Of a DNA stretch of 64,000 nucleotides, positions 1-64,000 are shown piece after piece. Source of the stretch: Lysobacter arenosi (GTDB taxonomy: Bacteria > Pseudomonadota > Gammaproteobacteria > Xanthomonadales > Xanthomonadaceae); the NCBI RefSeq assembly GCF_016613475.2, contig NZ_CP071517.1, positions 3,777,001 through 3,841,000 on the forward strand, written 5' to 3'. The position numbers and the translations under genes were made by a program. Under the pieces are notes generated by a model. It made no database searches, had not been told where the DNA came from, and saw nothing but the letters and a program-made list of their open reading frames with translations. Positions within the stretch are counted from its first letter, which is position 1, and every line of letters begins with the position of its first letter.

Positions 1-14
1 ACGCTCTGGGACAC

Positions 15-41
15 CGTCATCCCCGCGAAGGCGGGGATCCA
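15..41. repeat. Dispersed intergenic palindromic repeat, copy 1
   Basis: The 27-base unit starts CGTCATCCC, has hairpin arms CCCCGC/GCGGGG, and ends GGATCCA. A diverged copy lies at 34275–34301 and an inverted copy at 37830–37856. All three sit outside genes. The unit resembles short REP-like palindromes common between genes of GC-rich proteobacteria. Nothing else is recognisable in bases 1–69. Confidence 0.75.
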
Positions 42-69
42 AGGACGCCCTTTCTCTGCTGCTAGCGCC

Positions 70-2016
70 TCAACACTCGCTCGAAGCCTGCGCCAGCGCC
101 AGATTCAGCAGGTGCGCCTCGATCCGCTCGCCAAAGCTTGAAGGCGCGGCCAGGCCCATGCGCTGCAGGGCTTCGTGGTCGGTCTCGCGTGCCGAAAGTG
201 CGCGCCAGATTGTTCGCAGTTTCCCCCAGCGCGTTGCCGTGTTCGTCTTGAGCCATCCAAGTGCTTTCACCAGACGTTGTTCGACCTCGGTGAAGTCGCT
301 GCCCAGCGGATAGTCGGGCAGGTTGCCATTGCGGCGAAACGGTTGCAGCTTTCCCTGCAGCGATTGCGCCGTGTTGCCGGCAGCACGCGCGGGCAGGACG
401 AAATCACGGCGCAACTTGCCAGCGTTGCGCGCGGTGTCCAGCAGCGACTGCTGGAAGCGCGAGTCGCATATCGCTGCCATCGCCATGATGCAGTCCTCGT
501 CGCTGCGCCCGCGCACATCCGCGATGCCGTACTCGCTGATGTAGATGTCGCGCAGGTGGCGCGGAATGGTGGTGTGGCCGTAGTTCCAGACGATATTGGA
601 CGTGGTCGCGCCGCCGGACTCGCGGCTGGCGCGCAGCAGCAGCACCGAGCGTGCATCGGGCAGCGCGTGCGCCATTGCCACGAAGTTGTACTGGCCGCCG
701 ACGCCGGAAACGACACGGCCGTCCCCGAGCGCATCCGACACCGCAGCGCCCAGCGCGGTCGCCATCATGCAGGTGTTGAAGAAGCGGGCGTCGCGACGTT
801 GCAGGCGCTCCAATACCTCGTCGCCGCCGTAAAGTTCATTGACCTCGCCGACGCGCTTCATGCCGATGCCGCGACGCTCCTCGTCGCTGAGATCGCGCAG
901 CCACTGGTAGAAGTCCGGTGAGCCTAGGTAGAAGGCGCCGTGCAGGAACTCGCCTTCGTGCTGCAGTCGTGCCAGGTCGTCCACGCTGGCCTGGCCGTCG
1001 GCAACGCGCTGCATCAAGCCGCGATCTTCGATGACCTTGCGCGACAGCACGCCGACCTCCACCAGACGGCGGAAGCCTTCGTTGATCATCTCGCTGCAGC
1101 CGTACAGGCCCTGCGCAAACGGCGCCAGCGCCGGGTCTTCGGCCTGCGCCGAGCCAAGCGCACGCAGCACCGCGCGGTAGGCCGCGTTGTCGGTGTGGCG
1201 CAGGACGAGGGCGTGGCACAGCGCGTCGGCCAGTGCGCCGATGCCGATCTGCAGCGTGCCGCCGTCGCGCACCAGGGTGCTGGCGTGGAAGCCGATAGCG
1301 TAGTCGACGTCGCTGACCGGCTGGCGTGGCAATCCGAACAGCTTCGGGTAGGGGCCGGGCGGTTGCACGATGGCGTCGAAGTAACCGGCATCGACTTCCG
1401 CGCTGCCGCCGAGCCAGGGCAGTTCCGGGTCGACTTCGGCGATCAGCAGCGGTCGCGGCAGGCCGCGTGCCGCGATCGCGTCGAGCGCATCGAAGGTGAG
1501 GTCGGTGTTGCACGACAGCGACAGCTTGGTGCCGTCCGCCGAGCGCGCCACCTTCTGCACGATGGCGTTGAGGCCGCGGTCGGCAAGCGCGCGCGCGACG
1601 TGGGTGTAGTTGAGGCTGGCGTAGCGCCGCTGCACCTGCGTCGAGCCGAGCATCGCGCCCGATTGCAGGTAGAACTCCTCGACTTCGATGTGCGCTGGCA
1701 GCGCATCGCGTTTAGCCGCCTGCACGTAGGCCAGGCGCGGGAAATCGTCGCCGAAGTGGCGTTGCGCGAATGGCTTGATGAAGCGGGCCTCCAGGCCCTT
1801 TCCGCCGCCGGGCGGGTCCAGCGACAGCGCGGTGTACAGATGCAGGGGGCGCGACGGATCCTTTTCGACGCGCGCATACAGCGCGTTGAGCAGGCGATGC
1901 GGCTTGCCCAGTCCAAGTGGGGCGCCGACATGCAGCGGGCCGTGACGGACGGTGAGCAGGAACTCGACGGCGGCGTCGAGTGAGTCGAACAGGGTTGGGG
2001 CGGGTCGTTCGTTCAT
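70..2016 (-). CDS. Acetyl-CoA hydrolase/transferase family protein
   Basis: This 648-residue protein belongs to the family I CoA-transferase fold (acetyl-CoA hydrolase / acetate CoA-transferase, Ach1-like), which moves CoA between acyl groups such as acetate and succinate. The family C-terminal block is clear: GVGGQYNFVAMA, then SGGATTSNIVWNYGHTT and EYGIADVRG (about residues 495–503). It is longer than the roughly 500-residue Ach1 proteins, with about 145 residues after the last motif, as in the long proteobacterial subgroup. The start is an ATG at 2016. It is probably a single-gene unit: the next gene upstream, read the same way, ends 47 bases away. The acyl substrate cannot be told from sequence. 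Confidence 0.85.
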   Translation of the reverse strand: MNERPAPTLFDSLDAAVEFLLTVRHGPLHVGAPLGLGKPHRLLNALYARVEKDPSRPLHLYTALSLDPPGGGKGLEARFIKPFAQRHFGDDFPRLAYVQAAKRDALPAHIEVEEFYLQSGAMLGSTQVQRRYASLNYTHVARALADRGLNAIVQKVARSADGTKLSLSCNTDLTFDALDAIAARGLPRPLLIAEVDPELPWLGGSAEVDAGYFDAIVQPPGPYPKLFGLPRQPVSDVDYAIGFHASTLVRDGGTLQIGIGALADALCHALVLRHTDNAAYRAVLRALGSAQAEDPALAPFAQGLYGCSEMINEGFRRLVEVGVLSRKVIEDRGLMQRVADGQASVDDLARLQHEGEFLHGAFYLGSPDFYQWLRDLSDEERRGIGMKRVGEVNELYGGDEVLERLQRRDARFFNTCMMATALGAAVSDALGDGRVVSGVGGQYNFVAMAHALPDARSVLLLRASRESGGATTSNIVWNYGHTTIPRHLRDIYISEYGIADVRGRSDEDCIMAMAAICDSRFQQSLLDTARNAGKLRRDFVLPARAAGNTAQSLQGKLQPFRRNGNLPDYPLGSDFTEVEQRLVKALGWLKTNTATRWGKLRTIWRALSARETDHEALQRMGLAAPSSFGERIEAHLLNLALAQASSEC

Positions 2017-2063
2017 GGCGACAGCCTAAGCGCTACGCGTGTAGGCATTGCCAAGAAACATGC

Positions 2064-2477
2064 TCACGTCCGCGCTACCAGACGGGCCAGTTGCGAGCCT
2101 GCCAGCAGCGCGACGACGAATACAACCGCCTCCTGCGTGCCATGGGCGAGGTTGGCCAGGGCCGGGCCGGGGCAGTAACCCGCGATGCCCCAGCCGATGC
2201 CGAACAGCGCGCTGCCAAGGAGCAGGCGACGGTCGATCGTGGTAGACGGTGGCGTCGGCATCGGATCGCCCGACAACGTGCGGCCGCGGCGGCGCACCCA
2301 GGCGAAACCCGGCAACGCCACTGCCAACGCGCCGCCCATGACCAGCGCCAGCGATGGATCCCAATGCCCGGCCAGGTCGAGGAAGTTCAGGACCTTGTCC
2401 GGATCGGTCATGCCCGATACCGCCAGACCCAGGCCGAACAGTGCGCCGGCGATGGCGCCATGGACTATCGGTCTCAT
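2064..2477 (-). CDS. YeeE/YedE family membrane protein (second of pair)
   Basis: A 137-residue membrane protein of the YeeE/YedE (DUF395/DUF6691) family, thought to move thiosulfate or related sulfur species across the inner membrane. Hydrophobic helices surround the motif GYCPGPALANL, whose Cys is typical of the family. I placed the start at 2477, where ATG overlaps the previous gene's stop (ATGA); the frame stays open further upstream, but that part is arginine-rich and lies antisense-like inside the neighbour. It is the last gene of a three-gene operon with another YeeE/YedE half and an MBL-fold enzyme. Sulfur-transfer function is inferred from family and context. Confidence 0.85.
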   Translation of the reverse strand: MRPIVHGAIAGALFGLGLAVSGMTDPDKVLNFLDLAGHWDPSLALVMGGALAVALPGFAWVRRRGRTLSGDPMPTPPSTTIDRRLLLGSALFGIGWGIAGYCPGPALANLAHGTQEAVVFVVALLAGSQLARLVART

Positions 2478-2899
2478 GCCACGCCTCCGATCACGTGGCG
2501 CAGCACGTAGACGGTGGAGAAGCCGGCAGCCATGAACACCAGCACGGCGAGCAGCGAGCGCTTCGAAAGGCGCGCCAGTCCGCAGATGCCGTGGCCGCTG
2601 GTGCAGCCGTTGCCGAGTCGCGTACCAAAGCCGACCAGCAGGCCGCCGGCGATCAGCCACGGCAACGGGAAGCCGTGGCGACCGGGCGCTCCGGACCAGG
2701 CAAACCATGCACCTGCGGCGATCACCAGCCCGACCAGGAATGCGACGCGCCAGCCGCGTCCGGCGTCGCCATCGACGGTGCTGTTGAGGATGCCGCTGAT
2801 GCCGGCGATGCGGCCGAGCGATAGCAACAGCCAGGTGGCGGCAAGGCCGATCAGGGCGCCGCCGATCAGCGCGGAAACTGGGGTGAACTGTGTGGGCAT
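2474..2899 (-). CDS. YeeE/YedE family membrane protein (first of pair)
   Basis: A 141-residue inner-membrane protein with about four hydrophobic segments and the family signature GNGCTSGHGICGL, which carries two conserved cysteines thought to relay sulfur in YeeE-type transporters. Its start overlaps the stop of the MBL-fold gene (TGATG) and its stop overlaps the start of the next YeeE/YedE gene (ATGA), so the three are translated as one unit. Together the two short proteins correspond to the halves of one full-length YeeE. In Xylella and Agrobacterium such pairs sit in the BigR/Blh operon for hydrogen sulfide detoxification. Confidence 0.87.
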   Translation of the reverse strand: MPTQFTPVSALIGGALIGLAATWLLLSLGRIAGISGILNSTVDGDAGRGWRVAFLVGLVIAAGAWFAWSGAPGRHGFPLPWLIAGGLLVGFGTRLGNGCTSGHGICGLARLSKRSLLAVLVFMAAGFSTVYVLRHVIGGVA

Positions 2900-3765
2900 C
2901 AGATCTGGTCGAGTGGAATCTTGAGGTAGCGCACGCCGTTGTCTTCCGGCGGCGGCAGGGCGCCGGCGCGGATGTTGGCCTGCACCGCGGGCAGGATCAG
3001 CGCCGGCATCGCCAGCGTTGCATCGCGGGCCTCGCGCAGCGCGACGAACGCGTCTTCCTCGGTGCCGTCGCGGACATGGATGTTGTCGCGCTTCTGCGCA
3101 CCGATCGTGGTTTCGCAGGCCACTTCGCGTCCGCCGGGGCCGTAGTCGTGGCAGACGAATACACGGGTGTCGTCGGGCAAGGTATGGAACAGGTGCCGGA
3201 TCGAACGGAACAGCGTGCGCGCATCACCGCCCGGGAAATCGCAGCGTGCCGTACCGGCATCGGGCATGAACAGCGAGTCGCCGGTGAACAGCGCATCGCC
3301 GATCAGGTACGCACTGCTGTCGCAGGTGTGCCCGGGCACGGCGGTCACGCGCGCCTGGAGCGTGCCGATGTCGAACTGTTCACCGTCCTCGAGAAGATGG
3401 TCGAACTGCGAACCATCGACCGGGAAGTGTTCGCCAAGATTGAAGATCGGACGAAACGTTTCCTGCACCTTGCGGATGCCTTCGCCGATCGCCAGCCTGG
3501 CCTGCGGCCATTGCGACTTGAGCCAGTGGCCGCCGCTGAGGTGGTCGGCGTGCGCGTGCGTTTCCAGGATCCACTGCACCTGCAGGCCACGATCGCGCAC
3601 GTAGTCGACAAGCTGCTGCGCGGAGGTCGTCGAAGTGCGCCCGGCCTTGGCATCGAAATCCAGGACCGCGTCGACCACCGCCGCGGCCTGCCCGGCGGGT
3701 TCGTGCACGACGTAGCTCCAGGTGTTGCTGTCGGCGTGGAAGAACGGCTGGACGTGGGGTTTCAT
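2899..3765 (-). CDS. MBL-fold persulfide dioxygenase-like hydrolase (Blh/ETHE1 type)
   Basis: A 288-residue cytoplasmic metallo-beta-lactamase-fold protein. The metal motif THAHADHL supplies H70, H72, D74 and H75; further ligands are H146 in VPGHTCDS and D162 in FTGDS. The FTGDSLFMPDAGTARCDF segment and overall length match the Blh/ETHE1 group, which oxidises glutathione persulfide to sulfite using one iron. The start at 3765 (MKPHVQPFF) was preferred over an upstream extension of 34 residues that lacks family similarity. It leads the operon with two YeeE/YedE genes; the BigR repressor found with Blh in other xanthomonads is not adjacent. Exact substrate is inferred. Confidence 0.86.
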   Translation of the reverse strand: MKPHVQPFFHADSNTWSYVVHEPAGQAAAVVDAVLDFDAKAGRTSTTSAQQLVDYVRDRGLQVQWILETHAHADHLSGGHWLKSQWPQARLAIGEGIRKVQETFRPIFNLGEHFPVDGSQFDHLLEDGEQFDIGTLQARVTAVPGHTCDSSAYLIGDALFTGDSLFMPDAGTARCDFPGGDARTLFRSIRHLFHTLPDDTRVFVCHDYGPGGREVACETTIGAQKRDNIHVRDGTEEDAFVALREARDATLAMPALILPAVQANIRAGALPPPEDNGVRYLKIPLDQI

Positions 3766-3814
3766 CGTCTTGTCCGTGGAGGAACCGTGCCGGCAGTCTA
3801 GGCCGGTCCGGTCC

Positions 3815-4633
3815 CTAGCGTCGGACAAGCGCTGCGTTGAGGGTCGCCGCGAGCTCGGCGCCGGCAAGCCGCAGCTGCGCTTCGGCCACGGGGCGCCATG
3901 CCTGCAGGTAGTCCGGGCCGATCTTCGCGCGGGCCGGATACAGACCCGTGCGCCGGACGATCGCGCAGGATGCCTCGGCCCAGACCACGGACTGCGGCGG
4001 CAGGGGCTTGCCGGGCGTCAGCGTCGGTGCCGGCAGGGCGCGCAGTCGCGCCAGGTAGGCCGGCTCGTCGAGACCGGTGTTCTTGAGCATGCCGCTGTCC
4101 CACAGTGAATGCAGGTTGCTGCCGCCGCCGTTGGGCGTGATGCCATCGAGGTTGACCTGGAAGTCGTTGCCGCCCTTGTCGTGGCCGTAACCGGCATGCA
4201 GCGGCTGGTGGACGTCGCCGACGAAGTGGACGACGAACTTCAGTGCCTGCAGCCGTTCCGCCTTCGGCCGCTTCGTGTCGGCGAGGATCGCCGTCTGCGC
4301 GCGGATCGCCTCGACCACGCAGTCGCCATTGCGGCAATGGCGCGTCTGCTCGTAGACGCAGCCGTCCTCGGCGATGTTCACGTAGTGCCACTTGCTGGTG
4401 CGCTTGCCCAGGTCGGGGTCGTTATCGCGCAGGTCGTCGGCCCAGCTGGCGATGCCGGCCAGGGTCGGCTCCGGTTCGCCTTCGAGCAGCTGCAGGGCGG
4501 CCGCGCGGGCCGCCGGGGTCATTCCGTCCCGGGCCAGCGACGCCACCAGGCGATGGCCGAGCCGGCCCCACGCGGCAGCGGGGGCGGGCAGGAGGCTGAG
4601 GACAAGCAGGAAGGCGGTGAGGGCTCTGATCAT
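3815..4633 (-). CDS. S1/P1 family nuclease, secreted
   Basis: A 272-residue trizinc single-strand nuclease of the S1/P1 family, which cuts single-stranded DNA and RNA. A signal peptide ends AAA and the mature protein starts with Trp (W22, in WGRLGH), whose backbone and side chain bind zinc in this family; H27 follows. Other ligand motifs are SWADD, WHYVN, HFVGDVHQPLHAG and GGN. The ATG at 4633 is used rather than a GTG three codons upstream. Predicted location is periplasmic or extracellular. The gene lies 49 bases upstream of the sulfur operon on the same strand but is functionally unrelated. Confidence 0.9.
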   Translation of the reverse strand: MIRALTAFLLVLSLLPAPAAAWGRLGHRLVASLARDGMTPAARAAALQLLEGEPEPTLAGIASWADDLRDNDPDLGKRTSKWHYVNIAEDGCVYEQTRHCRNGDCVVEAIRAQTAILADTKRPKAERLQALKFVVHFVGDVHQPLHAGYGHDKGGNDFQVNLDGITPNGGGSNLHSLWDSGMLKNTGLDEPAYLARLRALPAPTLTPGKPLPPQSVVWAEASCAIVRRTGLYPARAKIGPDYLQAWRPVAEAQLRLAGAELAATLNAALVRR

Positions 4634-4708
4634 GGCGCGCACTTTAGCCGACCTTCGATGACAGGCCTTTGCGCGTCGGGGTGTTCCCTGCGGAACGCGG
4701 TCCCGGGA

Positions 4709-5332
4709 TCAGAACTTCATGACGTACGCCGCGCCATACACGATCGGATCGATCGCGACGGTGCCCAGCCTGGCGCCGTTGAGTGCCACGTCGCTGTCGA
4801 TGTCGATCCAGCGCGCATCGATGCGGATCGCGCCGCGCTGCCCGACCGCGAAGTCGACGCCGGCATGCGCCGCCAGGCCCCAGGAGTCGTCGAGCTTGAG
4901 CTTGCTGCCGGCCAGCGCGCCGGTGGTGTCCTCGCTGAAGAACGCGGTGTAGTTGATGCCCGCGCCCACGAACGGCGAGATCCGTCCCTGGCCGTTGAAG
5001 TGGTACTGCAGCGAGACCGTCGGCGGAAGTTGCTTGGTGCTGCCGACGCGGCCCAGGCCGGCGATTTTGATGTCGTGCTCGAACGGCCAGGCCGCGAGCA
5101 CTTCCACGCCGAGGTTGTCGCGCACGAAGTACTCGAAGGTCAGGCTTGGCTTGATGTCGCGGTCGACGTCGACGGCGAGGGTTCCGCCGGCCAGACGGCC
5201 GTTGTTGGACTTGGGGTCGACGGCGTGGACGCCGACGCCCAGGGTCCAGTCGCCGGCCGTCTGGGCCAGGGCGGGCAGGGCGGCGGTGCCCAGGACCAGC
5301 GCGGCGGCGCAGGAGAGGAGCGGCTTTTGCAT
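4709..5332 (-). CDS. ompW: OmpW family outer-membrane beta-barrel protein
   Basis: A 207-residue outer-membrane protein with a signal peptide (MQKPLLS to ALPALAQ) followed by an eight-strand barrel typical of OmpW: GDWTLGVGVHAVDP near the mature start, a central FVGAGINYT strand, and a C-terminal aromatic YVMKF. OmpW proteins form narrow hydrophobic channels and often respond to oxygen and stress. The start at 5332 begins the signal peptide; upstream in-frame codons do not fit. A perfect FNR-type palindrome at 5390–5403 lies about 60 bases upstream, suggesting oxygen control as in Escherichia coli. It is divergent from gap. Confidence 0.92.
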   Translation of the reverse strand: MQKPLLSCAAALVLGTAALPALAQTAGDWTLGVGVHAVDPKSNNGRLAGGTLAVDVDRDIKPSLTFEYFVRDNLGVEVLAAWPFEHDIKIAGLGRVGSTKQLPPTVSLQYHFNGQGRISPFVGAGINYTAFFSEDTTGALAGSKLKLDDSWGLAAHAGVDFAVGQRGAIRIDARWIDIDSDVALNGARLGTVAIDPIVYGAAYVMKF

Positions 5333-5388
5333 GGTTGAGGAGCCTCGTTGTGGGAGGTCTCCAGTGTCTGCAGGGGGCTGCGGGCGCG

Positions 5389-5404
5389 CTTGATTCGGAT
5401 CAAG
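5389..5404. promoter_or_regulatory. FNR/Anr-type box upstream of ompW
   Basis: CTTGAT-TCGG-ATCAAG is a perfect inverted repeat containing the full FNR consensus TTGAT-N4-ATCAA. Its centre lies about 64 bases before the ompW ATG and about 147 before the gap ATG. The match to consensus is seen directly; binding by an FNR-family regulator is inferred. Confidence 0.7.
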
Positions 5405-5486
5405 TCCCCGTGGCCGGAGCCTAAATCGGCGTGACCCTTTCATCCCGGCCCCGCCGACGGGTCTGTTGGAATGGGCAGCCTGTTAG

Positions 5487-6548
<1,062 letters not shown>

Positions 6549-6571
6549 GGCGCGCCTTTACCGCATTACAG

Positions 6572-6604
6572 ACAAGGCCGGCATTTTGCCGGCCTTGTTT
6601 TTTT
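6572..6604 (+). terminator. Intrinsic terminator of gap
   Basis: An 11-base-pair stem (ACAAGGCCGGC with GCCGGCCTTGT) closes a five-base loop and is followed by an unbroken T run, 23 bases after the gap stop. This is a textbook Rho-independent terminator. Confidence 0.95.
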
Positions 6605-6649
6605 GGGGTTACCTTGATTTCCAGGCCAAAAACCCCCAGTTGAAGAGCC

Positions 6650-7060
6650 ATGAGCCAAACCCCACCGCTCGACGAGCAACAGCTGGCAACTCTCGTGGAC
6701 CGCTTCTACGAGCAGGTCCGCGTGCACCCGGAACTCGGCCCCGTCTTCAACGCCGCCATCGACGACTGGCCCGAACACAAACGCCTGCTGACGTCGTTCT
6801 GGTCGTCGGTCCTGCTGGGCACGCGCAGCTATCGCGGCCAGCCGATGGCCGCGCACCGGCCACACCCGATCCGCCCCGAGCATTTCGACCAGTGGCTGGC
6901 GCTATGGCAGAAGACCGCGGACTCGTTGCTGGCACCGGAACATGCAGCGCTGGCCCGCGAACACGCCGAGAAAATTGGCTACAGCCTGCGTTACGGCCTT
7001 GGCCTGCAGGAGCGCAAGGGCGCCCTGCCGCTCGGCGTGCCGATCGCTGGCAACGCCTGA
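6650..7060 (+). CDS. Group III truncated haemoglobin
   Basis: A 136-residue protein with the 2-on-2 globin pattern of group III truncated haemoglobins: LVDRFYEQVRVHPELGPVF in the B/C region, FWSSVLLGTRSY in helix E, and a His in HPIRPEHFDQWL consistent with the proximal region. These small cytoplasmic haem proteins bind oxygen or nitric oxide; group III members are often found near respiratory genes, but their role is poorly defined. The gene is separated from gap by a terminator and converges with the membrane glycosyltransferase gene 9 bases away. A nitrosative-stress role alongside the nap genes elsewhere in the window is only a guess. Confidence 0.85.
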   Translation: MSQTPPLDEQQLATLVDRFYEQVRVHPELGPVFNAAIDDWPEHKRLLTSFWSSVLLGTRSYRGQPMAAHRPHPIRPEHFDQWLALWQKTADSLLAPEHAALAREHAEKIGYSLRYGLGLQERKGALPLGVPIAGNA

Positions 7061-7069
7061 GCCATCGGA

Positions 7070-8587
7070 TCAGCCGAACTTCTGCATCTTCGGCCACGCC
7101 TGCGGCCACGGAATGCGCAGGTCCCGGCAGATGAAGATGTCGGGATGGTCTTCCGTTTCCTCATTGGGCACGTTGTGGCGATTGCGGACCCGACCGGCGA
7201 ACTCGCAATGGGCCGGTGCATCGGCGATGTCCTCGGGGGTATCGCCGAGCACGATCACCGTCTGCGGCGGCGTCGCACCATAGCCCTTGTACCAGTACGA
7301 ATTGACCGGGCTGATCGCCGTCGGCAGACCCAGCTTCGGCCCGTACAGATTGATCGCCCCGGCCTCGCCGTAGTTGTTGGTGAACACCGCGGTGTGCGCG
7401 CGCTCGGCTGGCGGCAGTGCGTGGTAGATGCGCGCGACTTCCTCCACCAGCTCGGGCCAGCCGATCTGCTCGGCGAAGTTGTCGTGCGCGGCGCGGCTGA
7501 TGCGCCAGCCTGCAGAGTTGACTGGCGAGAACTGCAATCCGATCAGGCCGCTGGCCATGGCCATCGCCACCACCCAAACGGTCAGCAGGGCGGTGCCGGT
7601 GAGTGCGTAGCCGGTGCGCAGCGGTCCCTGCCGGTGCAGGAACTGTTCGATCGCGACGCAGCCGGCCGCGAGCAGCATCGGATAGGCGCCCGCCAGGTAG
7701 TAGGAGCGGCCCTGGGCGAGCACGAACAGCAGCAGCGGTACCAGGTACATCCATGCGACCACCGCGTAGCGCCGGCCTGCCTTGGACAGCGTCAGCCACA
7801 CCAGGCCGGCAAACCAGACCGGCAACGCCATCAGGCCGGCGTTGCCGTACAACTGCTCGACCAGGAAGTCGCGCGTGCGGCCAATGCGCACGTCACGCGC
7901 ATGGATGAACTGCAGGAAATCCAGCGAGATGAAGTCGTGCCGCCATTGCCATAGCGCATTGGGCAGGAACAGGAGCAGCGAAATGGCGACGCCCAGCCAC
8001 AGCCAGCGGCTGCGCAGGTGCGAGCGCAGCGGCGTCGCCAAGGTGGCGATGACTATGCCGGCGACGCAGAACACCATCGTGTACTTGGTCAGCATGCCCA
8101 GGCCGATGACCGCGCCGATCGCCAGCCACCAGCGCGCGTCGCCGCTGTTGACCAGTCGCAGAACCAGCCAGGCCAGCAACACCCACCACAGGTAGTCGAT
8201 GCTGACGTACTGCATCAGCCCGCCGGCCACCATCGAGAACGGTGCCAGCGCGGTGAACAGCGCGGCGACTATCTGCGTGGCGCGCGTGCCGCCCATCTCG
8301 CGCGCGATCAGGCCGGCGAGGACGGCGGCGATGCTCTGCGCCAGCGCCGCGAATACACGGAAGCCACTGAGCGAATCACCGAACAGTTCCAGCGAGGTCC
8401 GTGCAAGCGCAGGCGTCAGCGGCGGGTAGGCGACGTAGCCCCAGGCCAGGCTGCGCGCGTCGTCGAGCAGCGCCAGTTCGTCGCGGTGGAAGCCGTAGTG
8501 CTGGTTGCTGAAAAGTCGCAGGACGAACAGCGCGATCGCGATCAGGGCGAGCCAGACGACATGGCTGCGGGGCAGGCGCATTGGCAT
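7070..8587 (-). CDS. GT39/ArnT-like membrane glycosyltransferase
   Basis: A 505-residue integral membrane protein with about ten hydrophobic segments. Near the N-terminus, YGFHRDELALLDDARSLAWG carries the acidic luminal motif of GT-C fold enzymes (family 39, PMT/ArnT clan), followed by YPPLTPALAR. Such enzymes transfer a sugar from a polyprenyl-phosphate donor on the periplasmic side of the inner membrane. The soluble C-terminal part (from about residue 370) includes NNYGEAGAINLYGPKLGLP, a block seen in many bacterial GT39 proteins. Acceptor and sugar are unknown. Start is the first of two close ATGs (8587 and 8581). No partner genes are adjacent. Confidence 0.82.
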   Translation of the reverse strand: MPMRLPRSHVVWLALIAIALFVLRLFSNQHYGFHRDELALLDDARSLAWGYVAYPPLTPALARTSLELFGDSLSGFRVFAALAQSIAAVLAGLIAREMGGTRATQIVAALFTALAPFSMVAGGLMQYVSIDYLWWVLLAWLVLRLVNSGDARWWLAIGAVIGLGMLTKYTMVFCVAGIVIATLATPLRSHLRSRWLWLGVAISLLLFLPNALWQWRHDFISLDFLQFIHARDVRIGRTRDFLVEQLYGNAGLMALPVWFAGLVWLTLSKAGRRYAVVAWMYLVPLLLFVLAQGRSYYLAGAYPMLLAAGCVAIEQFLHRQGPLRTGYALTGTALLTVWVVAMAMASGLIGLQFSPVNSAGWRISRAAHDNFAEQIGWPELVEEVARIYHALPPAERAHTAVFTNNYGEAGAINLYGPKLGLPTAISPVNSYWYKGYGATPPQTVIVLGDTPEDIADAPAHCEFAGRVRNRHNVPNEETEDHPDIFICRDLRIPWPQAWPKMQKFG

Positions 8588-8709
8588 GGCAGCGGCGATT
8601 CCCGTTCAGGATGTCGGCTATTTAGGCCTGCGTGCGGCCCGGATGCAATGGAGGAGGGGCGCAATGGAGGCCGCCCGCCGTTGGGGCAGGGCAGGCGGCT
8701 CCATCTTCG

Positions 8710-10986
8710 TCAGGAGGCCGCCAGCCCCAGGCGCAGTTCGCGCGTGGCCTGGACCATCGCGCTCAGCGCCTTGCGCACCTCCGGCCAGCCGCGCGTCTTC
8801 AGGCCGCAGTCCGGGTTGACCCACAGTTGCGCCGCCGGAATCACCTGCAACGCCTTGCCCAGCAGTTCGCCGATCTCCGTGGGCGACGGCACGCGCGGGG
8901 CGTGGATGTCATACACGCCCGGCCCGATGCCGTTGGGATAGCGGAACCTTGCGAAGGCATCGAGCAGCTCCATCCGTGAGCGCGAGGTCTCGATCGAGAT
9001 CACGTCGGCATCGAGCGCGGCGACCGCGTCGATGATGTCGTTGAACTCGGCGTAGCACATGTGGGTATGGATCTGGGTGGTGTCCGCCACCGCGCCGGCG
9101 GCGAGGCCGAATGCTTCCACTGCCCATGCCAGGTACCGCGGCCAGTCCTCGCGCCGCAACGGCAGGCCTTCGCGCAGCGCCGGTTCGTCGATCTGGATGA
9201 TGGCGATGCCGGCCGCTTCCAGCTCGAGCACTTCGTCGCGCAAGGCCAGGGCGATCTGCCGGCAGGTGTCTGCGCGCGGCTGGTCGTCGCGCACGAACGA
9301 CCACTGCAGGATGGTGACCGGTCCGGTCAGCATGCCCTTCACCGGATACTGCGTGCGCGACTGTGCGTAGCGGGTCCACTCCACGGTCATCGCGCGCGGC
9401 CGGCTTACGTCGCCGTAAAGCACCGGCGGTTTTACGCAGCGCGAGCCGTAGCTTTGCACCCAGCCGTGCGAGGTGAAGGCGAAACCGTCGAGCTGCTCGC
9501 CGAAGTACTCGACCATGTCGTTGCGTTCGAACTCGCCATGCACCAGCACATCCAGGCCGATCGCCTCCTGCTCGCGCAGGCAGTTGTCGATCTCGCGCTC
9601 GAGGAACATGCGGTAGCCGGCGTCATCGAGCTTGCCGGCCTTGTGGTCGGCGCGTGCCTTGCGCACCAGCGACAGCTGCGGGAATGAACCGATCGTGGTG
9701 GTGGGCAGTGGCGGCAACGCGAGGCGCTCGTGCTGCAGTCGCGCGCGCTGCGGGTAGGGCGTGGTGCGCTGGCTCATTGCTGGCAGCAGGCCGGCCAATC
9801 GCGCGCGTACCGTGGCGTTGCCCAGTTCCGGCGCATTGCGATGTGCAGTGCGCGCTGCCTGTGCGCTGGCAACTGCTGCCGCGGCGGCGGCATCGCCGGC
9901 GTGGGCATCGGCGAGCAGTCGCAACTCCTCCAGCTTCTGGCGGGCGAACGCCATGCCGCCACGCAGGGGCTGTGGCAGCTTGCGCTCGAGTTCCAGGTCG
10001 ATCGGCACGTGCAGCAGGGAACACGACGGTGCCAGCCAACGCACGCGCGACCCGGCGGTGTGCACAAGCGCCAGTGCCGCATCGAGGTCGGTGCGCCAGA
10101 CATTGCGTCCATCGACAACGCCAAGACTCAGCGATTGCTCGGCCGGCCACGCTTCAAGCACTCGCGAGAGCTGCTGCGGCGCTCGAGCCAAGTCGATGTG
10201 CAACGCGTCCACCGGCAGCGCGGCCACCAGTTCCAGGTTGTCGCCGAGATCGCCGAAGTAGGTCGCAAGCAGGATCTGCGGGATGTCTGCGGCAGCCAGT
10301 GCGGCGAATGCGCGGCGGTAGGCGTCGCGGTCGGCGTCGCCCAGGTCGAGTACCAGGCACGGTTCGTCGATCTGCACCCACGACGCACCCTCGGCCTTCC
10401 ACTGCTCAAGCAGGTGCACATACGCCGGCAGCAGCGCATCGAGCAGTTCGAGCGGGCAGCCGCCGTCTTCCCGTTTGCCGAGCTTGAGGAACGACACTGG
10501 CCCGAGCAGCACGGGGCGCGCCTCCAGCCCGAGCGCACGGGCTTCACGCAGTTCGGCCAGCGGCTTGTCGCCGCGAAGCCGGAACGTCTGGTCGACCTGG
10601 AACTTCGGCACGAGGTAGTGGTAGTTGCTGTCGAACCACTTGGTCATCTCCAGCGCGTGCAGGTCGTGCTGGTCGTCCTGCAGGCCACGGGCAAGGGCGA
10701 AGTAGCCCGCCAGCGGATCTGGCTCGAACACGTCGCGGTGCGAGGGCGGGATGGCGTCGAACAGGACCGCTGTGTCGAGCACGTGGTCGTACAGGGAGAA
10801 GTCGTTGCACGGAACGACATCGACGCCGGCATTGCGTGCCAGCTGCCAGTGCCGGGCACGCAGTTCGCGTGCGGTTGCGTGAAGGTCGGTCGATGTCGTC
10901 TGGCCTTTCCAGAACGATTCGAGGGCCTGCTTGAGCTCGCGTCGCGCGCCGATGCGCGGGAAGCCGAGATGGGTTACCTGGATCAT
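8710..10986 (-). CDS. metE: Cobalamin-independent methionine synthase
   Basis: A 758-residue cytosolic enzyme that transfers the methyl group of 5-methyltetrahydropteroyltriglutamate to homocysteine, using zinc and no B12. The N-terminal half begins THLGFPRIGARREL; the catalytic half begins LPTTTIGSFPQ. Zinc ligands are in HTHMCYAEFNDI (His and Cys) and VNPDCGLKTRGW (Cys). Length is standard. I set the start at 10986 because the frame upstream encodes riboswitch RNA, not protein. A cobalamin riboswitch in the 5' leader (11155–11350) should lower expression when B12 is plentiful. metF and ahcY near the window end belong to the same cycle. Confidence 0.98.
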   Translation of the reverse strand: MIQVTHLGFPRIGARRELKQALESFWKGQTTSTDLHATARELRARHWQLARNAGVDVVPCNDFSLYDHVLDTAVLFDAIPPSHRDVFEPDPLAGYFALARGLQDDQHDLHALEMTKWFDSNYHYLVPKFQVDQTFRLRGDKPLAELREARALGLEARPVLLGPVSFLKLGKREDGGCPLELLDALLPAYVHLLEQWKAEGASWVQIDEPCLVLDLGDADRDAYRRAFAALAAADIPQILLATYFGDLGDNLELVAALPVDALHIDLARAPQQLSRVLEAWPAEQSLSLGVVDGRNVWRTDLDAALALVHTAGSRVRWLAPSCSLLHVPIDLELERKLPQPLRGGMAFARQKLEELRLLADAHAGDAAAAAAVASAQAARTAHRNAPELGNATVRARLAGLLPAMSQRTTPYPQRARLQHERLALPPLPTTTIGSFPQLSLVRKARADHKAGKLDDAGYRMFLEREIDNCLREQEAIGLDVLVHGEFERNDMVEYFGEQLDGFAFTSHGWVQSYGSRCVKPPVLYGDVSRPRAMTVEWTRYAQSRTQYPVKGMLTGPVTILQWSFVRDDQPRADTCRQIALALRDEVLELEAAGIAIIQIDEPALREGLPLRREDWPRYLAWAVEAFGLAAGAVADTTQIHTHMCYAEFNDIIDAVAALDADVISIETSRSRMELLDAFARFRYPNGIGPGVYDIHAPRVPSPTEIGELLGKALQVIPAAQLWVNPDCGLKTRGWPEVRKALSAMVQATRELRLGLAAS

Positions 10987-11072
10987 GGTGATGTACCTGC
11001 GATGCGTTATGCATGACGCAGGGCAACGAAGGAGGGCACGGCCACGCACCGACGCCGCGAACGGCGCCGGAA

Positions 11073-11083
11073 GGAGACCTGCC
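11073..11083 (-). promoter_or_regulatory. Anti-B12-box segment in metE leader
   Basis: Read on the transcript this segment is GGCAGGTCTCC. It can pair with 10 of 11 bases of GAAGACCTGCC in the riboswitch B12 box 90–100 bases upstream. It lies between aptamer and start codon, where an expression platform is expected. The complementarity is seen; a switching role is inferred. Confidence 0.45.
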
Positions 11084-11154
11084 TTCGACCTTCGCCCCCG
11101 CGGGCGAACCGGCCGCGCGGCGTGAGCCGTGCGGTCGGGGGTCGGACGGAGGGC

Positions 11155-11350
11155 GGACCCTCCGGTCGGGGCAGGTCTTCGGGCTCGTGGGCGCGGGGAC
11201 ACGAGGTCCCCATCTACTGGCCACCGCTTCCCGGACAACGCCCAGTGCATGGATGGCGGTCGTTCCCATATACCGCTGCGGGGCAGCTCCGGAATTGGAC
11301 GGGTGTCCGTACCGGATTCCCTCTGGCGCCGCCGGTCACCCGGCGGTACT
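11155..11350 (-). ncRNA. Cobalamin riboswitch of metE
   Basis: On the minus strand the leader carries, in order, the conserved parts of an adenosylcobalamin-class aptamer: AGAGGGAATCCGGT, then GCTGCCCCGCAGCGGTA, then GCACTGGGC with a GGGAAG tail, and the 3' B12 box GAGCCCGAAGACCTGCC at 11170–11186. The element ends about 170 bases before the metE start. Boundaries are approximate. High cobalamin is expected to switch metE off, as for other B12-independent isozymes. Confidence 0.92.
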
Positions 11351-11398
11351 TGTCACATCGCTCCATCTTTATGAAGCGATGATCACCACGACGGCGCT

Positions 11399-11427
11399 AC
11401 GTTAGCCCCGCGGGCAGGGGGCGTCAA
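11399..11427 (-). promoter_or_regulatory. Probable sigma-70 promoter of metE leader
   Basis: On the minus strand TTGACG (11422–11427) and TAACGT (11399–11404) are separated by exactly 17 bases, upstream of the riboswitch. The -35 hexamer overlaps the stop codon of the upstream thioesterase gene. Predicted transcript start is near 11392, giving a leader of about 406 nt. A small hairpin (arms 11356–11362 and 11375–11381) lies between promoter and aptamer. Confidence 0.55.
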
Positions 11428-11831
11428 TCGCCCGATGGCGCCAGCGCGGGAACCGGCGTCGGCTGGCCGTGCATGTCGAGCGCGACCATGGTGAAGCGGC
11501 CGCGCGTGGCCAGCTGCGTGTCGCCGGTCATCAGGTCCTCGCGGTGCATGTCGACTTCCACCTGCAGCGAGCTGCGGCCGGTGGCGACCACGCGCGCGAC
11601 CAGTTCCACCAGCGCGCCCTTGGGCACGGCGACGTGGAAGTCGATCTGTTCCGAGCGCGCGGTGACCACGGTGCTGCGCGCATAGCGCGAGGCGGCGACG
11701 AAGGCGGCCTTGTCCATCCATGCCAGTGCCTGGCCGCCGAATAGCGTGCCGAGGTGGTTGGTGTGGTCGGGGAAGACTATCTCCGTCATGCGCGCTTCGG
11801 TGGGAGGCGACGCCGCTTCAGAACGCGGCAT
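11424..11831 (-). CDS. Acyl-CoA thioesterase, hotdog fold (YciA/BFIT type)
   Basis: A 135-residue hotdog-fold protein of the acyl-CoA hydrolase family: MTEIVFPDHTNHLGTLFGG holds the conserved N/H-GTLFGG loop, followed by ALAWMDKAAFVAA with the catalytic Asp. It should cleave acyl-CoA to free acid and CoA in the cytoplasm; chain-length preference is unknown. The start at 11831 is supported by GAGG nine bases upstream and overlaps the end of nrdB by 14 bases; a second ATG at 11789 sits directly before the family motif and is possible. The metE promoter appears to overlap its stop codon. Confidence 0.88.
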   Translation of the reverse strand: MPRSEAASPPTEARMTEIVFPDHTNHLGTLFGGQALAWMDKAAFVAASRYARSTVVTARSEQIDFHVAVPKGALVELVARVVATGRSSLQVEVDMHREDLMTGDTQLATRGRFTMVALDMHGQPTPVPALAPSGD

Positions 11832-12831
11832 CGAAGGCGACCTCGCCCTGCACGCCGACCTGGTAGGCCGAGACGCGACGCTCGAAGAAGTTGGTGACTT
11901 CCTGCACGTCCTGCAGGTCCATGAACGCGAACGGGTTGGTCGCGCCGAAATGGCGCGGCATGCCCAGCTGCGCCAGGCGCTGGTCGGCGCAGTACTGCAG
12001 GTACTGGCGCATGTCCTTCGGCGAGAGGCCGGCAACGCCGCCCGACAGCACGTCCTGGGCGAACTGCATTTCGCACTCCACCGCTTCCTCCAGCATCTGC
12101 ACGACCTGGCGCTGCAGTTCGTCGTCGAACAGTTCCGGCTGCTCGCTGCGCGCGGTGCGGATCACTTCGAAGGCGAAGGCCATGTGGCAGCTCTCGTCGC
12201 GGAACACCCAGTTGGTGCCCGACGCCAGGCCGTGCAGCAGGCCGCGCGAACGCAGGTAGTAGACGTAGGCGAAGGCGGCGAAGAAGAACAGGCCCTCGAT
12301 GCAGCAGGCGAAGCAGATCAGGTTGAGCAGGAACTGGCGGCGCTGTTCGGTCGTTTCGATGCGGCGGATGTCCTGGATCGAATCGATCCACTTGAAGCAG
12401 AACTCGGCCTTGGCGCGGATCGAAGGAATGTTCTGCACCGCATCGAACGCTTTCGCGCGTGCGACCGGGTCGGGCAGGTAGGTGTCGAGCAGGGTCAGGT
12501 AGAACTGCACGTGCAGCGCTTCCTCGTACAGCTGCCGCGACAGGTACATGCGCGCCTCGGGCGCGTTGATGTGCTGGTACAGGTTCAGCACCAGGTTGTT
12601 GGCGACGATGCTGTCGCCGGTGGCGAAGAAGGCCACCAGTCGCTCGATCAGATGCCGCTCGGCCGGCCCCAGCTTGTGCTTGAGGTCGTTGACGTCGAGC
12701 GAGAAGTCGACCTCCTCGACGGTCCAGGTGTTGCGGATCGCGTCGCGGTACATCTCGTAGAACTGCGGATAGCGCATCGGCCGCAGGGTGAGGTCGAAGC
12801 CGGGGTCGAGCAGGCGCATGTCGGTGGTCAT
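11818..12831 (-). CDS. nrdB: Ribonucleotide reductase class I, beta subunit
   Basis: A 337-residue protein that houses the diiron/tyrosyl-radical cofactor of aerobic class I ribonucleotide reductase. Metal-ligand motifs are visible: the acidic VEEVDF region, EALHVQFY (Glu and His) and RDESCHMAFAFE (Glu and His). The start at 12831 follows AAGGA at close spacing; two upstream ATGs in the same frame (12882, 12846) lie in repeat DNA. nrdA lies 118 bases upstream, with palindromic repeats between, and transcription likely continues from the B12-controlled nrdA promoter. The C-terminus should carry the peptide that docks on NrdA. Confidence 0.95.
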   Translation of the reverse strand: MTTDMRLLDPGFDLTLRPMRYPQFYEMYRDAIRNTWTVEEVDFSLDVNDLKHKLGPAERHLIERLVAFFATGDSIVANNLVLNLYQHINAPEARMYLSRQLYEEALHVQFYLTLLDTYLPDPVARAKAFDAVQNIPSIRAKAEFCFKWIDSIQDIRRIETTEQRRQFLLNLICFACCIEGLFFFAAFAYVYYLRSRGLLHGLASGTNWVFRDESCHMAFAFEVIRTARSEQPELFDDELQRQVVQMLEEAVECEMQFAQDVLSGGVAGLSPKDMRQYLQYCADQRLAQLGMPRHFGATNPFAFMDLQDVQEVTNFFERRVSAYQVGVQGEVAFDAAF

Positions 12832-12949
12832 GGAAATCCTTTGCATGGAATCCCTCTCCGCTGGCGGGAGAGGGTGGCGCATGGCGCCGGGAGAGGGGGA
12901 CGCTGTTGTTCTTCCTGGGGGGAGGGCGCGTCCCCTCTCCCTGGCGCAA
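12832..12949. repeat. Palindromic repeats between nrdA and nrdB
   Basis: The 118-base gap is built from inverted repeats of the form CCTCTCC...GGGAGAGG: one arm pair about 12847–12871, a second GGGAGAGGGG half at about 12888–12899, and the opposite arm CCCCTCTCCC at about 12932–12941. This resembles the CCCTCTCCCGC-type repeats common between xanthomonad genes. It may attenuate or stabilise the nrdAB message. Confidence 0.6.
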
Positions 12950-15433
12950 CTACTGGCAGGCCTCGCAGCTTTCCGGGTTCTCGAGCGAGCACGCCACGGC
13001 TTCCACCGCGCTGTACTCCGGCTTGGCCGCTTCGGCGACGCCGCTGACGGTGGCCTTGGCGATCTTCGTCGCCGGACGCGAGCGCAGGTAGTAAGTGGTC
13101 TTCAGCCCCTTCTTCCACGCGTACATGTACATCGACGACAGCTGGCCGATGTTCGGGCTCTCGATGAACAGGTTCAGCGACTGGCTCTGGTCGATGAAGG
13201 CGCCGCGGTCGGCGGCCATGTCGATCAGCGAGCGCATCGGCAGTTCCCACGCGGTGCGATAGACCGCGCGCAGCGACTCGGGAATCTGCGTGATGCCCTG
13301 GATCGAGCCTTCGGCCATCTTGATGCGGTCGCGCAGTTCCGGCGTCCACAGGCCCAGCGTCTTGAGTTCTTCGGCGAGGTAGCGGTTGACCACGAGGAAG
13401 TCGCCCGACAGCGTCTCGCGCTTGAACAGGTTCGACACCTGCGGCTCGATGCACTCGTAGCAGCCGGCGATGGAGGCGATGGTCGCCGTCGGCGCGATCG
13501 CGATCAGCAGCGAGTTGCGCAGGCCGTGCTCGGCGATGCGGGCACGCAGGCTGTCCCAGCCGTGGGCGTCGGACGGCGTCACGCCCCAGGCTTCGAACTG
13601 CAGCTCGCCCTGCGAGGCGCGCGTGTCGGCGAAGGACGGATGGCGGCCGCGTTCCATCGCCAGCTCGTTGGAAGCCGACAGTGCATGGAAGTACACCGCC
13701 TCGGCGATCTGCTTCGACAGTGCGCGCGCCTGGTCGGAGTCGAACGGCATGCGCAGTTTGAAGAACACGTCCTGCAGGCCCATCACGCCCAGGCCGACCG
13801 GGCGCCACTTGAGGTTGGCGCGGCGGGCGGTCTCGATCGGGTAGAAGTTCAGGTCGATCACGCGGTCGAGCTGGCGCACGGCCAGGCGCACGGTCTCGGC
13901 GAGCTTCTCGAAGTCGAAGCGACCGTCCTCACCGTGCACCGGACCCTCGGCGAACAGCTCGACGTGGTGGGAGAGGTTGATCGAGCCCAGGTTGCACACC
14001 GCGGTCTCGTCCTGTGAGGTGACTTCCAGGATCTCCGTGCACAGGTTCGACAGGTGCACCACGTTGCCTTCGCGCAGGGTCTGGTTGCAGGCGCGGTTGG
14101 ACTTGTCCTTGAAGTTCATCCAGCCGTTGCCGGTCTGCGCCAGCGTGCGCACCATGCGGCTGTACAGCTCGCGTGCCTTGACGGTGCGCGCCGCAAGGCC
14201 GGCCACTTCGGCGGCGTGGTAGGCGCGGTCGAAGGCCTCGCCCCACAGGTCGGTCAGCTGCGGCACCCTGGCCGGGTCGAACAGCGACCAGTCGCCGTCG
14301 GCCTCGACCCGGCGCATGAACTCGTCGGGAATCCAGTTGGCCAGGTTGAGGTTGTGCGTGCGCCGCGCCTCGTCACCGGTGTTGTCGCGCAGTTCCAGGA
14401 ACTCCTCAACGTCGGCGTGCCACGGCTCCAGGTACACGCAGGCCGCGCCCTTGCGCTTGCCGCCCTGATTGACCGCGGCGACCGAGGCGTCGAGTGTCTT
14501 CAGCCACGGCACGATGCCGTTGCTCAGGCCGTTGGTCGAGCGGATCAGCGAGCCGCGCGAACGGATGCGGGTGTAGCTCAGGCCGATGCCACCGCTGAAC
14601 TTGCTCAGCTTGGCCACGTCCATGTAGCGCTTGTAGATGCTTTCCAGCGAGTCTTCCGGCGAGTCGAGCAGGAAGCAGCTCGACAGCTGCTCGTGCGTGG
14701 TGCCGGAATTGAACAGCGTCGGCGAGCTGGGGATGTAATCCAGCTGCGCCATGCGCCGGTACAGCGCCAGCGCGTCGCTGACATCCTCGCTCAGTGCGCA
14801 GGCGATGCGCAGGAAGAACTGCTGCGGCGTCTCGATCACCGTGCGCGCGGTCGGGTGGCGCAGCAGGTAGCGGTCGTAGAGCGTGCGCAGGCCGAAGTAG
14901 TCGAAGCGCTGGTTGAGGCTCGGGTCGATCGCGTCGTTGAGCTTGCGCGCGTTGGCCTGGACGAAGGTCAGCAGGCGCTCGTTGATCAGGCCTAGGTCGA
15001 AGCCGCGCTGCACCGACTGCGAGAACGCGTGGATCTCGATGCCGGCGACTTCCTTCTCGATCACGCCGGCGAGCAGGCGCGCGGCGAGGCGGCCGTATTC
15101 GGGTTCTTCGGCAGTGAGCAGGGCGGCGGTGCGGATCGACAGTTCGTCGAGCTCGCGCGTGGTCGCGCCGTCATACAGGCCGGAGATGGTGCGCGTGGCA
15201 ACGCGCATCGGATCTACGGAGAACAGGCCTTCGCAGTTGCGCGTCACCGCGCGCACGATCTTGTTGAGGTCGACCGGGTCGCGGCGGCCGTTGCGCTTGG
15301 TCACCGTCATTGTGAGGTTGGCGGCCGGCGGGGTCAGGGTGAAGCCGGCGGGGGCGGTCTGTTCCGAGCCGGCCTGCGCGGACGTGGCGGCGGCAGGCTT
15401 GCTCACGGCAGGCGCGTTGGTGGTGGTGGTCAT
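12950..15433 (-). CDS. nrdA: Ribonucleotide reductase class I, alpha subunit
   Basis: An 827-residue catalytic subunit that reduces ribonucleoside diphosphates to deoxy forms. An ATP-cone domain (VTKRNGRRDPVDLNKIVRAV, about residues 44–63) precedes the ten-stranded barrel; active-site motifs include SSCFLLD, NLCTEI and PTATIASIAGCYE. The C-terminus is SCEACQ, giving the CxxC pair that thioredoxin or glutaredoxin reduces. The start at 15433 was chosen because upstream in-frame codons lie in the riboswitch leader. Expression is predicted to fall when cobalamin is available, implying a B12-dependent class II reductase elsewhere. Confidence 0.97.
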   Translation of the reverse strand: MTTTTNAPAVSKPAAATSAQAGSEQTAPAGFTLTPPAANLTMTVTKRNGRRDPVDLNKIVRAVTRNCEGLFSVDPMRVATRTISGLYDGATTRELDELSIRTAALLTAEEPEYGRLAARLLAGVIEKEVAGIEIHAFSQSVQRGFDLGLINERLLTFVQANARKLNDAIDPSLNQRFDYFGLRTLYDRYLLRHPTARTVIETPQQFFLRIACALSEDVSDALALYRRMAQLDYIPSSPTLFNSGTTHEQLSSCFLLDSPEDSLESIYKRYMDVAKLSKFSGGIGLSYTRIRSRGSLIRSTNGLSNGIVPWLKTLDASVAAVNQGGKRKGAACVYLEPWHADVEEFLELRDNTGDEARRTHNLNLANWIPDEFMRRVEADGDWSLFDPARVPQLTDLWGEAFDRAYHAAEVAGLAARTVKARELYSRMVRTLAQTGNGWMNFKDKSNRACNQTLREGNVVHLSNLCTEILEVTSQDETAVCNLGSINLSHHVELFAEGPVHGEDGRFDFEKLAETVRLAVRQLDRVIDLNFYPIETARRANLKWRPVGLGVMGLQDVFFKLRMPFDSDQARALSKQIAEAVYFHALSASNELAMERGRHPSFADTRASQGELQFEAWGVTPSDAHGWDSLRARIAEHGLRNSLLIAIAPTATIASIAGCYECIEPQVSNLFKRETLSGDFLVVNRYLAEELKTLGLWTPELRDRIKMAEGSIQGITQIPESLRAVYRTAWELPMRSLIDMAADRGAFIDQSQSLNLFIESPNIGQLSSMYMYAWKKGLKTTYYLRSRPATKIAKATVSGVAEAAKPEYSAVEAVACSLENPESCEACQ

Positions 15434-15599
15434 GGCGGTAGCTCCGGTGCGTGGGCGCACGGCTCGTTGTCCTTCCCTCGAAGGGCAACGTGGCGCGGGT
15501 TCCGAAGCGTGCGGTTGCGGCGTCGCGCAGGCCGAGACGGACCTGTGGTGGCGGGCGCGTTCCTCGAGAGAAAACGGGCGCCACCCTGCGACACCGACC

Positions 15600-15616
15600 G
15601 TCTTCCCTCCGAAGAC
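15600..15616 (-). promoter_or_regulatory. Competing hairpin in nrdA leader
   Basis: The plus-strand sequence GTCTTC-CCTCC-GAAGAC forms a local hairpin. Its CCGAAGAC part (15609–15616) becomes GTCTTCGG in the transcript, which also pairs perfectly over eight bases with CCGAAGAC inside the riboswitch B12 box (15663–15670). The two pairings exclude each other, as expected of an expression platform. Confidence 0.4.
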
Positions 15617-15649
15617 TCGCTGGCCGGTCACCGCGCGGTGTGCAACGCG

Positions 15650-15862
15650 CGGCTGTCGGCAGGTCTTCGGGCTCTGGACGCGAGGACCGGGCGCATGCCG
15701 CTGGTGCCTCACCTAATGACCGTCGCTTCCCAGGCCCATGCCCAGTGCCATGACGGCGTTCGTTTCCACTACCGCTGCGGGGCAGCGCCGGAGTTGGCCG
15801 CTCGCTGTGAGCGTGGCCGCACCGGACTTCCCTTTTAAGCCGACCGCGAGGTCGGCACCGAC
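15650..15862 (-). ncRNA. Cobalamin riboswitch of nrdAB
   Basis: The minus strand shows GGTGCC near the predicted transcript start, AAAAGGGAAGTCCGGTG, GCTGCCCCGCAGCGGTA, GGCACTGGGC, GGCCTGGGAAG, and the B12 box GAGCCCGAAGACCTGCC at 15658–15674. The B12 box is identical to that of the metE riboswitch 4.5 kb away. The aptamer ends about 215 bases before the nrdA start. Boundaries are approximate. Confidence 0.93.
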
Positions 15863-15868
15863 GGCCAC

Positions 15869-15897
15869 AACATAGTGGGGGTTGGATGATCCGTCAA
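15869..15897 (-). promoter_or_regulatory. Probable sigma-70 promoter of nrdAB
   Basis: On the minus strand TTGACG (15892–15897) and TATGTT (15869–15874) are spaced by exactly 17 bases. The predicted start, near 15862, coincides with the 5' edge of the cobalamin aptamer, giving a leader of about 430 nt. The -35 hexamer and spacing match those of the metE promoter. Confidence 0.6.
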
Positions 15898-15907
15898 CGC
15901 TAAATGT

Positions 15908-15916
15908 TGTGGATAA
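15908..15916 (-). promoter_or_regulatory. Consensus DnaA box upstream of nrdA
   Basis: TTATCCACA on the minus strand is a perfect DnaA box, 10 bases upstream of the nrdA -35 hexamer. DnaA is known to regulate nrdAB in Escherichia coli. A single box could occur by chance; the position makes it worth noting. Confidence 0.45.
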
Positions 15917-16054
15917 GTTGTGAGCGAGTGCTGGCGCGGATTTGCCGTGCGGGAGCATCGAAGGGACAATGCCGGTCCTCGTCGCGTTGTCGCGACTGCA
16001 ACCCATCCCCTCCCAACCCTCCCCACGAAAGGGGGGCTTCAAAGGCCAATGCCC

Positions 16055-17227
16055 ATGTCCATCCTCCGCATGTCCGACCTCGACCTCGCCGGCAAGCGCG
16101 TGCTGATCCGCGAAGACCTCAACGTGCCGATCGACGACGGTCGCATCACCTCCGAACAGCGCATCACCGCCGCCGTGCCGACGATGAAGCTGGCGCTGGA
16201 GAAAGGCGCGGCGGTGATGGTCACCTCGCACCTGGGGCGGCCGAAGGAAGGCGTGTGGAGCGAGGCCGATTCGCTGGCGCCGGTCGCCAGGCGCCTGTCG
16301 GAGCTGCTCGGCATCGACGTGCCGCTGGTCAAGGACTGGGTTGACGGCGTCGATGTCGCACCGGGTCAGTTGGTGCTGCTCGAGAACTGCCGCATGAATG
16401 TCGGCGAAGGCAAGGACGACGAAGCGCTGTCGAAGAAGTACGCGGCGCTGTGCGACGTCTACGTCATGGACGCCTTTGGCACCGCCCACCGCGCGCAGGC
16501 GTCCACGCACGGCGCGATCCGCTTCGCCAAGGTCGCCGCCGGCGGTCCGCTGCTGATGGCCGAACTCGATGCGCTGGCCAAGGCGCTCGACAACCCGGCG
16601 CGTCCGCTGCTGGCGATCGTCGCCGGCTCGAAGGTCTCGACCAAGCTTGAACTGCTGTCGTCGCTGGTCAGCAAGGTCGACCAGCTGATCGTCGGCGGCG
16701 GCATCGCCAACACCTTCATCGCCGCGATGGGCCACGGCGTCGGCAAGTCGCTGGTCGAGAACGACCTGATCGACACCGCGAAGAAGATCATGGCCGACGC
16801 CAAGGCCCGCGGCGCCGACATCCCGGTGCCGACCGATGTCGTGGTCGCGCCGGCCTTCGCCGCCGATGCGCCGGCCACGGTCAAGGCCGTCGATGCCGTC
16901 GGCGCCGACGACATGATCCTCGACATCGGCCCGGACACCGCGGCGCGTTATGCCGAGCTGATCAAGGCCGCCGGCACCGTGGTCTGGAACGGCCCGGTCG
17001 GCGTGTTCGAGTTCGATGCGTTCGGCAAGGGTACGCAAACCCTGGCGCGTGCGATTGCGTCCAGCAAGGCGTTTTCGATCGCCGGCGGCGGCGACACCCT
17101 GGCCGCGGTCGACAAGTACGGCATCGAGCAGGACGTGTCCTACATCTCCACCGGCGGCGGCGCCTTCCTCGAGTTTCTCGAAGGCAAGGAACTGCCGGCC
17201 GTGACCGCGCTCAAGGCGCGCGGCTGA
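16055..17227 (+). CDS. pgk: Phosphoglycerate kinase
   Basis: A 390-residue cytosolic kinase that makes ATP from 1,3-bisphosphoglycerate. Substrate motifs REDLNVP and TSHLGRPKE are in the N-terminal lobe; nucleotide-lobe motifs include [27 protein letters not shown] and a final GGGDTLAAV and [13 protein letters not shown]. The start at 16055 lies nine bases after AAAGG; another ATG six bases upstream is too close to that site. The 189-base gap upstream holds the divergent nrdA promoter and a CCCTCCCC/GGGGGG inverted repeat. A HAD phosphatase gene follows after 13 bases. Confidence 0.98.
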
Positions 17228-17240
17228 GTCCGTAACCGCG

Positions 17241-17879
17241 ATGGCCACGGTGTTCTTCGACATGGACGGCACGCTGATCGACTCGGCCGTCGGCATCACC
17301 CGCTGCGTCGAGCATGCACTGGTGAAGATGGGCCTGCCGGTGCCGCCGCAGTCGGAACTGCGGCGCTGGATAGGTCCGGCGCTGCGCACCAGCTTTGGTC
17401 CGCTGCTCGACGATCCGCAGGACGTCGAGCAGGCGGTGCTGCACTACCGCGACCGCTTCGAGAGCGACGGCTGGGCCGAGCACGAGGTCTATGCCGGCAT
17501 CGGCGAGACGATCGAGGCGCTGCATGCGGCCGGGCATCGGCTGGCGGTGGTCACCGCCAAGAACGAGCCGCACGCACGCAAGATCGCCGCGCACCTGCCG
17601 TTCGGGCATCGCTTCGACGACATCGTCGGCGCGACCCTGGACGGTCGCATCAGCCACAAGGACCAGTTGATCGCCGAAGCGTTGCGGCGCTTCGACGTTG
17701 CCGCCGGCGAGTGCTGGATGATCGGCGACCGGCGCATGGACATCGAAGGCGCGCGTCATCACGGCATGCGCAATGTCGGCGTGCTGTGGGGTTTTGGTGG
17801 CGAGGCGGAACTGCGCGAGGCCGGGGCGCTGCACCTGGCGGCTGCGCCCGGGGAGCTGCAGGGGCTGCTGGCGGCCTGA
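17241..17879 (+). CDS. HAD superfamily hydrolase (phosphoglycolate phosphatase-like)
   Basis: A 212-residue HAD hydrolase. Motif I is FFDMDGTLID (nucleophile Asp near residue 7, acid Asp two residues later), motif II is VTAKNE with its Thr, the lysine of motif III is in SHKDQL, and motif IV is MIGDRRMDIEGA. The cap segment between motifs I and II is helical, as in subfamily IA. The closest described activities are phosphoglycolate phosphatase and pyrophosphatase (Gph/PpaX), removing phosphate from small metabolites. It directly follows pgk, is probably cotranscribed, and may repair glycolytic side products; substrate is inferred only. Confidence 0.87.
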   Translation: MATVFFDMDGTLIDSAVGITRCVEHALVKMGLPVPPQSELRRWIGPALRTSFGPLLDDPQDVEQAVLHYRDRFESDGWAEHEVYAGIGETIEALHAAGHRLAVVTAKNEPHARKIAAHLPFGHRFDDIVGATLDGRISHKDQLIAEALRRFDVAAGECWMIGDRRMDIEGARHHGMRNVGVLWGFGGEAELREAGALHLAAAPGELQGLLAA

Positions 17880-18088
17880 TCGCGGGTCGGGAGTGTGGGT
17901 GGTCTGCTTTTGGTGGGGTGATTCCAGACCACTTGCCTGCATGCCCCGCGGTATGGACGACCCTCGTCCCGGATTGCATGCGTATTCAATTCGAATGACC
18001 GCACAGCTGTGCTAGCGTCGCCCGAATCAACGGATTCGCTCTTGAGCCAATCCGCACCGACAATCCGCACCAGGCGAAGCAGCATTCG

Positions 18089-19555
18089 ATGACGACCACC
18101 CAGCGCCGCACCAAGATCCTCGCCACCCTCGGCCCGGCCACTGATCCGCCGGGCGTCCTCGACGCACTGCTCACTGCCGGCGTCGACGTAGTCCGACTCA
18201 ATTTCTCGCACGGCGATCCGTCCTCGCAGGTCGCCCGCGCCGAAGCCGTGCGCGAAGCGGCCAAACGTGTCGGCGTGGAAGTCGGCATCCTCGCCGACCT
18301 GCCCGGTCCGAAGATCCGCATCGAGCGATTCGCCGAAGGCAAGGTCCTGCTCAAGGCCGGCGACCGCTTCGACCTGGTCGCCAGCGCCGATGCGCCTCCC
18401 GGCAACCTGCGCGAGGTCGGCGTGAGCTACCTCGGCCTGCCCGACGACGTGCGCCCCGGCGACGTCCTGCTGCTCGACGATGGCCTGCTGCAGCTGCGCG
18501 TCGGAGCGATCGAAGGCGAGCGCATCATCACCACCGTCCTCAACGACGGCGCACTGTCGGACCGCAAGGGCCTCAACAAGCAGGGCGGCGGCCTGTCGCT
18601 GGGCGCGCTGACCGAGCGCGACAAGGAACTGATCCTGGTCGCGGCCGAACTGGGCGCAGACTTCATCGCGGTGTCGTTCTGCCGCAACGCCGAAGACATG
18701 AACGAGGCGCGCCGCATTGCCCGCGCCGCCGGCTGCGACGCCGCACTGGTGTCGAAGATCGAGCGTGCCGAGGCGATCGAGAACCTGTCGGAGATCGTCG
18801 ACGCCAGCGACGTGGTCATGGTCGCGCGCGGCGACCTGGGCGTGGAGATCGGCGATGCCGAGCTGCCCGGCCTGCAGAAGAAGATCATTCGCGAGGCGCT
18901 CGAGCGCAATCGCGTGGTGATCACCGCCACGCAGATGCTGCAATCGATGGTCGACAGCCCGATCCCGACCCGCGCCGAAGTGCTCGACGTCGCCAACGCC
19001 GTGATCGACGGTACCGACGCGGTCATGCTGTCGCAGGAATCGGCCGCCGGCCGCTATCCGGTGAAGGCGGTCGAGGCGATGGCGCGCATCTGCCTGGGTG
19101 CCGAACGCCAGTTCAACCGCGACACCGATTTCGAGGCCGCCCCGCGCAACCTCGAGCGTGCCGACCAGGCGATCGCGATGGCGGCCATGTTCCTGTCCGA
19201 GCACATCGGCGTGCGCGCGATCGTGGCGATGACCGAATCGGGCGGTACCGCGCGCTTCCTGTCGCGCTTCCGCTCGCAGGTGCCGATCTTCGCGATGTCG
19301 CGCCACGACGGCGCGCGTCGTCGCATGACGATGATGCGCGATGTCGTCGCCTATGCCTTCGACAGCCGTGGCCTGAGTTCGCGTGACGCCGCGCGCAGCG
19401 CGATCAAGGAACTGTACGACCAGGACCGTCTCAGCGTCGGTGACCGGGTGATGTTCACCAGCGGCGACCACATGGAACAGCACGGCGCGACCAACACGCT
19501 GCGCCTGTTGCAGGTCGGTGCGGACGGCACCGCCGAAGGCCTGGGCGAACTCTAG
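18089..19555 (+). CDS. pyk: Pyruvate kinase
   Basis: A 488-residue enzyme transferring phosphate from phosphoenolpyruvate to ADP. Family motifs are RRTKILATLGPATDPP at the N-terminus, RLNFSHG, DLPGPKIR, the catalytic block LVSKIERAEAIENL, MVARGDLGVE and ITATQMLQSM. Length fits the bacterial form. The 209-base gap after the phosphatase gene suggests its own promoter, though no clear -35/-10 pair is visible. A REP-like hairpin follows the stop. With gap, pgk and fba it forms a dispersed lower-glycolysis block. Confidence 0.97.
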   Translation: MTTTQRRTKILATLGPATDPPGVLDALLTAGVDVVRLNFSHGDPSSQVARAEAVREAAKRVGVEVGILADLPGPKIRIERFAEGKVLLKAGDRFDLVASADAPPGNLREVGVSYLGLPDDVRPGDVLLLDDGLLQLRVGAIEGERIITTVLNDGALSDRKGLNKQGGGLSLGALTERDKELILVAAELGADFIAVSFCRNAEDMNEARRIARAAGCDAALVSKIERAEAIENLSEIVDASDVVMVARGDLGVEIGDAELPGLQKKIIREALERNRVVITATQMLQSMVDSPIPTRAEVLDVANAVIDGTDAVMLSQESAAGRYPVKAVEAMARICLGAERQFNRDTDFEAAPRNLERADQAIAMAAMFLSEHIGVRAIVAMTESGGTARFLSRFRSQVPIFAMSRHDGARRRMTMMRDVVAYAFDSRGLSSRDAARSAIKELYDQDRLSVGDRVMFTSGDHMEQHGATNTLRLLQVGADGTAEGLGEL

Positions 19556-19567
19556 CCTGCCATCCGC

Positions 19568-19601
19568 AGGAGCGAGCTTGCTCGCGACGAAGTTCGCTCC
19601 T
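19568..19601. repeat. REP-like palindrome after pyk
   Basis: Outer arms AGGAGCGA and TCGCTCCT enclose an inner CGAGCTTGCTCG palindrome. GAGCGAGCTTGCTCGCG-type units are frequent REP sequences in Pseudomonas and xanthomonads. It may act as the 3' stabiliser or terminator of pyk, but has no T run. Confidence 0.65.
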
Positions 19602-19694
19602 ACGAATGCTGGAAATCGTGCGAAGGCGGCGTGATGGCCGCCTGATCAATCCGGGCGCGTTGGCGATAGCAATCCCTCCCCCAGGGGAATTGCC

Positions 19695-20402
19695 GTGGCA
19701 AACGCAAGGTTCGGTAGACCCAGCCGCTCGTCGCTGCTGTTGCAAGGCATCGCGACAATCGCCTCCAGCATCATGCTGTGCGCGTGCACGACCGTGGGCA
19801 TGCACACCCAGGAGCGATTCGCCGTCAATTACGGTCCGCCGGTGCAGATGCGCGTGTGCGTGCTGCGCACGGCCGATGTCAGCGAGCAGCGCGTCGAGAA
19901 GTTGATCGCCGCGGTCAACACCGAGTTCGAGCCCTACGGCATCGACGTGGTGGTGCCCTGGGTGCGGCCATGGACGCGTTCCGGTTTCGCCCACCGCAGC
20001 CTGTTCGACGATGTCATCGCACACGAACTGGAAGCGCCGTGCGATCGCCTGGTGGCCTTCGTCGACCGCAACGCCGGCGATTTCCTCTGGGGCCTGCTGA
20101 TGCCCGAAGTGCTGGGCAGCGTCGATGATCCCACCCACACGCGCGGCTTCGTGGTGGCCACGCAGGTCTCGCTCAACCAGGTGTTCACGCCGCCGGGCAA
20201 GGCGACAGTGCACGAGTTCTACCATCTGCTTGGTTGTCCGCACGCCGGCGAGTTGACCGACTGCTACGCGCAGATCGCGGCACTCAAGCGCAACATCGAT
20301 CCTGCCGCCGATTTCTTCCCGGGGGTGGACGAGTACGGCCAGCCGCTGAAGACGCGGGACGCCGCCAACCACACGTTGCGCCAGGCCATCGCTGGGCAGT
20401 GA
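19695..20402 (+). CDS. Putative lipoprotein with metzincin-type zinc motif
   Basis: A 235-residue protein of no family I can name. The start is a GTG with a strong upstream AGGGGAA. A signal sequence ends in a lipobox-like LCAC, putting the lipidated residue at C31. Residues 173–183 read HEFYHLLGCPH, an exact HExxHxxGxxH zinc motif of metzincin proteases. No obvious Met-turn follows; the tail is DFFPGVDEYGQ and a helical end. The position of the motif late in the chain resembles small metzincins such as archaemetzincin or snapalysin types. It stands alone between pyk and fba. Protease activity is inferred from the motif only. Confidence 0.72.
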   Translation: MANARFGRPSRSSLLLQGIATIASSIMLCACTTVGMHTQERFAVNYGPPVQMRVCVLRTADVSEQRVEKLIAAVNTEFEPYGIDVVVPWVRPWTRSGFAHRSLFDDVIAHELEAPCDRLVAFVDRNAGDFLWGLLMPEVLGSVDDPTHTRGFVVATQVSLNQVFTPPGKATVHEFYHLLGCPHAGELTDCYAQIAALKRNIDPAADFFPGVDEYGQPLKTRDAANHTLRQAIAGQ

Positions 20403-20514
20403 GCCGGCGCGGGCCGGCAACGGCGCCCGAAATTGGTATTGAAATTCGGGGTGCCGGTTGCGCAAGTCATTGATTCACCGTGGCCGGCCCCGGGCGGGAA
20501 TGCTGCGCTGCCGC

Positions 20515-20520
20515 TATAAT
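20515..20520 (+). promoter_or_regulatory. Possible -10 element of fba
   Basis: A perfect TATAAT lies 33 bases before the fba start codon. No convincing -35 hexamer is present at 16–18 bases upstream, so assignment rests on the -10 alone. Confidence 0.4.
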
Positions 20521-20553
20521 GCCGGGCTTCCCACCGCTCCCGCAGGACGTCTC

Positions 20554-21564
20554 ATGAGCATCGAACAGCTTGCCGAAACCGCCCAGGCCATGGTGGCCCC
20601 GGGCAAGGGAATCATCGCCATCGATGAGTCCACCAGCACCATTGCCAAGCGCTTCGCAGGCGTCGGCATCGAGAACACCGAAGAGAATCGCCGCGCCTAC
20701 CGCGAGCTGCTGCTGGCCACGCCCAAGCTGAACGACTACATCTCCGGCGCGATCCTGTTCGACGAGACCATCCGACAGTCGACCAAGAGCGGCATCCCGT
20801 TCGCCCAGTACATGTCCGACAACGGCATGATCCCGGGCATCAAGGTCGACAAGGGCACTCATGCGCTGGCCGGCTTCCCGGGCGAAGTCGTCACCGAAGG
20901 CCTCGATGGCCTGCGTGCGCGCCTGGAGGAGTACTACAAGCTCGGCGCCCGTTTCGCCAAGTGGCGCGCGGTGATCAACATCGGTGACGACATCCCGTCG
21001 GGTACCTGCATCGACTCCAATGCCCATGCGCTGGCCCGCTACGCGGCGCTGTGCCAGGAGCAGGGTCTGGTGCCGATGGTCGAGCCGGAAGTGATCATGG
21101 ACGGTTCGCACGACATCGAGACCTGCTACGAGGTCACCGAGGTCACGCTGCGTTCGCTGTTCGCTTCTCTGTACGAGCACAACGTGATGCTGGAAGGCAC
21201 GATCCTGAAGGCTTCGATGATCCTGCCGGGCACCACCAGCGGCGAGAAGGCCAGCGTCGAGGACGTCGCCGCGGCGACCCTGCAGTGCCTGAAGTCGACC
21301 GTGCCGGCGACCCTGCCGGGCATCGTGTTCCTGTCCGGTGGCCAGGCCGACGAGGACGCCACCGCGCACCTCAACGCCATGAACCAGATGGGTCCGAACC
21401 CGTGGCCGCTGTCGTTCTCCTACGGCCGCGCCATGCAGCAGGCGGCCCTGAAGCTGTGGTCGCAGGACCTGATCAACAACTTCGCCAAGGCCCAGCAGAC
21501 GGTGTACGAGCGCGCTCGTGACAACGGCCTCGCCGCGCTTGGCCAGTGGAAGCAGGCCGCGTAA
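20554..21564 (+). CDS. fba: Fructose-bisphosphate aldolase, class I
   Basis: A 336-residue Schiff-base aldolase that splits fructose-1,6-bisphosphate to dihydroxyacetone phosphate and glyceraldehyde-3-phosphate, with no metal. Recognisable motifs are GIIAIDEST, GIKVDKG (K100), FAKWRAV and the active-site Lys219 in EGTILKASMILPG. Homology is to the animal-type class I enzymes rather than the class II enzyme of many bacteria. The start at 20554 follows AGGACG. A strong terminator follows. It completes the glycolytic set in this region. Confidence 0.96.
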   Translation: MSIEQLAETAQAMVAPGKGIIAIDESTSTIAKRFAGVGIENTEENRRAYRELLLATPKLNDYISGAILFDETIRQSTKSGIPFAQYMSDNGMIPGIKVDKGTHALAGFPGEVVTEGLDGLRARLEEYYKLGARFAKWRAVINIGDDIPSGTCIDSNAHALARYAALCQEQGLVPMVEPEVIMDGSHDIETCYEVTEVTLRSLFASLYEHNVMLEGTILKASMILPGTTSGEKASVEDVAAATLQCLKSTVPATLPGIVFLSGGQADEDATAHLNAMNQMGPNPWPLSFSYGRAMQQAALKLWSQDLINNFAKAQQTVYERARDNGLAALGQWKQAA

Positions 21565-21587
21565 GCGTCGCTTTCAGGAACCATCAG

Positions 21588-21614
21588 AAAAGCCGGCCTT
21601 GTGCCGGCTTTTTT
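21588..21614 (+). terminator. Intrinsic terminator of fba
   Basis: Arms AAAAGCCGGC and GCCGGCTTTT form a ten-base-pair stem with a five-base loop, continuing into more T residues. It lies 23 bases after the stop codon and, being symmetrical in A/T flanks, could also serve the convergent carboxypeptidase gene. Confidence 0.93.
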
Positions 21615-21647
21615 GTTGGCGAGTGGTCTGCCGGCGGACCGGTGTGC

Positions 21648-23336
21648 CTAGTCGGCGATTACCGTGAAATACGCCGCATCCGGCGTGCCGACGCTGCCAC
21701 CGGCGTCGCTGCCGCGGACGAAGACGACATGGCGGCCTGGCGCCAGGCCCTGCGTGTTGACCACCGCGCGAACGCTCTCGCGGCTGGTGTCCCAAGTGCC
21801 GTCGCTGGGCTGCATCGCGACCCTGGTCGCACCGGCGGTCCAGGGACGCTGGTCGAGGTAGGCCGAAGCGGCGCGGATCGCGTGCACCGGCTCGGCACCG
21901 TTGCTCTGGTTGCTGCGGCCGTCGTCGATCGTGGCGGTCACGGTCACTGCCTGGCCGGCGCTGACGCTCGCCGGCGATACCGCCACCGCCAGCGTGTCGG
22001 GCCCGGTCGGATAGACGTAAGGCGCGGTCAGGTTGCGCGCGGCGTAGCGCAATGCCGCCAGGTTCTTCGGCAGCGTGGTGGACTCGAACGTCGCGCAGCT
22101 CTCGAAGAACGCCACGCCCATCTCGATCGTGTAGCTGGGCACGCCGAGCAGGCCGTACATCGTGTCGGTGTTGGTGCCGTCGGCGACATACAGCCCGACC
22201 CACTGCTTCGGCGCATAACCGTTGTGCCAGGCAATCCGGCGGCCGAGCGTGCGCAGCGCCGTCGCGTTCGCGGTCGCCGTGGAGGAGTACGCCCAAGGCC
22301 ACAGCACCAGGCGCGAGTAGCTGTGCAGGTCGACGAACAGACCGCGATAGTCCTGCGGTGCCGCGGCCGTGGCGGCATCGCCACGGCGATCGGGGAACAC
22401 GCCGCCGCGCCAGGTGCCGCCGGCATCGGCGACACCGGCGATGTAGCGCAGCAGGTTCTGCGTTTCCGGCTCCGAACCCTGCTGCGGACCGCGATAAGTG
22501 CCCGCGCACGGATTGCCGCTGGAGCCACCGGCGGCGCCGTTCCAGCGAAACGGGAAATTGCGGTTGAGGTCGATGCCGTAGTTGCTGGCGGTGCACGAAC
22601 CGTTGCTGGTGTTGACGTTCTTGCGCCACGAGGCGCCAGCCTCGGCGCGCTTGCGCCCGTCCGGATTGCCCTGCAACACGAAGTGGAAGCGGTACGTATC
22701 CAGCAACCACGTCGCCTCGGCGTTGCTGCCGTACCCGTCGACCAGCCATTGCGCGAAGCGGGTCAGCACCTCAGCAGGCGTGTACTCGCGCGCATGGATG
22801 GAGCCCAGCAGCACCATGCTCGGCTTGTTGGCAATGCTGGCGTCGGTGGCGCTGTTTCCGAGCACCAGCACCTTCATCGGGTAGCCCGCCGCCGGATCGC
22901 GACTGCGCAGCCAGCTCGGACCGATGTCCACGACCCGCGCCAGATCCGGCCGGTCTCGCGCGATCTGCTGCATTGTGTCGTAGGTTTCCTCGATGGTGCG
23001 GTAGCAGGCGAACCCGGGGATCGCCTCGGTGCGCACCTGCCCGGATTGCAGCAGCGCTTCATCCACTTCGCGCATGCGTTCGGTGGCGACCTCGTCGACG
23101 CGGGCATCGACACCAGCCCTGCGCAGCGCAAGGTACTCGTCGTAGGTCGCCTCGAACGCGGCGGTTCGGGCGTGCTCGTCAACGCTCACGTGCTGGAAAC
23201 GTGCCGCCAGGTATTGCAGCTGGGCACGGTTCCCATACTGGACGCTGACGAAGAGCAGCTGATCATCTTTGCCGACCGCGCCCGCGCCACTTGCGGCGGC
23301 CGACCATAACAACAGCGCAGCGAGTCCCGGGCGCAT
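21648..23336 (-). CDS. Secreted M14 zinc carboxypeptidase
   Basis: A 562-residue exported metallocarboxypeptidase. A signal peptide begins MRPGLAALLLWSA. Zinc ligands are H181 and E184 in SIHAREYTP and H338 in DLHSYSRLV; substrate Arg/Asn motifs NPDGR and DLNRNFPFRW are present; the general base is E405 in SYTIEMG. After about residue 445 an immunoglobulin-like domain follows, with SPASVSAGQAVTVTATI and HVVFVRGSD. Such enzymes remove C-terminal residues from extracellular peptides; specificity is unknown. The start at 23336 is where the signal peptide begins. It is divergent from the nap operon and convergent with fba. Confidence 0.92.
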   Translation of the reverse strand: MRPGLAALLLWSAAASGAGAVGKDDQLLFVSVQYGNRAQLQYLAARFQHVSVDEHARTAAFEATYDEYLALRRAGVDARVDEVATERMREVDEALLQSGQVRTEAIPGFACYRTIEETYDTMQQIARDRPDLARVVDIGPSWLRSRDPAAGYPMKVLVLGNSATDASIANKPSMVLLGSIHAREYTPAEVLTRFAQWLVDGYGSNAEATWLLDTYRFHFVLQGNPDGRKRAEAGASWRKNVNTSNGSCTASNYGIDLNRNFPFRWNGAAGGSSGNPCAGTYRGPQQGSEPETQNLLRYIAGVADAGGTWRGGVFPDRRGDAATAAAPQDYRGLFVDLHSYSRLVLWPWAYSSTATANATALRTLGRRIAWHNGYAPKQWVGLYVADGTNTDTMYGLLGVPSYTIEMGVAFFESCATFESTTLPKNLAALRYAARNLTAPYVYPTGPDTLAVAVSPASVSAGQAVTVTATIDDGRSNQSNGAEPVHAIRAASAYLDQRPWTAGATRVAMQPSDGTWDTSRESVRAVVNTQGLAPGRHVVFVRGSDAGGSVGTPDAAYFTVIAD

Positions 23337-23425
23337 CAAACAGCTCCATTGCCGGACTTCCGGATCGTGCGCCGGTACGGTGTAAATGCGGCTGAAGCCC
23401 GCGCACGCGGTCATTTTACGGAGCG

Positions 23426-23446
23426 TTAACACGAGGCCTTAACACG
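23426..23446. repeat. Direct repeat TTAACACG x2 upstream of nap
   Basis: TTAACACG occurs at 23426–23433 and again at 23439–23446, a 13-base period, in the gap between the carboxypeptidase gene and the FNR-like box of nap. It is a candidate operator; no regulator is assigned. Confidence 0.35.
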
Positions 23447-23496
23447 CCGTGGGTTACCAATGACGGCGGCGTTGATCCGTCCCTTCCTGACCGGAT

Positions 23497-23510
23497 TTGA
23501 GTTGGATCAA
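23497..23510. promoter_or_regulatory. FNR/Anr-type box upstream of nap operon
   Basis: TTGAG-TTGG-ATCAA differs from the FNR consensus TTGAT-N4-ATCAA at one position. Its centre is about 73 bases before the napE start, a workable place for an activator. Oxygen-responsive control of nap fits known FNR control of periplasmic nitrate reductases. Confidence 0.6.
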
Positions 23511-23576
23511 GGAAGGCGACGGAGCGTGGCGTCATCCTCGCTGCGAACGGAATGGATCTTCGTGATGGAGCCAGCC

Positions 23577-23738
23577 ATGGGCCAGCCAGACCACGCGGTC
23601 ATCAAACGGCGCGAACGCATCGCCTTCCTGCTGCTGACCGCGGTCGTATTCCCGCTGGTGACGGTGATGATCGTCGCCGGCTACGGTTTCCTGGTCTGGA
23701 TCTGGCAGATGTTCGCCGGCCCGCCGACGGGCCACTGA
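23577..23738 (+). CDS. napE: Periplasmic nitrate reductase subunit NapE
   Basis: A 53-residue single-helix membrane protein. After a short charged start (IKRRER) comes one hydrophobic segment (IAFLLLTAVVFPLVTVMIVA), then GYGFLVWIWQMFAGPP, the conserved NapE tail. Its role in the Nap system is unknown. The start at 23577 was chosen because GGAG lies six bases upstream; an ATG at 23565 is the alternative. It heads the operon, one base before napF. Confidence 0.85.
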   Translation: MGQPDHAVIKRRERIAFLLLTAVVFPLVTVMIVAGYGFLVWIWQMFAGPPTGH

Positions 23739-23739
23739 C

Positions 23740-24237
23740 ATGTCCGCCGTGCCGGATCGCTCACGTCGCGCGCTGCTGCTGGGCCGCAGCCAGGCCCGCG
23801 CGCCGCTGCGCCCGCCGTGGGCGTTGGCCGAAGCCGACTTCGTCGAGGCCTGCACCGGCTGCGGCGCCTGCATCGAGCGCTGCCCCGAGCAGGTGCTCGT
23901 GCGCGGTGCCGCCGGCTACGCCGTGTTCGACCCGCGCCTGGGTGAGTGCACCTTCTGCGGCGATTGCGCCGACGCGTGCGAGCCGAGGGCGATCAATCGC
24001 GCCGCTGTCGACGTCCCCTGGCGCACGCTGGCCAGCGCCGGCGACGCCTGCCTGCCGCGCCATGGCGTGGTCTGTTCGAGCTGCCGCGATGCCTGCCCGG
24101 AGCGGGCGATCGCGTTCCCCCTTTCGACTTCCGTGCCGACGCCCGTCATCGACCCCGCGCGCTGCACCGGCTGCGGTGCCTGCGTGAGCGTGTGTCCGGT
24201 CGACGCTCTGACACTGATGCAGCAGGAGCAGGCATGA
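23740..24237 (+). CDS. napF: Ferredoxin-type protein NapF
   Basis: A 165-residue cytoplasmic iron–sulfur protein that helps mature the NapA cofactor. Four cysteine clusters are visible: C38-C41-C44-C48, C70-C73-C76-C80, a third made of C104 plus C112-C115-C119 with unusual spacing, and C142-C145-C148-C152. The N-terminus SRRALLLGR resembles the twin-arginine-like start common in NapF. Its stop overlaps the napD start (ATGA). Confidence 0.93.
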   Translation: MSAVPDRSRRALLLGRSQARAPLRPPWALAEADFVEACTGCGACIERCPEQVLVRGAAGYAVFDPRLGECTFCGDCADACEPRAINRAAVDVPWRTLASAGDACLPRHGVVCSSCRDACPERAIAFPLSTSVPTPVIDPARCTGCGACVSVCPVDALTLMQQEQA

Positions 24238-24542
24238 GCAGCGATACCAGCGCCAACGAAGTCCACATCGCCAGCTTCGTCGTCCAGCACCGTGACGAGG
24301 CCGCGGCCGCTCTCGCGACCTGGATAGCCGCCAGCGACGACATGGAGCTGGCGCGCAGCGAGGGCACGCGCAGCATCGTGCTGTGCGAATGCGCCGACCA
24401 GTACGCGCTGCTCGATCGCATCGAGGCCCTGCGCTCCGTCCCGGGCGTGCTCAACGTGCTGCTGGTCTACCACCACGCCGAACCGGGCGATGCGCTCGAC
24501 GCGCCCATGCCCACACTTACCGTCACCGGAGTCGCGCCATGA
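24234..24542 (+). CDS. napD: NapD, chaperone for the NapA Tat signal
   Basis: A 102-residue cytoplasmic chaperone that binds the twin-arginine signal peptide of NapA until its molybdenum cofactor is inserted. The fold's motifs are [11 protein letters not shown] at the start and [16 protein letters not shown] near the end. It starts within the last bases of napF and its TGA overlaps the napA ATG, so translation is coupled on both sides. Confidence 0.92.
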
Positions 24543-27031
24543 CCACCCGCCGCGAGTTCATCCGCAATACCGCGGTCACCACCGCCGCGGCCGCCGCCGG
24601 CATGTCACTGCCGGGTGGCGCCGCCAACATCGTCACCGAAGGCGACCTGACCGCGTTGAAGTGGGACAAGGCGCCGTGCCGGTTCTGCGGCACCGGCTGC
24701 GGCGTCAACGTCGCCGTCAAGAGCGGTCGCGTCGTTGCCACGCACGGCGATGTCCATGCCGAGGTCAACCGTGGCATCAACTGCATCAAGGGCTACTTCC
24801 TGTCGAAGATCATGTACGGCAGCGACCGCCTGACCAAGCCGCTGCTGCGCAAGAAGGACGGCGTCTACGCCAAGGACGGGGACTTCGTCGAAGTGGAGTG
24901 GGACGAGGCCTTCGACGTCATGGCCGCGCAGTTCAAGCGTGTGCTCAAGAACAAGGGCGGCGACGGCATCGGCATGTTCGGCTCTGGCCAGTGGACCATC
25001 TTCGAGGGCTACGCCGCCAACAAGCTGATGAAGGCCGGCTTCCGCAGCAACCACATCGATCCGAACGCGCGCCACTGCATGGCCTCGGCGGTGATGGGCT
25101 TCATGCGCACCTTCGGCATGGACGAGCCGATGGGTTGCTACGACGACTTCGAGCACGCCGACGCGTTCGTGTTGTGGGGTTCGAACATGGCCGAGATGCA
25201 CCCGATCCTGTGGACGCGGGTGACCGACCGCCGCCTGACCAATCCCAACGTCAAGGTTGCCGTGCTGTCGACGTTCGAGCATCGCAGCTTCGAGCTGGCC
25301 GACATCCCGATCGTGTTCAAGCCGCAGACCGACCTGGTCATCCTCAACTACATCGCCAACCACATCATCAAGAGCGGCAAGGTCAACAAGGAATTCGTCG
25401 ACAAGCACACCAGCTTCAAGCAGGGCAACGACGACATCGGCTACGGCCTGCGCCCTGAGCACCCGCTGGAAGTGAAGGCGAAGAACGCCAAGGATGCCAA
25501 CGGCGGCAAGGTCATCGACTTCGACCAGTTCGCCGCATTCGTGGCGCCATACACGCTGGAGAAGACGGTCGAGATGACCGGGGTGGAAGCGGGCTGGTTG
25601 CAGAAGCTGGCCGAGCTCTACGCCGACCCGAAGATCAAGGTCACCTCGTTCTGGACCATGGGCTTCAACCAGCACACACGCGGCGTGTGGGCCAACAACA
25701 TGGTCTACAACCTGCACCTGCTGACCGGCAAGATCGCCACGCCCGGCAACAGCCCGTTCTCGCTGACCGGGCAACCGTCGGCCTGCGGTACCGCGCGCGA
25801 GGTCGGCACCTTCAGCCATCGCCTGCCGGCCGACATGGTGGTGACCAATCCCGAGCACCGCAAGCATGCCGAGGAGATCTGGAAGATCCCGCACGGCATC
25901 ATCAAGGCCAAGCCCGGCTACCACGCGGTCGAACAGAACCGCGCACTCAAGGACGGCAAGCTCAATGCCTACTGGGTGCAGGTCAACAACAACATGCAGG
26001 CCGCGGCCAACCTGCGCGAGGAAGGCTGGCCGGGCTATCGCAATCCGGACAACTTCATCGTCGTCTCCGATGCCTATCCGACCGTGACCGCGCAGGCCGC
26101 CGACCTGGTGTTGCCGGCGGCGATGTGGGTGGAGAAGGAGGGTGCCTACGGCAACGCCGAGCGCCGCACGCAGTTCTGGCACCAGCTGGTCAATGCGCCG
26201 GCGCAGGCACGCTCGGACCTGTGGCAATTGATGGAATTCTCCAAGCGCTTCACCACCGACGAGTGCTGGCCGGCGGATATCCTCGCCGCCAACCCGGCCT
26301 TCAAGGGCAAGACCCTGTACGACGTGCTGTACCGCAACGGCAATGTCGACAAGTTCCCGCTGGACGACATCGAGAAGGGCTACGCCAACGACGAGTCCAC
26401 GCACTTCGGCTACTACGTGCAGAAGGGATTGTTCGAGGAGTACGCCGCCTTCGGTCGTGGCCATGGCCATGACCTGGCGCCGTTCGACGACTACCACCGC
26501 ACGCGCGGCCTGCGCTGGCCGGTGGTCAACGGCAAGGAAACGCGCTGGCGCTACCGCGAAGGCGCCGATCCCTACGTCAAGGCCGGCACCGGCTACCAGT
26601 TCTACGGCAACAAGGACAACCGCGCGGTGATCTGGGCGCTGCCCTACGAGCCGCCCGCCGAGTCGCCGGACAAGGAATACGACATGTGGCTGGTGACCGG
26701 GCGCGTGCTCGAGCACTGGCATTCGGGTTCGATGACGATGCGCGTGCCGGAGCTGTACCGCAGCTTCCCGACCGCGGTGATCTTCATGAATCCCGACGAT
26801 GCCAGGGCGCGCGGCCTGAAGCGCGGTGACGACGTGCGCGTGATCTCGCGCCGCGGCGAGATGCGCACGCGGGTGGAGACGCGCGGTCGCAACCGCATGC
26901 CGCCGGGCGTGGTGTTCGTGCCGTGGTTCGATGCCGGCCAGCTGATCAACAAGGTCACGCTCGACGCCACCGATCCGATCTCCAAGCAGACCGACTTCAA
27001 GAAGTGCGCGGTCAAGGTACTGGGCGCCTAG
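24539..27031 (+). CDS. napA: Periplasmic nitrate reductase, catalytic subunit
   Basis: An 830-residue molybdoenzyme that reduces nitrate to nitrite in the periplasm. The Tat signal TRREFIRN is at residues 3–10. The 4Fe-4S cluster is held by C47, C50, C54 and C82; the molybdenum ligand is C180 in [19 protein letters not shown] and GFNQHTRG bind the two guanine-dinucleotide cofactors. Length is that of canonical NapA. It overlaps napD at its start and is followed 12 bases later by napB. Confidence 0.98.
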
Positions 27032-27043
27032 GAGGGCATCGCC

Positions 27044-27622
27044 ATGCGCAACAAGCCTTTGTGGATTGCCGCCGCCATGACCGTCGGGTTGATGGCGCTG
27101 ATCTTCTTCGCCGGCTGGCTGTTCGGGCGAGTGGTCGGCAAGCACGAGCGCGCCTCGGAGGCACGCGTCGCGGCGACCGCGCCGGCGGAGCCCGCGGAGT
27201 CCGCGATCGGTCGCACCGGTGCGCGCCAGCTCGATGCGCTGCGCCGTGGCGTCCCGGTCGACCAGGAGGCGGTGCCGCTGCCGATGGCGCGAGTGGAGAA
27301 CGTCGATCGCAAGCGCGAGCGCGCCTACCCGATGCAACCGCCGACCATCCCGCATGCCATCGACGGCTACCAGGTCGACAAGAACAGCAACCGCTGCATG
27401 CTCTGCCATGCCCGCGCCAATGCCGAGAAGTTCCAGGCGCCGCCGGTCAGCGTGACCCACTACATGGACCGCGACGACCAGTTCCTGGCGTCGATCTCTT
27501 CGCGCCGGTACTTCTGCAACCAGTGCCACGTGGTGCAGACCGATGCGCCGGTGCTGGTCGCCAACAACTTCGAGGACATCGACAAGGTCCTCGCCGCCGC
27601 TGAAGCGAAGGGGAACCCGTGA
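27044..27622 (+). CDS. napB: Diheme cytochrome subunit NapB
   Basis: A 192-residue small subunit that passes electrons from NapC to NapA in the periplasm. Haem sites are CMLCH (118–122) and CNQCH (158–162). An uncleaved-looking hydrophobic N-terminus (residues 6–30) is either a signal peptide or an anchor, and a charged linker precedes the NapB domain, which makes this protein somewhat longer than average. GGAGGG lies at ideal distance from the ATG. Stop and napC start overlap (TGATG). Confidence 0.95.
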
Positions 27623-28221
27623 TGTTCCGGCGCTGGTTCGAGCGTCTCAAACCGTACCTGCGCACGCTGCGCTCGCCCAGCGTGCATTACAGCTTGGGCT
27701 TCTTGGTGGCCGCGGGGTTCATCGCCGGCATCCTGTTCTGGGGCGGGTTCAACACCGCGCTGGAGGCGACCAACACCGAGAAGTTCTGCACCGGTTGCCA
27801 CGAGATGCACGACAACGTGTTCCAGGAGCTCAAGTCGACGATCCACTACAGCAACCGCTCCGGCGTGCGCGCGACCTGCCCGGACTGCCATGTCCCGCAT
27901 CAGTGGACGGACAAGATCGCGCGCAAGATGCAGGCGTCGAAGGAAGTGTGGGGCAAGCTCTTCGGCACCATCAACACGCGCGAGAAGTTCCTCGACCACC
28001 GCCTGGAACTGGCGATGCACGAATGGTCACGTTTGAAGGCCAACGATTCGCTGGAATGCCGCAACTGCCACGACTACGACTCGATGGACCTGACCCGGCA
28101 GGGATCACGCGCGTCGCAGATCCACAAGCGCTGGCTGGGCACGGGCGAGAAGACCTGCATCGATTGCCACAAGGGCGTGGCGCATCGCCTGCCGGACATG
28201 GCGGGCGTGCCGCAGGGGTGA
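27622..28221 (+). CDS. napC: Tetraheme quinol dehydrogenase NapC
   Basis: A 199-residue NapC/NirT-family cytochrome anchored in the inner membrane by one helix (about residues 25–42). Four CxxCH sites are at 56–60, 86–90, 146–150 and 179–183. It oxidises quinol and feeds NapB. A GTG one codon upstream is also in frame. It is the last gene of the operon; napG and napH, the alternative quinol route, are absent here, so NapC is the only visible electron donor. Confidence 0.95.
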
Positions 28222-28245
28222 CTCGCGTCGCCTGGCTCGCGTCGC

Positions 28246-28770
28246 CTAGATCGAATCCAGCACAGCGCGGTAACGCTGCGCCATGTCGCTGCCGAAGCAG
28301 GCGAAGGTCACTGCAATCGGTTGCTTGTGCGCGGCCTGCCATGCATCCACCGTCGCCACCGCCAACGGCACCGCCAGTTGCGGTGGGTAGCCGTAGACGC
28401 CGCAGCTGATGGCGGGGAAGGTGATCGATTCGACACCGTGCTGCAACGCCAGCTCCAGGCTGTTGCGATAGCAGGCCGCGAGCAACGCGGGCTCACCCGC
28501 ATGGCCGCCGTGCCAGATCGGCCCGACGGTGTGGATCACATGGCGCGCGGGAAGGCGATGGCCTCCGGTGATGCGCGCCTCGCCGGTCGGGCAGCGAACA
28601 CCGGGCCGCACCTGCGGCAGCTTGCGGCATTCCTCGAGCAGGCCGGGGCCGGCGCCGCGGTGGATCGCACCGTCGACGCCGCCGCCACCGAGCAGTGTCT
28701 CGTTGGCGGCATTGACGATGGCGTCGACCGCCAGGATCGTGATGTCGCCTTCGAACACGTGCATGTTCAT
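28246..28770 (-). CDS. Macro-domain protein, O-acetyl-ADP-ribose deacetylase-like
   Basis: A 174-residue stand-alone macro domain of the YmdB/MacroD type. Motifs are VDAIVNAANETLLGGGGVDG (ADP-ribose pocket with catalytic-type Asn and Asp), RHVIHTVGPIW, and FPAISCGVYGYP. Such proteins remove acetyl or ADP-ribosyl groups from ADP-ribose conjugates. The gene is convergent with napC and 16 bases downstream of cysK on the same strand, so it may ride on the cysK transcript. Confidence 0.93.
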   Translation of the reverse strand: MNMHVFEGDITILAVDAIVNAANETLLGGGGVDGAIHRGAGPGLLEECRKLPQVRPGVRCPTGEARITGGHRLPARHVIHTVGPIWHGGHAGEPALLAACYRNSLELALQHGVESITFPAISCGVYGYPPQLAVPLAVATVDAWQAAHKQPIAVTFACFGSDMAQRYRAVLDSI

Positions 28771-28786
28771 GACGGTTCCGGGTTGC

Positions 28787-29740
28787 TTACAACCCCGCCA
28801 GCCACTCGTCGTCGGAACCCTCGTTGACGCCCTCGAACAGGAACGTGCTCAGGTAGCGCTCGCCGGTGTCGGGCAGCATCGCCAGGATCACCGAACCCTT
28901 CTCGGCATTGCGCGCCACTTCCAGCGCCGCCGCGGCGGTGGCACCGGCGGAGATGCCGACGAAGATGCCTTCCTCGCTGGCCAGGCGCCGCGCGGTGTCG
29001 CGTGCGAGCACGTCGTCGATCGGCAGGATCGCGTCGGCGACGTCGCGGTTGAGCACCGCCGGAACGAAGTCGGGAGTCCAGCCCTGGATCTTGTGCGGCT
29101 GCCATTCCTTGCCCGACAGCAGCGCAGCGCCGGCCGGTTCGCAGGTGGTCACGCGCACTTCCGGTCGAGCGACTTTCAGCACCTCGCCGACGCCGGTGAG
29201 CGTGCCGCCAGTGCCCCAGCCGGTGACGAAATGGTCGAGCCGGCGTCCGGCGAAATCGCGCAGGATCTCGGCCGCGGTGGTCTGGCGGTGGTAGGCGGGA
29301 TTGGCCTCGTTCTCGAACTGGCGGGCGAGGAACCAGCCGTGCTTCTTCGCCAGCTCCTCGGCGCGGCGCACCATGCCGCTGCCGCGTTCGGCGGCCGGGG
29401 TCAGGATGACCTTGGCGCCGAAGGCACGCATCAGCTTGCGGCGCTCCATCGAGAACGTTTCCGACATCGTCGCGACGAACTTGTAGCCGCGCGCGGCGCA
29501 GACCATGGCCAGCGCCACGCCGGTGTTGCCCGAGGTCGCCTCCACCACCGTGTCGCCCGGCTTGAGCTGGCCGCGCGCTTCGGCGTCGAGGATGATCGCC
29601 AGCGCCAGGCGGTCCTTGACCGAGCCGCCGGGATTGAAGGCTTCCACCTTGGCGTACACGGTGACGTGGTCGGGAGCGAGGCGATGCAGGCGCACAACGG
29701 GGGTGCGGCCAATCGTGTCGAGGATGCTGTCGTGGATCAT
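28787..29740 (-). CDS. cysK: Cysteine synthase A
   Basis: A 317-residue PLP enzyme that makes cysteine from O-acetylserine and sulfide. The PLP lysine is K42 in NPGGSVKDR; the substrate loop is TSGNTG; the PLP phosphate loop is GWGTGGTLTGVG; the C-terminal motif is DTGERYLST. It belongs to the CysK/CysM family and is closest to CysK by motif. The start ATG is at 29740. The gap upstream (29741–30042) separates it from the divergent RND system. Confidence 0.93.
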   Translation of the reverse strand: MIHDSILDTIGRTPVVRLHRLAPDHVTVYAKVEAFNPGGSVKDRLALAIILDAEARGQLKPGDTVVEATSGNTGVALAMVCAARGYKFVATMSETFSMERRKLMRAFGAKVILTPAAERGSGMVRRAEELAKKHGWFLARQFENEANPAYHRQTTAAEILRDFAGRRLDHFVTGWGTGGTLTGVGEVLKVARPEVRVTTCEPAGAALLSGKEWQPHKIQGWTPDFVPAVLNRDVADAILPIDDVLARDTARRLASEEGIFVGISAGATAAAALEVARNAEKGSVILAMLPDTGERYLSTFLFEGVNEGSDDEWLAGL

Positions 29741-30042
29741 TTCTTTCGACTCCAGGCTGGGGTGGGAAGTCGTGCGGGGCCGTCGCGTGGCGAGGGCCGG
29801 GCGCCGATGGGGCGCCGACAGTGTGATCGCCGGCGCAGATTGCCATAGTCCGGGCGCCGTGGGAGTCCGGGGAGCCCGGCGGGGAGCAGGGGCGAGGGCG
29901 GCCCCTGCCTCCCTGGCCGCAGGTCAGGCAGTCACAGGCTGTGCACAGTGAGCTGTCAACCAATGGCCTACGCAGGCGTTAACCCTGGACAGCTAGAATC
30001 CAATGGTTTGGGCACGCCGCTGCCCCACGTTCAGAGAGCCGC
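29741..30042. other. Divergent intergenic region, cysK / RND operon
   Basis: About 300 bases without a gene. A GC-rich imperfect hairpin with GGGGC/GCCCC arms lies near 29889–29908. TAGAAT at 29994–29999 is a plausible -10 for the RND operon, 44 bases before its start, but no matching -35 is evident. No clear operator was found. Confidence 0.35.
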
Positions 30043-31140
30043 ATGCGACTTACCCCGGGATTCCAAGCCAGCTGCCTGCTGGTTTTCGCCTTCGCGCTGG
30101 CCGCGTGCGGCAGCAATGACGCCAAGCAGCGCGACGGCGGCGGCGATCGTCCGATCCCGGTGACCACCCAGCAGGTGACCATGCAGCCCTGGAGCGACAC
30201 CGTGCTGGCGCTGGGCAACGTCAAGGCGCGCGAGTCGATCACAGTGAGCGCCAAGGTCAGCGAGACGGTGGAGCAGGTGCATTTCAACAGCGGCGACATC
30301 GTCGTTGCCGGTGCGCCGCTGATCACCCTGACCGGCCGCCAGCAGCAGGCTGCCCTGGCCCAGGCCGAAGCGGCGGCCAACGAATCCGAGCAGCTCTTCC
30401 AGCGCCAGACCGAACTGGCCGGGCAGCAACTGATCGCACGCTCCACCCTCGACACCCAGCGCGCCGCACGCGACGTCGCCCGCGCCCGCGTCGCGCAGAT
30501 GCGCGCCGACATCGGCGACCGCGTGATCCGCGCACCATTCAGTGGCGTACTGGGCATCCGCCAGGTCAGCCCGGGCGCGCTGGTCACGCCGGGCACGCCG
30601 ATCGCCACCCTGGACGACACCGCGCGTGTCTATGTCGACTTCCCGGTGCAGGAGGCGATGCTGGCCAGCCTCGCCGTTGGCCAGCAGGTCAGCGGCACCA
30701 GCACGGCCTATCCGGGCCGCCGCTTCGAGGGCGTTGTCAGCACGATCGATGCGCGCGTCGACGAAGCCACCCGCGCGATCACTGTACGCGGCGACTTCGC
30801 CAACGACGGCCGCGAACTGCGTCCGGGCATGCTGCTGCAGGTGACGCTGGTACGGCCGGAGCGCCAGGCGCTGCTGGTGCCGGAAATCTCGATCGTGCAG
30901 GTCGGCACCGACAGCTTCGTCTACCGGGTCAAGCCCGATTCCTCGGTCGAGCGCGCCGACGTCAAGGTCGGCAGCCGCCGCGACGGCAAGGCCGAGGTCA
31001 CGCAGGGACTGAAGGTCGGCGACCGCATCGTCGTCGACGGCACCGGCAAGCTGCGCGTGGGCAGCCGGATCACTGACCTGAAGGCCGACCAGAAAGCGGG
31101 CGCCCATGTAGACGGGGCCGCGACGGCCAACCGGGGCTGA
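30043..31140 (+). CDS. RND efflux periplasmic adaptor (lipoprotein)
   Basis: A 365-residue membrane-fusion protein linking an inner-membrane RND pump to an outer-membrane channel. The signal peptide ends in the lipobox LAAC (lipidated C22). After a low-complexity linker come the barrel-sandwich half motifs (LGNVKARESITVSAKVSE and VIRAPFSGVLGIRQVSPG) around a coiled-coil hairpin at about residues 105–150, then beta-barrel and membrane-proximal domains. The pump gene starts three bases after its stop. Substrates are unknown. No outer-membrane factor gene is adjacent. Confidence 0.93.
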   Translation: MRLTPGFQASCLLVFAFALAACGSNDAKQRDGGGDRPIPVTTQQVTMQPWSDTVLALGNVKARESITVSAKVSETVEQVHFNSGDIVVAGAPLITLTGRQQQAALAQAEAAANESEQLFQRQTELAGQQLIARSTLDTQRAARDVARARVAQMRADIGDRVIRAPFSGVLGIRQVSPGALVTPGTPIATLDDTARVYVDFPVQEAMLASLAVGQQVSGTSTAYPGRRFEGVVSTIDARVDEATRAITVRGDFANDGRELRPGMLLQVTLVRPERQALLVPEISIVQVGTDSFVYRVKPDSSVERADVKVGSRRDGKAEVTQGLKVGDRIVVDGTGKLRVGSRITDLKADQKAGAHVDGAATANRG

Positions 31141-31143
31141 GCC

Positions 31144-34100
31144 ATGAACCTGTCCGATCTGTCGATCCGCCGCCCCGTGTTCGCCACGGTGATGAGCCTG
31201 CTGCTCATCGTGCTCGGCGTGATGGCGTTCTCGCGCCTGACCCTGCGCGAACTGCCGGCCATCGATCCGCCGATCGTGTCAGTGGACGTGAACTACCCCG
31301 GCGCCTCGGCGGCGGTGGTGGAAACCCGCATCACCCAGATCCTCGAGGACGCGCTGGCTGGCATCGAGGGCATCGAGAACATCGAGTCGCGCAGCGTCAA
31401 CGGCCGCGCTTCGATCAGCATCGAGTTCACCCTGTCGCGCGAGATCGAGGCCGCGGCCAACGACGTGCGTGACGCGGTCAGCCGCGTCAGCAACCGCATG
31501 CCCGAGGAGGCCGACCCGCCGCAGATCGAGAAGGTCGAGGCCGACGCCGACCCGATCCTCTGGCTCAACATGAGCTCGACCAAGCTGGACACGCTGCAGC
31601 TGTCCGACTACGCCGAGCGCTACGTGGTCGACCGGCTCTCGTCCGTCGACGGCGTCGCCCAGGTCCGCATCGGTGGCCAGCAGCGCTACGCGATGCGCGT
31701 GTGGATCGATCGCGATGCGCTGGCCGCGCGCGGCATCACCGTCAACGACGTCGAGAACGCACTGGAGGCCGAGAACGTCGAGCTTCCCGCCGGCCGCATC
31801 GAGTCCAACGCCCGCGACTTCACCCTGCGCGTGGCGCGCAGCTACCAGAAGCCCGAGGACTTCGCCCAGATTCCACTGGCCAAGGGCACCGACGGCTACG
31901 TCGTGCGCCTTGGCGACGTGGCCCGGATCGAGCTGGCCTCGGCCGAACGCCGCGCCTACTACCGCAGCAACGGCGAGCCGAACATCGGCCTAGGCATCGT
32001 CAAGACGTCCACCGCCAACAGCCTCGATGTCGCCCGCGCCGTCCGCGCCGAGGCCGAGCAGGTGCAGAAGACGCTGCCGCAGGGCACCAAGATCTTCGTC
32101 GCCTTCGACACCACGGTGTTCATCGAATCGGCGGTCGAGCGTGTCTATCACACGCTGGCCGAGGCGATCGTGCTGGTGCTGCTGGTGATCTGGCTGTTCC
32201 TGGGCAGTTTCCGCGCCGCGCTGATTCCGGCAGTCACCGTTCCGGTGTGCCTGATCGCCGCGTTCATCCCGCTGTACCTGTTCGGATTCTCGATCAACCT
32301 GCTGACGCTGCTGGCGCTGGTGCTGTGCATCGGCCTGGTGGTCGACGATGCGATCGTGGTGCTGGAGAACATCCAGCGCCGCATCGACCTGGGCGAGCCG
32401 CGCCTGGTCGCGGCCAAGCGCGGCACCAAGCAGGTCGCCTTCGCGGTGATCGCCACGACCGCGGTGCTGGTGGCGGTGTTCCTGCCGGTCGGCTTCATGG
32501 AAGGCAACACCGGCCGCCTGTTCCGCGAGCTGTCGGTGGCACTGGCCGGCGCGGTGGCATTGTCGGCCTTCGTCGCGCTGACGCTGACGCCGATGATGTC
32601 GTCCAAGCTGGTGCGTGCGCACAGCGAGGAGAAATCCAACCCGATCAACCGCTGGGTCAATGCGCGCCTGGACGGCATCGGCAAGCGCTACCGCGGCTTC
32701 CTTGACGGCAGCGTCGACCGCCCGTGGGTGTTCGGCGGGATCATGATTGCCGCGATCGTGCTGAGCCTGGTGCTGTTCAAGGTGGTGCCGTCGGAACTGG
32801 CGCCGCCGGAAGACCGCGGCTCGTTCCAGATCAGCATCCTCGGCCCGGAAGGCGCCGGTTTCGATTACACGGTCGGGCAGGTGCAGCAGGTCGAGAAGAT
32901 CGTCGCCGCGCACACCGGCAACGATGGCGTGATCCAGCGCTACAACCCGCGCGTGCCCGGCGGTTTCGGCGCCAGCGAAGAGATGCACACCGGCCGCATC
33001 GCGGTGTTCCTGAAGGACTGGAAGGAACGCGATATCAGCACCGCCGACGTCGCCAAGCAGTTGCAGGGCGAACTCGCCGGCCTGCCGGGCGTGCGCGCGA
33101 TGCCGCAGGTCAGCGGTGGCCTGGTGCGCGGTCGCGGACAGCCGATCAACATCGTGCTCGGCGGCCCCGAGTATGCCGAGCTTGCGCAGTGGCGCGACAA
33201 GCTGCTGGCGAAGATGGAGCAGAACCCGGGCTTCTTCTCGACCGACTCGGACTACAAGGAAACGCGTCCGCAGATGCGCGTGGAGATCGACCGCCAGCGC
33301 GCCGCCGACCTGGGCGTGCCGGTGACCGACATCGGCCATGCCCTCGAAACGATGATGGGCAGCCGCCGCGTGACCACGTTCGTGCAGAACGGCGAGGAGT
33401 ACGACGTCATCGTCCAGTCCGACCGCGAGCTGCGCGCGTCGCCGGCCGACCTGGAAGCGATCCAGGTGCGTGCGCGCGACGGTGCGCTGATTCCGCTGTC
33501 GAACCTGGTGACGCTGCGCGAGCTGGCCGAGCCGGGCAGCCTCAACCGCTTCAACCGCCTGCGCGCCATCACCATCAGTGCCGGCCTGACGCCGGGCTAC
33601 CGCATGGGCGAAGCCATGCAGTGGCTGGAGAAGACGGTGCAGGAAGAACTGCCCGACCATGCCCAGATCGACTGGAAGGGCGAGTCGCGCGAATACCTCA
33701 AGGCCGGCGGCGCAGTGCTGATGACCTTCACCCTGGCGCTGCTGATCGTGTACCTGGTGCTGGCGGCGCAGTTTGAAAGCTTCATCCACCCGTTCGTGAT
33801 CATGCTGACGGTGCCGCTGGGCGTGCTCGGCGCGCTGATCGGCCTGGCGTTGACCGGTGGCACGCTCAATCTGTTCAGCCAGATCGGCATCGTCATGCTG
33901 GTGGGCTTGGCGGCGAAGAACGGCATCCTGATCGTCGAGTTCGCCAACCAGTTGCGCGATGAAGGCCGCAGCATCCACCAGGCGATCGTCGAAGCTTCGG
34001 CGGTGCGCCTGCGTCCGATCCTGATGACGTCCATTGCGACCGTGGTCGGTGCGGTGCCGCTGGTGGTTGCCGGCGGCCCGGGTTCGGCGAGCCGCGCGAC

Positions 34101-34269
34101 GATCGGCATCGTCGTGATCTTCGGCGTGTCGTTCTCGACGCTGCTGTCGTTGTTCGTGGTGCCGGCGTTCTACGTGTTGCTGGCCAAGTACACGAAGTCG
34201 CCAGAGGCGGTGTCGCAGGAGCTGGAGAAGCTCGAAGCACAGACACCGTCGGTAGGCGGCCACGCCTGA
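31144..34269 (+). CDS. RND efflux transporter permease
   Basis: A 1041-residue inner-membrane pump of the AcrB/MexF hydrophobe/amphiphile efflux family. It starts LSDLSIRRPVFATVMSLLL, has the two large periplasmic loops and twelve membrane helices expected, a helix-4 motif LVVDDAIVVLENIQRR with the proton-relay Asp pair, and a helix-10/11 block AKNGILIVEFANQLRDEG. Length is standard. It forms a two-gene operon with the adaptor and uses proton motive force; substrates are unknown. No TetR or two-component regulator sits next to it. Confidence 0.95.
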   Translation: MNLSDLSIRRPVFATVMSLLLIVLGVMAFSRLTLRELPAIDPPIVSVDVNYPGASAAVVETRITQILEDALAGIEGIENIESRSVNGRASISIEFTLSREIEAAANDVRDAVSRVSNRMPEEADPPQIEKVEADADPILWLNMSSTKLDTLQLSDYAERYVVDRLSSVDGVAQVRIGGQQRYAMRVWIDRDALAARGITVNDVENALEAENVELPAGRIESNARDFTLRVARSYQKPEDFAQIPLAKGTDGYVVRLGDVARIELASAERRAYYRSNGEPNIGLGIVKTSTANSLDVARAVRAEAEQVQKTLPQGTKIFVAFDTTVFIESAVERVYHTLAEAIVLVLLVIWLFLGSFRAALIPAVTVPVCLIAAFIPLYLFGFSINLLTLLALVLCIGLVVDDAIVVLENIQRRIDLGEPRLVAAKRGTKQVAFAVIATTAVLVAVFLPVGFMEGNTGRLFRELSVALAGAVALSAFVALTLTPMMSSKLVRAHSEEKSNPINRWVNARLDGIGKRYRGFLDGSVDRPWVFGGIMIAAIVLSLVLFKVVPSELAPPEDRGSFQISILGPEGAGFDYTVGQVQQVEKIVAAHTGNDGVIQRYNPRVPGGFGASEEMHTGRIAVFLKDWKERDISTADVAKQLQGELAGLPGVRAMPQVSGGLVRGRGQPINIVLGGPEYAELAQWRDKLLAKMEQNPGFFSTDSDYKETRPQMRVEIDRQRAADLGVPVTDIGHALETMMGSRRVTTFVQNGEEYDVIVQSDRELRASPADLEAIQVRARDGALIPLSNLVTLRELAEPGSLNRFNRLRAITISAGLTPGYRMGEAMQWLEKTVQEELPDHAQIDWKGESREYLKAGGAVLMTFTLALLIVYLVLAAQFESFIHPFVIMLTVPLGVLGALIGLALTGGTLNLFSQIGIVMLVGLAAKNGILIVEFANQLRDEGRSIHQAIVEASAVRLRPILMTSIATVVGAVPLVVAGGPGSASRATIGIVVIFGVSFSTLLSLFVVPAFYVLLAKYTKSPEAVSQELEKLEAQTPSVGGHA

Positions 34270-34274
34270 CACAA

Positions 34275-34301
34275 CGTCATCCCGGCGAACGCCGGGATCC
34301 A
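34275..34301. repeat. Dispersed intergenic palindromic repeat, copy 2
   Basis: Same unit as at 15–41, with arms CCCGGC/GCCGGG. The paired changes (C to G in one arm, G to C in the other) keep the hairpin, which suggests selection on structure. It follows the RND operon and may act as its terminator. Confidence 0.75.
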
Positions 34302-34349
34302 GTCTGACGTTGCCGTTCGCTCATCGGCCCTGCGTTCGAGCCGGGCCGA

Positions 34350-34550
34350 TCAAAGCTTGGCGTTCTTTGGACTCCCAGGCGCCGGCTCGATACCCCAGTC
34401 CAGATACCACTGCTCGCCTTGCGTCTCGGCCGGATGCATGGTGCGCCCCGAGCCGTTGCCGCAAGCCAGCGAATCAGTCGCGCAATAACGGTCGCAGCCC
34501 CAGCAGATCCGTTCGGGATGCTTGGGATTCAATGGAAAGTTCTTCGCCAT
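34350..34550 (-). CDS. DUF3079 family small cysteine-rich protein
   Basis: A 66-residue cytoplasmic protein matching the DUF3079 pattern: MAKNFPLNPKHPERICWGCD followed by RYCATDSLACGNGS and a tail with GEQWYLDWG. Four cysteines in C-x2-C-x3-C-x6-C spacing suggest a metal or redox site. Function is unknown. A weak FNR-like palindrome lies about 60–75 bases upstream of the start. Confidence 0.82.
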   Translation of the reverse strand: MAKNFPLNPKHPERICWGCDRYCATDSLACGNGSGRTMHPAETQGEQWYLDWGIEPAPGSPKNAKL

Positions 34551-34610
34551 GTTCGCGACCGTTTCAGTTCACGCTCGCGGCCAATCTAGCCGGCGCGGCC
34601 TGGACGCGCC

Positions 34611-34624
34611 TTGACCTGGATCAG
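34611..34624. promoter_or_regulatory. Weak FNR-like palindrome
   Basis: TTGAC-CTGG-ATCAG has two mismatches to the FNR consensus. It lies 61–74 bases upstream of the DUF3079 gene and about 180 upstream of the M48 peptidase gene. Its role is uncertain. Confidence 0.3.
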
Positions 34625-34798
34625 GGTATCGGCGCATGGCCGTAAGACGCGGCGAGCTGAATCGCTGGACCACGCGCTGGCGCTCACTGAGACCAGTCCT
34701 ATGTACGCCAGTCGCCCCTTCTGGGAACGTTATCTGCGCCGCCGCGTCGCTCGACGCGGCCTGGCAACAGATGAACTGGCCCATTGGATTCGACTCGA

Positions 34799-35545
34799 AT
34801 GCTCACGCAGCACACTCGCGCGTTGATCGCTGCAGCGCTCTGCTGCGGCGCAGTCGCAACTTCCCACGCAGCAGGAGTCGATCTCGAGAAGCTGATGGGC
34901 GCAGGCGCCAAGGCGGGCAAGGCCCTCACCTTGTCGGACAGCGAGGTGGTCGCCTCGGCCAATGATGCCTGCGCTTACTCGGACAAAGAGAACAAGGTCG
35001 CGCCCGCTGGAGACAAGTACGCGGTCCGCCTGGCAAAGATCGTCGAAGGCCTGGATAACGACGACGGCATGAAACTGTCGTTCAAGGCGTACCTGACGCC
35101 GGACGTGAATGCGTTCGCGATGGCCAACGGATGTGTGCGCGTGTTCTCTGGGCTGATGGACATGGCGAGCGATGACGAGATTCGCGGCGTCATCGGCCAC
35201 GAGATCGGGCACGTGAAGCTTGGCCACAGCAAGGCCAAGCAGCGCGCCGCACTGCTGGCTTCGGCGGCGCGTGACGGCGCCGCGCTGAATGGAAAGGTGG
35301 GCGAGTACGCCAAAGGGCAGCTGGGCGATATCGCCGAGTCGGTGATCAATGCCCAGTTCTCGCAGAAGGAAGAGAGCGCGGCCGATGCATACGGTTACCG
35401 ATTCATGGTCCGGCACAAGTACGACCCGAACGCGATGGTGACCTTGTTCAGGAAGATGCCCGGTGCCGGCGGCCTGACGTCGTCGCACCCGGCATCTGCC
35501 ACGCGCACGAAGAACATCGAAGCCATGATCAGGAAGGGCGGCTGA
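34799..35545 (+). CDS. M48 family metallopeptidase, exported
   Basis: A 248-residue exported zinc peptidase similar to YggG/LoiP. A signal peptide ends near ATSHA. The zinc motif HEIGH is at residues 134–138 within VIGHEIGHVKLGH, and the third ligand Glu is in EESAADAYGYRF. These peptidases act in the periplasm on misfolded envelope proteins. The ATG at 34799 starts the signal peptide; a TTG five codons upstream is possible. A lipoprotein gene follows after 10 bases and is likely cotranscribed. Confidence 0.88.
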   Translation: MLTQHTRALIAAALCCGAVATSHAAGVDLEKLMGAGAKAGKALTLSDSEVVASANDACAYSDKENKVAPAGDKYAVRLAKIVEGLDNDDGMKLSFKAYLTPDVNAFAMANGCVRVFSGLMDMASDDEIRGVIGHEIGHVKLGHSKAKQRAALLASAARDGAALNGKVGEYAKGQLGDIAESVINAQFSQKEESAADAYGYRFMVRHKYDPNAMVTLFRKMPGAGGLTSSHPASATRTKNIEAMIRKGG

Positions 35546-35555
35546 CGACATCACC

Positions 35556-36167
35556 ATGTGCAGGCAATGGTTCGACAGACATCGACTGTCCGTGCACCCG
35601 GCAGCGGTGGTGGCAATCCTTCTGGCCGCAGGGGCTCTGGCAGGCTGCGACAAGGACGACGGCCACGCAGTGGCGCAAGTCGCCGCGCCGACGGTGGAGG
35701 CCCCGCTGTCGACGGCGCCGAGCGACCCCGGCACGCCCGGGGGAAAGCTGGTCTACAACCCGAAGGTCGACGAAATGCTGTTCGTTTTCGACAACCTCGG
35801 CACGGCTGTGACGATCCCCCACGCTTGGCAGGAAGGCGACGTCAGCATCGAGAAGCTGGCCACCGCCGGCGTCACGCAATCCTTGTGCGCATATGGCGCG
35901 CGGTTCCATCCTGCGCACGAGGATCCCAAGCTGTACTACCACGTGGCCCTGATTCGGGTGTACGACGAGGCGCGCTGGCAGGCGCTGAATGGCGCCGAGC
36001 GCGTGGGCGAAATCGAACTCGCCCACATCGACGGCAAGGTCTATTCCTTCGCCTCCGTTACGGCCAATCCGTTGCCGGACGGAACCGCGGAGTCGGAACG
36101 GTTCGACCAGCTCGTGATCTCCGACCAGGATGCTCCGAAGCAACTGGCCATCAAGAAGGCGTCGTAG
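35556..36167 (+). CDS. Hypothetical lipoprotein
   Basis: A 203-residue protein I do not recognise. A hydrophobic N-terminus ends in the lipobox LAGC (C31), followed by a Pro/Ala/Thr-rich linker to about residue 62 and a globular domain with VYNPKVDEMLFVFDNLG and YYHVALIRVYDEARWQAL. It follows the M48 peptidase gene closely and may be its partner; that link is positional only. An OmpA-family gene lies about 230 bases downstream. Confidence 0.75.
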   Translation: MCRQWFDRHRLSVHPAAVVAILLAAGALAGCDKDDGHAVAQVAAPTVEAPLSTAPSDPGTPGGKLVYNPKVDEMLFVFDNLGTAVTIPHAWQEGDVSIEKLATAGVTQSLCAYGARFHPAHEDPKLYYHVALIRVYDEARWQALNGAERVGEIELAHIDGKVYSFASVTANPLPDGTAESERFDQLVISDQDAPKQLAIKKAS

Positions 36168-36394
36168 AGCAACCTGCCGCGGCGCGATCTTTTCGCGCCT
36201 TGAGGCAATTCGCATGGATTCGGCCTCGCCGGGTCGATAGCGTTCGCAGCGTTCGCCAGGCGCCGATCGCGGGGCCAGGACGAATGATTGCGAACAAGCG
36301 CAGAGCCCTTCTGGCAGCGCACCTCAACGGAGCAGAAAGAAATGACCGTGTCCAAACCTGTGGTCTTCGTGCCGTGAACAATCAAATACTGTCG

Positions 36395-37807
36395 ATGTTC
36401 GAGAACATCGTTGAGCAAGCATCCGTCCTGGTCGGAGACAGGAAGAAGGCCTCGCAGCTGGTAGGCATGCTGGTGGCGCTCATCTTCAACGAGAAGCGAG
36501 GCGGTCCAGGCGGTTTCGTCCAGGCGTTTCGCAACGCCAACCTCGGGCACCTGATCGCCACCTGGCTCGGTAGGGAAGCCAATTGCTCCATCAGCAGCAA
36601 CCAGCTCGAGTCGGTACTGGGTCCGGCATTGCTCGGCTCCATGGCATCGCGACTGGCGCTGACGCAGAGCACCACCCTGGATGCGACGGCGAAGATCCTG
36701 CCCGAAGTGGTGGGGGCGCTCGCTCGCAACGGGCAGATGGCGCACGGCGCGATCGTGCCGGAACCGCTGCGCGGCCTCGTGGATGGCATCGGTGATTTCG
36801 TCGGCACCCTGGGCCAGTGGGGTTGGGGCGGAGTCGCAGCAGGCACGGCGGCAGTGGCGGGCGGGATCCGGGTGGTGGATCGGACCGCGCAGACGCACTC
36901 CCAAGCGCCGCGCAAGCGAACCAGCGGATCGCTGATCTGGCTGCTGTTGCTGGCCGCATTCATCGGCACGTTGCTGCTTTACCTGGGTTACTCGAGGCAG
37001 CATGCGGCCAGCGCGCAGACGGAAGCCAGTGCCCCGGTGGCTGCGGTTGTCGCCGAGCAGGTCGCCCCCCGCTTCCAGATCGAGAATGTCGACGGCAAGG
37101 TCGCGGTCGACGGCCAGCTGGCCAGCGAGCCAGAAAGAACGCGCTTGATGGAAGCGCTGCGCACCACCTTCGGAGCCGGCAACCTCAAAGGCGACATCAC
37201 GGTGGATACGACCACCGCTCCGGCGCGCTGGATGGACAAGCTGATCGCACTGCTGCCGGAGCTCAAGCGCAGTGGCATCAAGCTCGGCTTCGATGGCGAC
37301 AAGCTGCATCTGGACACCTCGGCGCTGCCGGAGGACCAGCGGTTCGCGTTGTCGCAGAAGCTGCGTGCCGACTTCGCCGGCCTGCAGATCTCCGGGCTGT
37401 GGGACAAGGCGATGGCGGCGCTGTCGATGCTCAAGGGAGGCTTCACCTCCGATGACCTGGTGAAGGCCCTGAACCTGTCGACGATCTATTTCGAGACCGG
37501 CTCGAGCACGATCACCGGCGACAGCATGGAAACCCTGGTCAAGGCCGCCGAGGCGATCAAGGCCGCGCCTGCGGGCACGCGTATCGAGATCGGTGGCCAC
37601 ACCGACAACTCGGGCGACGCCAACATCAACATGGCCGTTTCCCTGGAACGCGCGCAGGCCGTGCAGGCCAAGCTGGTCGAGTTGGGCGTGGCCGCCGACA
37701 TGCTGGATGCGCGCGGATTCGGTCAGGACAAGCCGATCGCCGACAACGCCACCGAGGAAGGGCGCGCGCAGAACCGGCGCATTGAGTTCTCTGCGTTGAA
37801 GAACTGA
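36395..37807 (+). CDS. OmpA-family protein with N-terminal YidB-like domain
   Basis: About 470 residues in four parts. Residues 1–135 resemble the helical YidB/DUF937 type (FENIVEQAS, FNEKRGGPGGFVQAF, LGHLIATWLG). One membrane helix spans about 180–198. Residues 225–345 look like two BON-type repeats (FQIENVDGKVAVDGQL; IKLGFDGDKLHLDTSAL). Residues 361–470 are an OmpA peptidoglycan-binding domain with YFETGSSTI and GGHTDNSGD. The protein likely ties the inner membrane to peptidoglycan. The start is uncertain: GTG 36374 and ATG 36284 are also in frame. Confidence 0.78.
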   Translation: MFENIVEQASVLVGDRKKASQLVGMLVALIFNEKRGGPGGFVQAFRNANLGHLIATWLGREANCSISSNQLESVLGPALLGSMASRLALTQSTTLDATAKILPEVVGALARNGQMAHGAIVPEPLRGLVDGIGDFVGTLGQWGWGGVAAGTAAVAGGIRVVDRTAQTHSQAPRKRTSGSLIWLLLLAAFIGTLLLYLGYSRQHAASAQTEASAPVAAVVAEQVAPRFQIENVDGKVAVDGQLASEPERTRLMEALRTTFGAGNLKGDITVDTTTAPARWMDKLIALLPELKRSGIKLGFDGDKLHLDTSALPEDQRFALSQKLRADFAGLQISGLWDKAMAALSMLKGGFTSDDLVKALNLSTIYFETGSSTITGDSMETLVKAAEAIKAAPAGTRIEIGGHTDNSGDANINMAVSLERAQAVQAKLVELGVAADMLDARGFGQDKPIADNATEEGRAQNRRIEFSALKN

Positions 37808-37829
37808 GGGTTGCCTGGAGCAACGTCCA

Positions 37830-37856
37830 TGGATCCCCGCCTGCGCGGGGATGACG
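37830..37856. repeat. Dispersed intergenic palindromic repeat, copy 3 (inverted)
   Basis: The reverse complement matches copy 1 at 15–41 almost exactly, with arms CCCCGC/GCGGGG. It starts 23 bases after the OmpA-family gene and may end its transcript. Confidence 0.75.
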
Positions 37857-37922
37857 AACTAAAGCCGAAGACCAGGCAATGAAATGCCGAAGCGTCGTCC
37901 GCCGGGTCGGGGATTGCGCAGC

Positions 37923-37969
37923 AGTGGGCCATGGATGGCCCACGCCCCGCCTTCGGACAGGAAGTCCGA
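37923..37969. repeat. Two further palindromes upstream of GNAT gene
   Basis: GTGGGCCAT-gg-ATGGCCCAC (37923–37942) and TTCGGAC-aggaa-GTCCGAA (37951–37969) are perfect inverted repeats with 9- and 7-base-pair stems. With the repeat at 37830–37856 they fill much of the 286-base gap between the OmpA-family and GNAT genes. No gene is seen in that gap. Confidence 0.65.
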
Positions 37970-38093
37970 ATGAAGGGTCGGAGTAATCCCCGGCCCGGCG
38001 GACGGCGCCTTTTCGCAGACTGAAGCCGGACAAGCAACAGCACCAGCGACACAAGTAATGGTTCGCCACCGCCGCAACCGTTACCCTTGCGGC

Positions 38094-38675
38094 ATGTCCG
38101 CACCTCCCCACCGGCACGAATTTCGCGACGTGCGCCTGGCCGGTGACGGATTCGTGCTGCGGCCATGGCGCCGCGACGACCTCGAAGACCTGCTGGCGCA
38201 TGCCGATGATCCCGCCATCGTCCGCGGCCTCAGCGATCGCTTCCCGCACCCGTACACGCGCGAGGACGGCGAACGGTTCCTTGCCGGCGACGTGATCGAC
38301 CTGAGCGACCCCGTCTTCGCCATCGAAGTCGACGGCCACGCCTGCGGCGGCATCGGCGCCGCACCCGGCCAGGCCGACCGACGGCACTCCGCGCAGATGG
38401 GCTACTGGCTCGGCCAGGCCCTGTGGGGTCGCGGGATCATGACGCGCGTCGTGGCACTGTACGCACCATGGCTGATGCGCGAACTGGAGCTGTATCGCCT
38501 GCAGGCGACCGTGCTCGACAGCAACCCCGCGTCGGCGCGCGTGCTGCAGAAGAACGGATTCGAAGAAGAGGGCGCACAACGTTGCGCCGTGGTGAAGTTC
38601 GGCGTGGTGCATGACCTGCGCGTGTTCGCGAAGGTGAGCCCGCCAATGAGAAGGAACCAGACAGATGCGACATGA
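38094..38675 (+). CDS. GNAT family N-acetyltransferase (RimJ/RimL type)
   Basis: A 193-residue acetyltransferase using acetyl-CoA. Motifs are LRPWRRDDLEDLLAHADDP at the N-terminus, GYWLGQALWGRGIMTRVV (the CoA-binding region), and a late LDSNPASARVLQKNGFEEEG typical of the RimJ/RimL group. Substrate is unknown; relatives acetylate protein N-termini or small amines. The last 11 bases overlap the start of the TrmH methyltransferase gene in another frame, so they probably share a transcript. Confidence 0.9.
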   Translation: MSAPPHRHEFRDVRLAGDGFVLRPWRRDDLEDLLAHADDPAIVRGLSDRFPHPYTREDGERFLAGDVIDLSDPVFAIEVDGHACGGIGAAPGQADRRHSAQMGYWLGQALWGRGIMTRVVALYAPWLMRELELYRLQATVLDSNPASARVLQKNGFEEEGAQRCAVVKFGVVHDLRVFAKVSPPMRRNQTDAT

Positions 38676-39639
38676 TCCGCCAGGCAAGCCGCCGCGTGGT
38701 CCGCGGCAACCCCCCACCGGCCAGCCCGGCACTGGAGGGCCCGGCACTGGAGGACCCGGCACTGGAGGGCCATGGGGTCGCCCACCGCGCGATCGCGGCG
38801 ACGCCCCTCCGGAACGAGAGGCGCGACCGCCACGGGCGCCCTATGCACCACGCCCGGCCGAACCCTCGCACGAAGGCGATCACGAGCTGGGTCCATCGGC
38901 GCGCGAGCGTCGCAACGTCGAGCTGCGCCTGTACGGACTCAACGCCGTGCGCGCCGTCTTCGCCAAGCGACCGCAGGCGATCCGAAAGCTGTACCTGGCC
39001 GAGGCGCGCATCCCGGCAGTGCAGCCGATCCTGAAATGGTGCGTCGCCAACCGCGTCGGCTACCGCGTAGTCGACGAGGAAGACCTGCACAAGCTCGCCG
39101 CCAGCACCCACCACGAAGGCGTCGTCGCCGACGTGCTGCGCGAGGAACCGCTGGCATTGTCGAACTGGCTGCGTGACCTGCCGGCAGGTCCGCAATGCGC
39201 GATCTGGCTCGACGGCGTCGGCAACCCGCACAACTTCGGCGCGATCCTGCGCTCGGCCGCGCATTTCGGCGTCGGCGCGATCCTGCTGCCGAAGCATTCG
39301 ACCCTGACGCTGTCGGGCGCGGCGGCACGCGTCGCCGAAGGCGGCGCCGAGGTCGTGCCGATGGTGCGCCTGGGCCGCACCGACAACGCCATCGCGCAAC
39401 TGCGCAGCACCGGCTTCACCCTCGCCGCCACGGTCGTGCAGGGCGGCAGCGACCTGTTCTCGGCACCGCTGCCGCAGCGCGTGATCTACGTGCTCGGTGC
39501 GGAAGGCGAGGGCATGGATCGCGAGCTGGCCGCGGCCTGCGACCTGCGCCTTTCGATTCCGGGAACGGGTGCGGTCGAGAGCCTCAATGTCGCAGCGGCT
39601 GCGGCTGTGCTCCTGGCGAGCTGGCGCGCGCGCAGCTGA
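38665..39639 (+). CDS. TrmH/SpoU family rRNA or tRNA 2'-O-methyltransferase
   Basis: A 324-residue SPOUT enzyme that uses S-adenosylmethionine to methylate ribose in RNA. The first 75 residues are disordered and Pro/Gly-rich, with a PGTGG triple repeat. Next come a substrate-binding domain (RLYGLNAVRAVFAKRP) and the knotted catalytic domain with motif 1 LDGVGNPHNFGAILRSAAHF, motif 2 VLGAEGEGMDREL and motif 3 SIPGTGAVESLNVAAAAAV. Closest named relative is RlmB/TrmH; the target nucleotide is not predictable. It starts inside the GNAT gene. Confidence 0.92.
   Translation: MRHDPPGKPPRGPRQPPTGQPGTGGPGTGGPGTGGPWGRPPRDRGDAPPEREARPPRAPYAPRPAEPSHEGDHELGPSARERRNVELRLYGLNAVRAVFAKRPQAIRKLYLAEARIPAVQPILKWCVANRVGYRVVDEEDLHKLAASTHHEGVVADVLREEPLALSNWLRDLPAGPQCAIWLDGVGNPHNFGAILRSAAHFGVGAILLPKHSTLTLSGAAARVAEGGAEVVPMVRLGRTDNAIAQLRSTGFTLAATVVQGGSDLFSAPLPQRVIYVLGAEGEGMDRELAAACDLRLSIPGTGAVESLNVAAAAAVLLASWRARS
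38725..38769 (+). repeat. 15-base tandem repeat x3 inside TrmH-family gene
   Basis: The unit CCCGGCACTGGAGGG (third-position G/A change in copy two) occurs three times in a row and encodes PGTGG three times in the disordered N-terminus. Being a multiple of three, copy-number change would not break the frame. Confidence 0.85.
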
Positions 39640-39729
39640 CCTGCGCCGTACCATTGCAACCCTCGCGACGCTGATCGTATCCCTTGGCTCAAGGTCGGCG
39701 TATCACGCCGACTTTTCCAGGGAGAGTTC

Positions 39730-40845
39730 ATGATCAAGAGATCGTTTGCGTTCGTGGCCCTGATGGCCGCATGCCTGTCCGCGCAGGCGCAGGAATGTCC
39801 GGACCGCTCGTCCTACGAGCCGTCGCGGGAAATCATCGCCGACATGCAGCACATCGTGGCGCCGGGCGGTGTGCAGGAGTCCTACAAGACCCGCATCGGC
39901 GGCATCGAGCAGTGGCTCAACGTGCGCGGCCAGGACCGCGGCAACCCGATGATCCTGTTCGTCCACGGCGGCCCGGCGGCACCGATCACGCCGACCGCCT
40001 GGCAGTTCCAGCGGCCGATGGAGGAGTACTTCACGGTCGTCAACTGGGACCAGCGCGGCGCCGGCAAGACCTACAACGAGACCACGCCGCCGGAGTCCAT
40101 CGGCGACAGCATCCACATCCCGCGCTACGTCGACGACGCGATCGAGGTCGCCGAGTACCTGCGCAAGCGCTACCACAAGGACAAGCTGATCCTGGTCGGC
40201 CACAGCTGGGGCACGATCGTCGCCATGGGTGCCGCGCTCAAGCGTCCGGACCTGTTCCATGCCTACGTCGGCATCGGCCAGGTCATCAACACGCGCGACA
40301 ACGAGCGCATCAGCTACGACTATGGCGTCGAGCAGGCGAAGGCGCACAAGAACGAAGAGGCGATGCGTGAGCTGGCATCGATCGCGCCGTACCCGGGCAA
40401 CACGCCGATCACCCGCGACCGCATCATCCTCGCGCGCAAGTGGCCGCAGTTCTACGGTGGCCTGACCGCGTTCCGCGAGGACTCCAACTACTACTACCGC
40501 GGCCCGCGCCTGTCGCCCGACTACAACGATCAGGACCGTTGCGCGATCAACCTGGGCAGCATCTTCAGCCTCGGCCGGTTGCTGCCGGAATTCCTCGAGG
40601 TCGACTTCAAGGGCGTGCGTTCGTTCCCGATCCCGGTGGTGATGTTCATGGGGCGCCACGACTACACCACGCCGTCGCAACCGACCGAAGCCTGGTTGCG
40701 TCAGCTCAAGGCGCCCTACAAGCAGGGCGTCTGGTTCGAGCGTTCCGCCCACATGATGCCGTGGGAGGAACCGGGCAAGACCCTCGCCAGCCTGCTGCAG
40801 TACGTGCGGCCTCTGGCGACCGGCGAGACGCCGCCGCGCCGCTGA
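39730..40845 (+). CDS. Secreted alpha/beta hydrolase (S33-like)
   Basis: A 371-residue alpha/beta hydrolase with a signal peptide ending LSAQAQ. The oxyanion segment is FVHGGPAAP, followed by NWDQRGAGKTY and the nucleophile elbow GHSWG. The acid is likely in GRHDYTTP and the His in ERSAHMMPWEEP. The HGGP and DQRGAGKS-type motifs are those of the prolyl iminopeptidase (S33) group, so it may cut N-terminal residues from peptides in the periplasm. It converges with the serine hydrolase gene and resembles the cytosolic iminopeptidase encoded at 43339. Confidence 0.88.
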   Translation: MIKRSFAFVALMAACLSAQAQECPDRSSYEPSREIIADMQHIVAPGGVQESYKTRIGGIEQWLNVRGQDRGNPMILFVHGGPAAPITPTAWQFQRPMEEYFTVVNWDQRGAGKTYNETTPPESIGDSIHIPRYVDDAIEVAEYLRKRYHKDKLILVGHSWGTIVAMGAALKRPDLFHAYVGIGQVINTRDNERISYDYGVEQAKAHKNEEAMRELASIAPYPGNTPITRDRIILARKWPQFYGGLTAFREDSNYYYRGPRLSPDYNDQDRCAINLGSIFSLGRLLPEFLEVDFKGVRSFPIPVVMFMGRHDYTTPSQPTEAWLRQLKAPYKQGVWFERSAHMMPWEEPGKTLASLLQYVRPLATGETPPRR

Positions 40846-40855
40846 CGTCGGACCG

Positions 40856-42086
40856 TCAGGGTGCCTGCGGCGTGGCTCGCCGCGCCGCGAGCACCTTGCC
40901 GATGAACTGGTCGAGCGCATCGCCGCGGTCGATCCATCGCACCACGATCAGCAGGTCATTGTCGCGGTCGATGTAGACGATGTTCTGGCCGTTGCCACGG
41001 AAGGTGACGCTGCTGGCCGGTGCCGACGGCAGTGACTTGCGGCCGGTGTTGAGGGTCCAGTTGCAGTAGCCGTAGTCGTCCTTGTCCGCGCCCGGCGTGC
41101 GCGCCTTGGCGATCCATTGCGACGAGACGATCTGCCGGTCCTGCCAACGACCGTCGCGCAGGAACAGGTAACCGAAGCGGGCCAGGTCCCAGCTGTCGAT
41201 GAACATGCCGCCGCCCCAGTGGCCGCCGCCGGAGACCGACTGCATCTGCTGCCCGTCGAGTTCGATCCACGAATTGCGGTAGCCGTACCAGCGCCAGCGG
41301 TTGCTGGCACCGATCGGGTCCATGACGCGCTCGCGCAGCACTTGCGGCAGCGGCTGCCGCCACACTTGCAGCGCCGCCAACGCGAGCACGTTCACGCGCA
41401 CGTCGTTGTACATGTAGTGGCTGCCCGGCGCATGGCGCGCGCGCTGCGGCCATTGCTCCTGCGGACCGGACGGCCGGTCGGCCCAGTCCGGTTTGCCCCA
41501 CAGCGTGCCTTCCCAGTCGCTGGTCTGGCGCAGCAGGTGCTCCCAGGTGATGGGCGCGTTGTGTTCCGACTTGAACAGGTCGATGTCGCCGGGCGTGACG
41601 TTGCGAGGCATGTAGCCGGCAACGCGATCGTTGGTGTCGGCTATGCGGCCGTCCTGCCAGGGCCAGCCCGACCACGGTGCTGAGGAAGGACTTGGTGACG
41701 CTGTGGCTCATGTCGACACTGCGGGTGTCGCCGAACTCGGCGATCACGCGGCCGCGGTGGACGATCAGGCCATTGATGCCGGCGCGTTCCGCGGTCGGCC
41801 CGATCAGCCCGCCGAAGTGCGGTTCCCTGCTGCCGAAGCTCTGGGTCAGCGATTTCGCCTGGTCGCGCGGCTCCGGCGCTTCATGTGCCTGGGCGAAGGC
41901 GATGGCCTGCTGCAGGCGCTGCGGATCGAAGCCGGCCTGCGCCGGGGTCATCCGCTCCCAGTCACCGCGAGGTGGGTAGTAGGTAGATGCGCTCTCGCCG
42001 GCAGCAGCGACAAACGACACCAGCAGCAACAGCAGGCCCAGTGCGCGCAGGCGAAGGTGCTGGGAGAAGTCGGGCTTGGTGGGCAT
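40856..42086 (-). pseudogene. Beta-lactamase-family serine hydrolase, apparent frameshift
   Basis: Two overlapping frames together encode one class C beta-lactamase-fold (S12-like) hydrolase of about 409 residues. The first frame has a signal peptide, then NGLIVHRGRVIAEFG and the active-site SVTK within SHSVTKSFLSTVVGLA. The frame then goes wrong at a CCC run (plus strand GGG, 41660–41662). The second frame resumes WQDGRIADTND, then YMYNDVRVN (the YxN motif), GGHWGGGMF and RDNDLLIVV. Removing one base restores a continuous protein (1230 bases). Either a recent mutation or a sequencing error; the rest shows no decay. Confidence 0.82.
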
Positions 42087-42245
42087 GTGTCGTCGACGTG
42101 GCGCGGGCGGTCGCCGGAGGATAGCGGACGCACCCGGTCCCAAGCCCCGGCCATCGGTCACGCCGACTTAACTTTTCTGGTGCAATCGTCCGCTGACACT
42201 GGAGCGCCCCGGCAACCGGAGCGACGCAGGTGCGGAGGGGACAAC

Positions 42246-43352
42246 ATGAAACTCAAGCGCGTGGCAGGCTTCGGCGCTGTCGTCGTGGTGCTTGCGATGC
42301 TGGCGTTCCTGGTCGCCTGGTGGCGTTCGGACAACGCCTGCAGTGATCCGGTGGCGATGCCGGTGCATCCGATGAAGGCGGTCACCTACTGCGATTACGG
42401 CACCGCCGATACGCTGCGCTATGGCGAAGTCGAGCGGCCGACCCCGGCCGACGATGAAGTGCTGGTGCGCGTGCGCAATGCCGCGGTCAACCCGCTCGAC
42501 TGGCACTACATGCGCGGAACACCTTATCTGATGCGCATGGGCACCGGCCTGCGTCGACCGGAAGTGATCCGGCTGGGTGTCGATTACTCCGGAACGGTCG
42601 AAGCGGTTGGCAAGGGCGTCACCCGCTTCAAACCCGGCGACGAGGTGTTCGGTGGCCGCACCGGCGCCTTCGCCCAGTACGTCGTGGTCAAACAGGATCG
42701 CGCGATCGTCGCCAAGCCGGCCAACCTCGGCTTCGAGCAGGCGGCCGGCGTGCCGATCGCCGCGATCACCGCCCTGCAAGGCCTTCGTGACGGCGGCAAG
42801 TTGAAGGCCGGGCAGAGCGTGCTGATCAATGGTGCCTCGGGCGGGGTCGGCACGTTTGCCGTGCAGATCGCCAAGACGATGGGAGCCAACGTCACCGGCG
42901 TGTGCAGCACGCGCAATGTCGCGCTGGTGCGGTCGCTCGGTGCCGACCAGGTGATCGACTACAAGACCAGCGATTACACCCAGGGAACGCAGAAGTACGA
43001 CGTGATCCTCGACAACGTCGGCAACCGCTCCCTTGCCGAGAACCGGCGCGTGCTCAAGCCCGATGGCCATTACGTGCTGATCGGCGGCGGCGGGCCCGAC
43101 GACGGTCGCTGGGTCGGGCCGATGATCAAGCCGGTCGGGGCCGCGGTGACGTCATGGTTCGTGTCGCAGAAGATGGGCATGGTGCTGGCCGAGCTCAACC
43201 AGAAGGACCTGACCGTCCTCGCCGACCTGATGGCGGCTGGCAAGGTCACGCCGGTGATCGATCGCACCTATCCGCTGGCGGAATTGCCCGACGCGATCCG
43301 TTATCTGGAAACCGGTCGCGCCCGCGGCAAGGTGATCATCATGGTGCCGTGA
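42246..43352 (+). CDS. NAD(P)-dependent MDR oxidoreductase, membrane-anchored
   Basis: A 368-residue medium-chain dehydrogenase/reductase of the zinc-free quinone-oxidoreductase type. An N-terminal hydrophobic segment (about residues 6–26) is a signal anchor, unusual for this family. The catalytic part includes NAAVNPLDWHYMRG, LGVDYSGTVEAVG, the nucleotide motif INGASGGVGTFAVQIAK and DVILDNVG. It lacks the GHE zinc motif. GGAGG lies just before the ATG. It converges with the prolyl iminopeptidase gene, the two stops overlapping by 14 bases. Likely an alkenal or quinone reductase; substrate unknown. Confidence 0.9.
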   Translation: MKLKRVAGFGAVVVVLAMLAFLVAWWRSDNACSDPVAMPVHPMKAVTYCDYGTADTLRYGEVERPTPADDEVLVRVRNAAVNPLDWHYMRGTPYLMRMGTGLRRPEVIRLGVDYSGTVEAVGKGVTRFKPGDEVFGGRTGAFAQYVVVKQDRAIVAKPANLGFEQAAGVPIAAITALQGLRDGGKLKAGQSVLINGASGGVGTFAVQIAKTMGANVTGVCSTRNVALVRSLGADQVIDYKTSDYTQGTQKYDVILDNVGNRSLAENRRVLKPDGHYVLIGGGGPDDGRWVGPMIKPVGAAVTSWFVSQKMGMVLAELNQKDLTVLADLMAAGKVTPVIDRTYPLAELPDAIRYLETGRARGKVIIMVP

Positions 43353-44319
43353 TCGTCGCGCGCTGCGTCGACGTCGACGTTGCCAGCGCATCGGTGGCCT
43401 CCACCAGCGCATCGACGATCGCGGGATCCGCGGCGCTGTGCCCGGCCAGCACGATCCGCAGCCGCGCCTGCGGCCACGCCGCGGCGAGGTCGCACGCCGC
43501 ACGCACCGGGCAGATGATGTCGTAGCGGCCATGCACGATCGTGGCCGGAATATGGCGGATGAGGTCGACGTCGCGCAGCAGCTGGTCGTGTTCGAGGAAC
43601 ATGCCGTGGCGGAAGTAGTGCGCCTCGGCGCGGGCCACGGCCAGGGCCACCTGCGGGTCGGCGAAATTGCCCGGTTCGTCGGGGTCATGCAGCAGCGTGG
43701 TGCTGCCGCCTTCCCAATGCCCCCACGCATGCGCCGCGGCCAGGCGCGTCGCCTCGTCCTCGCTGTCGAGGCGGCGCCAGTAGGCTTCGATCATGTCGCC
43801 GCGCTCGGGTTCCGGAATGTACGACAGGTAGTGCGCCCAGCGCTCGGGAAAGATCTGCGACGCGCCGCCGTCGAGTTCGTTGAACCAGCGCAGCTCATAG
43901 GAACGGCCCAGGAAGATGCCGCGCAATATGAGGCCGGTTACGCGGTCGGGATGCGACTGCGCATAGGCCAGCGCCAGCGTCGATCCCCAGGAGCCGCCGA
44001 ACACGGCCCAGCGCTCGATGCCCAGGTACTCGCGGATCGTTTCGATGTCGGCCACCAGGTGCCAGGTGGTATTGCCACGCAGCTCCGCGTGCGGCGTCGA
44101 CTTGCCCGCGCCACGCTGGTCGAACAGCACGATCCGGTATTTGGCCGGATCGAAGAAGCGGCGATGGTAGGGCGAGACGCCCGCGCCCGGACCACCGTGC
44201 AGGAACACCACCGGAATGCCGTCGCGATTGCCGCATTCCTCGACGTGCAGCTCGTGGATCGGGTCCACGGCGAGACGGAAGCTGCGGTAGGGCTCGATCT
44301 CCGGATACAGGTCGCGCAC
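43339..44319 (-). CDS. pip: Prolyl iminopeptidase
   Basis: A 326-residue cytosolic S33 peptidase that removes N-terminal proline. Motifs are the start RDLYPEIEPYRSF, VVFLHGGPGAGVSP, LFDQRGAGKSTPHA, the nucleophile GGSWGSTLAL, and GRYDIICPV with the acid residue; the His is in LAGHSAADP. The GTG at 44319 is used because AGGA lies eight bases upstream and homologues begin with this segment; an ATG 21 codons upstream is less likely. Its last codons overlap the convergent MDR gene. Confidence 0.93.
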   Translation of the reverse strand: MRDLYPEIEPYRSFRLAVDPIHELHVEECGNRDGIPVVFLHGGPGAGVSPYHRRFFDPAKYRIVLFDQRGAGKSTPHAELRGNTTWHLVADIETIREYLGIERWAVFGGSWGSTLALAYAQSHPDRVTGLILRGIFLGRSYELRWFNELDGGASQIFPERWAHYLSYIPEPERGDMIEAYWRRLDSEDEATRLAAAHAWGHWEGGSTTLLHDPDEPGNFADPQVALAVARAEAHYFRHGMFLEHDQLLRDVDLIRHIPATIVHGRYDIICPVRAACDLAAAWPQARLRIVLAGHSAADPAIVDALVEATDALATSTSTQRATITAP

Positions 44320-44398
44320 GGTCGGGGTCCTGGTTGATCGCACCCCCGAAGTCTTGCATGCGCGCCCGGGCTTCGCACCCAAACCGCACTCGTCACCG

Positions 44399-44875
44399 TC
44401 AGTGCTGTTCGCGCGAAGGTTCCGGCCCGGCTTCGGGCAGGGTCGCGAAGATGTCGGAGGCCGTGCTCTCGTCTGCCGCCTGCGCGAACGGTTGGCCCAG
44501 CGTCTGGCTTGGGTACTCGCCGAAAAGCTCGTGGTACTCCGAGGCCATGCGGCCGCCGTGCGCGTATCCGAAGCGCGCGGAGATCGCCGCCACCGTGGTG
44601 TCGTAGGGGCTGGCGCGTTCGAGTGCGTCGTGCAGCATCTGCAAGCGTCGCAGGCGCAGGTAGCGGCTCGGACCGAGGTCGAACTGTTCCTTGATGATGG
44701 TGCGCAGCGTGCGTTCGCTGATGCCGGTCACCCGGCACAGGTCGGCCAGGCGCAACGGCCAATGCTGCTGGTCAATGAGTTCGAGCACCCGCGAGACCGT
44801 GGCGACCCGGGATGTCCTCGGCCTGCCGCGAACAGCGTGCTCCCGCGGCGACGCTTCGATCGTTGGAGTTCTCAT
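44399..44875 (-). CDS. AraC-type DNA-binding regulator, short form
   Basis: A 158-residue protein that is essentially one AraC/XylS DNA-binding domain (about residues 28–130), with two helix-turn-helices: LADLCRVTGISERTLRTII and TVAAISARFGYAHGGRMASEY, followed by FGEYPSQTLG. There is no N-terminal ligand domain, unlike standard 250–300-residue members. It lies 79 bases upstream of pip on the same strand. Targets are unknown. Confidence 0.87.
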   Translation of the reverse strand: MRTPTIEASPREHAVRGRPRTSRVATVSRVLELIDQQHWPLRLADLCRVTGISERTLRTIIKEQFDLGPSRYLRLRRLQMLHDALERASPYDTTVAAISARFGYAHGGRMASEYHELFGEYPSQTLGQPFAQAADESTASDIFATLPEAGPEPSREQH

Positions 44876-45050
44876 CGAGATGCTCCGATCGCTTCATCCT
44901 GTCCGGAAAGACGCGTGGAGTCTGCACCCGCGAAATCGCAGCGTCATTAGCACGACGTGGCGAACTGTCGCTTCGGTCGGCTGAATGCGTGGCCACGGCG
45001 TCCCAGCCGACGAGCGGCGGGTGCCGTTGACGCAGGGATTACTTCGGCAT

Positions 45051-45078
45051 CACGAGCGGTGCACATGCACCGCTCGTG
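45051..45078. terminator. Strong hairpin after M28 peptidase gene
   Basis: CACGAGCGGTGCA-ca-TGCACCGCTCGTG is a perfect 13-base-pair inverted repeat 20 bases downstream of the M28 peptidase stop (minus strand). No T run follows on either strand, so it is either a Rho-assisted terminator or a structural repeat. The rest of the gap 44876–45097 holds nothing recognisable. Confidence 0.45.
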
Positions 45079-45097
45079 GTCGATGCCATTGCGGCAA

Positions 45098-46523
45098 TTA
45101 CTTGCCCGGTTCCACCTTCGGTTCGCTGCCGAAGTCGCCTTCGGCCGACGCCGCCAGGTAAGCGAACACCGCGTAGGCGGCGACGTTCTGCGCCAGCGCC
45201 TTCGGATCGATCTTGTCGAAGGTGTCGTCCGGCGTGTGGTGCAGGTCGAAGTAGTCCGTGCCGTCCTGGGCCCAGGCGCGCCCAGGCCAGGCCCTTCTCG
45301 GCGAACGGACTGATGTCCGGGCCGGGGCCGCCCTTGCCGGGTGCGTGCGCGATGCCGAGCGGTGCCAATGCCTGCGCGATCTGCTCGTCGGCCTGCTTGG
45401 CGTACTCCGGTGCCGAACTCGAATACTCGTAGATGCGGCCAGCGCCGAAGTCGCTCTCGGCGCCGATCTGGTGCTTGCGCAGGTCGGCGATGTGCGCATT
45501 CGCATACGCCTTGCCGCCGTGCAGGCCCTGTTCCTCGTTGGCGAAGGCGACCACGCGGATGGTGCGCGCCGGACGCTGCTTGAGGTTGCCGATCAGCTTG
45601 CCGGCGGCCATGGTCAGGCCGACGCCGGCGCCGTCGTCGATAGCGCCGGTGCCCAGATCCCACGAATCCAGGTGCCCACCGATCACCACCACTTCATTGG
45701 GCTTGCTGGCGCCACGAATCTCGCCGATGACGTTGGCCGAGGTGTATTCGCCATCCCAGCCGCAGTCCAGCGCGACGCGCACCTTGACCGCGCCGCGCGC
45801 GAGCAGGCGCGCGAGCTGGTCGGCGTCGGGCACGGCCAATGCGGCCGACGGAATCGGCGTCAGGCCTTCATCGAAGCGGGTGATGCCGGTGTGCGGATTG
45901 CGATGCGAATCGGTACCGGCCGAACGCATCAGGTAAGCCGCGGCGCCCGCACGAATTGCAGCCGACGGACCGCGGCTGCGCACGCGCGAACCGGGACCGT
46001 AGCCGGCGCCGTCGCGGGCGCGTTCCATCTTGTAGTCGATGAAGGCGATCTTGCCGGCGAGCGAGCCGGCAGGCGCGGCCTCCAGCGCGGCCAGGTCGGC
46101 GAAGCGCACGACCTCGCCCTCGACCGTGCCTGCCGGGCTGCCGCCGAGTGCGGTCAGGTGCAGCGGCTGCGCGCTGGCGCCGAGCACGCGTGCGCTCTCG
46201 CTGCGGCGCTCCCACTTCGGGAAGGTGACCGGCTCGGTCCAGACCTTGTCGAAGCCCAGCTCCTTGAACTTGGCCACGGCCCAGGCGACGGCGCGGGCAT
46301 CGGCTTCGCTGCCGGCCAGGCGCGGGCCGACTTCGGTTGTCAGCGATTCGGTGATGCGGTAACCCAGGTCGCTGGCCAGCGCGGTTTCGCGCAGCTGCGC
46401 GGCGGTGGCGATGGCCTTGTCGGGGATGCGCGTGGTTGCCTGTGCGGCAATGGCACTACCGCTGGTGGAAAGCACGGCGGCCGAAAGCAGGGTGGCGATG
46501 GCCACCGACAACGTTGCACGCAT
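45098..46523 (-). pseudogene. M28 family zinc peptidase, apparent frameshift near C-terminus
   Basis: An exported M28 aminopeptidase/carboxypeptidase of about 474 residues if one base is removed. A signal peptide runs to about SAIAAQA; a PA domain covers roughly residues 130–250 (VRFADLAALEAAPAGSLAGK); the zinc domain has VIGGHLDSWDLGTGAIDDG, VVAFANEEQGLHGG and, in the second frame, DYFDLHHTPDDTFDKID. The frame breaks at GGGCCC (45268–45273) between SPFAEKGLAWARLG and QDGTDYF. As given, the frame runs on to 45039 and loses the last zinc ligand His. The flanking code is intact, so a sequencing error is plausible. Confidence 0.85.
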
Positions 46524-46617
46524 CAGCAAGGACTCCCCGAAGTCGAAACCGCGAGCGTATCAATTCGCCGGTTTGCGGTGGGGTGCCTATGGTCACGCGC
46601 AGGTGTGCGCGGTTTGG

Positions 46618-47019
46618 CTATTTCTTCAGCGAATCCCGGATCTCGCGCAGCAGCAGCACGTCTTCCGGCACCGCCGGGGTCGCCGCCGGCGCGCGCAGCC
46701 GGTTGTAGGCCTTGAGCACCAGGAAGATCACCAGCGCGATCAGCAGGAAGTCGATGATGGTCTGGATGAACAAGCCGTACTTGATGGCCAGTTCGGCGGC
46801 GACTTCCTTGCCGGCCGAATCCAGCTGCGCGGGCTTGAGCACGTACTTCCAGTCGGTGACGCTGGCGCCCTTGGTGAAGGCACCCACCGCCGGCATCACG
46901 ATGCCGTCGACCAGCGAGGTCACGATCTTGCCGAAGGCCGCGCCGATCACCACGCCGACCGCGAGGTCGACGACGTTGCCGCGCGAGATGAATTCCTTGA
47001 ACTCGCTGATCATTCCCAT
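46618..47019 (-). CDS. mscL: Large-conductance mechanosensitive channel
   Basis: A 133-residue inner-membrane channel that opens under membrane tension to release solutes during osmotic downshock. The N-terminal amphipathic helix and pore helix are clear (FKEFISRGNVVDLAVGVVIG AAFGKIV), a periplasmic loop follows, then TM2 (IDFLLIALVIFLVLKAYN) and a cytoplasmic bundle ending EDVLLLREIRDSLKK. Length is standard. ATGs at 47019 and 47013 are both possible. It stands alone. Confidence 0.97.
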   Translation of the reverse strand: MGMISEFKEFISRGNVVDLAVGVVIGAAFGKIVTSLVDGIVMPAVGAFTKGASVTDWKYVLKPAQLDSAGKEVAAELAIKYGLFIQTIIDFLLIALVIFLVLKAYNRLRAPAATPAVPEDVLLLREIRDSLKK

Positions 47020-47082
47020 GGCTGCACTGTCTCCGTGGTTGCCCGAAGGTTAATGGTCCAATCCCGAAGCCGTAGCGGCCGA

Positions 47083-47817
47083 CTATACCGCCGCGCTGTC
47101 AGCGCTCCGTGCAACGATACGGCCGGAATGCTCGACCACGCCGTCCAGGACGGCATGGAAGCGGTCGCCCGGTTGCAGCGGGCCCACCCCGGCGGGCGTG
47201 CCCATGAAGACCAGGTCGCCTGCGCGCAGCGCGTACAGCTTGGACAGCTCGTGCAGGATTTCCGGCACCGTCCAGATCAGGTCGGCGAGCGATCCAGCCT
47301 GGCGGGTTTCGCCATTGATCTGCAAGGTGAGCTTGCGCGGGCCGAGTTCGCCGACCTGCGCGGCCGGCACGATCGCGCTGATCGGCGCGGCATGGTCGAA
47401 CGCCTTGCCGGTGTCCCACGGCAGGCCCTTTGCCTTGGCCGCGCCCTGCAGGTCGCGCCGGGTCAGGTCCAGGCCGACGGCGTAGCCGTAGACCAGCGCA
47501 CCTGCGTCGGCCGGATCGAGCACGCCGGCGGGTGCGTCGCGACCGATCGCCACCACCAGTTCGACTTCGTGGTGCAGGTCGCTGGTGCCGGGCGGGTAGG
47601 GCACGTCCGCGCCGAGCGCGATGGCGTCGGCGGGCTTGAGGAAGAACACCGGATTGCCGCGCTCGGCCGCCGAGGCGGGAACGGCGGCGCCCATTTCGCG
47701 GGCGTGGTCGGCGAAGTTGCGGCCGACGCAATAGATGCGGTGGACAGGAAAAAAGAGATCGGCGCTGCCGTGAACCGGAACGCGCGGTTGCGGCAGCGCC
47801 GCGATCACGTCGCCCAT
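47083..47817 (-). CDS. Fumarylacetoacetate hydrolase family protein
   Basis: A 244-residue FAH-fold enzyme. It starts with a short N-terminal part, then IYCVGRNFADHAREMG, the metal-binding acidic residues in DLHHEVELVVAIG and YAVGLDLTRRDLQ, and VFMGTPAGVGPLQPGD. Members hydrolyse or decarboxylate beta-keto acids (fumarylpyruvate, acylpyruvate, oxaloacetate). Size and motifs fit the YcgM acylpyruvase group. It lies four bases downstream of a small membrane-protein gene on the same strand, so the two are probably cotranscribed. Substrate is inferred. Confidence 0.9.
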   Translation of the reverse strand: MGDVIAALPQPRVPVHGSADLFFPVHRIYCVGRNFADHAREMGAAVPASAAERGNPVFFLKPADAIALGADVPYPPGTSDLHHEVELVVAIGRDAPAGVLDPADAGALVYGYAVGLDLTRRDLQGAAKAKGLPWDTGKAFDHAAPISAIVPAAQVGELGPRKLTLQINGETRQAGSLADLIWTVPEILHELSKLYALRAGDLVFMGTPAGVGPLQPGDRFHAVLDGVVEHSGRIVARSADSAAV

Positions 47818-47821
47818 CGGA

Positions 47822-48136
47822 TTACAGCGCTTCGCGCTGCGAACGGGTGCGGCTGGCCTCCAGCACCTGCGCGTCGACCACGCGGTACTCGCCTTCGACG
47901 ATGCGCGGATCGCGGGCGGCGGCCTTGCCGCGCCCCTTCCACAGCTTGTAGACGATGCCGGCGGCGATCATCGCCGCGCCGAGGACCACGCTGAACATCA
48001 CCAGCACCAGCAACAGGCCCAACCCGACCACCCCGACTGCGAAGCGCAGCAGGCGATGACGGGGCTTGCGCGGCTCGAAAGCCGAACGCACGCGCTGGAA
48101 CTGGGCGGAGTCGAAACGGAAGGTCTGGGCGAACAT
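47822..48136 (-). CDS. Small hypothetical membrane protein
   Basis: A 104-residue protein of unknown function. Residues 1–30 are polar (MFAQTFRFDSAQFQRVRSAF), residues 35–63 form one long or two short membrane helices (LRFAVGVVGLGLLLVLVMFS), and the C-terminal tail is charged, with IVEGEYRVVDAQV. The start at 48136 was chosen because upstream in-frame codons lack coding character. It is four bases upstream of the FAH-family gene. Confidence 0.7.
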   Translation of the reverse strand: MFAQTFRFDSAQFQRVRSAFEPRKPRHRLLRFAVGVVGLGLLLVLVMFSVVLGAAMIAAGIVYKLWKGRGKAAARDPRIVEGEYRVVDAQVLEASRTRSQREAL

Positions 48137-48247
48137 CGGGGACGTCGTGACACAATGCGGCAATACGCCGGGCAAGCGAGTATCGGGCCAGGGTCGGGCG
48201 AAGGTGTGAGAACTTCGTTAAGCATTGCGCACGAGGCAACCGTTCAG

Positions 48248-48583
48248 ATGTCACCCCTGCTGCCACTGGAACGCTTGCCGGACGGGACTTTCGCCGAGGT
48301 CGAGGCGGTAATCGACGGCGATGCGGAATCGCTGATTCTGTACCGTGACGGCGATCACGTGCGTGCGTGGCTCAACATCTGCCCGCACGCGGGCCGTCGA
48401 CTGGACTGGGCGCCAGGCCAGTTCCTCAAGAGCAAGGAAGGCTTGCTGGTCTGCGCCGCGCACGGCGCGAGCTTCGAACTGCGCGGCGGCGAGTGCGTGG
48501 CCGGGCCGTGCCGCGGCGAAGCGCTGCGCTCGGTGACCGTGTCGGTGCGCGACGGCGCGGTCTGGCTCGAGGGCAGCGCTTGA
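48248..48583 (+). CDS. Rieske [2Fe-2S] domain protein
   Basis: A 111-residue stand-alone Rieske ferredoxin. The cluster ligands are C45 and H47 (CPHAG) and C69 and H72 (CAAHGASF), in the normal C-x-H ... C-x2-H order. It resembles small electron carriers of the NirD / dioxygenase-ferredoxin type. It is cytoplasmic, with no signal peptide. No partner oxygenase is adjacent, so its redox partner is unknown. Convergent with a small cysteine-rich gene. Confidence 0.87.
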   Translation: MSPLLPLERLPDGTFAEVEAVIDGDAESLILYRDGDHVRAWLNICPHAGRRLDWAPGQFLKSKEGLLVCAAHGASFELRGGECVAGPCRGEALRSVTVSVRDGAVWLEGSA

Positions 48584-48596
48584 CCGCGATCCGTCA

Positions 48597-48737
48597 TTAC
48601 TTGGTGGTGGCTTCGGCTTCGCGCAGCTTCTCCGCGCACTCCTCGCAGCACACTTCCACGGCGCGCCCGCCGATGGTCACCTTGATGGCGTTGCCGTCCA
48701 GGGGGTAGTCGCACACCGCACAGGTCTTCTCGCTCAT
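48597..48737 (-). CDS. Small cysteine-rich, TRASH-like metal-binding protein
   Basis: A 46-residue protein with cysteines at 6, 9, 30, 31 and 34 (CAVC and EVCCEEC), the pattern of a small treble-clef or TRASH-type zinc/metal domain. The core is YPLDGNAIKVTIGGRAVEV. The start at 48737 removes an upstream extension that lacks this pattern. Function is unknown; metal sensing or handling is inferred from the cysteines. Confidence 0.72.
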   Translation of the reverse strand: MSEKTCAVCDYPLDGNAIKVTIGGRAVEVCCEECAEKLREAEATTK

Positions 48738-48845
48738 GACACGCTCCAGTTGGTGCCCGACGTCCGGGCACGTGCAGGAGACCACCGCACAGGCATCGCC
48801 GCTGTCGGAATCTTTAGCGATGCGCGAGCCTGCCGAGGACGCGGG

Positions 48846-49682
48846 TCACGCGCTCTTGGCCAGCACCGAGGCGCGGAACTCGGTCGGCGTGCGGCCGTAG
48901 GCCTGCTTGAACGCAGCGGCAAAATGGCTGTGGCTGGAGAAACCCAGGTCCATCGCCAGCGCCGACATGTCCTCGCAGTCGGCGACGCGGTCGAGCGCGC
49001 GCGCCAGGCGCAGGCGCAGGTGGTAGCGATACAACGGCAGGCCTTCGACCTGCTGGAAAGCCTGGGTCAGATACACCGGCGAGCCGCCGATCTGATCCGC
49101 GATTTCCGCAAGGCTCCAGCGCCGGCCAAGATCACTGGCCAACAGCACCTTCACCCGGTCCACCAGCCGTTGCCGTCCCTGCGTCGCCGTGGTCGCATGC
49201 GCGGTTCGCGGCCCCAGGCTGCGGCAGATCAGTGTCAGCGCCAGGCTTTCGGCTTCCAGCGGCTCGATGACGCCGTGATGCAGGCTGTGCCGCAGCAGCG
49301 CTACCAGCACCTGTGCCCGCGCGTCGATCCGCAGCGCCTGCATACGGAAGCCCGTAGTGTCATGTCGCCGCAGCAGCGTGGCCGGAGACAACTCCCGCAG
49401 CAGCTCCGGCGATGTCGTCAGCACCAGGCAGGCATCGCCTCCCTCCACGGGATGGCTGACCTGATAGGCCTCGCCGGCGTTGAAGAACAGCACGTGGTTG
49501 GCGTCGGCCACCGACTGGTCATTGCCGACGTGCCGCAAATACAGTCCGCGGTACGGGAACACCAGGTGCGTCGTTGCCGAGCACTCCTCGGCACTGCGGT
49601 GGCGGCAGCTGCCCCGGCACAGCACGTCCTTCACCGTGACGGTGCCGGAGTCGAGCAATGCGCGTGCGGTCAGATCCGACAT
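48846..49682 (-). CDS. AraC family transcriptional regulator
   Basis: A 278-residue regulator with an N-terminal cupin-like sensor half (HLVFPYRGLYLRHVG, VLFFNAGEAYQVSHP) and a C-terminal pair of helix-turn-helices at about residues 180–270 (SLAEIADQIGGSPVYLTQAF; DMSALAMDLGFSSHSHFAAA; FKQAYGRTPTEFR). The cysteine-rich start (CRGSCRHRSAEEC) is notable and could bind metal. It lies 15 bases downstream of the SLC13 permease gene in the same direction and may regulate it; that is positional inference. Confidence 0.9.
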   Translation of the reverse strand: MSDLTARALLDSGTVTVKDVLCRGSCRHRSAEECSATTHLVFPYRGLYLRHVGNDQSVADANHVLFFNAGEAYQVSHPVEGGDACLVLTTSPELLRELSPATLLRRHDTTGFRMQALRIDARAQVLVALLRHSLHHGVIEPLEAESLALTLICRSLGPRTAHATTATQGRQRLVDRVKVLLASDLGRRWSLAEIADQIGGSPVYLTQAFQQVEGLPLYRYHLRLRLARALDRVADCEDMSALAMDLGFSSHSHFAAAFKQAYGRTPTEFRASVLAKSA

Positions 49683-49697
49683 GACGTGAGCCGGCCA

Positions 49698-51536
49698 TCA
49701 GTACATCAGGTTGATCATCGCCACGATGACCACCGTGTAGATCAGCGACAGCGGCCCGCCGATCTTCCACAGCTCCTTGCCGGTGTAGCCGGCCGGGCCG
49801 GTGATCATCGAGATCACCGGGTTGGACGCGGTCATGAAGTTGTTCGAGGCCGACAGCGCCACGATCAGCGCGAACGCAACCGGGTTGCCGCCCGCGGCCA
49901 GCGCCAGGTTGATCGCCAGTGGCACGGTCACGATGGTCGCGCCGACGTGGCTGATGACCAGCGAGAACGCTGTCGTGAAGATGCCCACCAGGATTTCCAG
50001 CAGCCACACCGGCGTGCCCGTGGGCAGTCGCTCGATGGTGTGTCCGGCCACCCACGCCGCCGCGCCGCTGGAGTCCATCGCCCAGCCCAGTGGAATCAGG
50101 CAGGCCATCAGGAAGACCGTCTTCCAGTTGATCGCCGCGTAAGCCTCGTCGATGTTGAGCACGCCGGCGATCAGCATGCCTGCCACGCCGGTCATCAGTG
50201 CGATCGACACCGGCAGTCGCGAGGACAGCGCCAGCAGCATCGAGATCGCGAAGATCGCCATCGCGATCTTGAACTTGTGCGGACGCTGTTCGCCCTTGGG
50301 GTAGTCGGTGACCACCACCAGGTCCTTGCTCTCGGCCGCCACTGCCAGGTCGGTCCAGATGCTGTGGAAGACCAGCATGTCGCCGGCGCGCAGGGCGACG
50401 TCGCGGACGTTCTCGCGCAGCACGGCCTTGTCGCGGTTGATCGCCAGCAGGCTCAGGCCCATCTGCTTGCGCAGTTGCAGGTCGCGGCCGTTCTTGCCGA
50501 TGAACTTCGAGGTGGCCGGCACGACCGCTTCGGAAATGCCGGCGCGACTGGGATTGAACAGGTCGCCGAAATTCTTCAGGCGCGAGGACAGGCGCAGGAA
50601 ATGGTTCTGGGCGAAGTCGCTGACCTGCTGGCGCGGGCCCATCGCGCCGAGCACGCTGCCGACCCAGATGCGCGTGTCGGCGGGCGGCGCCAATCGCGAT
50701 TCGTTGTCGCTCTTGAGCGCGAGCAGCAGCGGCGCGTTGTGCAGCGCCTCGGCCTCGCCCAGCGACATGCCGACCAGCGGGCTGTCGGCGGTGACGGTGA
50801 GCTCGTAGACGTCGCCGTCGATGCCGTAGGCCTTGGCGAAGTAACTCTGCGTGCGTGCCGGCGTGGCGCCCTTGCCGTCCTCGTCGCGCAGGTTCTTGTC
50901 GCCGAAGAAGTGGAAGTAGGCCAGCGATGCCGCCAGCAGCGCCAGGCCGATCGGCAGCGGCGCGAACATCTTCAGCGGTTCGATCGTGGCCGCGCCCGAG
51001 GGCAGGTTGCTGTTGGCGGCGATCAACAGGTCGTTGAGCAGGATCAGCGGCGAATTGCCGACCATGGTCAGCGCACCGCCCATCACGATCGCGCAGGCGA
51101 TCGGCAGCAGCAGCCGCGGCAGGGTCAGGCCGGTGCGCGAGGACAGGCGCGCGGCGACGGGCATGTACAACGCCATCACCGACGGGTTCTGCATGATCGA
51201 GGAGTTGATGCCGGCGACCGCGCTGGTCAGCAGCAGCAGCCGGTGCTCGACCCCGTGCGCGCGCCGCAGCAGCCAGCCGGCGAGGCGGTTGAGGGCGCCG
51301 GTGCGATCGAGTCCGGCGCCCAGGATCATCGTTGCGATGATGCTGATCACCGCGTTGCCGGAGAAGCCGTTGAACAGTTCGTCCGGCTCGACCAGGCCCG
51401 ACAGGCCCAGCAGCACCAGCACGACCAGGGCCACGACGTCGGCGCGGATGCGCTCGAACAGGAACATCACCATCGTGAAGCCCACCAGCCCGAGCACGAG
51501 CTTCATGTCGGTGGTGAGCGTCAGCGCGGTATCCAT
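49698..51536 (-). CDS. SLC13 (DASS) family permease with RCK_C domains
   Basis: A 612-residue inner-membrane transporter. N-terminal helices (LVLGLVGFTMVMFLFERIRAD), the SN-type signature INSSIMQNPSVMALYMPV and a late SASNNFMTASNPVISMITGP mark the divalent anion:sodium symporter family. Between the two transmembrane halves, about residues 210–400, two RCK_C (TrkA C-terminal) domains appear (VYELTVTADSPLVGMSL; LRENVRDVALRAGDMLVFHS). Such hybrids carry sulfate, dicarboxylates or similar anions; the ligand is unknown. An AraC regulator gene follows directly. Confidence 0.9.
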   Translation of the reverse strand: MDTALTLTTDMKLVLGLVGFTMVMFLFERIRADVVALVVLVLLGLSGLVEPDELFNGFSGNAVISIIATMILGAGLDRTGALNRLAGWLLRRAHGVEHRLLLLTSAVAGINSSIMQNPSVMALYMPVAARLSSRTGLTLPRLLLPIACAIVMGGALTMVGNSPLILLNDLLIAANSNLPSGAATIEPLKMFAPLPIGLALLAASLAYFHFFGDKNLRDEDGKGATPARTQSYFAKAYGIDGDVYELTVTADSPLVGMSLGEAEALHNAPLLLALKSDNESRLAPPADTRIWVGSVLGAMGPRQQVSDFAQNHFLRLSSRLKNFGDLFNPSRAGISEAVVPATSKFIGKNGRDLQLRKQMGLSLLAINRDKAVLRENVRDVALRAGDMLVFHSIWTDLAVAAESKDLVVVTDYPKGEQRPHKFKIAMAIFAISMLLALSSRLPVSIALMTGVAGMLIAGVLNIDEAYAAINWKTVFLMACLIPLGWAMDSSGAAAWVAGHTIERLPTGTPVWLLEILVGIFTTAFSLVISHVGATIVTVPLAINLALAAGGNPVAFALIVALSASNNFMTASNPVISMITGPAGYTGKELWKIGGPLSLIYTVVIVAMINLMY

Positions 51537-51574
51537 GCCGGGGCGTTAGCGACTCTGCTTTTGGGGAACGCGTT

Positions 51575-52316
51575 TTATGGGACGCGGTCGTAGAGGAGAT
51601 CCCACACGCCGTGGCCAAGCTTCTGGCCGCGGGTCTCGAAATGGGTCTGCGGTCGCCACTGCGGACGGTCCACGCTGCCGCGCGCACCGGCGCGGTTGCT
51701 CAGGCCGGGCGTTGCATCGAGCACATCCCACATCTGTTCGGCATAGTCCTGCCAATCGGTGGCAAGGTGCAAGCGTCCGCCGACCGCGAGCTTGGACACC
51801 AGCAGGCGGGCGAACTCGGGCTGGACCAGTCGGCGCTTGTTATGGCGCTTCTTGTGCCAGGGGTCGGGGAAGTAGATGCGGATCTCGTCGAGCGAGCCGT
51901 CGGCAATCTCGTTGTGCAGCACTTCGACCGCGTCGTGGTGGTAGAGGCGGACGTGGTCGCTGCCGTCCTCGGCCAGGGCATTGAGCAGGCGGCCGACCCC
52001 GGGCGCGTGCACTTCTATGCCGATCAGGTCGCGCTCGTGGTCGTTCTGCGCGGCGAAGCGCAGGGCCTCGCCGTTGCCGAAGCCGATTTCCAGCACGCGC
52101 CGGGCCTTGGCGGCCGAAGGTGGCGTCGAAGTCGCGCGGCGCCCCGGCGTAGTCGAGGCCGAAGCGCGGCCACAACTGGTCGAACGCGCGCTGCTGCGCC
52201 TCGGTGAAACGCCCCTGCCGCAGCACGAAGCTGCGCACCTTGCGGTGGCCTTCCTCGACGGTGAACGGCTTGGGTGGCGTCTTGCCCTTGGGCGCAGGAG
52301 TGCTGGGGTCCGACAT
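51575..52316 (-). pseudogene. trmB: tRNA (guanine-N7)-methyltransferase, apparent frameshift
   Basis: TrmB puts the methyl group on G46 of tRNA. The first frame encodes [20 protein letters not shown] and [20 protein letters not shown]; the second continues [16 protein letters not shown] (the SAM-binding GxGxG), [34 protein letters not shown] and [12 protein letters not shown]. The switch is at a CCC run (plus strand GGG, 52102–52104). Deleting one base gives exactly 246 residues, normal for TrmB. All motifs are intact, so a sequencing error is the simplest reading. The start overlaps the thiG stop (TGATG). Confidence 0.88.
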
Positions 52317-53110
52317 CAGCCGATCAATCCATCGACCGGGCTGGAGGCGCTGGCAAAGCGCTTGCGCGGGATGCGTCCGGCCTTGAACGCGGCGCGGCCA
52401 GCCTCGACCGCGAGCTTCATCGCGTGGGCCATCAGCACCGGATCCCTGGCGCCGGCGATGGCGGTGTTCATCAGCACGCCGTCGCAGCCCAGCTCCATCG
52501 CGATGGCCGCGTCCGAGGCGGTGCCGACGCCGGCGTCGACGATGATCGGCACCTTGGCGTTCTCGACGATCTCGAGCAGGTTGTACTTGTTCTGCACGCC
52601 AAGGCCGGAGCCGATCGGCGCGGCGAGCGGCATCACCGCGACACAGCCGATTTCCTCCAGGCGCTTGGCCAGGATCGGGTCGTCGGAGGTGTAGACCATG
52701 ACCTCGAAGCCGTCCTTGACCAGGATCTCGGCGGCGGCGAGGGTCTGCACCACGTCGGGGTACAGGGTCTTCTGGTCGCCGAGGACTTCCAGCTTGACCA
52801 GGTTGTGGCCATCGAGCAGTTCGCGGGCGAGACGGCAGGTGCGCACGGCGTCGTCGGCGGTGTAGCAGCCGGCGGTGTTGGGCAGGATCGTGTAGCGGTC
52901 CGGCGGCAGCACGTCGAGCAGATTGGGCTCGCCCGGGTTCTGGCCGATGTTGCTGCGACGAATCGCGACGGTGACGATCTGGGCGCCGGCGGCCTGGGTG
53001 GCCAGGCGGGTCTGCTCGAGGTCGGTGAACTTGCCGGTACCGGTAAGCAGGCGCGAGGCGTAGGGCTTGCCGGCGATGACGAGGGGGTCGTTGAGGAGCG
53101 GAGCGGTCAT
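52316..53110 (-). CDS. thiG: Thiazole synthase
   Basis: A 264-residue cytosolic enzyme that builds the thiazole phosphate of thiamine from deoxyxylulose phosphate, dehydroglycine and ThiS thiocarboxylate. Motifs are [27 protein letters not shown], the Schiff-base Lys in [23 protein letters not shown] and [20 protein letters not shown]. Length is standard. thiS lies 62 bases upstream and trmB overlaps its stop, giving a thiS–thiG–trmB operon, an arrangement typical of gammaproteobacteria. Confidence 0.97.
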
Positions 53111-53172
53111 CGCACTAGTTTAGCAGCCGGCCCGCGGCGCCCTGCATGCACCGTGTGCACGGGTCGGGCAAT

Positions 53173-53373
53173 TCAGCCGCCGCCCAGCGCGTGCACGATC
53201 TCGACCCGGTCGCCGTTGGCCAGTGCGCGTTCGCCGTGGTGGCTGCGCGGCACGATCTCGCTGTTGATCTCCACCGCGACCCGGCGCTCGCCGAGGCCTT
53301 CGAGTTGCAGCAGTTGCAGCACCGTGGTGTCGGCCGCGATCGCGCGCGGCTCGCCGTTCAAGAGGATTTCCAT
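53173..53373 (-). CDS. thiS: Sulfur carrier protein ThiS
   Basis: A 66-residue ubiquitin-fold protein that carries sulfur as a C-terminal thiocarboxylate for ThiG. It has the expected start MEILLNGEPR, the core RVAVEINSEIVPRS and the required Gly-Gly end (HALGGG, with one extra Gly). The start at 53373 is the family start. First gene of the thiS–thiG–trmB unit. Confidence 0.95.
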   Translation of the reverse strand: MEILLNGEPRAIAADTTVLQLLQLEGLGERRVAVEINSEIVPRSHHGERALANGDRVEIVHALGGG

Positions 53374-53565
53374 GGTGCTATTGTCGCCGCGGCCACGGCA
53401 CCAGGCCAGTGTCGGCATGCTTTTTGACGCACTGCGGCGTGAGTGTGTCCGGCGCGCATGTTTCGATGCATCCATCCGCGGGCGTATGTGGGTTCCGCGG
53501 ACCTTCTGCTGTCGCCACCCATCCACTGCTTTCCCACGCCTTCCGACGCCTTTCCAGGGGATTCA

Positions 53566-55401
53566 ATGATGACACCCGTTCGCTCCGTGCTGGCCGCCGC
53601 ACTGGCGCTGGCAGCCGCACCGGCTTTCGCCCAGAGCCAGCCGTATTCGCAGACCGTCTTCTTCGGTGACAGCCTGACCGACTCCGGTCACTTCCGTCCT
53701 GCGCTGGTGCAGGCCGTGGGCCCGTCCGGCGCGCTGCTGGGTCGTTTCACCACCAACCCGGGCCTGGTCTGGGCCGAGTACGTGGCCGGCTACTACGGCA
53801 GCAACGCGGCGAGCGACAACCAGGGTGGCAGCAACTACGCCGTCGGCGGTGCCCGCACCGGCACCAACGCCGCTGGCGGCCTCGGCGCGATTCCGTCGCT
53901 GCGCACGCAGATCACCAGCTACCTTACCCGCACCGGTGGCAGGGCCGACCCGAACGCCCTCTACACCGTGTGGGGTGGCGCCAATGACCTGTTCGCCGCA
54001 GCCACGGTGCCGGCGCAGGCCCAGGCGATCATCGGCGCAGCGGTAACGGCCCAGGTCGGCAACGTCGCCGCGCTGGAGAGCGCCGGCGCCCGCTACGTGC
54101 TCGTGCCGACGGTGCCGGACCTCGGCCTGACGCCGCAATTTCGCGCCGGCGGCGCCGTCGCGCAGGCGCAGGGCACGGCGCTTTCGACCGCCTACAACAA
54201 CGCTCTGTTCGCCGGGCTGGCTTCGGCCAACCTGCGGGTGATTCCGCTCGACACCTTCCACCTGCTGGGCGAGATCATCGCCAACCCGGCGCCCTACGGC
54301 CTGACCAACGTCACCGGCGTGGCCTGCCGCACGCAACCTGCGCCGGCAGGCGACTCCTCGCTGTTCTGCAATCCGGCTTCCTATGCCGCGCCGAACGCGC
54401 CGGACACGTATGCCTTCGCCGATGGCGTGCATCCGTCCTCGAAGGCGCACGCGATCCTCGGTGACTACGCCGTCTCGGTCCTCGAAGGCCCGCGCCAGCT
54501 GGCCGTGCTGCCGCATTCGGAAGCCGTCATTGGCCGCGCCCGCGCTGACCGCGTGGCCGCCCAGATCGACGCGCGTCCGGAAGGCGAGGGCATGCGCTGG
54601 TGGGGCGACGTGCGCGGTGACTTCCAGCGCTACGGCGATGGCGACAACTACGACGGCATGGGCCCGGCGCTGAGCTTCGGCCTCGACTGGGCCAGCGGCA
54701 ACCTCGTGTACGGCGGCTTCGCCGGTTACGGCCAGCAGAAGATGGACTGGGGCAACAACCGCGGCGAGTTCGACCAGGACGACGCCACCCTCGGCGGCTA
54801 CCTGGGCTGGACCAGCGGTTCGGCGTGGATCAACGGCCAGCTGAGCTACAACTGGGTCTCCTACGACGTCGAGCGCCGCATCAAGCTTGGCCCGACCTCG
54901 CGCACCCACACCGGTTCGCCTGACGGCACCAACCTCAGCGCCGGTTTCGCCGCGGGCTGGAACTTCGGCGAGGGTTCGCTCAAGCACGGCCCGGTGGTGC
55001 AGGTGCTGTCGCAGACGATCGAAGTCGACGGCTACGACGAGAACAGCACCGAGGCCACGGCCCTGACCTTCATGGACCGTGACTACGACTCGCTGATCGG
55101 CAGCGTCGGCTGGAAGGTCGACTACACCATCAACGAGCACCTGAGCCCGTACGCCCAGCTCACCTACGACCACGAGTTCGAGGACAACGACGACGAAGTC
55201 TTCGCCCGCCTGCGTTCGATGCCTGGCACGGGAGCGTTCGCCGTCCCCGGTACCCAGTACGACCAGGACTACGGCACCCTGGTGTTTGGCGCGCGCACCG
55301 AGTTGTTCGGCCTGGCGACCAACATCGGCACCAGCGTGACGGTGGGCCAGAAGGGCGGCAATGACGCGACCGTGTTCGTCAGCCTTGGCGGCGGGTTCTG
55401 A
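53566..55401 (+). CDS. GDSL-type autotransporter esterase/lipase
   Basis: A 611-residue outer-membrane autotransporter of the EstA type. After a signal peptide (to about AFAQ, residue 23) comes a GDSL passenger: block I FFGDSLTDSG with nucleophile S36, GGSNYAVGGARTG, WGGANDLF (block III Asn), and the Asp/His pair D286 and H289 in DGVHPSS. From about residue 335 a C-terminal barrel follows (MRWWGDVRGDFQRYGDGD) ending VSLGGGF with a terminal Phe. The start follows AGGGG at six bases. It likely displays an esterase on the surface, as in Pseudomonas and Xanthomonas. Confidence 0.95.
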   Translation: MMTPVRSVLAAALALAAAPAFAQSQPYSQTVFFGDSLTDSGHFRPALVQAVGPSGALLGRFTTNPGLVWAEYVAGYYGSNAASDNQGGSNYAVGGARTGTNAAGGLGAIPSLRTQITSYLTRTGGRADPNALYTVWGGANDLFAAATVPAQAQAIIGAAVTAQVGNVAALESAGARYVLVPTVPDLGLTPQFRAGGAVAQAQGTALSTAYNNALFAGLASANLRVIPLDTFHLLGEIIANPAPYGLTNVTGVACRTQPAPAGDSSLFCNPASYAAPNAPDTYAFADGVHPSSKAHAILGDYAVSVLEGPRQLAVLPHSEAVIGRARADRVAAQIDARPEGEGMRWWGDVRGDFQRYGDGDNYDGMGPALSFGLDWASGNLVYGGFAGYGQQKMDWGNNRGEFDQDDATLGGYLGWTSGSAWINGQLSYNWVSYDVERRIKLGPTSRTHTGSPDGTNLSAGFAAGWNFGEGSLKHGPVVQVLSQTIEVDGYDENSTEATALTFMDRDYDSLIGSVGWKVDYTINEHLSPYAQLTYDHEFEDNDDEVFARLRSMPGTGAFAVPGTQYDQDYGTLVFGARTELFGLATNIGTSVTVGQKGGNDATVFVSLGGGF

Positions 55402-55462
55402 CGGCTGGTCTGACCGGTTGTCACTGCGTGTCTGAATGACATGCTCGAGCAGTGAAGAAGTT

Positions 55463-55502
55463 GCGGTTCCTCCGGCAGATCGTGCCGGAGGAACCGCTGT
55501 TT
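55463..55502 (+). terminator. Terminator hairpin after autotransporter gene
   Basis: GCGGTTCCTCCGGCA pairs perfectly over 15 bases with TGCCGGAGGAACCGC across a five-base loop, followed by TGTTT. It lies 61 bases after the esterase stop and separates it from the tRNA gene. Confidence 0.8.
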
Positions 55503-55581
55503 CGCGGGTCCGGATCCGGGTCCCGTGGCTTTTTCCAGCAGCTTTACTCCCGCTGTATCCGGGGCATAGACTTCCCGCCAC

Positions 55582-55655
55582 GCGGGTGTAGTTCAATGGT
55601 AGAACTGCAGCTTCCCAAGCTGCTAGCGTGGGTTCGATTCCCATCACCCGCTCCA
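55582..55655 (+). tRNA. tRNA-Gly (anticodon CCC)
   Basis: A complete 74-base cloverleaf with encoded CCA: acceptor GCGGGTG/CACCCGC, D arm GTTC/GAAC, anticodon stem GCAGC/GCTGC with loop TTCCCAA, and T arm GTGGG/CCCAT (one G·U) with loop TTCGATT. The discriminator base is T. Anticodon CCC reads GGG glycine codons. No integrase or attachment-site duplication is visible next to it. Confidence 0.95.
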
Positions 55656-55664
55656 CACATTTGC

Positions 55665-55698
55665 AGCGGCGGCCTCCTTTAAAGTGGCCGCCGCTTTT
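55665..55698 (+). terminator. Intrinsic terminator of tRNA-Gly
   Basis: AGCGGCGGCC pairs with GGCCGCCGCT in a ten-base-pair stem followed by TTT, beginning ten bases after the tRNA CCA end. Confidence 0.85.
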
Positions 55699-55728
55699 GC
55701 CTTTCAGCGGCCCACCCCCGGAGGCCCG

Positions 55729-56196
55729 ATGGCATCGAAGATCGTATTGGGTTGGCGCGAGTGGGCTTCCTTGCCGGAGCTTGGCATCGCGCGCCTGCGC
55801 ACCAAGGTCGACAGCGGCGCGCGCAGTTCGGCGCTGCACGTGGACGCGCAATGGCGTTTTTCCGAGGGCGGCGCGCCGTGGGTCGGCTTCAGGATCAGCC
55901 CGGGCGAGCGCGCCGGCATCATCGAGGCGATGGCGCCGATCTACGACGAGCGCGAGGTCACCGATTCCGGCGGCCACTGCACCCGGCGGGTGTTCGTCCG
56001 CACGGTGCTGTCGCTGGCCGGCATCGAGCGGGTGGTTGAAATCAATCTGTCGGATCGGCGCGGCATGCTGTTTCCGATGCTGTTGGGCCGTACTGCGCTG
56101 GCGAGGGTGTTCACCGTCGATCCCGCGCGCTCATTCCTGCACGGCCGCCTGCCCATTTCGGGCGCGATCGTGCCCATCGTGAAATCAATGCAATGA
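55729..56196 (+). CDS. ATP-dependent zinc protease family (RimK-linked)
   Basis: A 155-residue protein of the retropepsin-like, so-called ATP-dependent zinc protease family (RimB in Pseudomonas). The aspartic-protease-like loop is [14 protein letters not shown], followed by [12 protein letters not shown] and [19 protein letters not shown]. In Pseudomonas the RimB/RimK pair respectively trims and adds glutamate on ribosomal protein S6. GGAGG precedes the ATG at 55729. Its stop overlaps the rimK start (ATGA), so the two are made together. Confidence 0.88.
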
Positions 56197-57098
56197 AACT
56201 GGCGATCCTCTCGCGCAACAGCAAGCTTTACTCGACCCGGCGCCTGGTCGAAGCCGCGCGTGAGCAGAACCACAGCGTGCGCGTGCTCGACCCGTTGCGC
56301 TGCTACATGCGCATCGCCAGCGACGGATTCAGCATGCACTACAAGGGCCGGCCCATCGCCGGCTACCAGGCGGTGATCCCGCGTATCGGCGCCTCGGTGA
56401 CGCGCTACGGCTCGGCGGTACTGCGCCAGTTCGAGCTGATGAACTCGGTCACCCCCAATTCCTCCGACGCGATCCTGCGTGCCCGCGACAAGCTGCGCTG
56501 CCACCAGTTGCTGGCGGCCGAGCACATCGGCTTGCCGACCACGGTGTTCGGCGACAACCCAGACGACACCGGTGACCTGCTGTCGATGCTCGGCGCGCCG
56601 CCGCACGTCATCAAGCTCAATGAGGGCACCCAGGGCGCCGGAGTGATGCTGACCGAGAAGCTGTCGGCCTCTCGCGGCGTGATCGAGGCCCTGCGTGGTC
56701 TCTACGCCAACTTCCTGGTGCAGGAGTTCATCGAGGAGGCGCGCGGCGCCGACGTGCGCTGCTTCGTCGTCGGCGGTCGCGTCGTGGCGGCGATGAAGCG
56801 GCAGGCGCCCAAGGGTGACTTCCGCTCCAACCTCCATCGCGGTGGTTCCGCCAAGGGCGTGCGCGCCAGCGCAGCCGAACAGGATGTCGCCATTCGCGCT
56901 GCACGCGTGCTCGGACTTGGCGTCGCCGGTGTCGATCTCATTCGCAGTGCACGCGGCCCGCTGGTGCTCGAAGTCAACTCGTCGCCGGGCCTGGAAGGCA
57001 TCGAGGATGCGAGCGGGGTGGACGTGGCCGGAGAGATCATCAGCTACGTCGCCGATCGGCTGAAACGCAGAATCGCGAAAAAGGCCGCCTCGCGTTGA
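56193..57098 (+). CDS. rimK: Ribosomal protein S6 modification ligase RimK
   Basis: A 301-residue ATP-grasp ligase that adds glutamate residues to the C-terminus of ribosomal protein S6 (and can make poly-glutamate). The N-terminal domain begins [23 protein letters not shown]-grasp motifs are [31 protein letters not shown] and [15 protein letters not shown]. Length is standard. It overlaps the zinc protease gene by four bases. Confidence 0.95.
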
Positions 57099-57191
57099 TT
57101 TTGGAAGTTGACGACAGATAGCGGCACTTTGACCGGTATTTGTCGAAATTGAAGGCGCCTATCAGAAGTCGTCCTTCCTCATAACGAAAAG

Positions 57192-57220
57192 TTAACGGAC
57201 GTTTTTAACGACCGTTTAAT
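57192..57220 (+). promoter_or_regulatory. Possible promoter of candidate small RNA
   Basis: TTAACG (57192–57197) and TTTAAT (57215–57220) are separated by 17 bases and match the sigma-70 hexamers at four and five of six positions. The predicted start is near 57227. Confidence 0.4.
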
Positions 57221-57226
57221 CGAATT

Positions 57227-57356
57227 CGGCGTAGCCTGTCGGTACCGCAGCACTGCCGCTCTACCAAGTCAGTACCTGGTCGAAGCAGGTTACGGTAATC
57301 GGGGCAATACCCTTTTGGCCCAGGCGCGGTGGCCCCGCGCTTGGGCCTTTGTTTGT
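57227..57356 (+). ncRNA. Candidate small RNA with intrinsic terminator
   Basis: A promoter-like pair upstream and a strong terminator at 57317–57356 (stem GGCCCAGGCGCGG with CCGCGCTTGGGCC, one G·U pair, then TTTGTTTGT) bracket about 130 bases lacking any reading frame. Inside are small inverted repeats (CCTG/CAGG and GGG/CCC arms). It could be a free-standing sRNA or an attenuated leader of the two-component operon 184 bases downstream. I recognise no known RNA family. Confidence 0.4.
57317..57356 (+). terminator. Intrinsic terminator in intergenic region
   Basis: A 13-base-pair stem (one G·U), five-base loop and T-rich tail TTTGTTTGT. It is 219 bases downstream of rimK and upstream of the two-component genes. 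Confidence 0.75.
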
Positions 57357-57418
57357 CTGCGCGAAGCGCATCGCGGCGTGTGCAACAGGTGACTGGAGCA
57401 CACGACGGCTCTGGCAGA

Positions 57419-57445
57419 ATCGTTAAGATCGTTAAGATCGTTAAG
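57419..57445. repeat. Tandem 9-base repeat x3 upstream of response regulator
   Basis: ATCGTTAAG occurs three times head to tail, 96–122 bases before the response-regulator start codon. Tandem half-sites at near-helical spacing are typical of OmpR/PhoB-family operators, so autoregulation is possible. Confidence 0.55.
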
Positions 57446-57540
57446 TCAGGGACACCGCGGCCCCCCGGTCGCCGCAGTCGCCGCTGCAACTTAGAAGACG
57501 TTCGACGGTCGAAAGCCCCACTACCCAGGAAGGTCCAGTC

Positions 57541-58221
57541 ATGCGCATCCTCGTCATCGAAGACAACCAGGACATCGCCGCCAATCTCGGCGACTTTCTC
57601 GAGGACCGCGGTCATACCGTGGATTTCGCCGCCGATGGCGTCACCGGCCTGCATCTGGCCGTGGTCCACGACTTCGACGCCATCGTGCTCGATCTGAACC
57701 TGCCGGGCCTGGACGGCCTGGAGGTCTGCCGCAAGCTGCGCAACGAAGCGCGCAAGCAGACCCCGGTGCTGATGCTGACCGCGCGCGACAGCCTCGAGAA
57801 CAAGCTGGCCGGTTTCGACTCCGGCGCCGACGACTACCTGATCAAGCCGTTCGCGCTGCAGGAGGTCGAAGTCCGACTGAATGCGCTGTCGCGACGCGGT
57901 CGCGGCGTGCAGACGCGCGTGCTCAATACCGCCGACCTCGAATACAACCTCGACACCCTGGAAGTCCGTCGCCAGGGCAAGCTGCTGCAACTCAATCCGA
58001 CCGCGCTGAAGATCCTGCAGGCGCTGATGGAGGCCTCGCCGGCGGTGGTCACGCGACAGGAACTGGAAACGCGCGTCTGGGGCGAGGAACTGCCCGACTC
58101 CGACAGCCTGCGCGTGCACATCCATGGCCTGCGTGCAGTGGTCGACAAGCCGTTTGAAGTCCCCTTGATCCAGACCCGCCATGGCATCGGTTACCGCATC
58201 GCCGCCCCAGACAACGGCTGA
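57541..58221 (+). CDS. OmpR/PhoB-family response regulator
   Basis: A 226-residue two-component regulator. The receiver domain (1–118) has the acidic pair in VIEDNQD, phosphoacceptor D51 in VLDLNLPG, the switch Thr in MLTARD and Lys in DDYLIKPF. The winged-helix DNA-binding domain (about 128–222) includes LEYNLDTLEVRRQGK, LNPTALKILQALME and RVHIHGLRAVVDKP, ending GYRIAAP. It is four bases upstream of the sensor kinase gene. Stimulus and regulon are unknown; the tandem repeats upstream may be its own operator. Confidence 0.95.
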   Translation: MRILVIEDNQDIAANLGDFLEDRGHTVDFAADGVTGLHLAVVHDFDAIVLDLNLPGLDGLEVCRKLRNEARKQTPVLMLTARDSLENKLAGFDSGADDYLIKPFALQEVEVRLNALSRRGRGVQTRVLNTADLEYNLDTLEVRRQGKLLQLNPTALKILQALMEASPAVVTRQELETRVWGEELPDSDSLRVHIHGLRAVVDKPFEVPLIQTRHGIGYRIAAPDNG

Positions 58222-58225
58222 GCCC

Positions 58226-59581
58226 ATGGCGGTCGCCGAAGAGCCCCAGCGTCCGCCGAGCAGGACCCCAGGCAGGACTCGCTTCCGGCGGCAGCTGCGC
58301 AGCCGCATCATCCTTGCGTTCGTGCTGCTGGGCTTCGGCCTGACGGCGCTGTTCGCATGGGCGACGAACTGGACCCGGAACCGGGTCGAGAACCAGATCA
58401 TCGAAGACGTGATGAACCGCAACATCGACGTTGCGGCGCGTCAGTTCGAGCAGAATCCGGACAACCCGCAGTTCGCGGTCGACCAGATCCGTGCCTACGT
58501 CTACACCTCCGACAAGTTCGACTCGGTGCGCGTCAACTGGCCGGAGTGGTACGAGCTTGCCGACGGCATCTACGGCATGACCGGCGTGGATCCCGACGGC
58601 AATTCGTTCTCCTACAAGCTGGCGGTGCGCAAGACGCCCAAGGCGTGGTTCTTCCTCGCCTACGACATGTCGCAGGCCACGCGCGGCGAGACCCAGTTCC
58701 AGCGGGCGATCTGGGCGTCGGTGTTCCTGTTCACCGTATTGTCGTTGCTGGTCGGCTGGTGGTCGGCCTCACGCGTGATGAGCCCGGTCTCGGAACTGGC
58801 CAACCGCCTCAAGCTGTCCGGGCGAAGTTCGGAGCCGGAGAACCTCGCATCGCACTTCCCGGACGACGAGGTCGGCCAGCTCGCCGAAGCGCTCGACGAC
58901 TACGCCGAGCGCCTGACCGAAGTGGTCCAGCGCGATCGCGAGTTCAACGCCGACGTCAGCCATGAGTTGCGCACGCCGCTGGCGGTGGTGAAGGGCGCGG
59001 TCGAGCTGCTGCTGTCGCGCCCCGGTGTCGACGACAAGACCCGCAACCGACTGCTGCGCATCCAGCGCGCCGAGCAGCAGTGCACCGACCTGATCAGTGC
59101 CTTGCTGCTGCTGTCGCGCAATGAGCGCGGCCATGGCGCCACCGATGTCGCGCGAGTCGCCGAGCAGTTGCTCGACGCCCACCGTGCCCAGCTCGGCGGC
59201 AAGCCGCTGGAGTTGCGCGTGGAGGGTGAGCAGGGCCTGATCGTGGACGCTCCCGAAGCAGCCGTCTCGGTCGCGCTGGGCAACCTGATCGGCAATGCCG
59301 TCAAGTACAGCAACGAAGGCGAAGTGGTGGTGCGGCTGGGCAGGAAGTCGGTCGCGGTGATCGACTCCGGTCCGGGACTGAGCGCCGAGGATGCCGCCAA
59401 GCTGTTCGAACGTGGCTACCGCGGCACCCATGCCGCGCACTCGCAGGGCGGCGGCATCGGCCTTTCGATCGTGCGTCGCCTGTGCGCGCTGTATGGCTGG
59501 GAAGTGCAGGTGCGTCCGGGCGAGCAGCGCGGCGTGGTTGCCACGCTCGCATTCGCCGACGACGTATTCCCGCGCGTCTGA
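58226..59581 (+). CDS. Membrane sensor histidine kinase
   Basis: A 451-residue inner-membrane kinase. TM1 is about residues 31–50 (IILAFVLLGFGLTALFAW), a periplasmic sensor loop of about 110 residues follows (to RGETQFQRAIW), TM2 is about 160–180, then HAMP (SRVMSPVSELANRLKLSG), H246 in the H-box FNADVSHELRTPLAVV, N box NLIGNAVKYS, DSGPGLS and GGGIGLSIV. The fold and order are complete. The start ATG at 58226 gives a four-base gap from the regulator gene. Signal is unknown. Confidence 0.94.
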   Translation: MAVAEEPQRPPSRTPGRTRFRRQLRSRIILAFVLLGFGLTALFAWATNWTRNRVENQIIEDVMNRNIDVAARQFEQNPDNPQFAVDQIRAYVYTSDKFDSVRVNWPEWYELADGIYGMTGVDPDGNSFSYKLAVRKTPKAWFFLAYDMSQATRGETQFQRAIWASVFLFTVLSLLVGWWSASRVMSPVSELANRLKLSGRSSEPENLASHFPDDEVGQLAEALDDYAERLTEVVQRDREFNADVSHELRTPLAVVKGAVELLLSRPGVDDKTRNRLLRIQRAEQQCTDLISALLLLSRNERGHGATDVARVAEQLLDAHRAQLGGKPLELRVEGEQGLIVDAPEAAVSVALGNLIGNAVKYSNEGEVVVRLGRKSVAVIDSGPGLSAEDAAKLFERGYRGTHAAHSQGGGIGLSIVRRLCALYGWEVQVRPGEQRGVVATLAFADDVFPRV

Positions 59582-59596
59582 CGACGCGACGTGGAT

Positions 59597-59621
59597 GCAG
59601 GAGCGGGCAAGCCGCTCCTGC
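59597..59621. terminator. Hairpin between kinase and ilvE genes
   Basis: GCAGGAGCGG and CCGCTCCTGC form a ten-base-pair stem 15 bases after the kinase stop and 8 bases before the convergent ilvE stop. It resembles REP-type GGAGCGGGC units and could terminate either gene. No long T run follows. Confidence 0.6.
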
Positions 59622-59629
59622 AATCAGGT

Positions 59630-60541
59630 TCAGACCGGCTCGAGCCAGCCGTACTTGTCCGGCGTCTTGCCGTCGAACAGGCCGAAGAACAGCTCCTGGA
59701 TCCGACGCGTCACCGCGCCCGGCTTGCCATTGCCCACCTGGCGACCGTCGACCGAACGGATCGGCGTGATCTCGGCGGCGGTGCCGCACATGAACAGTTC
59801 GTCGCACAGGTACAGGTATTCGCGCGGCAGGTCGCGTTCGATCACGTCGATGCCGGCGTCGCGGGCGAGGGTGATGATCGTGTTGCGGGTGATGCCATTG
59901 AGCAGCGCGGCGCTGACCGGCGTGGTGTGCAGGGCGCCATCGAACACCAGGAACAGGTTCTCGCCGGCACCTTCCGAGAGCAGGCCGGTCGAGGCCAGCG
60001 CAATGCCTTCGCCAAAGCCCAGGCGGCGGGCTTCGCGCGCGACCAGCTGGCCCGAGAGGTAGTTGCCGCCGGCCTTGGCGCCCGCCGGAAGGGTGTTCGG
60101 TGCGAACCGCTGCCAGCTCGACACGCAGGCATCGATGCCCTGGTCGACCACGCTGGCGCCCAGGTACTGGCCCATCTTCCAGGTCGCCACGGCAACGTCG
60201 GTCGGGGTGTCGGCCGACAGGCCGAAGCCGCCCAGGCCGCGGTAGGCGACCGGACGCAGGTAGTCGGTGGTGTTGTCGTTGGCCTTGAGCACTTCGCGGC
60301 AGGCGGCGTTGATCTGCTCCAGCGAGTACGGAATCGCCATGTCGTAGATCTTGGCCGAGGCGTACAGGCGCGTGTTGTGGTCGGTGAGGCGGAAGATCAC
60401 CGGGCCGGAAGGCGTCTGGTAGCAACGGATGCCCTCGAACACCGAGGAGCCGTAATGCACCACGTGGGCCATCACGTGCGTGGTGGCTTCAGCCCAGCGC
60501 TTGATGACGCCGTTCTGCCAGATCCATTCGGGGTATTGCAT
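59630..60541 (-). CDS. ilvE: Branched-chain amino acid aminotransferase
   Basis: A 303-residue class IV PLP enzyme that transfers amino groups between glutamate and the keto acids of leucine, isoleucine and valine. Motifs are WQNGVIKRWAEATTHVMAH at the start, HYGSSVFEGIRCY, a likely PLP lysine in GAKAGGNYLSG, and ELFMCGTAAEITPIRSVDGR near the end. Length is standard for the bacterial IlvE type. It is convergent with the sensor kinase gene and lies 85 bases from a secreted-protein gene upstream. Confidence 0.96.
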   Translation of the reverse strand: MQYPEWIWQNGVIKRWAEATTHVMAHVVHYGSSVFEGIRCYQTPSGPVIFRLTDHNTRLYASAKIYDMAIPYSLEQINAACREVLKANDNTTDYLRPVAYRGLGGFGLSADTPTDVAVATWKMGQYLGASVVDQGIDACVSSWQRFAPNTLPAGAKAGGNYLSGQLVAREARRLGFGEGIALASTGLLSEGAGENLFLVFDGALHTTPVSAALLNGITRNTIITLARDAGIDVIERDLPREYLYLCDELFMCGTAAEITPIRSVDGRQVGNGKPGAVTRRIQELFFGLFDGKTPDKYGWLEPV

Positions 60542-60626
60542 CGCCGGCCATCCGTCAGGGGGAAACGCCTATTGTGCCTGCGCCGGGGGCCCGGACCCAA
60601 GTCGCGTCGTGGCCGCTCGCCAGGCC

Positions 60627-61196
60627 TCAGCCCTTGATCCACCAGCAGCCGAAGTATTTCTGCAGGCCGAACACGGTGCGCGATGGCGTGCTGCCGTTGG
60701 CCAGCGTCTGCTCCACGCGCAGCGCCACGGGCGCCTGCCTGGGCCGGGGCGGCGGCGCTGGCTCGGTGCCATCGTCTGTGCCGGCCTCCGTCGACAGCAT
60801 TTCGGCGGGTTCGGAGGGCATGACCGGGTAGATGCCGACCAGCGGTCGCTGCACCATCGCATCGAGCCGTTCCAGCGCAGCGTAGGCGGCGCTGCCCGAC
60901 ATCCCGTTCCAGTTGTAGACGCCGGCAAGGCGATTGGCGTCGCGGGCGTCGAAGGCGCCGTTGAGCTCCTGGACCAGGTCGCGAAGGCTGCGCGCGCAGC
61001 CGCCGCTTCGCTCGCGCGAACCAGCCGCCGGCGCGGTCTTTGGCGGCTGCTCGACGGCACCGACATCCGCGCACTGTCGGTCGGTGAAGATGTCCATGCC
61101 TTCCGGCGTCGTGCATTTGTGCACCTGCGCGGCGACGGGCTGCCATGTCGCCGCGGCGAGCAGCACGGACATCAGCAGGCATTTCGACATCGGCAT
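60627..61196 (-). CDS. Secreted hypothetical protein, paralogue 1
   Basis: A 189-residue protein with a signal peptide (to about VAAQ). The mature start VHKCTTPEGMDIFTDRQCAD looks like a DUF4124-type Cys-pair module. The middle has GGCARSLRDLVQELNGAFDARDANRLAGVYNW and a Pro-rich stretch, and the end is GLQKYFGCWWIKG. The same layout recurs in the gene at 61302, so the two are an old tandem duplication. Function is unknown; probably periplasmic or outer-membrane associated. Confidence 0.75.
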   Translation of the reverse strand: MPMSKCLLMSVLLAAATWQPVAAQVHKCTTPEGMDIFTDRQCADVGAVEQPPKTAPAAGSRERSGGCARSLRDLVQELNGAFDARDANRLAGVYNWNGMSGSAAYAALERLDAMVQRPLVGIYPVMPSEPAEMLSTEAGTDDGTEPAPPPRPRQAPVALRVEQTLANGSTPSRTVFGLQKYFGCWWIKG

Positions 61197-61301
61197 CGTT
61201 GCAGACTAGCTTGGGCAGGCGGAACGGGACGATACGCCCATCGCAGTCCAATCAAGGAATGGTGATTGAAGAATGGAGGTCGCAGGCCGTCTTGCCGCAG
61301 T

Positions 61302-61880
61302 TCAGAAGCGGACGAAATAGCAGCCCGAGTAGCGCTCCACGCCCAGCTCCAGCACCTGCTGCGGTTCGGAGAAGACCAGTTGCATCGCGCCGCCGCCATC
61401 GCCGGCGCTGGCAAGCGACGGCCAGTAACTGGCGTCGACCAGTGACTGGCGCGCCAGATGCCGCAGGCGATTCATCACCAGCTGCGCCTGCTGGTGCTGC
61501 AACCCTCGCCAGTGGAAGCTTTCGGCGATGCGGTTGACGTCGCCCATGGCGAAGGAACCCATCAGGTCCAGCGACAATTGCCCGACGTTGCGCGCGCAAC
61601 CACTGGCAGCCGGGCGGCGGATCGGAATGGCGCCGCGAGGATTGTTCCGCAGCATGCCCAGGCTGGCCGACGACGACGCATCGAAGGTGAGGCGGTTGAC
61701 CAGTTCGGCGGACATCGGCGCAGGCGCGGCCCCCAGCGCTGCGCAGGCAGTGTCGGTATAGATGGCTTGGCCGTCGTGGGCCTGGCAGCGATGGAGGCTG
61801 CCGACGGCGTGGGCCGGCGCCGCCAGCAGCAGCGCCCATAACCAGACCCAGGCCGCCACCCGACGTGGCTGCGTGTTCAT
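61302..61880 (-). CDS. Secreted hypothetical protein, paralogue 2
   Basis: A 192-residue protein with a signal peptide (to about APAHA). The mature start LHRCQAHDGQAIYTDTACAA mirrors paralogue 1, as do SGCARNVGQLSLDLMGSF, GDVNRIAESFHWRG, LRHLARQSLVDASYWP and the end VERYSGCYFVRF. Paired cysteines near each end suggest disulfides. It lies 105 bases upstream of paralogue 1, in the same direction. Function is unknown. Confidence 0.75.
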   Translation of the reverse strand: MNTQPRRVAAWVWLWALLLAAPAHAVGSLHRCQAHDGQAIYTDTACAALGAAPAPMSAELVNRLTFDASSSASLGMLRNNPRGAIPIRRPAASGCARNVGQLSLDLMGSFAMGDVNRIAESFHWRGLQHQQAQLVMNRLRHLARQSLVDASYWPSLASAGDGGGAMQLVFSEPQQVLELGVERYSGCYFVRF

Positions 61881-61958
61881 GTTCGGCCCGCGGGGGAACG
61901 GGAGGTTTCATCCTCCGCCCGCGGGCGTCAATGGCGTGTGGTTGCCGGCAGCAGTGGG

Positions 61959-62780
61959 CTACAGGCGCGAGATTACCGACAGCGTCGGCTTGGACAGGTT
62001 GAGCGTGTAGAAGTGCAGGCCCGGCGCGCCGCCTGCGACCAGGCGCTGGCACATGGAGGCGACCAGGTCGGCGGCGAACTCGCGGATCGATTCGGCGTCG
62101 TCGCCGAAGGCCTGCATGCGCTTGCCTATCCAGCGCGGGATCTCGGCGCCGCAGGCATCGGAGAAGCGGCGCAGCTGGCTGAAGTTCGAGATCGGCATGA
62201 TGCCCGGCACGATCGGCACGGTGACACCCAGCCGGCGCACATCATCGACGAAGCGGAAGTACGCATCGGCGTTGTAGAAGTACTGGGTGATCGCGCCATC
62301 GGCACCGGCGTCGATCTTGGCCTTGAAGTGGCGCAGGTCGGCGTGGGCGTCATCGGCTTGCGGATGGCACTCGGGATAGCAGCCGACTTCGATGTGGAAG
62401 AAGCCGTCGTGCTCGCGGCGGATGAACTCGACCAGTTCGGTGGCGTAGCGGAAGTCGCCGGTGTGGCCCATGCCCGAGGGCAGGTCGCCGCGAAGCGCAA
62501 CGATGCGGTGGCAGCCCATGGCCTTGTAGCGTTCGAGCAGCTCGCCGAGCTCGGCGCGGGTTCCACCGACGCAGGACAGATGCGGAGCGGCGTCGAGGCC
62601 GTGGGTCTTGTGCAGGCGTTCGACGGTCTCCGGCGTGTAGCTCAGGGTCGAACCGCCGGCGCCGAACGTGCACGAGACGTACTCGGGGTTCTGCAACTTC
62701 AGCCTGGCCGCGGCCTTGTCCAGCTGCGCGCGCTGCTCGTCGGTCTTGGGCGGGTAGAACTCGAAGCTGATCGGGGTCAT
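61959..62780 (-). CDS. metF: Methylenetetrahydrofolate reductase
   Basis: A 273-residue flavoenzyme that reduces 5,10-methylenetetrahydrofolate to the 5-methyl form, the methyl donor used by MetE. Motifs are ISFEFYPPKTDEQRAQL, VSCTFGAGGST, PHLSCVGGTRAEL, RIVALRGDLPSG, ITQYFYNADAYFRFVDD and PIVPGIMPISNF. The start at 62780 gives the normal bacterial length; an upstream in-frame extension runs through the ahcY terminator. It lies downstream of ahcY on the same strand, and both serve the methyl cycle with metE. Confidence 0.96.
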   Translation of the reverse strand: MTPISFEFYPPKTDEQRAQLDKAAARLKLQNPEYVSCTFGAGGSTLSYTPETVERLHKTHGLDAAPHLSCVGGTRAELGELLERYKAMGCHRIVALRGDLPSGMGHTGDFRYATELVEFIRREHDGFFHIEVGCYPECHPQADDAHADLRHFKAKIDAGADGAITQYFYNADAYFRFVDDVRRLGVTVPIVPGIMPISNFSQLRRFSDACGAEIPRWIGKRMQAFGDDAESIREFAADLVASMCQRLVAGGAPGLHFYTLNLSKPTLSVISRL

Positions 62781-62852
62781 GCGTGGCCGCCGGTGCTGGG
62801 GTGGGACGTAGTCTATCGCTCTATCGCGATGGAGTGAAATGTGGGGGCGGGC

Positions 62853-62880
62853 AAAAAAACGGGCGCCGAAGCGCCCGTTT
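62853..62880 (-). terminator. Intrinsic terminator of ahcY
   Basis: On the minus strand AAACGGGCGC and GCGCCCGTTT form a ten-base-pair stem with a four-base loop, running into seven T residues. It lies 28 bases after the ahcY stop, so metF must have its own promoter or depend on read-through. Confidence 0.92.
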
Positions 62881-62908
62881 CCTTGCATCGCAAAACCGAC
62901 GCGATCGA

Positions 62909-64000
62909 TCAGTAGCGGTAGTGCTCCGGCTTGTACGGACCGTCCGCCGACACGCCCAGGTAGGCGGCCTGCTCGTCGGTCAGGCGGGTCAGCTTCACGC
63001 CGATCTTCTCCAGGTGCAGGCGCGCGACTTCCTCGTCGAGCTTCTTGGGCAGGATGTAGACCTTCGGCTCGTAGCTGTCCTTGTTCGCCCACAGGTCGAT
63101 CTGCGCCAGGGTCTGGTTCGAGAACGAGTTGGACATGACGAAGCTCGGGTGGCCGGTGGCGCAGCCCAAGTTCACCAGGCGGCCTTCGGCCAGCAGGAAG
63201 ATCGAGTTGCCACCCTTGAAGGTGTACTTGTCGACCTGCGGCTTGATGTTGAGGCGAACCGCGCCGGAGGCGTTGAGCTTGTCGACCTGGATCTCGTTGT
63301 CGAAGTGGCCGATGTTGCAGACGATCGCCTGGTCCTTCATCTGCGACATGTGCTCGAGCGTCAGCACGTCCTTGTTGCCGGTGGTGGTGACGTAGATGTC
63401 GCCACGGCCCAGCGTGCTCTCGACGGTGTTGACCTCGAAGCCTTCCATCGCCGCCTGCAGGGCATTGATCGGATCGATCTCGGTGACGACCACGCGCGCG
63501 CCGTAGGCACGCAGCGAGTGCGCCGAACCCTTGCCGACGTCGCCGTAACCGCAGACCACGGCGACCTTGCCGGCCAGCATCACGTCCATCGCGCGCTTGA
63601 GGCCGTCGGCCAGCGATTCACGGCAGCCGTAGAGGTTGTCGAACTTGGACTTGGTGACCGAGTCGTTGACGTTGATGGCAGGCACCAGCAGCGAGCCGGC
63701 TTCGGCCAGCTGGTACAGGCGGTGCACGCCGGTGGTGGTCTCTTCCGAGACGCCCTTCCAGTCGCGCACGACGGTGTGCCAGAAGCCCGGACGCTCGGCG
63801 TGGACGCGCTTGAGCAGGTCCTTGATCACCTGTTCTTCGTGGTTGCCCGAGGCGGTGTTGACCCAGTCGCTACCGTTCTCGAGCTCGTAACCCTTGTGGA
63901 TCAGCAGGGTGACGTCGCCGCCGTCGTCGACGACGAGCTGCGGGCCGAGGTACTTGTCGGCGCCGGTGCCCGGGAAGGTCAGGGCGGCGAGGGTGCAGTC
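62909..64000 (-). CDS. ahcY: Adenosylhomocysteinase, 5' end beyond the window
   Basis: The C-terminal 363 codons of S-adenosylhomocysteine hydrolase, which splits S-adenosylhomocysteine to adenosine and homocysteine. The frame stays open to the window edge ([20 protein letters not shown]). NAD-binding and active-site motifs include [49 protein letters not shown] and the end [10 protein letters not shown], whose Lys and Tyr contact NAD of the partner subunit. Homocysteine from this enzyme is the substrate of MetE. The start codon and any upstream control lie outside the window. Confidence 0.97.

Follow-up and report, generated by a model that had tools for sequence, protein, structure and literature searches.

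The nrdAB-metE locus

The window, a 64,000-nucleotide stretch of DNA, corresponds to C1:3777001-3841000 of a one-contig genome of 3.95 Mb. Its minus strand carries, in order, a cobalamin riboswitch aptamer, nrdA, nrdB, a 4HBT thioesterase gene, a second cobalamin aptamer, and metE. The best named matches of nrdA are from Lysobacter. Upstream of nrdA, in the opposite direction, lies a gene that matches phosphoglycerate kinase under the cut-off of that model.

8710..10986, minus strand: metE, B12-independent methionine synthase (TIGR01371, 1053 bits; cut-off 930)
about 11424..11789, minus strand: thioesterase gene (PF03061 4HBT, E = 4.2e-19; start codon picked by eye)
11818..12882, minus strand: nrdB, class I reductase beta subunit (NF005550, 280 bits, under the cut-off of 309)
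12950..15433, minus strand: nrdA, class I ribonucleotide reductase alpha subunit (TIGR02506, 717 bits; cut-off 341)

Both metE and nrdA score above the cut-offs of their families; the NrdJ model scores this nrdA under its own cut-off. The top matches of nrdB are beta subunits, and fall under their respective cut-offs. The intervening thioesterase gene is as anticipated, and so is the 4.5 kb separation of the riboswitches (4528 bases, start to start).

The aptamers themselves were evaluated with the RF00174 covariance model, whose gathering score is 31.5 bits.

15641..15877, minus strand: cobalamin riboswitch aptamer, nrdA leader (95.3 bits, E = 1.8e-22, full model 1-189)
11171..11349, minus strand: cobalamin riboswitch aptamer, metE leader (74.3 bits, E = 1.8e-16, model 20-171)
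15658..15674, minus strand: B12 box GAGCCCGAAGACCTGCC, 17 bases, read in the nrdA leader sequence
11170..11186, minus strand: B12 box GAGCCCGAAGACCTGCC, 17 bases, read in the metE leader sequence
15774..15786, minus strand: P5/L5 hairpin GCTG-CCCCG-CAGC, read in the nrdA aptamer sequence
11275..11287, minus strand: P5/L5 hairpin GCTG-CCCCG-CAGC, read in the metE aptamer sequence

The scan proposed as a check on the two leaders therefore places both well above the gathering score. The metE match spans only positions 20-171 of the model, so its outer closing stem is unmatched; the counterpart leader in genome G129 matches the complete model (1-189, 76.7 bits). The two B12 boxes were said to be identical, and indeed agree at all 17 bases. 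The same or nearly the same box is common to many relatives, however, so identity of the boxes alone is no sign of duplication. With a B12 box and a CCCG-type L5 in each, both leaders are confirmed by sequence as cobalamin riboswitches. No SAM riboswitch was detected within the window.

B12-dependent isozymes and a third riboswitch

An RF00174 search of the same genome identified three riboswitches in total. The third (C1:3591382-3591601) lies about 197 kb from the pair in the window, before a TonB-type B12 receptor gene of the btuB type (TIGR01779, 630 bits; cut-off 600), a candidate route for B12 uptake. The proposed B12-sparing regulon is wider than the local pair of metE and nrdAB.

The original prediction also placed metH and a class II reductase elsewhere in the genome. 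Both B12-dependent twins are there: metH, split into two adjacent open reading frames of 895 and 375 amino acids (C1:828881-832527), and nrdJ, a frame of 726 amino acids well above cut-off (C1:2501921-2503831; 585 bits against 400). Beside the split metH is a gene with ArsR-type and methyltransferase-type matches; in Xanthomonas, according to the available text of PMC4239095, metH1, metH2, and samR lie side by side. After nrdJ comes a gene of 261 amino acids whose match is to the final part of a different class II model.

The nrdA riboswitch accompanies nrdJ

The isozyme relationship was surveyed in 149 genomes of the same family, the window's own included. Relatives at E<=1e-100 were found for metE in 38 genomes and for nrdA in 100; an RF00174 match was assigned to a gene if it lay at most 1.5 kb upstream on the same strand. 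Among the matches listed, an upstream riboswitch precedes metE in 38 of 38 genomes and nrdA in 91 of 100, or 92 of 100 once a direct check of G019 (50.4 bits) is included.

The gene for NrdJ (TIGR02504, E<=1e-130) was found in 114 of the 149 genomes. Twenty of the 100 nrdA genomes have no such match, and 12 genomes combine an nrdA riboswitch with no TIGR02504 match at 1e-130. These 20, along with two positive controls, were searched again with the NrdJ of the window's genome, and ten do have nrdJ. In seven, a single long open frame is matched in two pieces (G020, G027, G031, G047, G059, G065, and G076); in three, the gene itself is in pieces, on two contigs (G080), at a contig edge (G066), or as two adjacent frames (G120).

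The resulting pattern is nearly uniform. In the 90 nrdA genomes where nrdJ was found, the riboswitch is present in 90; in the ten where it was not found, the riboswitch is present in two, both of them drafts (G007, 72% complete; G024, 83% complete and 6% contaminated). The remaining eight (G018, G044, G071, G077, G098, G104, G124, and G145; 90-100% complete) have neither, and a permissive cmscan around their nrdA genes, covering at least about 550 bases upstream of each (locus L153 being the shortest), found no upstream RF00174 match. Setting the two incomplete drafts aside as contrary cases, the switch is kept in 90 of 90 genomes with the B12-dependent twin and in 0 of 8 without it.

These eight genomes fall in three genera (g19, g30, and g45). 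Genus g30 has both states: G029 has nrdJ and the riboswitch, whereas G071, G098, G124, and G145 have neither. The probability of such an association by chance is about 6e-12 with genomes taken as independent, but the genomes are related, and it is fairer to count about three losses. The loss of the nrdA switch where nrdJ is missing is good comparative support for retention only in genomes with a B12-dependent twin, and the isozyme logic is to this extent supported.

A proposed model for repression

In published models, as given in the accessible part of PMC10653944, aptamer loop L5 (consensus UCCCG) pairs with L13, the loop of hairpin P13 further downstream, and this pairing sets the later fold. 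Applied here, the model makes both cobalamin riboswitches repressing. As long as B12 is scarce, the leaders would permit expression of nrdAB (class I reductase) and metE. When a corrinoid is bound, aptamer L5 would pair with a downstream L13-type hairpin; this pairing would break alternative helices, and expression would drop. In metE, the last step would be the hiding of the ribosome-binding site. With nrdAB and metE down, the cell would depend on NrdJ and MetH, and the btuB-type gene would be governed by the same kind of switch. We put the probability of this reading, on when B12 is scarce and off with corrinoid through L5-L13, at roughly 90%. Its ligand binding, repression, kissing loop, and concealed metE ribosome-binding site are what we infer from the two leaders.

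The nrdA leader

Downstream of the nrdA aptamer, an author-selected alignment of 32 leaders was analysed for covariation.

15869..15897, minus strand: sigma-70-like promoter TTGACG-17-TATGTT before nrdA, by consensus match only (9 of 12 positions; shuffles mean 0.0)
15593..15628, minus strand: P13a hairpin with loop CGGAGGG, complementary to L5 save for bulged bases
15588..15595, minus strand: 5' strand of a long-range helix, GGTGTCGC, overlapping the foot of P13a
15519..15526, minus strand: 3' strand of the long-range helix, GCGACGCC, which pairs with GGTGTCGC
15471..15484, minus strand: P13b, a second L13-type hairpin (CCTT-CGAGGG-AAGG) near the start codon, with a covarying stem

The P13a stem forms in 98.6% of the alignment cells, and 16 cells show double changes against 2.9 in shuffles (none of 500 shuffles is as high). 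This leader has a downstream P13 hairpin, evidenced by covariation, whose loop could pair with L5. The long-range helix is paired in 95.6% of cells, with six double-change cells against 1.5. Because the foot of P13a overlaps the GGTGTCGC strand and both helices covary, the two form a natural pair of alternatives. P13b is paired in 87.1% of cells (eight double-change cells against 2.0), and its loop is nearly invariant.

Other candidates in this leader were rejected. The segment AGACGG/CCGTCT shows covariation not above expectation, the hairpin GTGCG/CGCAC beside the Shine-Dalgarno sequence has no double changes, and a leader reading frame was dropped because the stretch is rich in insertions and deletions.

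A different switch would have the B12 box itself pair with a downstream complement (an anti-B12-box) in place of L5-L13 and P13. An exact complement does lie 40-43 bases past the box in many nrdA leaders of the Lysobacter group, 93.4% of cells pair, the ninth pair undergoes a T-A / C-G exchange (TCCGAAGAC/GTCTTCGGA and CCCGAAGAC/GTCTTCGGG), and the metE leader has a nine-base complement of its own. This pairing is nevertheless broken in L018, L020, L023, L026, L028, and others, and in those leaders the same strand still pairs inside P13a through compensating changes. (Since the B12 box scarcely varies, absent covariation for this pairing says little either way.) The anti-B12-box is accordingly ranked below P13a, and is unlikely to be the switch.

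The metE leader

11089..11108, minus strand: P13-type hairpin TTCGCC-CGCGGG-GGCGAA (hairpin 11091-11108), then GG; near-constant across metE leaders
11075..11084, minus strand: AGGCAGGTCT, with a nine-base complement of the metE B12 box, by sequence complementarity
11027..11032, minus strand: CCTTCG, complementary to CGAAGG within the 3' arm of that P13-type hairpin
10996..11022, minus strand: candidate Shine-Dalgarno hairpin CCTGCG ... CGCAGG, alone not significant (p 0.4)

In this leader the L5-L13 model finds its P13 in the hairpin at 11091-11108, whose loop could pair with L5; in the form TTCGCC-CGNGGG-GGCGAA it is nearly invariant across metE leaders. Its 3' arm and the following GG can pair with CCTTCG downstream, and GGCGAAGG and CCTTCG both occur in 35 of 41 metE leaders. 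In many leaders, the strand just after CCTTCG complements the Shine-Dalgarno sequence (TTCCTCA/TGAGGAA; in the window, CCTGCG/CGCAGG). The AGGCAGGTCT element is common to G129 and L105, and is absent from L106-L109. The promoter scan found no promoter near the metE leader; read by eye, TTGACG-17-TAACGT lies before the aptamer, and is absent from the output of that scan.

The layout looks like that of a translational switch, although the per-sequence statistics are weak: Shine-Dalgarno pairing is significant (p<=0.05) in nine of 41 metE leaders and two of 32 nrdA leaders, which makes sequestering a weak general test. The nrdA figure, with its Shine-Dalgarno sequence barely hidden, fits better with switches that act by transcription termination, intrinsic or Rho-dependent, and not at the ribosome-binding site. 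Transcriptional corrinoid riboswitches are known, as the available portion of PMC10653944 relates, and the nrdA leader contains a terminator-like stem with a T-rich tail (15595-15577). However, this is one such site where shuffles give 0.4, the stretch is unconserved in the leader alignment, and no terminator-like site was found in the metE leader. Termination is a possible but less likely mode of action.

Doubled L13-type hairpins

P13a and P13b raise the matter of hairpin number. L13-type hairpins were counted as stems of at least four pairs around a loop CG-N(0-2)-GGG. At least two occur in 31 of the 32 aligned nrdA leaders (shuffles, 5.1%), in 36 of 46 further nrdA leaders, mostly from other families (shuffles, 2.7%), and in 31 of 41 metE leaders (shuffles, 8.7%); counted in the same way, the metE leader of the window itself shows one. 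Leaders of the third riboswitch (btuB type) mostly carry one: 17 of 21 have at least one and a single leader has at least two, raw counts for a set in which the gene was confirmed by family search in G000 only.

The sets were delimited as follows. Eight of the 55 loci L037-L091 were excluded for want of the box pattern (some are cut off upstream), and L053 was counted in the first set; for the 14 of 41 metE leaders without the box pattern, the last 240 bases were analysed instead. The loop pattern was widened once after the window's CGGAGGG had been seen (the narrower pattern gives 21 of 32 nrdA and 28 of 41 metE leaders), and the leaders are related, so the counts are descriptive.

The CG-N-GGG loops could, from their sequences, pair with aptamer L5, although they may be read by something else. 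Wherever the pattern parsed clearly, L5 is CCCCG (66 of 97 matches, as GCTGCCCCGCAG; the remainder are mis-parsed or mismatched), an invariance that leaves covariation uninformative about the proposed kissing loop.

A tentative proposal is that in Xanthomonadales and some other bacteria the nrdA and metE B12 riboswitches use a two-hairpin platform, one hairpin some 40 bases past the B12 box, the other nearer the start codon, with unrelated stems and two CG-N-GGG loops complementary to L5, so that the aptamer could dock each in turn. If true, such a platform would let the leader decide twice as transcription proceeds, or would act as a single, tighter switch, suited to enzymes that must not be produced at the wrong time. 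The doubled hairpins suggest a concrete, testable revision of the usual one-hairpin model. A literature search covering few subscription journals listed no report of them.

Linkage of metE and nrdAB

In genus g1, nrdA has an upstream riboswitch in 12 of 12 genomes; metE is present in two of the 12 (E<=1e-60), both times directly after the thioesterase gene. Across the family sample, 25 genomes have both metE and nrdA. The two genes lie on one contig in 17 and within 10 kb of each other in 15 of these (15 of 25 overall).

This proximity might have no bearing on regulation, each gene having its own switch and the neighbourhood being inherited or due to chance. Consistent with this, 13 of the close pairs (all but G145 and G018) have a separate riboswitch for each gene, in eight genomes the genes are split between contigs, and the other two same-contig pairs are more than 100 kb apart. 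Chance fits less well with 15 of 17 same-contig pairs being close in four relative arrangements: six tandem with metE after nrdAB, seven convergent, one divergent, and one tandem with metE first. In several convergent cases, metE is directly past the thioesterase gene yet inverted. Nor does one inherited cluster explain the MetE tree, which joins the tandem cases of g1 and g16 along with the non-adjacent G101, and which disagrees with the NrdA tree in the placement of G048, G101, and G115 (FastTree, chosen genomes; several nodes are weakly supported).

In L083, nrdA, nrdB, and metE lie on one strand behind a single riboswitch before nrdA, with 22 bases between the nrdB and metE matches, an arrangement that runs against regulatory irrelevance. 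L062 has the same nrdA-nrdB-metE order in a sequence that begins inside the leader. In L071, nrdA and metE point away from each other, each driven by one of two riboswitches separated by 113 bases. (L017 and G015 are apparently the same genome.)

That the closeness is irrelevant to regulation is conceivable, but we would not favour it. Given the four arrangements and the discord between the trees, a single inherited cluster seems less likely than several separate gains or movements beside nrdAB.

Relation to known systems

In Streptomyces, from a different phylum, a cobalamin riboswitch reportedly controls the class Ia reductase operon nrdABS, and the genome also encodes a class II reductase; metE is not known to lie next to that operon.

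The switches described here, which precede metE, the nrdAB reductase operon, and the btuB-type receptor gene, share the aptamer core, B12 box, L5, and P13-type hairpin of RF00174 riboswitches. They differ from the models in the available text of PMC10653944 in hairpin number: one L13 hairpin there, two in most nrdA and metE leaders here. The closest logic in print appears in PMC545781, where genomes with NrdJ have NrdDG behind B12-elements; according to that paper, such control of reductase and methionine synthase isozymes had been described earlier. Both cases have a B12-independent enzyme behind a B12 riboswitch and its B12-dependent twin in the genome; that system involves NrdDG (class III) in delta-proteobacteria, whereas here the reductase is of class I, nrdAB lies next to metE, and the genome is Lysobacter-like.

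The metE riboswitch of Priestia megaterium likewise belongs to a corrinoid-repressed metE with MetH as the B12-dependent twin (PMC9600662 and PMC10653944, in their accessible portions). By the same sources it is transcriptional and in tandem with a SAM riboswitch; the window's metE leader looks translational, and no SAM riboswitch was found. In Xanthomonadales, metE is mainly under MetR according to the main text available for PMC4239095, in which the phrase "B12 riboswitch" is absent. Our literature search, confined to titles and the starts of abstracts, found nothing on metE and nrdAB riboswitches in this group.

Biological meaning

The pair itself is ordinary in kind, and fits a known isozyme rule already in print. 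When B12 is available, its two B12 sensors probably switch off the B12-free forms of two essential enzymes. The value of the locus is as a natural experiment: within one family, the nrdAB riboswitch tracks nrdJ almost without exception. The recurrent closeness of metE and nrdAB, moreover, suggests that B12-independent genes have been selected for or have moved together.

Leader organization

Riboswitches for the two genes can lie very close together. At one extracted locus, L071, the metE and nrdA switches stand back to back, separated by only 113 bases:

L071:7159-7761, opposite strands, two cobalamin riboswitches, one for metE and one for nrdA

Twelve nrdA leaders (L012, L015-L017, L019-L022, L024, L027, L029, and L035) carry an additional hairpin between the two L13-type hairpins, P13a and P13b. 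This CGCGGG-loop hairpin (type GCGCC-CGCGGG-GGCGC) resembles the P13 hairpin of metE leaders.

Outside the family, a B12-box pattern lies upstream of nrdA genes of similar sequence (about 70-73% identical) in myxobacteria and in MAGs labelled as other phyla (L064, L081, L086, and L090), which hints that the switch was transferred together with nrdAB. The pattern was also sought upstream of nrdA in L087 and L088, and none was seen.

Class II reductases

Downstream of nrdJ, the genome of the window contains a separate gene, encoding 261 residues, whose match covers the final part of a different class II reductase model. This suggests that its class II enzyme is encoded by two genes:

L011:3044-3829 and 4751-6931, the 261-residue gene and nrdJ

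Elsewhere, roughly 1.1 kb of inserted sequence splits NrdJ, in frame, in G065 (L165, G065 C1:3256000-3261000) and, as called from match geometry only, in G020, G027, G031, G047, G059, and G076. In a family search, the 1148-residue G065 frame included a LAGLIDADG_3 domain; its intein-splicing match (33.4 bits) falls slightly below the cut-off (35.8). Together, these matches make an intein carrying a homing endonuclease the probable identity of the G065 insert.

Scarcity of window-type metE within the genus

Among the 12 genomes sampled from the genus of the window, a metE like that of the window was found only in its own genome and in G129. The other 10 retain nrdA and its riboswitch. Methionine synthesis in these 10 may thus be B12-dependent.
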